NCBI GenBank assembly: GCA_029007475.1 | Contig: JAQXHW010000108.1 | Span: 1-32,538 of the forward strand | Length of the DNA stretch: 32,538 nucleotides | Reading direction: 5' to 3' | From: Oscillospiraceae bacterium | GTDB taxonomy: Bacteria > Bacillota > Clostridia > Oscillospirales > Acutalibacteraceae | In this document: piece after piece, positions 1 through 32,538 of the stretch | How the letters are laid out: each line of letters opens with the position of its first letter | How positions within the stretch are numbered: position 1 is the first letter of the stretch | Made by a program: the position numbers and the translations under genes | The notes under the pieces: generated by a model | The model's input: only the letters and a program-made list of their open reading frames with translations | Databases searched by the model: none | Told to the model about the DNA's origin: nothing

Positions 1-1
1 T

Positions 2-649
2 ACTTTGGCGGTTACCACAGCTGCTTCTAACGCAATCGGTATGGGTATTGCGGCAACTTTAGTTCTGATAGGCTCAAACGCGGTAATAAGCGCGCTGAGA
101 AAGGTTATTCCCGACAAGGTGAGGATTCCTGCTTACATAACTATTATCGCCGCCTTTGTTACAGTAGTTCAGATGGTGGTAAAAGCCTTTGCTCCTGCTA
201 TTGACGAGAGCCTGGGTATATTTCTGCCTCTTATTGTCGTAAACTGTATAATCCTCGGACGTGCCGAGATGTACGCCAGCAAAAATCCCATTATCCCCTC
301 CATGCTTGACGGACTCGGAATGGGAATAGGCTTTACGGCAACGCTCCTTATTATGGGCTCAATCCGAGAGATTTTAGGTAACGGCACATGGTTTGGTATG
401 CCCATAACCGGAGGTATTCAGATTATTATTTTCATGCTTCCTCCCGGCGGCTTCTTTGTTTTCGGTATGCTTATTGCTCTTGCCGCTAAAATAAGCGGCA
501 AAAAACCTCCTAAGGCGGCAGGCTGTGCAAGCTGTCCCTTAAAGGGTAAATGCTCCGTACAGATTTCCGAGGGCGACGAAAAAGCCTGTCCCTCAAAGGC
601 AGAGGTTCTTGCCTCTGAGGTTTCTGAGAAAGGGGGAGAGGGCGCATGA
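2..649 (+). CDS. rnfE: Electron transport complex protein RnfE (5' truncated by window edge)
   Basis: Multi-TM protein with NCIILGRAEMYASKN and GLGMGIGFTATLLIMGSIREILGNG, typical of RnfE/NqrD. Frame is open to the window start. Overlaps rnfA by 4 bp. Confidence 0.93.
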   Translation, partial: TLAVTTAASNAIGMGIAATLVLIGSNAVISALRKVIPDKVRIPAYITIIAAFVTVVQMVVKAFAPAIDESLGIFLPLIVVNCIILGRAEMYASKNPIIPSMLDGLGMGIGFTATLLIMGSIREILGNGTWFGMPITGGIQIIIFMLPPGGFFVFGMLIALAAKISGKKPPKAAGCASCPLKGKCSVQISEGDEKACPSKAEVLASEVSEKGGEGA

Positions 650-1251
650 TTATTAAGTCGCTGATTGCGGTTTTCCTCGCGGCAATCCTTACGGAAAACT
701 ATGTATTGTCGAAGTTTTTAGGTATCTGTCCTTTCCTCGGTGTATCCAAAAAGGTCAATACGGCTTTAGGTATGAGCGCGGCGGTTACTTTTGTAATGGT
801 TTTGGCGACTGCGGCTACCTACCCAATTTACATGTATCTCTTGGTTCCTGCAAATCTCAGCTATTTGCAGACTATCGTGTTTATTCTCATTATTGCGGGA
901 CTTGTTCAGCTTGTTGAGATTGTTCTCAAGAAGTACATTCCCTCTCTCTATAATTCTCTGGGAATTTACCTGCCCCTGATTACCACAAACTGCGCTGTTT
1001 TAGGCGTTACAATGCTTGTAATTGAGAAAAGCGGCCCCGATTTCGGCTTCGGTCACGCTATGGTAAATGCCTTGGGCGCAGGTATCGGCTTCCTTGTTGC
1101 AATGGTAATGTTTGCAGGAGTTCGTCAGCGTTTGGAAGCTGCCGATATTCCCAAAGCCTTAAAGGGTCTGCCTATAACTTTAGTTGCGGCTTCTCTTGTT
1201 TCCCTGAGCTTCTTAGGCTTTTCGGGAATAGTTGAAGGTATGTTAGGCTAA
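646..1251 (+). CDS. rnfA: Electron transport complex protein RnfA
   Basis: LTENYVLSKFLGICPFLGVSKK and LGIYLPLITTNCAVLGV are RnfA/NqrE signatures; gene order E-A-B. Confidence 0.95.
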   Translation: MIIKSLIAVFLAAILTENYVLSKFLGICPFLGVSKKVNTALGMSAAVTFVMVLATAATYPIYMYLLVPANLSYLQTIVFILIIAGLVQLVEIVLKKYIPSLYNSLGIYLPLITTNCAVLGVTMLVIEKSGPDFGFGHAMVNALGAGIGFLVAMVMFAGVRQRLEAADIPKALKGLPITLVAASLVSLSFLGFSGIVEGMLG

Positions 1252-1263
1252 GGGGGTGCGGTA

Positions 1264-2070
1264 ATGGATATTAATTCGATTTTACTTGCCGTACTTATAG
1301 TTGCCGGCATAGGACTTGTACTGGGCGTAATTTTGGCGGTGGCTTCCCTTTTAATGGCAGTACCCAAGGATGAAAAGGTTGAAGCCTTAAAGGAGGCTCT
1401 CCCCGGAGCAAACTGCGGAGCCTGCGGCTACTCGGGCTGTGAGGGATACGCAAAGGCTCTCGCCTTAGGCGAAGCGGCCTTAGGAAAATGCTCTCCCGGC
1501 GGTGAGGACTGTGTGTCACAGCTCTCAAAAATTTTAGGAGTTGAGGCTGCCTCTAGGGAGAAAAAAACTGCCCTTGTGCATTGTATGGGAAGCGAGGACA
1601 ACACAGACGTCAAGATGGAGTATCAGGGAGTTATGTCCTGCCGTGCGGCAATGACCCTGCACGGCGGCATGAGCAGCTGTACCTTTGGCTGTCTCGGCCT
1701 CGGCGACTGTATGAATGCCTGTCCCTACGGTGCAATTTCTCTCTGCAACGGAGTTGCCCATATTGAGCCTGAGCTTTGCAAGGGTTGTTCGATGTGTGTT
1801 TCAGCCTGTCCAAAGAAGCTAATTTCCTTTGTGCCTTACAAGGATATGGCGGTTGTGCGCTGCTTTAACTGCCAAAAGGGCGCAGACGCGAGAAAGGTAT
1901 GTAAGAGTGCCTGTATCGGCTGTAAGAAGTGCGAAAAGGTCTGCGAAGCCGGAGCGGTCAAGGTTGAGAATTTCTTAGCCTATGTAGACGCTTCAAAATG
2001 CACAGGCTGTATGAAGTGTGTGGAAAGCTGTCCCCAAGGCTCTATAACTGCTTTTAGGGCAGGAGCGTAA
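1264..2070 (+). CDS. rnfB: Electron transport complex protein RnfB (polyferredoxin)
   Basis: N-terminal TM, GANCGACGYSGCEGYAKAL cluster motif, then several ferredoxin-type CxxCxxC...CP motifs; follows rnfA. Confidence 0.95.
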   Translation: MDINSILLAVLIVAGIGLVLGVILAVASLLMAVPKDEKVEALKEALPGANCGACGYSGCEGYAKALALGEAALGKCSPGGEDCVSQLSKILGVEAASREKKTALVHCMGSEDNTDVKMEYQGVMSCRAAMTLHGGMSSCTFGCLGLGDCMNACPYGAISLCNGVAHIEPELCKGCSMCVSACPKKLISFVPYKDMAVVRCFNCQKGADARKVCKSACIGCKKCEKVCEAGAVKVENFLAYVDASKCTGCMKCVESCPQGSITAFRAGA

Positions 2071-2176
2071 GAAGTGAAATAATCTATGCACGGCTTTAGA
2101 AATGCCGAGACTGCGGCGCAGTAAAACACAGCCGCGAAAATGCGAAAATATATTGTAAGGAATTTTCCTGCTCGAT

Positions 2177-2210
2177 AAAAAACTCCTCCGTTTTCGGGGG
2201 AGTTTTTTGT
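2177..2210 (+). terminator. Rho-independent terminator after rnfB
   Basis: AAAAAACTCCTCCG-TTTT-CGGGGGAGTTTTTT hairpin with U-tract. Confidence 0.85.
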
Positions 2211-2344
2211 ATTCGTGTAAACTTAATCTGAAAATTTTGTGAAAATATAAAAAATTTTTGGAAAAAACGATACAAAATGAAATTTTTGTAGTATAATTAC
2301 AATGTCTTTTTGTGTTCAAAAAATACTCATAAGGAGTGAACTAT

Positions 2345-3319
2345 ATGGTAGAGGTTAAAAACCTTACTAAATCCTACGGTAATGTTCTTGCCGTAAAGGG
2401 TATTAGCTTTTCGGCAAATGCCGGCGAGATACTGGGATTTCTCGGCCCTAACGGCGCCGGAAAAACTACCACAATGAATATTATTACGGGCTTTCTCTCG
2501 GCAACAGGAGGTACGGTTACCATTGACGGCTACGATATCCTTGATAATCCCAAGGAGGCACGCTCCCGCATAGGATATCTCCCGGAGCAGCCCCCTCTTT
2601 ATCTCGATATGACCGTTGAGAAATACCTTGAATTTATCTATGAGCTGAAGAAGGTGAAATTACCTCGTCAGGCTCACCTTAAAGAGATTATGACTCTGGT
2701 TAAAATCTACGATATCAAGGACAGGGTTATAAAGAATCTTTCAAAGGGATACCGACAGAGAGTAGGCGTTGCTCAGGCATTGGTGGGCAATCCCCCTGTT
2801 ATTATACTTGACGAGCCTACCGTGGGTCTTGACCCAAGACAGATTATCGAGATGAGAAGCCTTATTCGCTCTCTCGGCAAGAAGCACACCGTAATTTTTT
2901 CCTCTCATGTGCTTTCCGAGGTTTCCGCAATTTGCGACAGAATCGTTGTTATCTCCAACGGAACTATCGCCGCCGACTCGAAAACCGAGGAGCTTTCCTC
3001 AATTACCGATGATTTCGGCAGAATTTCTCTCACGGTTGAGGGTGTGCCCTCAAGCGTCGCCTCTGTTCTATCGGAGATTGACGGGGTGACAAAGGTGAGA
3101 AAAGATATAAAATATTCCGAAAATGTTTGCTCCTTTATTTTAGAGCATAAAAAGGATATGGATATAAGACGTGCGGTTTTCCGCGCTATGTCAAAGGCTG
3201 ACTGTCCCATACTTGAAATGAAGGACGCAGGAAAAACCCTTGAGGAGAGCTTCCTCTACCTCACCGACGTTACCGAGGTTGAGAGAACTAAAAAGGGCAG
3301 AAAGGGAGGTAAAAACTGA
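2345..3319 (+). CDS. ABC transporter ATP-binding protein (GldA/ABC-2 type)
   Basis: Walker A GPNGAGKTTT, signature LSKGYRQRVGVAQAL, Walker B VIILDEPTVGLDP. RBS AAGGAG 8 nt upstream of ATG 2345. Confidence 0.93.
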   Translation: MVEVKNLTKSYGNVLAVKGISFSANAGEILGFLGPNGAGKTTTMNIITGFLSATGGTVTIDGYDILDNPKEARSRIGYLPEQPPLYLDMTVEKYLEFIYELKKVKLPRQAHLKEIMTLVKIYDIKDRVIKNLSKGYRQRVGVAQALVGNPPVIILDEPTVGLDPRQIIEMRSLIRSLGKKHTVIFSSHVLSEVSAICDRIVVISNGTIAADSKTEELSSITDDFGRISLTVEGVPSSVASVLSEIDGVTKVRKDIKYSENVCSFILEHKKDMDIRRAVFRAMSKADCPILEMKDAGKTLEESFLYLTDVTEVERTKKGRKGGKN

Positions 3320-4059
3320 TGAAAGCTATATTCAAAAGAGAGTTTGCCTCTTATTTCACTTCTCCCTTAGGCTACATAATTTTGGCTATTTACGGCTTCC
3401 TTTCGGGACTCTTTATTCTGATTTCCTATTATGATACGGGTTATAGCTATGCCATAGCCGACGGCATAGCCCCCATGATGAACTTTGCGCTTTTCATAAT
3501 TCCCCCAATAACCATGAAGTCCTTTACCGACGAAAAACGTCAGCACACGGACCAAGCGCTGCTCACCGCTCCCGTGAGCCTTTGGGATATTGTTTTGGGT
3601 AAATTTTTTAGTGCATTTGCCCTCTATGTAATCTGCACGCTTTACTATTTCGTCTATGTGCTTTTCACGTTAATGTTTATTCCTTCTCCTGCTATTGAGT
3701 GGGGAGTGCTCTTTACCTGTTGGCTCGGAATTTTACTTCTGGGTGCGGCAATGCTGGCAGTTAACCTTTTCTATTCCTCTCTGACAGCTTCTCAGATTTT
3801 GGCTGTTGTTGTGGGTATGGGCACAGGACTTTTTATTATGCTATACGACGTTATTATCTTCACTGTGGCTAATTCCATAAGCTCTATGTTCAAGATAGAT
3901 TATCAGATAGTTGTACTTGATAAGCTATCAGTTACTTCGCATTTCACGAACTTTGTAAGCGGAGTTTTGAATCCTGCGGACATAGTATTTTTCGTAAGCT
4001 TTGCTCTTGTATTCCTGTTCTTTACCAACAGGGTGCTGGATAAAAAGCGTTGGTCTTAA
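3319..4059 (+). CDS. ABC-2 type permease (GldF-like)
   Basis: Six-TM hydrophobic protein starting MKAIFKREFASYFTSPLGYI, PPITMKSFTDEKRQHTDQALLTAPVS motif; overlaps the ATPase stop codon. Confidence 0.88.
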   Translation: MKAIFKREFASYFTSPLGYIILAIYGFLSGLFILISYYDTGYSYAIADGIAPMMNFALFIIPPITMKSFTDEKRQHTDQALLTAPVSLWDIVLGKFFSAFALYVICTLYYFVYVLFTLMFIPSPAIEWGVLFTCWLGILLLGAAMLAVNLFYSSLTASQILAVVVGMGTGLFIMLYDVIIFTVANSISSMFKIDYQIVVLDKLSVTSHFTNFVSGVLNPADIVFFVSFALVFLFFTNRVLDKKRWS

Positions 4060-4072
4060 GGGAGGTTTTTTC

Positions 4073-5578
4073 ATGAGTAACAGAATAGAAAAGGCTTCTG
4101 CAAAGCTTTCTGCAAAGACCCGCATGATTATGAATATTATTTTCATAGTTGTCGTTTTGGCTGTGGTTGTGGGAGCAAATATACTAACCTCTTTCATTGT
4201 TAAGAGAAATCCTGCCTCTCAGGTCGATTTTACCTCTGACGGAGCATACAGCCTGCAGGCAGGTACCGTAGAGTATCTGAACTACCTTGAGGACGAGATT
4301 GTTATTAAGGTTCTCTGCTCCGAGGATAAGCTCATCAGCTACGACAGCTCCTTCGGTTATCAGGCTAATCAGCTTCTTCTGAAATTCTCTACCTACTCAA
4401 ATATAGAGGTTGAGTTTGTTGAGGATTTACAGATGACCTCGGTAAGTGCCTGGCAGGAAAAGTACCCCGATATCGACTGGAAGGCTCTAAACGAAATTCT
4501 GCTTGTTGAAAGCAAGACAAGCGGCAGGTACGCAGGCGTTAAGCGCGACGATTTCTTCACCGTAACCTACGATTCTTCTTCCGGAGAGAATGTTATCATC
4601 GGTCAGAATGTCGAGTCCGAAATTCTCTCTGCAATTCAGCGAGTTACCTCCGAGAAAATCGTGAAGGTGGGTATTTCCGTGGGCAACGGAGAATTCCTCT
4701 CTGCCGACTCTCAGTATTACGCAGAGTTTTCGAATTTAAGAGGCACCTTAACCCACAATGCCTACGACGTTGAGGATATTAACTTAAGCACAACCGTACC
4801 GAATGAGGATATGGAAATCATTATTATGGTAGCGCCTATCTACGATCTTACCGCTGAGGCGGCCGACAATCTTACAAATTGGCTCCAAAATGACGGCGAG
4901 TACGGAAAGACCTTGGTTTATGTTCCTTTCTATCTTGCCGAGGACACGCCTAATCTCGATTTAATTATCGAACAGTGGGGAATGACTGTCACAAGGGGCA
5001 TGGTTGAGGAAAAGGACGAGAGCAAGACCCTCTCAAGCGGCGGAGCTTTTCTTCCCGATTATGCCGACGAAAAATTCACCGAAACCTTAAACGATACTTC
5101 AAAGCCTGTTGCCTTCGGTACAGACTGTATGCCAATAAAGATCAGGGACGAAAAAATAGCTTCCTCAATCCTCACAACCTCCTCAAAGGCAGTAGTTCAC
5201 CTCATTGACGACGAGGGACTCACGGGCGAAACCGAGGAGGCAGGCGAAAACGGCATAACCGTTGCCGCGGTTGCAACCAAAACAGCCGATACGGGCGAAA
5301 CCTCAAACGTAGTTGTATGGGGCTCTATTGCAGGACTCCAGGACAACGTAATGAAGATGCCTAACTACAACAACGAAAGCTACTTTGTAAATATGCTCAA
5401 TACCCTCTGCGATAATGAGGTACAGGGAATTGTTGTTAACGGAGCAGCGTTTAGCGGCTCTGTTATGACCGTTACCGACGGAGTAAGAACAGCATTCAGA
5501 ATTATCTTTGTAATCGTTGTTCCCTTGGCGCTTATCGGTGCTTGCATCTTTGTATTTGTTAGAAGGAGAAATCGCTGA
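4073..5578 (+). CDS. GldG-like ABC-type auxiliary protein
   Basis: N-terminal TM, extracytoplasmic domain, C-terminal TM plus RRRNR. Start at ATG 4073 after GGGAGG. Genomic context GldA-GldF-GldG. Confidence 0.8.
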   Translation: MSNRIEKASAKLSAKTRMIMNIIFIVVVLAVVVGANILTSFIVKRNPASQVDFTSDGAYSLQAGTVEYLNYLEDEIVIKVLCSEDKLISYDSSFGYQANQLLLKFSTYSNIEVEFVEDLQMTSVSAWQEKYPDIDWKALNEILLVESKTSGRYAGVKRDDFFTVTYDSSSGENVIIGQNVESEILSAIQRVTSEKIVKVGISVGNGEFLSADSQYYAEFSNLRGTLTHNAYDVEDINLSTTVPNEDMEIIIMVAPIYDLTAEAADNLTNWLQNDGEYGKTLVYVPFYLAEDTPNLDLIIEQWGMTVTRGMVEEKDESKTLSSGGAFLPDYADEKFTETLNDTSKPVAFGTDCMPIKIRDEKIASSILTTSSKAVVHLIDDEGLTGETEEAGENGITVAAVATKTADTGETSNVVVWGSIAGLQDNVMKMPNYNNESYFVNMLNTLCDNEVQGIVVNGAAFSGSVMTVTDGVRTAFRIIFVIVVPLALIGACIFVFVRRRNR

Positions 5579-7158
5579 TGAACAAACGGATGATTAGAAA
5601 TATTATTATCGCCGCAGCCGCACTTTTAGTCGTTGCGGGAGTAATCTGCATGGTGATTTTTATTCCATCATGTGCAAATAATACCCCGAAGAAAACCGAG
5701 CTTGACTACGGTACGGATATGAAGCTCTTCGTAGACGAGGATGGGCTTCACTGCGCCGAGGTTGTAACAAACGAAAAGGGAGAAATCGAAAACAACTCCT
5801 ATGGTACGCTTATTGATTATTTCCCCGCAAAGATTGAGAAAATCGCCATGGAAACCCCTTGGGGCAACTATACCTTTATTCTTACCACTCCTGTGGACTC
5901 AGACGGTAAAACCGAGGCGACTGTCTATACCTTAGAGGGCTTTGAGGACTATCAGCTTGAAAGCACAAATCCTGCTCTTTTGGCAAGCGCGATCTGTAAA
6001 ATAGACTTTATCTCAGTTGTTGACTTAAAGGGCGAAAAATCCTCTGAGTTCGGTTTTGACGAGCCTCGTGCAAAGGGTACCGCTTACTACAATGACGGCA
6101 CTCACTCCACCGTAATTTTAGGCGCCGATGCCGCAGGCGGAGAAAGCTGTTACATTAAATTCGGCAACAGCGACACAATCTACCTTGTCGCAAAGGAAAA
6201 TATGGAGTCGATGCTTTATGATATAACCGACCTTTTCAGCGCGTCGATTAACGCTGATAAAACCTCGGTTTCCGACGACAGCTTTTCCGAGATTACCCTT
6301 GGCGGTACTCACTTCTCAAAGGAGATTACAATAGCCAAAAACGATGATAATGCGCTTTCCTGCTACTATGTAATGACCTCCGAGGGAAATACTCCCGTAA
6401 GCAACGTAGCGGGCAGCAATATTGTAGGCTCAATAAAATCTCTCACCTGCGAGGATGTTGTCTGTGTTAATCCCGATAAGGATAAGCTTAAGGAATACGG
6501 CTTGGAAAAGCCCTTTGCCACAGTCAAGACGGAGTATAGCTACACCGAGAAAACCTATGACGAAAACGGTTTGGAAACAGGCAGCAAGAACAAGACCTTA
6601 AAGGTTTCCCTCTTAGCTTCCGAGGCTGATTCGGAGGGTAAGGTTTATCTCATGCAGGAGGGCGGCAAGCTAATCTATAAAATCGCCGCAGCCTCAGTTC
6701 CCTGGGCAACTGTTTCCGAGAGCGATTTGAGAAGCGAGTATGTTTTCTCGCCCGCTTATTCAGCTTTAAGTAAGGTTGAGGTAGCGGCAAACGGAAAAAC
6801 ATACAGCTTTATCATGGGCGAGGAGGAGCAAGACGGCGCTATTGTCAAGACCGTTTCTCTTGACGGCAAAAAGATAGACGAGCCCGCTTTCTATACCTTC
6901 TGTCAGGACCTTTCCCTCTTAACTGTTGCAGGTCAGGACGACTCTGCAAAAACTACCGGCACAGCCCTTTCGGTTACCTATACATACTCCTCGGGCAGAG
7001 CCGCCGATAAGGTTGAGTTCAAGTCTACCGGCAGCCAGAAAATTATAGCCGCACTAAACGGAAAAGGTGACGGTTACGTCTATAAAGAGCAGGTTGACGG
7101 CATGACAGAAAACTTGGAGAAATTAGCGAAAGGACAGGAGATTTCTTCTGTTCTATGA
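5578..7158 (+). CDS. DUF4340-like membrane-anchored protein
   Basis: N-terminal TM/lipobox-like MVIFIPSCANN, repeated beta-rich segments (FGFDEPRAKGTAYYNDGTHSTVILGADAAGGESCYIKF). Standard downstream partner of GldG-like genes. Confidence 0.72.
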   Translation: MNKRMIRNIIIAAAALLVVAGVICMVIFIPSCANNTPKKTELDYGTDMKLFVDEDGLHCAEVVTNEKGEIENNSYGTLIDYFPAKIEKIAMETPWGNYTFILTTPVDSDGKTEATVYTLEGFEDYQLESTNPALLASAICKIDFISVVDLKGEKSSEFGFDEPRAKGTAYYNDGTHSTVILGADAAGGESCYIKFGNSDTIYLVAKENMESMLYDITDLFSASINADKTSVSDDSFSEITLGGTHFSKEITIAKNDDNALSCYYVMTSEGNTPVSNVAGSNIVGSIKSLTCEDVVCVNPDKDKLKEYGLEKPFATVKTEYSYTEKTYDENGLETGSKNKTLKVSLLASEADSEGKVYLMQEGGKLIYKIAAASVPWATVSESDLRSEYVFSPAYSALSKVEVAANGKTYSFIMGEEEQDGAIVKTVSLDGKKIDEPAFYTFCQDLSLLTVAGQDDSAKTTGTALSVTYTYSSGRAADKVEFKSTGSQKIIAALNGKGDGYVYKEQVDGMTENLEKLAKGQEISSVL

Positions 7159-7227
7159 TAGTTTCGGCAAAGCGGTTCTCTTAAACCCCTGCGGAATTGT
7201 TGAAAATCCCGATTTTCTGAGAAAAAC

Positions 7228-7255
7228 TTGATTTTCTCTGTAAATATGGTATAAT
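7228..7255 (+). promoter_or_regulatory. Predicted sigma-A promoter of the rimP-nusA-infB operon
   Basis: TTGATT - 16 bp - TATAAT with extended -10 TGG. Confidence 0.65.
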
Positions 7256-7282
7256 GTATTACAGTTGAATATTGTATTAAGT

Positions 7283-7310
7283 AAGGAGTAGGTTTTCAGA
7301 CCTGCTCCTT
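7283..7310 (+). ncRNA. 5' UTR leader hairpin upstream of rimP
   Basis: AAGGAGTAGGT-TTTCAG-ACCTGCTCCTT, 11-bp stem with one G-U pair, between promoter and rimP RBS; no long U-tract. Confidence 0.55.
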
Positions 7311-7334
7311 GGCTTTTGTCTTGGAGGTGTTAAG

Positions 7335-7811
7335 ATGAAAGAAAGTAAAGGCAACGTATATGAGAGCGTAAAAGCTATTGCAGAGCCTATTGCCGAGAGC
7401 CTGGGACTTTCCGTTTGGGACGTCCGCTATCTAAAGGAGGGTGCTTCCCGGTATCTCCGTATCTTTATTGATAAGGAGGAGGGAGTTTCAATTGACGATT
7501 GCGAGGCTATGTCAAGAGCCATAGACGCTCCCTTAGACGAGCTTGACCCCGTAAAAGAAGCCTATATCTTAGAGGTTTCCTCTCCCGGTATTGAGCGTGA
7601 GCTGACAAGACCCGAACACTTCGACCGCTTTATCGGCGCCGATATTATGGTGCGCTTAATAAGACCTATGGAGGTTTTGGGCAGAGAGTTCAAGGGAGTT
7701 CTCAAAGCCCACGACAAGGAAACCCTTACCGTGGCTGACCACTCGGGAGAAAACGAAGTGACGATAAGCAAAAAGGACGCAGCGTGGATAAAATTAGATG
7801 ATTTTGATTAA
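7335..7811 (+). CDS. rimP: Ribosome maturation factor RimP
   Basis: LEVSSPGIERELTRPEHFDRFIG motif; upstream of nusA. Confidence 0.95.
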   Translation: MKESKGNVYESVKAIAEPIAESLGLSVWDVRYLKEGASRYLRIFIDKEEGVSIDDCEAMSRAIDAPLDELDPVKEAYILEVSSPGIERELTRPEHFDRFIGADIMVRLIRPMEVLGREFKGVLKAHDKETLTVADHSGENEVTISKKDAAWIKLDDFD

Positions 7812-7891
7812 TACCCCGAAATGAATTTTGCGGCGAAACAAATTTAGATTTTATTCCAAATACATTGTTTAGAAAGGAATGGTTATTAAAA

Positions 7892-8953
7892 ATGGTAAAC
7901 AAGGAGTTATTCGAGGCTCTTGCCCTTCTCGAAAAGGAAAAGGGTATTCCCGTAGAGTACATGATTGACCAAATCAAGAGGGCAATCGTGGTAGCCTGTA
8001 AAAATCTTTACGGCAACGAGAATGTGGATATCGTTATGGACCCTGAAAAGAACACATTCAACGTAAAGCTCATTAAGACAGTTGTTGAGGAGGTTGAGGA
8101 CGAGTCTGCTGAAATCGCTCTTGCTGACGCAAAGCAGATTTCAAAGCGCGCCGCAGTCGGCAAGGAATTAGGTATTCCACTCGACCCCAAGAAGTTCGGA
8201 AGAATCGCAGTCAGCGCTTCCAAGAACGTTATCCACGGCGGTATCCGTGACGGCGAAAAGGGTCAGGCATTAAGAGAGTTCCAGTCAAAGTACAAGGAGC
8301 TTTTAACCGCTACTGTTGAGAGAATAGACCCTAAAACAGGTAACGCAACTCTCAAATTCGGCAAGGCTGAGGCAATTCTCCCCAAGTCAGAGCAGATTGC
8401 CGATGAGGTGCTCACCGAGGGCGAGCATATTAAGGTTTACGTTGTTGACGTTAAGGTAGGCGACAGAGGTCCCCGCGCTATTATTTCAAGAACACACCCC
8501 GATTTCGTAAGAAAGATGTTCGAAACAGAGGTTCCCGAAATCTTTGACGGAATTGTTGAGATTAAGTCTATCTCCCGTGAGGCAGGCTCCCGTACAAAAA
8601 TGGCAGTTATCTCCAACGACCCCGAGGTTGACGCAGTAGGCGCCTGTATCGGTACAAGAGGCGCAAGAGTTAACGCTATTGTTGAGGAGCTCTGCGGCGA
8701 AAAAATCGACATAATCGTTTACGACGAGGATCCCGAGAAGTTTATTGCGGCTTCTCTCTCTCCTGCAAACGTTCTCTCGGTACAGCTTGCAGAGGACGGC
8801 TCAAAGGCTTGCAGGGTAACCGTTCCCGACGGCCAGCTTTCCCTCGCTATCGGCAACAAGGGTCAGAACGCCCGCCTTGCAGCAAAGCTCACAGGATGGA
8901 AAATTGATATCCGTCCCGAGAGCGGCTTCTTCGGCGAGGATACCGAGGACTGA
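7892..8953 (+). CDS. nusA: Transcription termination/antitermination protein NusA
   Basis: S1/KH domains, GDRGPRAIISRTHPDFVRKMFETEVPEI, DPVGACIG-type motif (DAVGACIGTRGARV), AIGNKGQNARLAAKLTGWKIDI. Confidence 0.96.
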   Translation: MVNKELFEALALLEKEKGIPVEYMIDQIKRAIVVACKNLYGNENVDIVMDPEKNTFNVKLIKTVVEEVEDESAEIALADAKQISKRAAVGKELGIPLDPKKFGRIAVSASKNVIHGGIRDGEKGQALREFQSKYKELLTATVERIDPKTGNATLKFGKAEAILPKSEQIADEVLTEGEHIKVYVVDVKVGDRGPRAIISRTHPDFVRKMFETEVPEIFDGIVEIKSISREAGSRTKMAVISNDPEVDAVGACIGTRGARVNAIVEELCGEKIDIIVYDEDPEKFIAASLSPANVLSVQLAEDGSKACRVTVPDGQLSLAIGNKGQNARLAAKLTGWKIDIRPESGFFGEDTED

Positions 8954-8985
8954 TAATATAAAAAATGCCAAAAGGAGGAATTTTA

Positions 8986-9288
8986 ATGAAGCAGAGAAAA
9001 ATTCCCATGAGAAAATGCACAGGCTGTAACGAGATGAAGCCGAAAAATGAGCTTATCCGAGTGGTAAAAGCTCCCGATAAGCTAAGCGATACCGGCGAGG
9101 TTTTGGAAAAGGGCGAAATATCCTTAGACTTAACCTCAAAGAAAGCCGGCAGAGGTGCATATATCTGCAAGAATATCGAATGCTTTAATGCGGCGAAGAA
9201 AGCAAGACGCTTTGAAAAGGCTTTCGCAACCCAAATTCCCTCCTCGGTTTATGATTCTATGGAGGAGGAGCTTAAAAAAAGTGAATGA
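8986..9288 (+). CDS. ylxR: YlxR (RnpM) family RNA-binding protein
   Basis: RKCTGCNEMKPKNELIRVV and GRGAYICKNIECFNAAKKARRFEKAF; AAAGGAGG RBS upstream of ATG 8986. Confidence 0.92.
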   Translation: MKQRKIPMRKCTGCNEMKPKNELIRVVKAPDKLSDTGEVLEKGEISLDLTSKKAGRGAYICKNIECFNAAKKARRFEKAFATQIPSSVYDSMEEELKKSE

Positions 9289-9610
9289 CAGGCTGCTGTC
9301 TCTGCTGGGAATATGTCGACGTGCCGGTAAAATGGCAATAGGCTTTGACCCTGCGGTAGATTCCATAGAAACCGACAAAACTAAACTTGTGTTAGCCGCG
9401 TCGGATATATCAGCTAACACCGCCAAAAAGCTAAAGGCTGTGGCAGATGCGCATAAGGTGGACTTCATCTTTATTAAGAGAACTAAGGATGAGCTGAGCT
9501 TTTCTCTCGGCAAAACCTGCGCTTTGGTTGCCATAACCGACCACGGCTTCGAAAAGAAGATAAGAGAGCTTATTTTGGCAGAGTGTAATGAAGGAGGAAA
9601 CAGTTTATGA
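9281..9610 (+). CDS. ylxQ: L7Ae/L30e-family ribosomal-like protein YlxQ
   Basis: [27 protein letters not shown] start at 9281 overlapping ylxR, in frame with the listed longer ORF. Confidence 0.88.
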
Positions 9611-12012
9611 TTAAATATAAGGTACGCGAGGTGGCTAAGGACTTAGGCCTTCAGAGCAAGGAGGTCGCAGACGTTGTAAGCAAATACAGCGGCAAAACCA
9701 AAAACTCCATGACCGCCTTAGAGGAAGATGAGCTTAATTTCGTTTTCGATTACTTTACTCAGAAAAATTCCGTTGAGAGCCTCTCGGATTACTTCGCAGT
9801 TCGTGACAGAGCTATCGAGGCAAGAGAGCAGGCAGCTCAGTCTCAGACAGAGGTTAAAGAGGAAGTAAAAGATGAGGTTAAGGCAGAAAGGCCCTCAAAG
9901 GCCGAAAAGACTTCCGAGAAAAAAGCCGATAAGCCTGCACAGGAGAAGAAGCCTGCCACTCAGAAGACAGAGCAGAAGGCTCCCCGAAAGGTTGACAACA
10001 CACCCATTGATAATTCCGTTATCAAGAGCAAGCGCAGCGAGGGCAAGGTTATTGATACCCGCGCAAGCTACGTAAATGTTGAGAGATACAATGAGAAATA
10101 CGACCGCATGGCTTACGACAAGGTTCGCTCAGACAGCAATATGTCAAAGGCTAAGCAGAAGATTAACCAGCGTTCACAGCAGAAGGGCAAGCACAGAAGC
10201 GCCAAGCGCGAAACTGAGCAGGAGAGAATGAACCGTATTGCTCAGGAGAGAAAACAGAAGGCAATTACAATTAAGATTCCCGATGAGATTACCATTCAGG
10301 AGCTTGCCTTAAGACTCAAGGCAACCGTTGCCGAGGTTATCAAAAAGGCCTTCCTCATGGGTACAATGGTTACCGCTAACGATTCCGTCGATTTCGATAC
10401 AGCTTCGCTTATTGCCATGGAGTTCCACGCAAAGGTTGAAAGAGAAGTTGTGGTTACTATTGAGGAGAGAATTATCGACGACTCCGAGGACGACGAGGAG
10501 AATCTCCAGGGCCGTGCTCCCGTAGTTGTTGTTATGGGACACGTTGACCACGGAAAGACCTCTCTCCTCGACTATATCCGTCATTCAGAGGTCACCGCTA
10601 CCGAGGCAGGCGGTATTACTCAGCATATAGGTGCATACAGAGTAAACCTTGACGGCAGAGATATTACCTTCCTTGATACTCCCGGACATGAAGCCTTTAC
10701 AACCATGCGTCTGAGAGGTGCTCAGGTTACCGATATTGCAATCCTCGTTGTTGCCGCTGACGACGGAATTATGCCCCAGACAGTTGAGGCTATCAACCAC
10801 GCAAAAGCAGCAGGCGTTTCTATTATTGTTGCAATCAACAAAATGGATAAGCCCGAGGCCAACCCCGACAGAGTTATGCAGCAGCTCACCGAATATGAGA
10901 TTATTCCCGAGGCTTGGGGCGGCGACACACCCTGTATACCTGTTTCGGCAAAGACAGGTATGGGCATTGACGACCTTCTCGAAATGGTACTCCTTATCGC
11001 AGATATGAAGGAGCTAAAGGCTAATCCCGACCGTGCCGCAAAGGGTACTGTTGTTGAGGCTCGTCTTGATAAGGGCAGAGGTCCTATTGCTACTATTCTT
11101 GTTCAAAACGGTACTCTCCGCGTTGGCGATATCGTTGTTGCAGGTACGGCAGTAGGCAGAGTTCGTGCAATGACCAATGAGCGCGGCGAAAAGGTAAAGG
11201 AAGCCGGTCCCTCCGTACCTGTTGAGATTACGGGTCTTGCAGAGGTTCCCTCCGGCGGCGACACGGTAAACGCAGTTTCGGACGAGAGACTTGCCCGTGA
11301 GCTTGTAGAGCAGAGAAAGACTCAGCAGAAAGAGGAGCTCTTTAATTCAAGAACTAAGGTTAACCTTGATAATCTCTTTGACCAGATGAAGTTAGGCGAG
11401 GTTAAGGAGCTTAAAATCGTTGTTAAGGCAGACGTTCAGGGCTCGGTTGAGGCTGTACGTCAGTCCTTAGAGAAACTCTCAAACGAGGAAGTAAGAGTTG
11501 CCTGTATCCACTGCGGCGTAGGTGCTGTCAACGAGTCCGACGTAATGCTCGCTAACGCATCCAACGCAATTATCGTAGGCTTTAACGTACGTCCCGACTC
11601 CGTTGCCGCAGCCAACGCAGAGCGCGACGGTGTTGATATGAGAATGTATACCATTATCTACGACTGTATCGAGGAGATTGAGTCGGCTATGAAGGGTATG
11701 CTTGCTCCCAAGAAGCGCGAGGTACAGCTTGGCTATGCCGAGTGCCGTAACGTCATTAAGATTAAGTCTATCGGTACTATCGCAGGCTCATACGTCAAGA
11801 GCGGTAAGATTCAGAGAAACGCTCTCATAAGAGTTGTTCGAGACGGTATTATTATCGCTGAGGACTCCGTTGCGTCTCTCCAGAGATTTAAGGACGCCGT
11901 TAAGGAGGTTTCCGAGGGCTACGAGTGCGGTATCGGACTTGAGAGATTTTCCGACCTTAAGGAAGGCGACATCTTTGAGGCATATATTATCGAAGAATAT
12001 CGAGAGGATTAA
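9607..12012 (+). CDS. infB: Translation initiation factor IF-2
   Basis: GTPase motifs [39 protein letters not shown]; charged N-terminal linker. Confidence 0.97.
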
Positions 12013-12015
12013 TAA

Positions 12016-12390
12016 ATGGCTAACCATAAGCTGTCAAGAACTACCGAAGATATAAAAAGAGAGCTCACGGCTATATTTCGTGAGCTCAAAGACCCCAGAG
12101 TGCAGGGAGCATTTGTTTCAATTATCAGGGTTGAGGTAACAAACGACCTTTCCTACTGCACCGTATATATTAGCGCAATCGAGGGTATGGACAGAGCTAA
12201 TGAAGCCGTAAAGGGACTGAAGAATGCCGCAGGCTTTATTCGCTCCGAGCTTGCGAAAAGGCTCTCAATACGCCATGTACCCGCCCTCATTTTTAAGGCA
12301 ACAGATTCCATTGAGTATTCCGCCTCAATCTCCAAGATATTAAACGATTTGGAGAAAAAGAGACCTCAGAACGAGGATGGGGAGGCTTAA
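12016..12390 (+). CDS. rbfA: Ribosome-binding factor A
   Basis: ELKDPRVQGAFVSIIRVEVTNDLSYCTVYIS, RSELAKRLSIRHVPALIFKATDSIEYS; follows infB. Confidence 0.95.
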   Translation: MANHKLSRTTEDIKRELTAIFRELKDPRVQGAFVSIIRVEVTNDLSYCTVYISAIEGMDRANEAVKGLKNAAGFIRSELAKRLSIRHVPALIFKATDSIEYSASISKILNDLEKKRPQNEDGEA

Positions 12391-12391
12391 G

Positions 12392-13333
12392 ATGACTGAC
12401 CTTAAAACAGCAGCGGAGCTTTTGAAATCAAAGGATAATATCGAGATTTTAACTCATCACTATCCCGATGGGGATACCTTAGGCTCTGCCTATGCCCTGT
12501 GCCTGAGCTTACAGAGCATGGGTAAAAACGCAAGGGTCGTAACAAGCGGTGTGCCGGCTCACAAGTACGATTTTCTCAAGGACTCTATGAAGATGCAGAG
12601 CTTCGAGAGGGAGTTTGTTGTGAGCGTTGACGTTGCCGCTCCCTCCCTGTTAGGCGAAAACTTAGAGGAGTATGGGGAAATTATCGACCTTTGTATTGAC
12701 CATCACGGTACAAACTCAATGCAGGCAACCGATATTTATGTTGAGGCTCAGGCTGCCGCCTCCGCTGAGATTATTTATAATCTCATTTTGGAGCTGGGCT
12801 GTGAGATAACCCCTGAGATTGCAAACTGTATTTATACGGGAATTTCCACAGATACAGGCTGCTTCCGCTATTCAAATACAACCTCACGCACCCATGAAAT
12901 TGCCGCTGATTTAATGTCAAAGGGAGCAGACTGGCAGAAAATTAACGCTGTCATGTTCGAGATTAAATCGAAAGAACAGCTCCACTTAGAGCGCATGGTT
13001 TACCGCACTCTGGAATATCACTGCAACGGCAAAATGGCTCTTATTTATACCACTCTTGATATGCTCAAGGGCGCAGGTATCCGTGACGACGAGGTAGAGG
13101 GGCTTGCCTCTATCCCCAAGCAGATTGAGGGAGTGCTTTTGGGACTCACCTTAAGAGAGAAAGAGGACGGTACCTTTAAGATTTCCGCCCGCACTAACGA
13201 GGGTGCAAATGCCGCCGAGTTCTGCGGACTTTTCGGCGGCGGAGGTCATCCTGCGGCATCGGGCTGTACGATTGCCGGTGACCTTGATACCGTAAAATCA
13301 AGGCTAATAAAAGCCGCAGAGAGCCTTTTATGA
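12392..13333 (+). CDS. nrnA: DHH/DHHA1 phosphoesterase, NrnA-type
   Basis: HHYPDGDTLGSAYAL, CIDHHGTN, C-terminal FGGGGHPAASG (DHHA1). Confidence 0.92.
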   Translation: MTDLKTAAELLKSKDNIEILTHHYPDGDTLGSAYALCLSLQSMGKNARVVTSGVPAHKYDFLKDSMKMQSFEREFVVSVDVAAPSLLGENLEEYGEIIDLCIDHHGTNSMQATDIYVEAQAAASAEIIYNLILELGCEITPEIANCIYTGISTDTGCFRYSNTTSRTHEIAADLMSKGADWQKINAVMFEIKSKEQLHLERMVYRTLEYHCNGKMALIYTTLDMLKGAGIRDDEVEGLASIPKQIEGVLLGLTLREKEDGTFKISARTNEGANAAEFCGLFGGGGHPAASGCTIAGDLDTVKSRLIKAAESLL

Positions 13334-14247
13334 ACGGTGTAATCGTAATTAACAAGCCCACGGAGTTTACCTCCTTCGACGTGGTTGCGGTGGTGAGGAA
13401 AACACTTCATACCAAGAAGGTCGGGCACTGCGGTACTCTCGACCCTAACGCTACCGGAGTTTTACCCATACTCATCGGCAGAGCCGCAAAGGCACAGGAT
13501 ATTCTCCCTAACCACGACAAGACCTACCTTGCTTCCTTTAGGCTGGGTATGGTAACGGACACGCTCGATATATGGGGAGAGGTAAAGACCGAGGAAAAAA
13601 CCTGCGTTAAAAAGGACGAGCTTCTGAAAGTTTTGGAGAATTTCAAGGGGGAGATATACCAAATTCCTCCTATGTATTCCGCAATTAAAATTGACGGCAA
13701 ACGCCTTTACGATTTAGCCCGTGAGGGTAAAGAGGTTGAGAGAGCTCCGCGAAAAATCACGGTTTATTCTCTTGAGCTTTTGGAGTTTTGTGAGGAGACA
13801 CAAGAGGGAAAGCTGAGAGCTTCCTGCTCAAAGGGAACCTATATCCGTACGCTCATTGACGATATTGCCAAATGCGTATGCGTCGGCGGCACAATGACCT
13901 CCCTAATTAGAGAGTGCGCCTGCGGTTTTTCTCTTGAGAGTGCAATTTCCTTAGAGGAGCTTAAAGCCCTCGCTGAGGCTGAGAGAGCAGAGGAAAGAAT
14001 TTTATCAACCGAAAGCCTTTTTACCTCGTATAAGGCCGTGTATATCTCAGCTCCTCAGGCAAAGCGTTTCGCAAACGGCGGTGCTTTAGAGGTTTCGCGC
14101 ATAAGAGATATCCCAAAACTCACCGACGGCGAAATACTAAGGGTGAAATACCCGGAGAAAGACTTTTGGGCCTTAGGTAAATATTCGTCGGCTAAAAACG
14201 AAATAGCGGTATATAAGCAGTTTTGCGATTATACAGACGTAAATTAA
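13330..14247 (+). CDS. truB: tRNA pseudouridine(55) synthase TruB
   Basis: GVIVINKPTEFTSFDVV, HCGTLDPNATGVLPI, SKGTYIRTLIDDI. Confidence 0.96.
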   Translation: MNGVIVINKPTEFTSFDVVAVVRKTLHTKKVGHCGTLDPNATGVLPILIGRAAKAQDILPNHDKTYLASFRLGMVTDTLDIWGEVKTEEKTCVKKDELLKVLENFKGEIYQIPPMYSAIKIDGKRLYDLAREGKEVERAPRKITVYSLELLEFCEETQEGKLRASCSKGTYIRTLIDDIAKCVCVGGTMTSLIRECACGFSLESAISLEELKALAEAERAEERILSTESLFTSYKAVYISAPQAKRFANGGALEVSRIRDIPKLTDGEILRVKYPEKDFWALGKYSSAKNEIAVYKQFCDYTDVN

Positions 14248-14323
14248 TGGCAGATACTTTTTATAAAATTCCCTAAACTGCGGACTCTCGGAAAACAGAC
14301 TGCCGAGGCAGAAAATAATACTA

Positions 14324-14370
14324 AGCAAAGAACTGATTTCGTTATAGCGGAGTCAGTTTTGTTTTTTGCT
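14324..14370 (+). terminator. Probable terminator after truB
   Basis: AGAACTGATTTCG...CGGAGTCAGTTTTGTTTTTT: stem AACTGA/TCAGTT followed by T-rich tract. Confidence 0.55.
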
Positions 14371-14459
14371 TGAATTATGTAATAGCTTCGGCGGTTGATA
14401 TGTTTTGGCGGCAGGTTAAAATTGAGTTTTTCTGACAATTATTTAACCCTTGTACCCAA

Positions 14460-14481
14460 TGATACAAAAATGATACAATTA
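14460..14481 (+). promoter_or_regulatory. Direct-repeat operator: two TGATACA-N4 boxes, 11-bp period, upstream of response regulator
   Basis: TGATACAAAAA TGATACAATTA, about 12 bp upstream of a TATAAA -10-like element. The same motif occurs upstream of the femX-like gene. Confidence 0.6.
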
Positions 14482-14542
14482 AAGTGTAATATAAAATCGG
14501 TAAATTTTTTTGTAATATAAGGAAAATCGGTTGGGTGATAAT

Positions 14543-15196
14543 ATGATAAACATTTTAATAGTTGAAGATGAGGAAAGTATAGCTAATCTCATAAGCCTTG
14601 CCCTATCTCAGAGAGGATATACCTCCACGATAGCAATAAACGGGGAAGAGGGCGCAAATTTGGTTGAAAGCAAGAGCTTCGACCTGGCGCTCTTAGATGT
14701 TATGCTTCCGAAAATAGGCGGATTTGAGCTTTTTGAATACATAAAGAATTTTGATATTCCCGTCATATTCATAACAGCCAAGAGTGCCGTTGAGGATAGG
14801 GTAAAAGGACTTAATTTGGGAGCAGAGGACTATATCGTAAAGCCCTTTGATATCGCGGAGCTTTTAGCCAGGGTTGACGGTGTTTTAAGACGTCACAAGA
14901 AGTGGGAGGAGACTCTTTCATTTGATGATATTAAGATAGACGCCACCTCGCGAATTGTTACGAAGGGCGGCAGGAAGGTGGAGCTTACCAACAAGGAGTA
15001 TGAAACCCTTGTTTTCCTGCTGAGGAATAAGAATATCGCTCTCTACCGGGAAACTATCTACGAGCAGGTTTGGAATGAGCCTTTTATGGGGGATACCCGC
15101 ACCGTGGACTTGCATATTCATCGGCTTCGTCAGAAGCTCTCGCTAAAGGATAGAATCGAAGCTGTCTACAAGGTAGGATATCGCTTTGTTGACTGA
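14543..15196 (+). CDS. OmpR/PhoB-family response regulator
   Basis: Receiver MINILIVEDEES...LALLDVMLPKIGGFEL...FITAKSAVEDRVKGLNLGAEDYIVKPF plus winged helix RTVDLHIHRLRQKL...VYKVGYRF. Confidence 0.95.
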   Translation: MINILIVEDEESIANLISLALSQRGYTSTIAINGEEGANLVESKSFDLALLDVMLPKIGGFELFEYIKNFDIPVIFITAKSAVEDRVKGLNLGAEDYIVKPFDIAELLARVDGVLRRHKKWEETLSFDDIKIDATSRIVTKGGRKVELTNKEYETLVFLLRNKNIALYRETIYEQVWNEPFMGDTRTVDLHIHRLRQKLSLKDRIEAVYKVGYRFVD

Positions 15197-15246
15197 GGTT
15201 AATTTGTCAGAGCAGGTAGAAATTAGTCAAAAGGAGAGAAACGCTC

Positions 15247-16671
15247 TTGAAATTCGGCTTTAAGATGTTTATAGTATCTTTTCTCATAATAATTATCTCC
15301 TTCGGCATAGGGGGATTTCTCCTTGTTAATTCTGTTTTCAATCATAATTTTGAGAGAATAACCGCATCTAACTTCGAGAATAACCGCTATATTGCCGCCT
15401 CTTTGGACGCAATGGTTAAAAATGCAAAGAGCATGGGCTTTGATAACAATAGTATCAACTTCACGGTTGAAAGCTTCAAGAACCAAATGGAGGGAAAAAG
15501 AGGGGATACCGAGGTCAAAATTTGTGCTATGAGCGAAACCTTTTTGTATAACAGCGATTCCTTTGTGAACAGGCTGGGTTATTACGGCTACGGCTCAAAG
15601 ATTTATCATGAGGACGGTAAATACTACTATCAGGTTGTGACCTGTATTGTTCCTACAAATACTCCTCTTTATGTGGAAACCCTTACGGATATTACTTCGG
15701 TTTTTGAAGAAAGAGAAGGTTACAGCGGGATTTTCCAGCTTGTGCTCTTAGGCGTTGCGGTGGCGGCTTCCGCGATACTCTGGTTTTTCTCCTACTATAT
15801 AACAAGACCGCTCTATAAGCTCAAGAAAACGGCAGGGGAGATAGCCTCGGGGGATTACTCCGTCAGGGCGGATTTGTCATTACGAAAAGCAGGCTCGGAG
15901 GAGGTTTATGCTCTGGGCAGGAGCTTTGATACCATGGCTGAGAGCATGGAGCATCACATCGAGGAGCTTAAAGAGGAAGCGCGCAGACGCGACGATTTTG
16001 TAGGTAATTTCACCCATGAGCTCAAGACGCCCTTAACCTCGGTAATCGGTTACAGCGATATGCTGAGAAGCTACAACCTGCCCGAGGCAAAAAAGCGGGA
16101 ATGCGCTGAGTTAATTTATAAAGAGGGCAAGAGGCTTGAGTCCCTTTCAATTAATCTCCTAAGCCTTATAGTGCTTAAAAACGAGGGAGTGAAATACGAA
16201 AAGCTGTCTGCCGCTTTACTCCTTGAGGACGTAAAAAAGGTGTTAAAGTTTCTTCTTGAAAAGTACGGAGTTACCCTCAAAATCAGCTCTGAGGACTGTA
16301 TCGTTTTAGGTGAGCCCTCCCTTGTTAAAACCTTAATTTATAACCTTGTGGATAACGGGGCTAAAGCCTCTGAGCCTCAGGATGAAATTGAGATATTGGG
16401 AGCAGTAGAGGGGGATAAATACAGAATAACCGTAAGGGATAAGGGCAGAGGAATACCAAAGGATGAAATAGAAAAAATCCGAGAGCCTTTTTATATGGTT
16501 GACAAATCAAGAGCAAGAAGGCAGGGCGGCGCAGGCTTAGGCCTTGCCCTATGCGCTGAGCTTTCGCGACTTCACGAGGGAGAGCTGAGAATTGAAAGCG
16601 TGGAAAATAAGGGTACGGACGTGAGCTTTACTCTTCCTGTTTTTAAGGAGGTTAGGGATGAAAAAAATTAG
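15247..16671 (+). CDS. Sensor histidine kinase (two TM, HAMP, HisKA, HATPase)
   Basis: FVGNFTHELKTPLTSVIGYSDML H-box, LIYNLVDNGAKAS N-box, GGAGLGLALCAELSRLHEG G-box; TTG start. Confidence 0.94.
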   Translation: MKFGFKMFIVSFLIIIISFGIGGFLLVNSVFNHNFERITASNFENNRYIAASLDAMVKNAKSMGFDNNSINFTVESFKNQMEGKRGDTEVKICAMSETFLYNSDSFVNRLGYYGYGSKIYHEDGKYYYQVVTCIVPTNTPLYVETLTDITSVFEEREGYSGIFQLVLLGVAVAASAILWFFSYYITRPLYKLKKTAGEIASGDYSVRADLSLRKAGSEEVYALGRSFDTMAESMEHHIEELKEEARRRDDFVGNFTHELKTPLTSVIGYSDMLRSYNLPEAKKRECAELIYKEGKRLESLSINLLSLIVLKNEGVKYEKLSAALLLEDVKKVLKFLLEKYGVTLKISSEDCIVLGEPSLVKTLIYNLVDNGAKASEPQDEIEILGAVEGDKYRITVRDKGRGIPKDEIEKIREPFYMVDKSRARRQGGAGLGLALCAELSRLHEGELRIESVENKGTDVSFTLPVFKEVRDEKN

Positions 16672-17311
16672 ACTTTTTATCGCTTTGCTTCTTGCTATGT
16701 GTGTTACCGTGGGAATAATAATATTTCCTGATATGTACTATAACTTCTTCGATAGAAACATAGTAAGCTCAGAGTCCGTAACAGGTGTTCATAACTTCGA
16801 AAGCATGGAAGGCAACCTCACTCCTGAGCAGGCGTATAAGCTTTTTACCGAGGGCAGAGCGATAGTAGCCGATACGCCCCTCGCAAGTAGTTTTGTCAGA
16901 GCAGACATACTAACAAGAGAGTCGCTTGAGAGACTTTCGGAATGTTTTACGAATAACGACTATATAGTCGAGGCAATCTCCTGCTTCTTGCAGATAGAAA
17001 ATATCGATAACTACCAGCTGACAACCTATTGCGGAGTAGTAGATTCGAAGCCCGTATCCATGACTCTTATGAGAGTTCAAGGCTGGGTAGACAATGCTCA
17101 GTATGGGGTAACAATAGATGTTGCCACGGGAATAGTTTATGAGTTTTCTCAGAGTGTGGGTATAACAGGAGTATATGAATCCGACGGGGCTATCGAAAAA
17201 GAGGTTAGTCTGGACCTTGCCGCTTATTGGGGGATTATGGACAGCGACATACGAGACTATATATTTGTGGAGATAATTCCTGATGAGTACTGCTATTTCT
17301 TTTTGATATAA
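16658..17311 (+). CDS. Membrane-anchored protein of unknown function, third gene of the TCS operon
   Basis: N-terminal signal anchor KKIRLFIALLLAMCVTVGIIIF; start overlaps the HK stop by 14 bp; no recognisable domain. Confidence 0.8.
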   Translation: MKKIRLFIALLLAMCVTVGIIIFPDMYYNFFDRNIVSSESVTGVHNFESMEGNLTPEQAYKLFTEGRAIVADTPLASSFVRADILTRESLERLSECFTNNDYIVEAISCFLQIENIDNYQLTTYCGVVDSKPVSMTLMRVQGWVDNAQYGVTIDVATGIVYEFSQSVGITGVYESDGAIEKEVSLDLAAYWGIMDSDIRDYIFVEIIPDEYCYFFLI

Positions 17312-17322
17312 ACTTACAACTC

Positions 17323-17355
17323 TTATACAGAAATGATACAAGACTGATACAGCTA
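17323..17355 (+). promoter_or_regulatory. Direct-repeat operator: three T(T/G)ATACA-N4 boxes, 11-bp period, upstream of femX-like gene
   Basis: TTATACAGAAA TGATACAAGAC TGATACAGCTA at 17323, 17334 and 17345. Confidence 0.62.
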
Positions 17356-17361
17356 TGAAAC

Positions 17362-17392
17362 AAACCTCCTGTAAACTAAATGCAGGAGGTTT
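17362..17392 (+). promoter_or_regulatory. RBS-sequestering hairpin in the femX-like 5' UTR
   Basis: AAACCTCCTG-TAAACTAAATG-CAGGAGGTTT: perfect 10-bp stem that includes the AGGAGG Shine-Dalgarno (17384-17389) for ATG 17397. Confidence 0.6.
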
Positions 17393-17396
17393 GATT

Positions 17397-18383
17397 ATGG
17401 AAATTAACGAGTATGAGATTTACAATTTGAAGCATGAGAGAGGCTCCTTTATGCAGTCGCTGCTGTGGAGCGAGGTCAAAAGTAAGTGGAAGAGTGAGAT
17501 TGTAGTTGTGCGGGATTCCCTTGGAAATATTACCGCAGGAGCGCAGCTGCTTATCAGAAAAATACCCCTTGTTCCTTTTTCGTTTATGTATATTCCGAGA
17601 GGTCCTCTATGGGACAGGGAAAGTCCCGAAAGCCTCAGAATACTTTTCGGAAAAATCACCCAGGCGGCAAAAAGGCACAGATGCTTTTGTTTAAGAGCAG
17701 ATCCCCAAATTGACGAAATGGACTTCGAGAGCATAGAGCTTTTGACCGCCTTGGGATTTGAACACCACAAGGAGCGGGTAGGCTATGAAAATACCCAATG
17801 CAGAGAAAACTATATATTAAAAATCGGCGGCAGAAGCGAAGAGGAGGTTTTTGAGAGCTTTAAGCCAAAGTGCAGGTACAATATACGTTTGTCAAAGAGG
17901 AAGGGCGTGGAGTGCAAATTTTACGGCGAGGAAAAGTCGGAGGATTTTTACAAGCTGCTAAAGGAAACCGCAGAGCGTGATAAATTCGAAATTCGAAGCC
18001 GAGAATACTACGAAAAATTGCTTAGAGCTTTTGGGGAGAAAGCAAGACTCTGTATGTGCTATAAGGGCGAGGAGCCTCTTTCTGCCGCTATATATCTTGA
18101 GTACGGAAACAGGGCTACCTATTTAGTCGGAGCGTCCTCAGGCTCTCACCGTGACTATATGCCCAACTACCTTATGCAGTGGACCATGATAAAGCAGGCA
18201 ATAAGCAAAGCAGCGGCAATCTACGACTTCGGAGGTATTCCCTACTACTATGACGAAAACCATAGAAACTATGGAGTATACCGCTTCAAAAGGCAGTTTT
18301 CGGGAGAGGTTTTGACCTATGCGGGAGAATTCGATTACATTTTTTCAAAGAGGTTATATATGTTGGGAAAGCATTTTATATAG
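17397..18383 (+). CDS. FemAB/FemX-family peptidoglycan bridge aminoacyltransferase
   Basis: FMQSLLWSEVKSKW, FMYIPRGPLWD, FKPKCRYNIRLSKRKGV, GSHRDYMPNYLMQWTMIKQA, YDFGGIP, YGVYRFKRQFSGE are FemAB hallmarks. Confidence 0.92.
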   Translation: MEINEYEIYNLKHERGSFMQSLLWSEVKSKWKSEIVVVRDSLGNITAGAQLLIRKIPLVPFSFMYIPRGPLWDRESPESLRILFGKITQAAKRHRCFCLRADPQIDEMDFESIELLTALGFEHHKERVGYENTQCRENYILKIGGRSEEEVFESFKPKCRYNIRLSKRKGVECKFYGEEKSEDFYKLLKETAERDKFEIRSREYYEKLLRAFGEKARLCMCYKGEEPLSAAIYLEYGNRATYLVGASSGSHRDYMPNYLMQWTMIKQAISKAAAIYDFGGIPYYYDENHRNYGVYRFKRQFSGEVLTYAGEFDYIFSKRLYMLGKHFI

Positions 18384-18385
18384 AG

Positions 18386-18425
18386 AAAGCCTTAGTTATC
18401 CAAATTGGACAGCTAAGGCTTTTTG
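18386..18425 (+). terminator. Terminator after femX-like gene (possibly bidirectional)
   Basis: AAAGCCTTAGTTATCCAAATTGGACAGCTAAGGCTTTTT between convergent genes. Confidence 0.75.
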
Positions 18426-18431
18426 CGTAAA

Positions 18432-19139
18432 TTATTCCGATTTTGTATCGGGACTTTGAGGTCGGGTTTTTATTAAAAATTCAAGGTCACGCTCAATGGC
18501 GTCCTTGCTGTTGCCCCAATCTGCGCCGCGGCTTCGATAGTCAAACATATTACAAAAACGGTTGGTGTCGTCCATGAGAAGCTGTAACTGATTTTTGCAG
18601 AGAGCGGCAGTATCTGCGTGGAAAGCCGCTTGATGCTTTGAGGGCAGATGCTTTATTGAAAGCTCGGTAACCAGTCGGTAGTGGTCAAGGCATATATACT
18701 CCTGACTGCGGTAGAGAGCTCTGAACTCCTCGCTCTTTATCCACTGGGCAAAGACCGTCTGCATAAAGTGCTCCACGTCAAAATGAATCCTGTCGCAGAT
18801 ATAGCAGGAGTCCTGCATATTTTTAAGAGCCAAAAGTTTTTTCTTGTCGGGCTTTGAGTTTACGTCCTTCGGCATATATTTATCCATTATCTCAGCAAGG
18901 TGAGTCTGCAAAATTAAGGCGTTGGGAAGCCTCTTTCCGACCTCAACAATCTTGAGAAAATGGCTCTGACAAAAGCCTTTTTGGTTGGTTTGAACTCTTG
19001 TTTCGGGGTCCATCATGGCAGAACCTGTGATAAATTCCGCGTACTGCTCCTCAAGCATAGCGTACATACGGCAAATAGGACAGCCCTCTTTAACTCCCCA
19101 AATATCGTTTACGGGTATTGTGCAAATGGTTTCTTTCAT
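18432..19139 (-). CDS. DUF6062-like Cys-rich protein of unknown function
   Basis: Two repeated CxxC...CxxH modules (CPIC...GFCQSHF; CYIC...YICLDHY); conserved-looking FDYRSRGADWGNSKDAIERDLEFL. Confidence 0.75.
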   Translation of the reverse strand: MKETICTIPVNDIWGVKEGCPICRMYAMLEEQYAEFITGSAMMDPETRVQTNQKGFCQSHFLKIVEVGKRLPNALILQTHLAEIMDKYMPKDVNSKPDKKKLLALKNMQDSCYICDRIHFDVEHFMQTVFAQWIKSEEFRALYRSQEYICLDHYRLVTELSIKHLPSKHQAAFHADTAALCKNQLQLLMDDTNRFCNMFDYRSRGADWGNSKDAIERDLEFLIKTRPQSPDTKSE

Positions 19140-19236
19140 AAAGCCACCTCGGATTTACTAAAGTATAAATATATCATAGCATAAAGCAAAAAAATATGCT
19201 ATTATTAATTTAGAGTTTTTTGGGGGTGTGAGTAGT

Positions 19237-20076
19237 ATGGATTACATATTTGAAAATAATACGGTGAGAGTGCCTGATATTAAAGGCTTTGCGCTTCGTG
19301 ATACTTTAATGTGCGGACAGAGCTTTCGCTGGGTAGAAAACTCTGACGGCTCCTTTACGGGTACGGCTTTCAAAAAGACCGTTACGGTTAAAATTGAAAA
19401 TGACGATTTCAAAATAATAGGCACAACTCAAGAGGATTTTGAGGATATCTGGCGGGGATATTTTGACCTTGATACTGACTATGAAAAGATTAGAGAGGAC
19501 CTTTCAAAGCTCCATCCTGTTTTAGCCGAAGCGGCGAAGTTTGCCCCGGGTATTAGGATTTTAAGGCAAGAGCCCTTTGAGGCGCTTATCTCCTTCATAA
19601 TCTCCCAGAATAACAACATCAAGAGAATTGAGGGTATCGTAAAGCGGCTCTGCGAAAACTTCGGTGAGAAAAATGAAGCGGGAGAGTATGCTTTCCCAAC
19701 CGCTGAGACTCTCGCCGTACTCTCCCCCGAGGAGCTTTCGCCTATTCGTGCAGGCTTTCGCCACCGCTATATCATTGACGCCGCCAAAAAGGTTTTTTCG
19801 GGCGAAGTGAACCTGGAAAGCTGCAGAGAAAAATCCTTCGAGGAAGCAAAAAAGGAGCTTATGACGATTGTCGGCGTCGGGGAAAAGGTTGCGGACTGCG
19901 TTCTCCTTTACGGACTGCATAAGGTAAATGCGTTTCCCATGGACGTCTGGATGAAGCGCGCCATGAAAAAGCTATTTCCCGATGTAAATCCCGAAAGCTT
20001 CGGTGAATACGCAGGAGTGGCTCAGCAGTATATCTTTCACTATTCAAGACTTCACAGTGAACTTTTCGACGAATAA
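19237..20076 (+). CDS. ogg: 8-oxoguanine DNA glycosylase, OGG1 type (HhH-GPD)
   Basis: LMCGQSFRW, FIISQNNNIKRIEGIVKRLCENFG, HhH GVGEKVADCVLL with catalytic Lys, FPMDVWMKRAM with catalytic Asp. Confidence 0.93.
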   Translation: MDYIFENNTVRVPDIKGFALRDTLMCGQSFRWVENSDGSFTGTAFKKTVTVKIENDDFKIIGTTQEDFEDIWRGYFDLDTDYEKIREDLSKLHPVLAEAAKFAPGIRILRQEPFEALISFIISQNNNIKRIEGIVKRLCENFGEKNEAGEYAFPTAETLAVLSPEELSPIRAGFRHRYIIDAAKKVFSGEVNLESCREKSFEEAKKELMTIVGVGEKVADCVLLYGLHKVNAFPMDVWMKRAMKKLFPDVNPESFGEYAGVAQQYIFHYSRLHSELFDE

Positions 20077-20079
20077 ATC

Positions 20080-20108
20080 TTGTAAATTGCTCCCGATAGT
20101 AGTATGAT
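20080..20108 (+). promoter_or_regulatory. Predicted promoter of the murT-like/gatD-like pair
   Basis: TTGTAA - 17 bp - TATGAT. Confidence 0.5.
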
Positions 20109-20138
20109 AAATAGAGTTTTTATATGAAGGTGTAGAAA

Positions 20139-21470
20139 ATGAAAATTAAACTTTTCTTTGCCATTGTTTTTTGCAAGGCAGTAAGATTTGCGGCAAAGCT
20201 GTTGGGAAAAGGCTCAAGCCTTCCCGGTCAGCTTACCCTTAAGTTTTTCCCCGATGTGTTAAAATACATAAAGCTGCCCGAAAAGGTTATCGCCGTAACA
20301 GGCAGCTCGGGAAAAACCTCTACTGTTGAGCTTATCGCTCAGGTGCTTAAAAGCGCGGGGGTAAGACTTGCCTATAACAAGGAGGGCTCTAATCAGATTG
20401 AGGGCATTACCACTCTGCTTCTCTGTGCTTCAAGCCTTTCGGGTAAAGTAAAGGCTGATGTTGTGCTTTTAGAGAGTGACGAGAGATATGCCCGCCATAC
20501 CTTCAAATACTTTAAGCCTACTCAGCTTATTATCACAAATTTATACCGCGACCAGCTTACCCGCAACGGCCATCCCGAGTGGGTTTACGATGTGATTTCC
20601 CAGTGTATCGACGACTCCATGGAGCTTATCCTTAATGCCGACGACCCCTTAGTTTCCAAATTCGGCAAGGATAGGAAAAACGTTCGCTATTTCGGGGCGG
20701 ACAGGCTTCCTTTTGATACCGAGAAAAACACCTCTGTTTACGACGACGGAAAGTACTGCCCCTGCTGTAAGGCTCCTATGACTTACTCGTACTATCACTT
20801 TAACCATTTAGGCTCCTATGAGTGCAAAAACTGCGGTCATAAGAAGCAGGCAACGGACTGGACCATTACCGACGCAAGTCTTGAGGAAGGCTTTGTTGTT
20901 ATTAACGGAAAGTATAAGGTTGAGCTTGCGTTCTCAAGTATATATCATTGTTATAATACTCTTGTTGCCTTTGCGGCGGCGGATATTGCAGGAGTTGCGC
21001 CTGAACAGGCGGTTAAGGCTCTCAGCGATTACGATTTGAAAAGCGGAAGAATAGTTAATTTCGTTTTGGGAAATCATGAGGGAACTCTCCTTGTTTCAAA
21101 GCATGAAAACTCCGTTTCCTACGACCAGTCAATCCGCGTGGCAAACTCCGATAAGAGGGACTGTACCGTTGTAGTTATGGTTGACGCCATAAGCCGAAAG
21201 TACAAAACCTATGAAACCTCATGGCTGTGGGATATTGATTTTGAGCTTCTTAAAAGCGACAACATAAAAGAAATTCTCCTTGTGGGTCAATATCACGAGG
21301 ATCTTTTAAGGCGCTTCTCCTTTACCGATATTAACGAGGAAATTATTAAGTCCTACGAAAAGGTATCCGACGCAGTCGAATACTTAAAGAAAAACGGAAG
21401 CAGCTTTGTCTATGTAATCACCTGCTTCTCGGACAAGCAGAAATTCTTGGAATTGACGGAGGTTAAGTAA
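20139..21470 (+). CDS. MurT-like Mur ligase (lipid II isoglutaminyl synthase MurT homologue, atypical)
   Basis: VTGSSGKTSTVELI P-loop, ITNLYRDQLTRNGH, LNADDPLVSKF, Cys4 ribbon CPCCKAP...CKNCG, C-terminal domain with SWLWDIDFELL; adjacent to gatD-like gene. Confidence 0.88.
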   Translation: MKIKLFFAIVFCKAVRFAAKLLGKGSSLPGQLTLKFFPDVLKYIKLPEKVIAVTGSSGKTSTVELIAQVLKSAGVRLAYNKEGSNQIEGITTLLLCASSLSGKVKADVVLLESDERYARHTFKYFKPTQLIITNLYRDQLTRNGHPEWVYDVISQCIDDSMELILNADDPLVSKFGKDRKNVRYFGADRLPFDTEKNTSVYDDGKYCPCCKAPMTYSYYHFNHLGSYECKNCGHKKQATDWTITDASLEEGFVVINGKYKVELAFSSIYHCYNTLVAFAAADIAGVAPEQAVKALSDYDLKSGRIVNFVLGNHEGTLLVSKHENSVSYDQSIRVANSDKRDCTVVVMVDAISRKYKTYETSWLWDIDFELLKSDNIKEILLVGQYHEDLLRRFSFTDINEEIIKSYEKVSDAVEYLKKNGSSFVYVITCFSDKQKFLELTEVK

Positions 21471-22105
21471 TGAGGATTTTATACTTATACTATGACATTA
21501 TGAACCTCTACGGAGAAAGCGGAAATATTCGCATGATTGAGAGAATGTTCCGTGAGGCCGGCAAGGATGTTTCTGTTGAGGTAAAGACCGTAACCGATAG
21601 GAAAATCGACTTTTTGAAATACGATTTTATTTACTGCGGCGCAGGTAGTGAGAATTCCCGAGACGTGGTAATCAGACATCTCAGCTTCTTTAAGGATAGC
21701 CTAAAGGCGGCGTATGAAAAGGGTACGGTTATGCTCTTTACAGGAAACTCCTACGAGATGCTGGGTAAGGAAATAGCAGTAGGGGATAGAAAAATTGAGG
21801 GTATCGGACTCTTTGATTTTACCGTAAAAGAGCAGAGGGTAGACAGATACTCCGGAGACGTTACCTTTAGGTGCAATCTTTTTGAGGGCGAGCTTATTGG
21901 CTATATAAATAAGTGCTCGGAAGCAGAGGGCGTGAAAAATCCCCTGTTCGAGATTGAGCAGGTGGTAGGAACGGTTAAGACCGGAAGTGAGGGCATACAT
22001 GAGAAAAACTTCTTCGGAACTCAGATTATCGGACCGATTTTGGTAAAAAATCCGAGCTTTGCAAACTATATTGTAAATCTCACTCTAAAAACCTTAGAGG
22101 AATAA
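21470..22105 (+). CDS. GatD-like class I GATase-fold protein, predicted catalytically inactive
   Basis: LYYDIMNLYGESGNIRMI, IYCGAGSENSRD, IEGIGLFDF, EGIHEKNFFGTQIIGPILVKNP align with GatD; the CGGYQ and YLHGP catalytic motifs are replaced. Confidence 0.85.
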   Translation: MRILYLYYDIMNLYGESGNIRMIERMFREAGKDVSVEVKTVTDRKIDFLKYDFIYCGAGSENSRDVVIRHLSFFKDSLKAAYEKGTVMLFTGNSYEMLGKEIAVGDRKIEGIGLFDFTVKEQRVDRYSGDVTFRCNLFEGELIGYINKCSEAEGVKNPLFEIEQVVGTVKTGSEGIHEKNFFGTQIIGPILVKNPSFANYIVNLTLKTLEE

Positions 22106-22110
22106 TTAAA

Positions 22111-22145
22111 GGGCTGTGACGAATTTCGTCACAGCCCTGATTTTA
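22111..22145. terminator. Bidirectional terminator between gatD-like and fba
   Basis: Perfect 26-nt palindrome GGGCTGTGACGAATTCGTCACAGCCC followed by TGATTTTAT; convergent genes. Confidence 0.8.
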
Positions 22146-22214
22146 TGAGCTTAGAAACGGAGCTTTTTATACATCATTTAAGAAAAACTCCGCAAATAAC
22201 AGCCAAAGCGAAAA

Positions 22215-23081
22215 TTAAGCCTTGCCTACTGAGCCGAAAAGCTCCATTTTCTCCTTAACGGTTGCCTTGATAGCCTCGAAGCCGGGAGCGAGAAGCTTTC
22301 TGGGGTCGAAGCCCTTGCCCTGAAGGTCCTTGCCTGCTTCAACGTACTCTCTGGTAGCTGCTGCGAAAGCAAGCTGGCACTCTGTATTAACGTTGATTTT
22401 GGAAACGCCGAGGTCGATAGCCTTTCTAATCATATCGGCAGGAATACCTGTGCCGCCGTGGAGAACTAAGGGCATCTCGCCTGTGAGCTGCTGAATAGCG
22501 TCGAGAGTCTCGAAAGAAAGACCTGCCCAGTTTTCGGGATATTTGCCGTGGATGTTACCGATACCTGCTGCAAGCATTGTAACGCCAAGGTCGGCAATCA
22601 TCTTGCACTCTGCGGGGTCTGCACATTCGCCTGCGCCTACAACGCCGTCCTCTTCGCCGCCGATAGAGCCTACCTCAGCCTCAAGAGAGAGACCGAGCTT
22701 CTCGCAGGTTTCAACTAATTCCTTAGTCTTTTCGATGTTTTCCTCGATGGGATAGTGTGAGCCGTCGAACATTACGGAGGAGAAGCCTGCTGCGATACAA
22801 GCCTTTGCGCCTTCGTATGAGCCGTGGTCGAGGTGAAGTGCTACGGGAACGGTGATGTTAAGTTCCTCGAGCATACCGTTAACCATGCCGACTACGGTCT
22901 TGTAGCCGCACATATACTTTCCTGCGCCCTCGGAAACACCGAGGATAACGGGTGACTGAAGCTCCTGAGCGGTTAAAAGAATAGCCTTTGTCCACTCAAG
23001 GTTGTTGATGTTGAACTGACCGACTGCATAGTGGCCTGCTTTTGCTTTTGTGAGCATTTCTTTTGCATTTGTAAGTGCCAT
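22215..23081 (-). CDS. fba: Class II fructose-bisphosphate aldolase
   Basis: VALHLDHGSYEGAKACIAAGFSSVMFDGSHYP, EAEVGSIGGEEDG, GNIHGKYP, LVLHGGTGIP, KINVNTE. Confidence 0.96.
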   Translation of the reverse strand: MALTNAKEMLTKAKAGHYAVGQFNINNLEWTKAILLTAQELQSPVILGVSEGAGKYMCGYKTVVGMVNGMLEELNITVPVALHLDHGSYEGAKACIAAGFSSVMFDGSHYPIEENIEKTKELVETCEKLGLSLEAEVGSIGGEEDGVVGAGECADPAECKMIADLGVTMLAAGIGNIHGKYPENWAGLSFETLDAIQQLTGEMPLVLHGGTGIPADMIRKAIDLGVSKINVNTECQLAFAAATREYVEAGKDLQGKGFDPRKLLAPGFEAIKATVKEKMELFGSVGKA

Positions 23082-23132
23082 AATTGATTTCCTCCAATAT
23101 AGTAATAGTGAAATGAAATTCCATACGAAGTT

Positions 23133-23138
23133 ATTATA
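23133..23138 (-). promoter_or_regulatory. Predicted -10 element for fba
   Basis: TATAAT on the minus strand upstream of fba; -35 weak (TTTATA). Confidence 0.35.
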
Positions 23139-23276
23139 CAATATAAATTTGAAAATATAAAGTCCTAACTTGCAAATTATGGCATTTTTTCGAAAAAAAA
23201 TAAAATATTTCGGGAATAAATTTTTCTTTAGTGCAGAATTTATAGCATTTTTTATTCTGAAATTTTGAAAAAGCTA

Positions 23277-23305
23277 TTGACAAAAGCCGCTTTAGGTGAT
23301 ATTCT
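23277..23305 (+). promoter_or_regulatory. Promoter of T-box leader transcript
   Basis: TTGACA - 17 bp - TATTCT just upstream of the T-box leader. Confidence 0.7.
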
Positions 23306-23321
23306 CATACACAACACATTG

Positions 23322-23584
23322 AAAAGCTGTGACGAAGACGGTCGTGGTGCGGATCTTAAAGAGAGTGCGGAGGGTGAAAACGCACATTGAAGCACCAAGT
23401 TGACTTATCACTTCTGAGCCGGAGCCCGAAAGATTAATCGAGTAGACGCTCCCGTAGCTGCTGCGTTAAAGCGTAAGGTTTGTTTGAACCTGAGGGGTGC
23501 CTTTATTATGGGCACAATTTGAGTGGTACCGCGAGTAAGATTTTACCCGTCTCAAAGTCTAAAGACTTTGGGACGGTTTTTTGT
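23322..23584 (+). ncRNA. T-box riboswitch leader, probable Leu (UUG) specifier
   Basis: Stem I base GTGACGAAG.../...CTTATCAC with distal AGAGAG...GAGGGTGAAAA; T-box core GAGTGGTACCGCGAG at 23521; terminator CCGTCTCAAAGTC-TAAA-GACTTTGGGACGG-TTTTTT. Confidence 0.93.
23547..23582 (+). terminator. T-box regulated intrinsic terminator
   Basis: CCGTCTCAAAGTCTAAAGACTTTGGGACGGTTTTTT. Confidence 0.92.
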
Positions 23585-23642
23585 TTATTAACGCCCATAG
23601 AGGCGCAACAATATTTTTATGTTTCAGAAAGGAGCAAACATC

Positions 23643-25916
23643 ATGAGTACAGAACGTTCACTTACAGAGCTTAAGGAGATCGCCTCCCGAATTAAGGAGA
23701 TGCGTGAGATTATGGGCTGGACCGAGGAAGAGATGGCCGCAAAAACTCAGGTAACTCTCGAAAAGTACGCTCTTTACGAGAGCGCACAGCTTGATATGCC
23801 TTTTACATTTATCCACAAGTGTGCGTTGGCATTTGATATTGAACTTATTGATTTGCTCGAAGGTCACGGAGCAAGACTTACCTCCTACACCGTAACCCGT
23901 AAGGGAAAGGGTCAGGAGACCGCAAAAGAGGAAGGTATCAACATCCAGAACCTTGCTCCTCAGTTTAGAGATAAGATAGCCGAGCCATATTGGGTTCGTT
24001 ACGAGTATTCTCCCGAACAGCAGAACAAGCCCATTCAGCTTCAAAAACACGCAGGCCAGGAGTTTGACCTTGTCCTCAAGGGCAGTCTTAAGGTGCAGAT
24101 CGGCGAACACGTGGAGTATCTGCGCGAGGGCGACAGCATCTACTACAATTCCTCAACCCCCCACGGTATGATTGCAATCGGAGGCGAGGACTGTGTATTC
24201 GTAGCGGTTGTTCTTCCGGGAGAAGACACTCCCACCGAGAAAGTTAGTCAGAGCATCGCCAAGGCCCGTAAATCCGAGTCCTTAATCTGCGAGAAGTTCG
24301 TAAAACCTCGCGAGAACGAGAAAGGCGAGCTTCAAAGTATCGACTTTGAAAATACCGATACCTTTAACTTTGGTTTTGATATTGTTGATAAGATTGCCGA
24401 CGCGTATCCCGACAAGCTGGCAATGCTTCATATTGACAATAAGGACGTTGAAAGACGTTTTACCTTTAAGGATATTAAGCGTGCGTCCAATCAGTGTGCA
24501 AACTACTTTGCTTCCCTGGGAATTAAAAAGGGCGACAAGGTTATGCTTGTGCTGAAAAGACACTTCCCCTTCTGGTTCGCTATGGTAGCGCTTCATAAGC
24601 TGGGAGCGATTGCAATTCCCGCAACAAACCAGCTTAAGGACCACGATTTCGAGTACCGCTTCAATGCCGCTGAGGTTTCCGCAATACTCTGCACAGGTGA
24701 CGGCGATACCGCAGAAATCGCAAGCCGTGCCGCTGAAAAATGTCCCCAGGTTAAAACTAAGATTTTGGTTTCCGAGGACAGAACTCTTGAGGGCTGGCGC
24801 GATTTTTACAGCGAATATACCCGCTTCTCAGGTAAGTTTGAGAGGACTGAGGACAGCTCCTGCGGTGACGAAACCGCCCTCATGTTCTTTACCTCCGGCA
24901 CAACAGGCAATCCCAAAATGGCAGCCCATGCCCATACCTATGCCCTCGGTCACTTTGTAACCGCAAAATACTGGCACTGCTGTGAGCGTGACGGCTTACA
25001 CTTAACAATTTCCGACACAGGCTGGGGCAAATCCCTTTGGGGTAAGCTCTACGGTCAGTGGCTCTGCGAGGGAGCTGTCTTTGTCTATGACTTTGACCGC
25101 TTTGACGCGGCAAAGATTATGCCTATGTTTGCAAAGTACGGAATTACCACCTTCTGCGCACCTCCCACAATGCTCAGAATGCTCATTCGTGAGGACCTTT
25201 CTCACTACGATTTATCATCAATTCACCATCTGACAACAGCCGGTGAAGCGCTCAACCCCGAGGTATTCAATCAGTTCAAAGCCGCAACGGGACTTGAGAT
25301 TATGGAGGGCTTCGGTCAGACCGAAACAACCCTTGCTATCGGTAACCTCTACGGCACGGTTCCCAAAATCGGCTCAATGGGCAAGGCTTCTCCCCAGTTT
25401 GACATTGACATTGTTGACCCCGACGGAAATTCCGTTGCAAATGCTGAGGTTGGCGAAATTGTTATCCGTACCGACAGAGGAAAGCCCTGCGGACTGTTTA
25501 ATGAATATTACCGCGATGATGAGAAAACCCGTGACGCATGGCACGATGGAATGTACCACACCGGCGACACCGCATGGCGTGATGAGGACGGCTATTTCTG
25601 GTATGTTTCACGTATTGACGACGTTATTAAGTCGTCGGGCTACCGTATCGGACCCTTCGAGATTGAAAGCGTTATCATGGAGCTTCCCTACGTTTTGGAG
25701 TGCGGCGTTTCCGCTGTGCCCGATGAGGTTAGAGGTCAGGTAGTTAAAGCAAGCATCGTGCTTACTAAGGGTACAGAGGGTACCGAGGAGCTTAAAAAGG
25801 AAATTCAAAACTACGTAAAGAGCCATACAGCTCCCTACAAATACCCCAGAGTTGTTGTTTTCCGTGATGAACTCCCTAAGACAATCAGCGGAAAAATTCA
25901 GAGGAACAAGCTGTAA
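23643..25916 (+). CDS. XRE-type HTH + cupin + AMP-dependent acyl-CoA synthetase fusion
   Basis: HTH region (RIKEMREIMGWTEEEMAAKTQVTLEKYALYE), cupin (HAGQEFDLVLKGSLKVQIGEHVEYLREGDSIYYNSSTPHGM), ANL motifs MFFTSGTTGNPKM, EGFGQTETT, YHTGDTAWRDEDGYFWYVSRIDDVIKSSGYRIGPFEIE, PKTISGKIQR. Confidence 0.93.
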   Translation: MSTERSLTELKEIASRIKEMREIMGWTEEEMAAKTQVTLEKYALYESAQLDMPFTFIHKCALAFDIELIDLLEGHGARLTSYTVTRKGKGQETAKEEGINIQNLAPQFRDKIAEPYWVRYEYSPEQQNKPIQLQKHAGQEFDLVLKGSLKVQIGEHVEYLREGDSIYYNSSTPHGMIAIGGEDCVFVAVVLPGEDTPTEKVSQSIAKARKSESLICEKFVKPRENEKGELQSIDFENTDTFNFGFDIVDKIADAYPDKLAMLHIDNKDVERRFTFKDIKRASNQCANYFASLGIKKGDKVMLVLKRHFPFWFAMVALHKLGAIAIPATNQLKDHDFEYRFNAAEVSAILCTGDGDTAEIASRAAEKCPQVKTKILVSEDRTLEGWRDFYSEYTRFSGKFERTEDSSCGDETALMFFTSGTTGNPKMAAHAHTYALGHFVTAKYWHCCERDGLHLTISDTGWGKSLWGKLYGQWLCEGAVFVYDFDRFDAAKIMPMFAKYGITTFCAPPTMLRMLIREDLSHYDLSSIHHLTTAGEALNPEVFNQFKAATGLEIMEGFGQTETTLAIGNLYGTVPKIGSMGKASPQFDIDIVDPDGNSVANAEVGEIVIRTDRGKPCGLFNEYYRDDEKTRDAWHDGMYHTGDTAWRDEDGYFWYVSRIDDVIKSSGYRIGPFEIESVIMELPYVLECGVSAVPDEVRGQVVKASIVLTKGTEGTEELKKEIQNYVKSHTAPYKYPRVVVFRDELPKTISGKIQRNKL

Positions 25917-26009
25917 TAGAGCAGAGAAGCGAGCTTTTGAAAATGTATAATGCTTTCTCATACAGCGGTTTTTCCTTTGAATGATAAGTACAGATATACC
26001 CATAAAAAT

Positions 26010-26042
26010 ATGCCTCTTGCTTTTTGGCAAGGGGCATTTCTC
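26010..26042 (+). terminator. Probable terminator between acyl-CoA synthetase and metG
   Basis: ATGCCTCTTGC-TTTTTG-GCAAGGGGCAT followed by an interrupted T-rich tract. Confidence 0.55.
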
Positions 26043-26055
26043 TTGCTTATTTATA

Positions 26056-26083
26056 TTGATTTTTCCTGCGGTTGTGATATAAT
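26056..26083 (+). promoter_or_regulatory. metG promoter
   Basis: TTGATT - 16 bp - TATAAT with extended -10 TGA. Confidence 0.65.
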
Positions 26084-26126
26084 CTAAATATCTGTATGTG
26101 TTTACAAAACCCAAGGAGTGAAATAT

Positions 26127-28091
26127 ATGAACAAGAAACCCTATTACATCACCACCGCCATTGCTTACACCTCCCGTAAGCCTCATATCGGCAACAGCTA
26201 CGAGATTGTTCTCACCGACGCTATTGCGAGATATAAGCGCATGCGCGGCTATGATGTTTTCTTTCAGACAGGAACCGATGAGCACGGTCAGAAAATAGAG
26301 AAATACGCCGAGAGCGAGGGCGTTACCCCTAAGGAGTACGTTGATAAGGTCTGCGGTGAAATCAAGGATATCTGCGACGCTCTTCACATCTCCTACGATA
26401 AATTTATCCGTACAACAGATGCCGACCACGAGGCAGTTGTGCAGAAGATTTTTAAGAAGCTCTACGACCAGGGCGATATCTACAAGAGCACCTATGAGGG
26501 AATGTACTGTACTCCCTGCGAGAGCTTTTTGACCGAGAGCCAGCTTGTTGACGGCAAGTGTCCCGACTGCGGTACTCCCGTACAGAAAACTCAGGAGGAA
26601 GCCTATTTCCTCAGACTTTCAAAATATCAGAAACAGCTTGAGAATTATATCGAGCAAAATCCCGACTTTATCTACCCCGAAAGCCGCAAAAAGGAAATGC
26701 TCAACAACTTCATTAAACCCGGACTTCAGGATTTATGCGTTTCCCGTTCGAGCTTTAAGTGGGGCGTGCCTGTAAGCTTTGACGATAAGCATGTTATCTA
26801 TGTTTGGATTGACGCGCTTTCAAACTATATCACCGGTTTAGGCTACGACCCCGACGGCAACCACGGCGAGCTTTACAAGAAGTATTGGCCTGCGGACGCT
26901 CATATTATCGGCAAGGACATTGTACGCTTCCATACTATCTATTGGCCTATTATCCTCATGGCTCTGGGCGAGCCTTTGCCCAAGCAGGTTTACGGCCACC
27001 CCTGGCTTCTTTTCGGCGAGGATAAGATGAGCAAGAGCAAGGGCAACGTAATCTATGCCGACGACCTGATTAAGCTCTTCGGTGTTGACGCGGTCAGATA
27101 CTATCTGCTCTCAGAGATGCCCTTTGCCAACGACGGCTCAATTACCTTTGAAGCTATGATTGAGCGGTTTAACTCCGACCTTGCAAATACCTTAGGCAAT
27201 CTCGTTAACCGTACAATCGCCATGAATAATAAGTATTTCGGCGGCATTGTGCAGAGTCCTACGGCTAAGACCGATTTAGATAAGGAACTGGAAGCCTTCT
27301 GCTTTGAGACTATGGCTAAGGTTGAGAAGAATATTGACACCTTCCACATGAGCGACTGCTTAGAAGCCGTAATTAACCTTGCAAAGCGCTGCAATAAGTA
27401 TATCGACGAAACTACTCCCTGGGCACTTGCAAAAAACGAGGAGGATAAGGAGAGATTAGGTACAGTTCTTTATAACCTCTTAGAGTCTATCCGATTTATT
27501 GCGGTGCTTCTCACTCCCTTTATGCCCGATACCGCCAAGGCAATTTTCGCTCAGATGAACTGTGATATAGATACCTACGAGAGCCTTGACAGCTTCGGAA
27601 AGCTCAAAGCCGGCACAAAGCTCTCAGAGGCAACTCCTCTCTTTGTAAGAGTTGATGCCGAGAAGATGTTTGCAGAAATCGAAGCCGCACGCATGGAAGC
27701 TCAGAAAACCTCAAAGTCAATGGAGGAGGTAAACGAGGAAACCGAGAAAAAGCCTCTCTATGAGGGAATCGCTCAAATTGGCATAGAGGACTTCGGCAAG
27801 GTGGATTTGAGAGTTGCTCAAATCGTTGAATGCGAGCCTGTTAAAAAGGCCAAAAAGCTCTTAAAGCTCACCCTCAATGACGGCGAAAAGGAGCGCACCG
27901 TTGCAAGCGGTATTGCCCAGTATTATAAGCCTGAGGAGCTAAAAGGTCACAAGGTTATTCTGGTTCAGAACCTGAAGCCTGCAACCCTATGCGGAGTTGA
28001 AAGCAACGGCATGATTCTTGCCGCCGACACAAACGGTACCGTTAAGGTTATCTTTGTAGACGGTATGGATAACGGCGCAAAGGTACGCTGA
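26127..28091 (+). CDS. metG: Methionyl-tRNA synthetase with C-terminal tRNA-binding (EMAP/Trbp111-like) domain
   Basis: PHIGNSYEIVLTDAIARYKRMRGYDVFFQTGTDEHGQKI, Cys4 zinc knuckle, KMSKSKGN, C-terminal VDLRVAQIVECEPVKKAKKLLKLTLNDG. Confidence 0.97.
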   Translation: MNKKPYYITTAIAYTSRKPHIGNSYEIVLTDAIARYKRMRGYDVFFQTGTDEHGQKIEKYAESEGVTPKEYVDKVCGEIKDICDALHISYDKFIRTTDADHEAVVQKIFKKLYDQGDIYKSTYEGMYCTPCESFLTESQLVDGKCPDCGTPVQKTQEEAYFLRLSKYQKQLENYIEQNPDFIYPESRKKEMLNNFIKPGLQDLCVSRSSFKWGVPVSFDDKHVIYVWIDALSNYITGLGYDPDGNHGELYKKYWPADAHIIGKDIVRFHTIYWPIILMALGEPLPKQVYGHPWLLFGEDKMSKSKGNVIYADDLIKLFGVDAVRYYLLSEMPFANDGSITFEAMIERFNSDLANTLGNLVNRTIAMNNKYFGGIVQSPTAKTDLDKELEAFCFETMAKVEKNIDTFHMSDCLEAVINLAKRCNKYIDETTPWALAKNEEDKERLGTVLYNLLESIRFIAVLLTPFMPDTAKAIFAQMNCDIDTYESLDSFGKLKAGTKLSEATPLFVRVDAEKMFAEIEAARMEAQKTSKSMEEVNEETEKKPLYEGIAQIGIEDFGKVDLRVAQIVECEPVKKAKKLLKLTLNDGEKERTVASGIAQYYKPEELKGHKVILVQNLKPATLCGVESNGMILAADTNGTVKVIFVDGMDNGAKVR

Positions 28092-28096
28092 GGGAT

Positions 28097-28867
28097 ATGG
28101 GATTTACCAACATTTTCGATGCTCACGCCCACTACGACGATGAAAAGTTTTCCGAGGACAGAGAAACACTTTTAAGCGAGCTTCCCTCAAAGGGCGTCGT
28201 GGGCGTGGTAAATGCAGCCGTTGATATCGTTTCCGCTGAAACCGCCCTGTCCTATGGGGAAAGGTATCCGTTTATGTATGCCGCAGTGGGAGTTCACCCC
28301 GAAAACCTTGAGGGCTTACAGGAGGATTATCTTGATAGGCTGGCGAAACTTTATGAGCGCGAAAAGGCGGTTGCCATAGGCGAGATAGGTCTTGACTATT
28401 ACTGGGATATCGAAAGAGAGCCTCAGCAGAGAGTTTTCGGAGAACAGCTTTCCTTAGTGAACGACCTGAACGCACCCGTGGTGATTCACGACCGAGACGC
28501 CCACGGAGATACTCTGGCGTTTCTCAAAAAATACAGACCGAAAAAAGCGCTTCTCCATTGTTTTTCAGGCTCGGCAGAGCTTATGCGGGAGCTTATGCGT
28601 CTTGACTGTTACATCTCCCTGGGAGGTACCGTAACCTTCAAAAACGCAAGACACTCGGTAGAGGTTGCAAGGGAAGTACCGATAGATAAATTACTTCTCG
28701 AAACCGACGCGCCCTACCTTACTCCGGTACCCTTTAGGGGCAAGAGAAACGACAGCTCTCTCATTCTCTATACCGCAACTAAAATTGCGCAGATAAGAGG
28801 AATGTCAGTTCAGGAGGTTCTCGACAAAACCGCCGAGAACGCAAAATACTTTTACGGTATAAAATAA
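28097..28867 (+). CDS. tatD: TatD-family hydrolase
   Basis: DAHAHYDDEKF, GEIGLDYYWD, VVIHDRDAHGDTL, HCFSGSAELM, LLETDAPYLTPVPFRGKRND. Confidence 0.94.
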   Translation: MGFTNIFDAHAHYDDEKFSEDRETLLSELPSKGVVGVVNAAVDIVSAETALSYGERYPFMYAAVGVHPENLEGLQEDYLDRLAKLYEREKAVAIGEIGLDYYWDIEREPQQRVFGEQLSLVNDLNAPVVIHDRDAHGDTLAFLKKYRPKKALLHCFSGSAELMRELMRLDCYISLGGTVTFKNARHSVEVAREVPIDKLLLETDAPYLTPVPFRGKRNDSSLILYTATKIAQIRGMSVQEVLDKTAENAKYFYGIK

Positions 28868-28871
28868 GAAA

Positions 28872-28914
28872 ACGCAGGTGTGATTTTTTCAAAATCGCAC
28901 CTGCGTAGTTTTTT
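28872..28914. terminator. Terminator between convergent tatD and murF
   Basis: ACGCAGGTGTGATTTT-TTC-AAAATCGCACCTGCGT followed by AGTTTTTT; long stem. Confidence 0.85.
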
Positions 28915-28942
28915 GCTGTTTTGTATGAGATAAATAATATTA

Positions 28943-30301
28943 CTACATTTCCTTGAGATAGGCGACGATATCCTCAAATCTCATGGAGTGGCTGGCTTTT
29001 ACCAAAACAGTATCGCCGATAGTCAGCATATCGTAGAATTCAAGCTTGGCTTCCTCAACGGTCTTAAACCATTCCGCGTCAATATGAGGTCTTGCCTCCT
29101 TGTAGATTTCAAGGGCAAGGTCGCCGATACAGATAATAAGATCCAGTTTCTTTTCTGCGGCGAATTTGCCAATATCTGCATGAAGCTCAAGCTCTTTTTC
29201 GCCTAACTCCTTCATATCGCCTACAATGGCGACTCTCCTGCCTTCAAAGCCTGCGAGAGTATCCATAGAAGCTCTCATGGAAACAGGGTTTGCGTTGTAG
29301 CAGTCGTCAATAATTGTGAGCTTGTCGGTCTTAATAACGTTTGCACGGCTGCCTACTGTCTTGTAGTTTGCAATTCCTCTTGCGATTTCCTCGTCGGTAA
29401 GTCCGAACTGCTTTCCTACGGCTGCGGCGGCAAGGGCGTTTGTTACCATGTGCTTGCCTAAAGCGTAAACTGTGGCTCTAAACTCGCCTTCTGAGCAGCA
29501 TACGGTGAAAGAGGTTTCGTCTACGTTGTTGCTTACGATATCCTTAGCGGTAAAGTCACAGCCCTCTGAAAGTCCGAAGAATACAGGCTTTTTGCCATGT
29601 ACTTCCTTTATTTCTCTGAGCTTTTCGTCGTCGCCTGAGAGAACGGCTGTGCCACCCTCGTTCATGTAGTTGAACATCTCGGTTTTTGCGCGTTTAACTC
29701 CGTCTAAGTCGATGAGCTTCTCAAGGTGACAGGAGCCTATATTTGTAATAACGCACACGTCGGGACGCGACATGGAAGCCAGCACCGACATCTCGCCGAA
29801 ATCGGAAATGCCCATTTCAACAACAGCGGCTTCGTGGCTGTCCTCAAGGGTAAAGAGGGTAATGGGCACACCCAAGTCGTTGTTGAAGTTACCCTCTGTT
29901 TTCATGGTGGAAAACCTCTCTGAAAGCACAGAGGAAATCATTTCCTTAGTGGTGGTTTTTCCCACGGAGCCTGAGATTCCGACAAAGGGAATGGTAAACT
30001 TTCTCCTGTATGCGGCGGCGATTTTGATAAGAGCCGCCTTCGTGTCCTCTACTAAGATATGAGATGAATTATCCTTGGGAGTTTTCTCACAGATTGAGCA
30101 GAGCGCACCCATTTCCATGCACTGAGAAATGAAGTTGTGACCGTCTACTCGCTCACCCTCTATGGCGGCGAATACGCAGTCCTTTTTTATCTTTCTGCTG
30201 TCGGTGGTAATGTGGGTAACCTCTTTATCCAAAATCTCGTTTTCCCCGAAGAATTTACCCGAGCAGGCAGTCAGTATTTCGTTTACGGTAAAGCTTTTCA
30301 T
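28943..30301 (-). CDS. murF: UDP-N-acetylmuramoyl-tripeptide--D-alanyl-D-alanine ligase
   Basis: GISGSVGKTTTKEMI, EGNFNNDLGVPITLF, VVEMGISDFGEMSVLASMSRPDVCVITNIGSCHLE, DDCYNANPVSM. Confidence 0.96.
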   Translation of the reverse strand: MKSFTVNEILTACSGKFFGENEILDKEVTHITTDSRKIKKDCVFAAIEGERVDGHNFISQCMEMGALCSICEKTPKDNSSHILVEDTKAALIKIAAAYRRKFTIPFVGISGSVGKTTTKEMISSVLSERFSTMKTEGNFNNDLGVPITLFTLEDSHEAAVVEMGISDFGEMSVLASMSRPDVCVITNIGSCHLEKLIDLDGVKRAKTEMFNYMNEGGTAVLSGDDEKLREIKEVHGKKPVFFGLSEGCDFTAKDIVSNNVDETSFTVCCSEGEFRATVYALGKHMVTNALAAAAVGKQFGLTDEEIARGIANYKTVGSRANVIKTDKLTIIDDCYNANPVSMRASMDTLAGFEGRRVAIVGDMKELGEKELELHADIGKFAAEKKLDLIICIGDLALEIYKEARPHIDAEWFKTVEEAKLEFYDMLTIGDTVLVKASHSMRFEDIVAYLKEM

Positions 30302-30323
30302 AAAATCACCTCAAGGCTGATTT

Positions 30324-31385
30324 TTATCTTACGGTTAATGCGTACTTTTTAAGGGAAAGCTCTACGATTAAATCGCAGAGGTCGGGGTAGTCGATGCCTA
30401 CTGCCTTTGCTTCCTGAGGGAGCAGACTGAGGGGCGTCATACCGGGGAGGTTGTTTGCTTCAATGCAGTAGAATTTCTTATCCTCGGTTAAGATAAAGTC
30501 AATTCTTGAGTATGCCTCAAGACCTAAAGCGGCAAAGGCTTTCTCTGCTTCAAGCTGGATGGCTTTCGTAGTCTCCTCGTCAATAACAGCAGGGCAGATA
30601 TCCTCAGCGGCGCCGCTCTGATACTTGTTCTTGTAGTCGTAAAAGCCCTCTTTCGGGATAATCTCGATAATGGGCAGAGCTTTTCCGTCAAGAAGTCCTA
30701 CGGAGAGCTCACGTCCCTTAATGTATTCCTCAACAATGACTTCCTCGTCATATTTGAAAGCAAATCTGAGAGCCTCGTCATAGTCTTTTTTGCTCTCTAC
30801 AATGGAAACACCTACGCTTGAGCCGCCGGAGCAAGGCTTGACAACGCAGGGGAAGTTTTCCCATTCTGCACAGCGCCCGCTGTTAAAATCGGCTCGGTCG
30901 TAAAGCTTGCCCATGGGAGTGGAAACTCCGCTCTGCAGGAAAATTGACTTGGCAAAGCCCTTGTGCATGGCTACTGCGCTTGCAAGATAGCCTGCGCCTG
31001 TGTACCTGATTCCCATAAGGTCGAAGGCTGCCTGGAGCTGGCCGTTTTCGCCCTCGCCTCCGTGAAGCGCAAAAAAGGTGATATCGGCAGCCGCGCAGAT
31101 ATCCAAAACGTGCTCGCCGATAAAGCGGTTCGATTTATCGCGCCTTTGAGCCTTAATAGCTTCGATGTCGGGAACATCGGTGGAAATTGATGTGTCGGGT
31201 GTAAATTCGTAGCCCTCGTCATAGAGAGCGTCAATATCGCAGATATCCTCCTCATAGCCCATGAATACGTCAATGAGAACAACCTTGTGTCCCTTTGAGC
31301 GCAGAGCCTGAGAAATCTTTTTGCCGGAGGAAATGGCAACATCTCTCTCGGTCGAGAGTCCTCCTGATAAAACCGCAATTTTCAT
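30324..31385 (-). CDS. ddl: D-alanine--D-alanine ligase
   Basis: LSGGLSTERDVAISSG, FFALHGGEGENGQLQ, KPCSGGSSVGVS, FYDYKNKYQSGAAEDICPA omega loop, CIEANNLPGMTPLSLLPQ. Confidence 0.95.
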   Translation of the reverse strand: MKIAVLSGGLSTERDVAISSGKKISQALRSKGHKVVLIDVFMGYEEDICDIDALYDEGYEFTPDTSISTDVPDIEAIKAQRRDKSNRFIGEHVLDICAAADITFFALHGGEGENGQLQAAFDLMGIRYTGAGYLASAVAMHKGFAKSIFLQSGVSTPMGKLYDRADFNSGRCAEWENFPCVVKPCSGGSSVGVSIVESKKDYDEALRFAFKYDEEVIVEEYIKGRELSVGLLDGKALPIIEIIPKEGFYDYKNKYQSGAAEDICPAVIDEETTKAIQLEAEKAFAALGLEAYSRIDFILTEDKKFYCIEANNLPGMTPLSLLPQEAKAVGIDYPDLCDLIVELSLKKYALTVR

Positions 31386-31459
31386 ATACAAACCTCCAAG
31401 TAGGGCGGATTCTTAAGGATTAACCTTTGTAAAAAGACTTAGGAAAGGAGTCGCCTCGG

Positions 31460-31876
31460 TTATTCACCGATTATCTTTATCAGTACGTGCTTATTTCTTT
31501 TGCCGTCAAGCTCGTAGTAGAAAATCTGTTCCCATGTGCCGAAGTCAAGCCTGCCCTCGGTAATGGCACAGACAACCTCTCGCCCCATAATTGTTCTTTT
31601 CAGGTGAGCGTCGGCATTGTCCTCAAAGCCGTTGTGGTCATACTGAGAATAGGGCTTTTCGGGAGCGAGCTTTTCGAGCCATTTCTCATAGTCGCGGTGA
31701 AGCCCGCTTTCGTCGTCATTAATGAAAACGGAGGCTGTGATGTTCATAGCGTTTACCAGAACAAGTCCTTCCCTTACGCCGCTCTCGTCGATAGCCTTTT
31801 GCACGTCGCGGGTAATATTGACTAAGCCGCGGCGGGAGGGCAGATTAAACCAAAGCTCTTTTCTAAAACTTTTCAT
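31460..31876 (-). CDS. yjbQ: YjbQ/UPF0047-family protein
   Basis: [78 protein letters not shown]. Confidence 0.93.
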
Positions 31877-31889
31877 ATTAAAACCTCAG

Positions 31890-32231
31890 TTAAAACATAT
31901 AGCCGTTATGACCCCAGTTTTCGGTTTCCTCATATTTTACGTATATTCTGTCACCGGGAATCGAAAGAATGTCCTCTACACAGCTGCAGAGAGCCTCGGT
32001 GAGCTTTTCATAGGAAGCTCTGGGGGCGCTGTGGAGAATGCTTACATCAATAAAAGCCGAGGGCTTTTTGTTGTCGCCTGAAAACCAAAGACGGCAGTTG
32101 TCCTCGAAATTTAACATAAGGTAAGCCTCGGGCTTGCCGATAAGACCCATAGCCTTGCCGAAAGCGGCTTTAAGCTGAGCTTCTTTTTCGGCTGTAATCT
32201 CGATAGAAACTTTTGTATTGATAAAAGGCAT
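31890..32231 (-). CDS. MIF/phenylpyruvate tautomerase superfamily protein
   Basis: MPFINTKVSIEITAEKE with N-terminal Pro, YLMLNFEDNCRLWFSGDNKKPSAFIDVSILHSAP, MIF-like length of 113 aa. Confidence 0.88.
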   Translation of the reverse strand: MPFINTKVSIEITAEKEAQLKAAFGKAMGLIGKPEAYLMLNFEDNCRLWFSGDNKKPSAFIDVSILHSAPRASYEKLTEALCSCVEDILSIPGDRIYVKYEETENWGHNGYMF

Positions 32232-32261
32232 ACATATTCCTCCATTATACATATTTAGAAT

Positions 32262-32290
32262 ATTATATCATTATGTACTCCGGTTTGCAA
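32262..32290 (-). promoter_or_regulatory. Predicted promoter of the MIF-yjbQ(-ddl-murF) unit
   Basis: On the minus strand TTGCAA - 17 bp - TATAAT. Confidence 0.6.
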
Positions 32291-32402
32291 GAAAAAGGGG
32301 GATAATATTAAGGCAAGCATGGAAATTAACCGATAAAACCCTGACACAAATTGCTAACTGAACGGTTTATCGGGGCTTGAAAATAAAAATTGGAATAAAC
32401 CC

Positions 32403-32431
32403 TTGACAAACTGCATAAGATATGGTAAAAT
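32403..32431 (+). promoter_or_regulatory. Promoter of tRNA-fMet
   Basis: TTGACA - 17 bp - TAAAAT, 29 bp upstream of the tRNA. Confidence 0.75.
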
Positions 32432-32460
32432 AAAGTTCCGCTCAAGAGAGTAGGATATAT

Positions 32461-32538
32461 CGCGGAGTAGAGCAGCCTGGTTAGCTCGTCGGGCTCATAA
32501 CCCGGAGGTCGTTGGTTCAAATCCTTCCTCCGCAACCA
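32461..32538 (+). tRNA. Initiator tRNA-fMet (CAU), CCA encoded
   Basis: C1-A72 mismatch, anticodon stem GGG/CCC with CTCATAA loop, TTCAAAT T-loop, ends ACCA. T-stem is irregular (see findings). Confidence 0.93.

Follow-up and report, generated by a model that had tools for sequence, protein, structure and literature searches.

A MurT/GatD-type gene pair of Clostridia whose GatD-like subunit lacks the catalytic cysteine and histidine

In a stretch of 32,538 nucleotides from an Oscillospiraceae genome (hereafter the window), we found a two-gene operon which we read as a glutamine-independent ligase of the MurT/GatD type, whatever its nucleophile, in which GatD is non-catalytic. We give this core claim a probability of about 0.62; the rival proposals for the nucleophile and for the acceptor overlap with it. 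The type of operon and the fold are known, from the lipid II isoglutaminyl synthase MurT/GatD of S. aureus, S. pneumoniae and S. pyogenes. What is new is a clade-wide dead GatD together with a remodelled MurT, and a search of the open-access literature did not find an earlier description of a catalytically dead GatD family.

The murT-like gene, which encodes the ligase partner (443 aa), occupies positions 20139 to 21470 of the forward strand, and the gatD-like gene (211 aa, a class I GATase without catalytic Cys and His) positions 21470 to 22105 of the same strand. The stop of the former and the start of the latter share one base (TAATG), and a GGAGG at 21458-21462 (forward strand), within the 3' end of murT, is the likely ribosome-binding site of gatD. 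As the initial annotation had stated, the gatD-like reading frame is intact (ATG at 21470, stop at 22105). The murT-like product matches the Pfam families Mur_ligase_M (1e-12) and MurT_C (1.3e-20) as well as the MurT of the PDB (1.7e-50), and the top structural matches of its AF2 model (pLDDT 87.8) are MurT structures. The gatD-like product matches Pfam GATase_3; phmmer aligns its residues 2-207 with the PDB chains of S. aureus, S. pyogenes and S. pneumoniae GatD (E about 1e-20), and its AF2 model (pLDDT 96.5) fits the GatD structures with a TMq of 0.86-0.90, which agrees with the earlier remark that the rest of the protein aligns well. The strict NCBIfam equivalog cut-offs are missed widely (95.5 against 400 bits for GatD, 210.5 against 800 for MurT). 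The fold and operon of the MurT/GatD superfamily are present: a GATase_3 fold encoded behind a MurT_C Mur ligase with a zinc ribbon, the two genes adjoining.

The positions of the catalytic Cys and His were assigned with alignments to four distinct GatD sequences of the PDB, with which the fold match agrees. Against S. aureus GatD, LTICGGYQFLGK stands opposite LFTGNSYEMLGK, so that C94 becomes G92, and GTYLHGPIL of S. aureus aligns with GTQIIGPIL, so that H189 becomes I187; these are the equivalents that the comparison with S. aureus and S. pneumoniae GatD, proposed as a check in the initial annotation, was meant to find. That annotation had given Gly/Thr for the nucleophile and Ile for the catalytic His: Gly and Ile are right, while the Thr sits at the position of I93. 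On the forward strand, the elbow which once carried the nucleophile and now reads TGNS (residues 91-94, G92 replacing Cys, identified by alignment and by conservation in the clade), lies at 21740-21751, and the Ile187 codon at 22028-22030. The codon of Arg126, which corresponds to the glutamine-capturing R128 of S. aureus (PMC5871853) and is kept, lies at 21845-21847.

This protein is not one odd reading frame: it belongs to a large conserved clade (clade A) found in Oscillospirales and in some other families of the class Clostridia, which answers the earlier proposal to look for the variant across Clostridia and goes beyond it, as does the concerted change of MurT described below. Among 59 relatives, MurT_C and GatD co-occur in the same 24 genomes; 17 of these GatDs have a TGN elbow (SGN in one) and lack the His, one more (L026) is cut short by the end of its contig, and two are distant clade B GatDs, likewise without Cys and His. 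Searching GTDB genomes with the MurT alignment gave at least 528 relatives; the 80 best of them, retained as named loci, are hence selected for similarity to the query. GatD is present in all of these best 80, always with the TGN elbow and never with the His, one sequence being cut at the second site. They come from isolates and MAGs; among them are Ruminococcus bromii (L087, L100, L103), two species of Massiliimalia, M. massiliensis and M. timonensis (L067, L068), and a large number of MAGs from Oscillospiraceae. In the 75 of 81 loci where both genes were clustered by the gene caller, gatD follows murT immediately and on the same strand. In the class-wide sample, the MurT model scored 12 genomes at 575-806 bits, two at 378-394 and the others at 332 or less. 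The GatDs of the 12 top scorers lack Cys and His and have the TGN elbow (LGN in one), and those of the next two lack both residues as well; of 16 lower scorers which we read, 14 have Cys and His, one has Cys with Asp for His, and one is of clade B. Clade A was not found outside the class Clostridia in 398 sampled genomes of the phylum, where it was matched only in the window genome and in one other (G048), both of this class; the best 28 other matches, when read, were canonical, one A2, or cases of Cys-only loss.

The dead site is constant in this clade. G92 and N93 are invariant in the 97 non-redundant clade A GatDs with data (98 sequences), T91 is found in 95 of 97, and the position of His189 holds T, I, V, S or L in 96 of 96 and never His. 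With these counts, neither chance nor sequencing error comes near to explaining the substitution of Cys and His. The position of the third triad residue varies between D and E in the clade, in the GatD as in the MurT alternative: the position of S. pneumoniae GatD Asp32 is E in 55, D in 42 and S in 1 of 98, and that of S. aureus MurT D349 (residue 359) is D in 73 and E in 37 of 110, with Glu in the window at both. The dN/dS ratio is 0.04-0.19 where it could be estimated, with dS near saturation and 3 of 8 pairs giving no estimate. Hence the pair is under purifying selection, and the dead site is a maintained state and not decay. A degenerating pseudogene or an assembly artefact, for which nothing speaks beyond the loss of the catalytic residues themselves, has a negligible probability in view of 80 named loci from isolates and MAGs, of a dN/dS well below 1, and of an elbow which is among the most conserved stretches of the protein. 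A GatD which would still be a glutaminase with relocated catalytic residues is scarcely more credible. In its favour, R126, which captures glutamine, is kept in 97 of 97, and a His is found two residues upstream of the old site in 62 of 98. In the window protein this shifted residue is a Gln, however, and the two Cys which the initial annotation named as possible rescuers fail: Cys56 (in IYCGAG) is Cys in 23 of 98 sequences and Cys149 (in YINKCSEAEG) in 79 of 98, and the 98 clade A GatDs have no conserved Cys or His there that could take over catalysis. In S. aureus, moreover, C94S or H189A alone is inactive (PMC5871853, PMC6113224). With both catalytic residues lost throughout the clade, the pseudo-glutaminase proposed earlier is well supported.

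We compared the MurTs of 110 clade A sequences with 20 canonical MurTs (all coordinates that follow are on the forward strand). The ligase residues K59, T60, N85, D114, E115, N273 and R304 are present in 110 of 110. The P-loop (GSSGKT, residues 55-60, 20301-20318, with Lys59 invariant), the acceptor-binding Asn, the Mg-binding Asp-Glu, the hinge Arg and the Cys4 zinc ribbon (C207, C210, C229 and C232, each in 110 of 110, 20757-20834) are thus retained, and so is the acidic gate facing GatD (D203 and D365 in 110 of 110, D or E at 359); the pair also shares its interface aromatic with the MurT/GatD of S. aureus, S. pneumoniae and S. pyogenes. In contrast, the loops at residues 137-146, 321-328 and 352-359 differ from those of canonical MurT. 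In the "channel" loop RDQLTRNGHP (residues 137-146, 20547-20576; role in PMC6085368), T141 (109 of 110), N143 and H145 (110 of 110 each) replace the canonical D, Y and E. The loop KHENS of the C-terminal domain (residues 321-325, 21099-21113, 110 of 110) is two residues longer than the canonical KNP. The stretch from SRKY (residues 352-355, each in 110 of 110) through E359, the position of S. aureus D349, lies at 21192-21215, and puts a basic motif where canonical MurT has an acidic one; finally, R116 stands for the canonical A. Altogether 12 residues (T141, N143, H145, H322, E323, S325, Y328, S352, R353, K354, Y355 and R116) show no or hardly any variation in the 110 sequences, and the 20 canonical MurTs show just scattered single matches to them, in variable columns. 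In published structures these loops flank the MurT-GatD cavity, the first forming the proposed ammonia channel, the second lying near the ATP ribose and the third in the D349 region (PMC6085368, PMC6113224). The cavity-facing loops of MurT have changed in concert.

The combined samples hold 53 genomes with a clade A MurT, and a canonical second copy was found in none of them; for 26 of the 53, which are single-sample finds, the clade was assigned by the MurT score (at least 544 bits) and the GatD was not read, and in one (G034) the GatD is truncated. One of the 53 (G026) has an additional clade B pair. Most members are therefore the sole murT-gatD of their genome. The second canonical pair which the initial annotation proposed to look for was not found in the window genome, in an assembly 93% complete in 190 contigs; this is strong and not absolute evidence, and the many near-complete genomes are better evidence. 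The genome of R. bromii (99% complete) has a single MurT match and this pair alone. Among the other genomes, a MurT outside clade A is present in about one half of those in the class sample and in about one seventh of those in the order sample. The mutual exclusion of clade A and canonical copies suggests a replacement in the same role, with the reservation that these genomes share ancestry and that this is not a formal test. In the MurT tree (a quick search with no bootstrap and some long branches), one branch with an SH-aLRT of 98 separates the canonical sequences from all those with a dead GatD (A, A2 and B), in keeping with a single change. Clade B (Vescimonas fastidiosa WP_212820884.1 with WP_212820886.1; L023, L027, L151) resembles clade A by its TGN elbow, its missing His and, mostly, the His of its MurT channel loop; unlike clade A, it has other loops at 321-359 and no SRKY motif, and its sequences are distant. 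The clade B pair of V. fastidiosa lies on an 861-kb replicon (L242:2140-4193), with a GatD annotated as "hypothetical protein" (TGNAMEVFG, TYLLGP) and RDSLQRNAHPE in its MurT. In another genus, what is apparently a second, independent loss of Cys is seen at L221 (G871) and L231:1450-2244 (G956), where the elbow is AVGLGFQ, with Cys changed to Gly and the His kept; the MurT loops of L231 are canonical (DQLDRYSE, KNPIGVNE). We also noticed, on the plasmid pRUMAL02 of Ruminococcus albus 7, which is typed as conjugative, a murT-gatD with a canonical GatD near an IS5 transposase (L243:1646-3732).

Among the 80 loci, no conserved gene neighbour indicates a substrate or the supply of a nucleophile. 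In the window, a FemAB/FemX-like aminoacyltransferase (17355-18383) lies a few genes upstream of murT, and is not widely present at other clade A loci. A DUF6062 protein is encoded near the pair on the opposite strand (18432-19139), as in six near loci. A possible structured leader (23280-23500) precedes a cupin-acyl-CoA synthetase gene at 23619, and no Rfam match at the gathering threshold was found for it. The MurE of the genus of the window (L177-L192, the window genome being L192) has EDNSR, against mostly SDNPR in the order; this change is not tied to the pair, as all the genus members read have it, with or without the pair.

How might such a pair work? MurT would still use ATP to activate a carboxylate, which by descent would be the D-Glu alpha-carboxyl of lipid II; GatD would be the structural partner which MurT needs to work; and the nitrogen nucleophile would enter directly instead of being cut from glutamine, possibly as free ammonia or ammonium by way of the acidic gate that has been kept. 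In S. aureus, glutaminase or glutamine-dependent amidation is lost with each of the changes C94G, C94S, C94A and H189A (PMC3266927, PMC6113224, PMC5871853). According to Munch et al. 2012 (PMC3266927), the MurT/GatD-C94G complex can no longer use glutamine, yet with ammonia at pH 8.5 it continues to amidate lipid II, and GatD is physically required even for this reaction. This means that a GatD without glutaminase activity can be a working subunit. Likewise, in human carbamoyl phosphate synthetase 1 (CPS1), a synthetase that uses ammonia has retained a class I GATase domain which is inactive, although that synthetase is unrelated, acts in another pathway and forms one polypeptide with the domain (PMC4655335). 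These two precedents are why our preference goes to a ligase that is independent of glutamine and has a GatD with no catalytic role; here GatD has retained its fold and several of its interface and capture residues. Since the C94G complex keeps ammonia-dependent amidation, the earlier conclusion that the pair is unlikely to be a standard complex for amidating the D-Glu of lipid II is not a necessary one. The laboratory mutant has the same Cys-to-Gly change as our protein; here, the change is natural, the His is lost as well, and MurT has co-evolved.

For the nucleophile and the acceptor, we infer what they may be. Free ammonia or ammonium is our single best guess and the most economical, held tentatively. 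In S. aureus, free ammonia is effective only at pH 8.5 and not at 7.5 (PMC3266927). Against a mere change in the source of NH3, some 12 newly invariant MurT residues facing GatD should not then be needed; R353-K354 would be a poor neighbour for NH4+; and the L231 lineage, with its own Cys-to-Gly loss, keeps canonical MurT loops, which means, for this one lineage, that losing Cys does not by itself force MurT to be remodelled. The extent of this remodelling and the new basic pair R353-K354, which could bind a carboxylate, are why we hold a primary amine or an amino acid to be nearly as likely a nucleophile. It would be joined to the alpha-carboxyl of D-Glu in the peptidoglycan precursor, the altered loops, which line the GatD-facing cavity (PMC6085368, PMC6113224), holding the larger nucleophile. 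This proposal has its own counter-arguments: the profile alignment (hhalign) with MurC, MurD, MurE and MurF gave registers which disagree among the four and did not bring out a likeness of the loops to an amino-acid site, and a conserved nearby gene supplying the nucleophile was not found. A little more speculative is the wider form of this idea, in which clade A would be a neofunctionalised MurT ligase joining not ammonia but an amine or amino acid to the alpha-carboxyl of D-Glu or to another carboxylate, with the dead glutaminase as a lid on the nucleophile site. That the acceptor itself has changed, to a carboxylate other than the D-Glu of lipid II, we consider rather unlikely. The altered loops do include the DNADD region, for which a contact with stem-peptide residue 3 has been proposed in S. 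aureus (PMC6113224), and in this region the MurTs of clades A, A2 and B are all unlike the canonical ones. Yet Asn85, which binds the acceptor carboxylate, and D114/E115 are invariant, and clade A and canonical copies were not found together in the 53 genomes, which fits a replacement in the same role.

Some pathogens cannot live without MurT/GatD, which is assumed to depend on glutamine. In the pair described here, the ATP-using half is intact and rebuilt, while the ammonia-releasing half has lost its catalytic residues for good, and the pair probably does not take its nitrogen from glutamine. If our preferred reading of a glutamine-independent ligase is true, nitrogen supply and ligation can be uncoupled in MurT/GatD, as in CPS1, and the automatic naming as "glutamine amidotransferase" is wrong at this step. 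If clade A were instead a neofunctionalised ligase, it would be a candidate for the step making alpha-carboxyl-substituted peptidoglycans, for which we know of no enzyme. Many gut and rumen bacteria, R. bromii included, carry the dead-GatD pair, and clade A seems to have taken the place of the canonical pair in them. The literature on the nitrogen source of R. bromii and on the diamine route of Selenomonas offered nothing decisive that we could find. R. bromii is cultured and carries the dead-GatD pair alone; the pair would be a natural test of the reason why MurT requires GatD even with ammonia freely available.

Follow-up and report, generated by a model that had tools for sequence, protein, structure and literature searches.

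We consider it likely that, in the window (the whole analysed stretch of 32,538 nucleotides from an Oscillospiraceae bacterium), an AUC-specific T-box riboswitch responding to isoleucine shortage controls a 2-methylbutyrate-activating acyl-CoA synthetase, which would feed isoleucine synthesis via a 2-oxoacid:ferredoxin oxidoreductase (VOR) and the branched-chain aminotransferase IlvE. This reading draws on what the sequence shows, namely the T-box itself, the register of the AUC codon, valine and leucine sister systems and a conserved VOR/IlvE neighbourhood in relatives, and an anticorrelation of these with IlvC and LeuB. We infer from it the binding of tRNA and the induction, as well as the substrate and the flux.

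According to the proposed mechanism, the leader would act as a class I (transcription-antitermination) T-box that binds uncharged tRNA-Ile(GAU) through its AUC specifier. On isoleucine limitation, the A73CCA end of the uncharged tRNA would pair with UGGU and stabilise the antiterminator, allowing RNA polymerase to read through into the synthetase gene. The synthetase would convert 2-methylbutyrate, ATP and CoA to 2-methylbutyryl-CoA, VOR would reductively carboxylate this product to 3-methyl-2-oxopentanoate, and amination by IlvE would yield isoleucine. Rumen bacteria make isoleucine from 2-methylbutyrate (PMC7356843), and the same physiology is known for methanogens (PMC10658910). The predicted chemistry is that by which rumen anaerobes reductively carboxylate branched-chain volatile fatty acids (work by Allison and by Robinson and Allison, cited in PMC7356843), with 2-methylbutyrate leading to isoleucine and isobutyrate to valine; what is added here, for each branch, are candidate genes for the activation step and a regulatory RNA. 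One search pattern applied to the incomplete assembly of the window genome did not find tRNA-Ile(GAU).

Architecture of the T-box leader

The T-box leader of the window is real. All parts that had originally been predicted (promoter, stem I, distal motifs, T-box sequence and terminator) could be located in the sequence or the fold (Table 1), and the covariance-model search proposed at that time recovered the leader as a full-length match to the Rfam family RF00230 (cmscan; model positions 1-219, 80.1 bits, E 9.6e-18). Because this score is below the gathering score of 93 bits, a default Rfam scan misses the leader, which is one of eight T-boxes in the window genome. Its UGGN-type T-box sequence, TGGTACCGCG, is accompanied by alternative antiterminator and terminator structures, and the gene following it, as predicted an AMP-dependent acyl-CoA synthetase, starts 59 nt past the end of the terminator. 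Minimum free energy folding of the whole leader neither recovered the T-box fold nor gave significance (z -1.68); stem I folded alone did yield the T-box fold. In an alignment of 30 leaders of relatives, 26 of the 53 predicted pairs showed compensatory changes.

Table 1. Features of the T-box leader and the acyl-CoA synthetase gene in the window.
Feature	Position	Strand	Details and evidence
Sigma-70-type promoter	23277-23305	+	TTGACA 23277-23282, 17-nt spacer, TATTCT 23300-23305; sequence
T-box leader RNA (RF00230)	23320-23557	+	cmscan; compensated pairs in relatives
Stem I lower helix, 5' strand GAAG	23334-23337	+	Pairs with CTTC 23411-23414; fold; invariant in 30 leaders
GGTC, 5' helix strand just above specifier loop	23340-23343	+	Pairs with GACT 23402-23405; fold; corresponding pairs show compensation in relatives
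AGAGAG stem I distal bulge motif	23360-23365	+	Sequence; Rfam alignment
GGTGAAA stem I terminal loop motif	23373-23379	+	Sequence; Rfam alignment
Specifier codon AUC (Ile)	23407-23409	+	Inside 5-nt bulge UAUCA 23406-23410; fold, conservation, TBDB rule
Stem I lower helix, 3' strand CTTC	23411-23414	+	Fold
T-box sequence TGGTACCGCG	23524-23533	+	UGGU pairing with A73CCA end; sequence
Intrinsic terminator	23547-23584	+	Hairpin 23547-23576 (-20.9 kcal/mol) and T-run; fold
HTH-cupin-acyl-CoA synthetase fusion, 757 aa, predicted 2-methylbutyrate:CoA ligase	23643-25916	+	Pfam, NCBIfam, PDB 3ETC
HTH domain (HTH_19)	23685-23861	+	Pfam; weak, below cut-off
Cupin_2 domain	24036-24209	+	Pfam; 44.9 bits, cut-off 27.2
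AMP-binding and AMP-binding_C domains	24390-25895	+	Pfam
Candidate hairpin 3' of synthetase	26011-26037	+	Sequence, by eye

The low score might suggest a decayed or non-functional copy. This explanation is highly unlikely, as promoter, T-box sequence, terminator and specifier are intact, and covarying leaders were found, among the genes with enough upstream DNA, for 86 of 95 belonging to the window enzyme's own clade (Ile type) and for 49 of 54 encoding a related Val type described below. The T-box sequence contained TGGT in all 142 leaders examined, and the UGGU of the window leader predicts the discriminator base A73, as had been proposed; since A73 is common in tRNA-Ile, tRNA-Leu and tRNA-Val alike, this motif cannot discriminate between the three amino acids. 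Hairpin-like interspersed repeats occur within some T-box leaders of other loci and leave the conserved core unbroken (T-box positions 9352 in L043, 10741 and 7568 in L044, and 7628 in L045).

The leader has the stem I distal motifs, specifier bulge, UGGN sequence, antiterminator/terminator and isoleucine codon of class I transcriptional RF00230 T-boxes with isoleucine specificity, such as those at ileS. In place of a tRNA synthetase, a transporter or the classical ilv operon, the target here is an acyl-CoA synthetase, and such targets are unmentioned in Wels 2008 (PMC2494555).

Identification of the specifier codon

The specifier codon is AUC (isoleucine). In stem I folded alone, the helix GAAG/CUUC is followed by an internal loop, whose 5' strand is AC and whose 3' strand is UAUCA, and then by the helix GGUC/GACU. 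The position of the UAUCA bulge directly above GAAG/CUUC identifies AUC as the specifier and A23410 as the base after it. The TBDB rule, which takes the specifier from the last five bulge bases and prefers the middle frame (PMC7778990), gives the same codon when applied to this bulge. The specifier columns read A, T and C in 30 of 30 aligned leaders, with a variable following base, and AUC was obtained for all 85 machine-parsed leaders of the Ile-type clade, some of whose loci are near-copies, so that these are not 85 independent cases. The parser used was anchored on the paired lower helix and blind to the codon, and replaced a simple regular expression that had mis-split many leaders; among the Ile-type leaders left unparsed, inspection by eye gave AUC for two, and a third is truncated. 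As a control, reading other T-boxes of the window genome in the same register returned the expected codons (UGC at a cysE-like, UUC at a pheS-like, ACC at a thrS-like and CUC at a LeuA-like gene). The leader thus carries an invariant AUC in the internal loop of stem I, which would match the predicted function of the gene.

Originally, the specifier had been assigned to a leucine codon, UUG, and the enzyme to the activation of isovalerate for leucine synthesis. A TTG does exist at 23400-23402 and UGGU would fit A73 of tRNA-Leu, but G23402 is paired in the helix GGTC/GACT, the TTG columns are free to vary among the 30 leaders, and the triplet lies outside the last five nucleotides of the specifier bulge. 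Moreover, relatives have a different synthetase under a leucine T-box (CUC/CUG) in a separate operon, and the Staphylococcus aureus enzyme MbcS performs poorly with isovalerate, so that we attach next to no credence to this reading. Fold and conservation also led to the rejection of the overlapping alternatives GTT (Val) and GAC (Asp). What also holds of the original prediction is the activation of a branched-chain acid for reductive carboxylation, as the likely role; its assignment to leucine and isovalerate was abandoned for the reasons given.

Another T-box of the window genome, with a probable UAC (Tyr) specifier (L067, position 4174; contig C24), lies before a contig-truncated AMP-binding ligase gene, perhaps for a 4-hydroxyphenylacetate ligase feeding tyrosine.

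The acyl-CoA synthetase and its predicted substrate

The enzyme is an AMP-dependent acyl-CoA synthetase by its matches to PF00501 (214.6 bits) and PF13193 (77 bits), both over the cut-off. The closest solved structure is PDB 3ETC (E 7e-187), the archaeal MacsMa of Methanosarcina acetivorans, with which the window enzyme has the GWGK motif in common and to which its HTH-cupin part does not align. To our knowledge, no T-box is associated with MacsMa. The best NCBIfam model is that of MbcS (NF047394), the S. aureus methylbutyryl-CoA synthetase, a branched short-chain acyl-CoA synthetase (PMC10026030) that serves fatty-acid synthesis; the match of 434.5 bits against an equivalog cut-off of 850 bits places the window enzyme outside this family. 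MbcS selects 2-methylbutyrate and isobutyrate and is also poor with propionate (PMC10026030), and 2-methylbutyrate is the preferred substrate of MacsMa (PMC10455477).

Nearly all positions that separate the Ile-type from the Val-type paralogs are located in or beside the HTH-cupin part, and only two, 462 and 477, lie in the catalytic part. At position 462, the Val type has Ala where the Ile type and 3ETC have Gly, and Gly462 may accommodate a larger acid than Ala. By analogy, the substrate of the window enzyme is probably 2-methylbutyrate.

The synthetase gene is isolated in the window, and the VOR genes and an IlvE fragment of the same genome are located on other contigs. As the methionyl-tRNA synthetase gene (ATG at 26127) has, by eye, its own promoter-like site at 26056/26078, the acyl-CoA synthetase is probably transcribed alone. 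Co-transcription of the two was rejected for this reason and because the gene order is not kept in the nearest relative (G010), whose enzyme is 96% identical to that of the window. Elsewhere in the window, a MurT/GatD-like pair (peptidoglycan amidation) is found at 20139-22105, upstream of an aldolase gene.

Sister systems in related genomes

Relatives of the window genome (among those named, almost all are gut or rumen Clostridia MAGs) contain a tandem paralog of the enzyme with about 62% identity and a T-box of its own. In the same register, the specifier of this Val type is GUA (n = 46) or GUC (n = 4), a synonymous swap between two valine codons; the other readings comprised one mis-parse, two leaders that escaped the parser but show GUA or GUC on inspection by eye, and locus L081, whose position in the tree is outside the Val clade. 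The codons track the protein tree, with one clade being all Val and the remainder all Ile. A third operon in relatives encodes a LeuA-like protein and a TIM-barrel-acyl-CoA synthetase fusion; of the T-boxes found there that were readable by eye, nearly all have CUC or CUG (Leu). The pieces of this operon in the window genome are split between contig C54 (fragments of the LeuA-like, TIM-synthetase and aminotransferase genes) and contig C95 (Leu T-box). At L041 (10465-15167), L089 and L069, the Leu T-box operon consists of the LeuA-like gene, a xylose-isomerase-like TIM barrel fused to the acyl-CoA synthetase, and an amidohydrolase gene.

Two further loci of the window genome deserve mention. 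L062 (173-4068; contig C106) contains genes for a P-loop ATPase and VOR alpha, beta and gamma, and an HTH-cupin gene that is cut by the contig end and shares 87% identity with a third branch of the family, one that has no T-box (L079). At L063 (5910-10005; contig C96), likely IorA, IorB, phenylacetate-CoA-ligase-like and ACT genes lie in a row, which is likely an aromatic counterpart of the branched-chain route.

Genomic neighbourhood and the classical ilv-leu pathway

Among 44 named loci with a length of 14 kb or more, the neighbouring genes included VOR alpha in 41, VOR beta in 39 and IlvE in 32 cases, and VorB and IlvE scored above the NCBIfam cut-offs in a representative cluster. The window genome encodes both VOR (C106) and a branched-chain aminotransferase fragment (C54), the two further enzymes of the proposed route. 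Another possible role of the synthetase is mainly to supply 2-methylbutyryl-CoA as primer for anteiso branched-chain fatty acids, with the Ile T-box serving as a proxy signal. The best NCBIfam model, MbcS, does have a fatty-acid role, but this explanation appears improbable given that the neighbours are VOR and IlvE with no fatty-acid genes, that sister genes have Val and Leu T-boxes, and that genomes with the paralogs have lost IlvC and LeuB.

In a first genome set, IlvC and IlvD were absent from nearly all enzyme-bearing genomes. A larger set comprised 249 genomes of the order with at least 90% completeness, 24 of them with the tandem pair. IlvC was present in 1 of these 24 versus 140 of the 225 others (Fisher p 1.6e-8, shared ancestry ignored), and in each of the seven genomes that have a close Ile-type enzyme alone (a group defined post hoc; p 3e-6, shared ancestry ignored). 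LeuB was above the cut-off in 1 of the 24 tandem genomes and in 6 of the 7 Ile-type-only genomes. In the assembly of the window genome (93% complete), ilvC, ilvD and leuB were not found, which could be due to assembly gaps, and the ilv-leu region of G010 had no long match there. This nearest relative has kept a full ilv-leu operon, and the route may therefore be supplementary in the lineage of the window. A Leu (CUC) T-box at about 1215-1500 of L088 (G010, contig C66) precedes this ilvA-leuACDB-ilvBNCD-type operon.

The presence of IlvC in G010 and in the seven Ile-type-only genomes would also suit an enzyme that activates propionate under an Ile T-box, the propionyl-CoA being carboxylated to 2-oxobutyrate and IlvBCD completing isoleucine. 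We regard this as unlikely, because most enzyme-bearing genomes are without IlvC and IlvD, both of which would be required, and because of the substrate preferences of MbcS and MacsMa.

Implications for branched-chain amino acid synthesis

That rumen and gut anaerobes use branched volatile fatty acids to form branched-chain amino acids has long been known, and ruminants receive these fatty acids in their feed. The RNA mechanism proposed here is ordinary; what appears undescribed in the papers searched is its target gene and the three-way layout of Ile, Val and Leu. No T-box link to these synthetases was found in the literature searched, the scope of which did not extend to the two main T-box surveys.

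A broader reading, held tentatively and with slightly less than even confidence, is that these systems together form a complete salvage of isoleucine, valine and leucine from 2-methylbutyrate, isobutyrate and isovalerate. Each activating enzyme would be controlled by a separate T-box specific for the amino acid it leads to, a single VOR and a single aminotransferase would serve all branches, and the route would replace IlvC and LeuB; the HTH-cupin part found in the Ile and Val enzymes may bind DNA and sense a ligand. As the codon of the T-box names the amino acid product, it provides a testable substrate for each unassigned acyl-CoA synthetase, the predictions being 2-methylbutyrate for AUC, isobutyrate for GUA/GUC and probably isovalerate for CUC/CUG. 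T-box codons would also predict which gut bacteria depend on branched acids.
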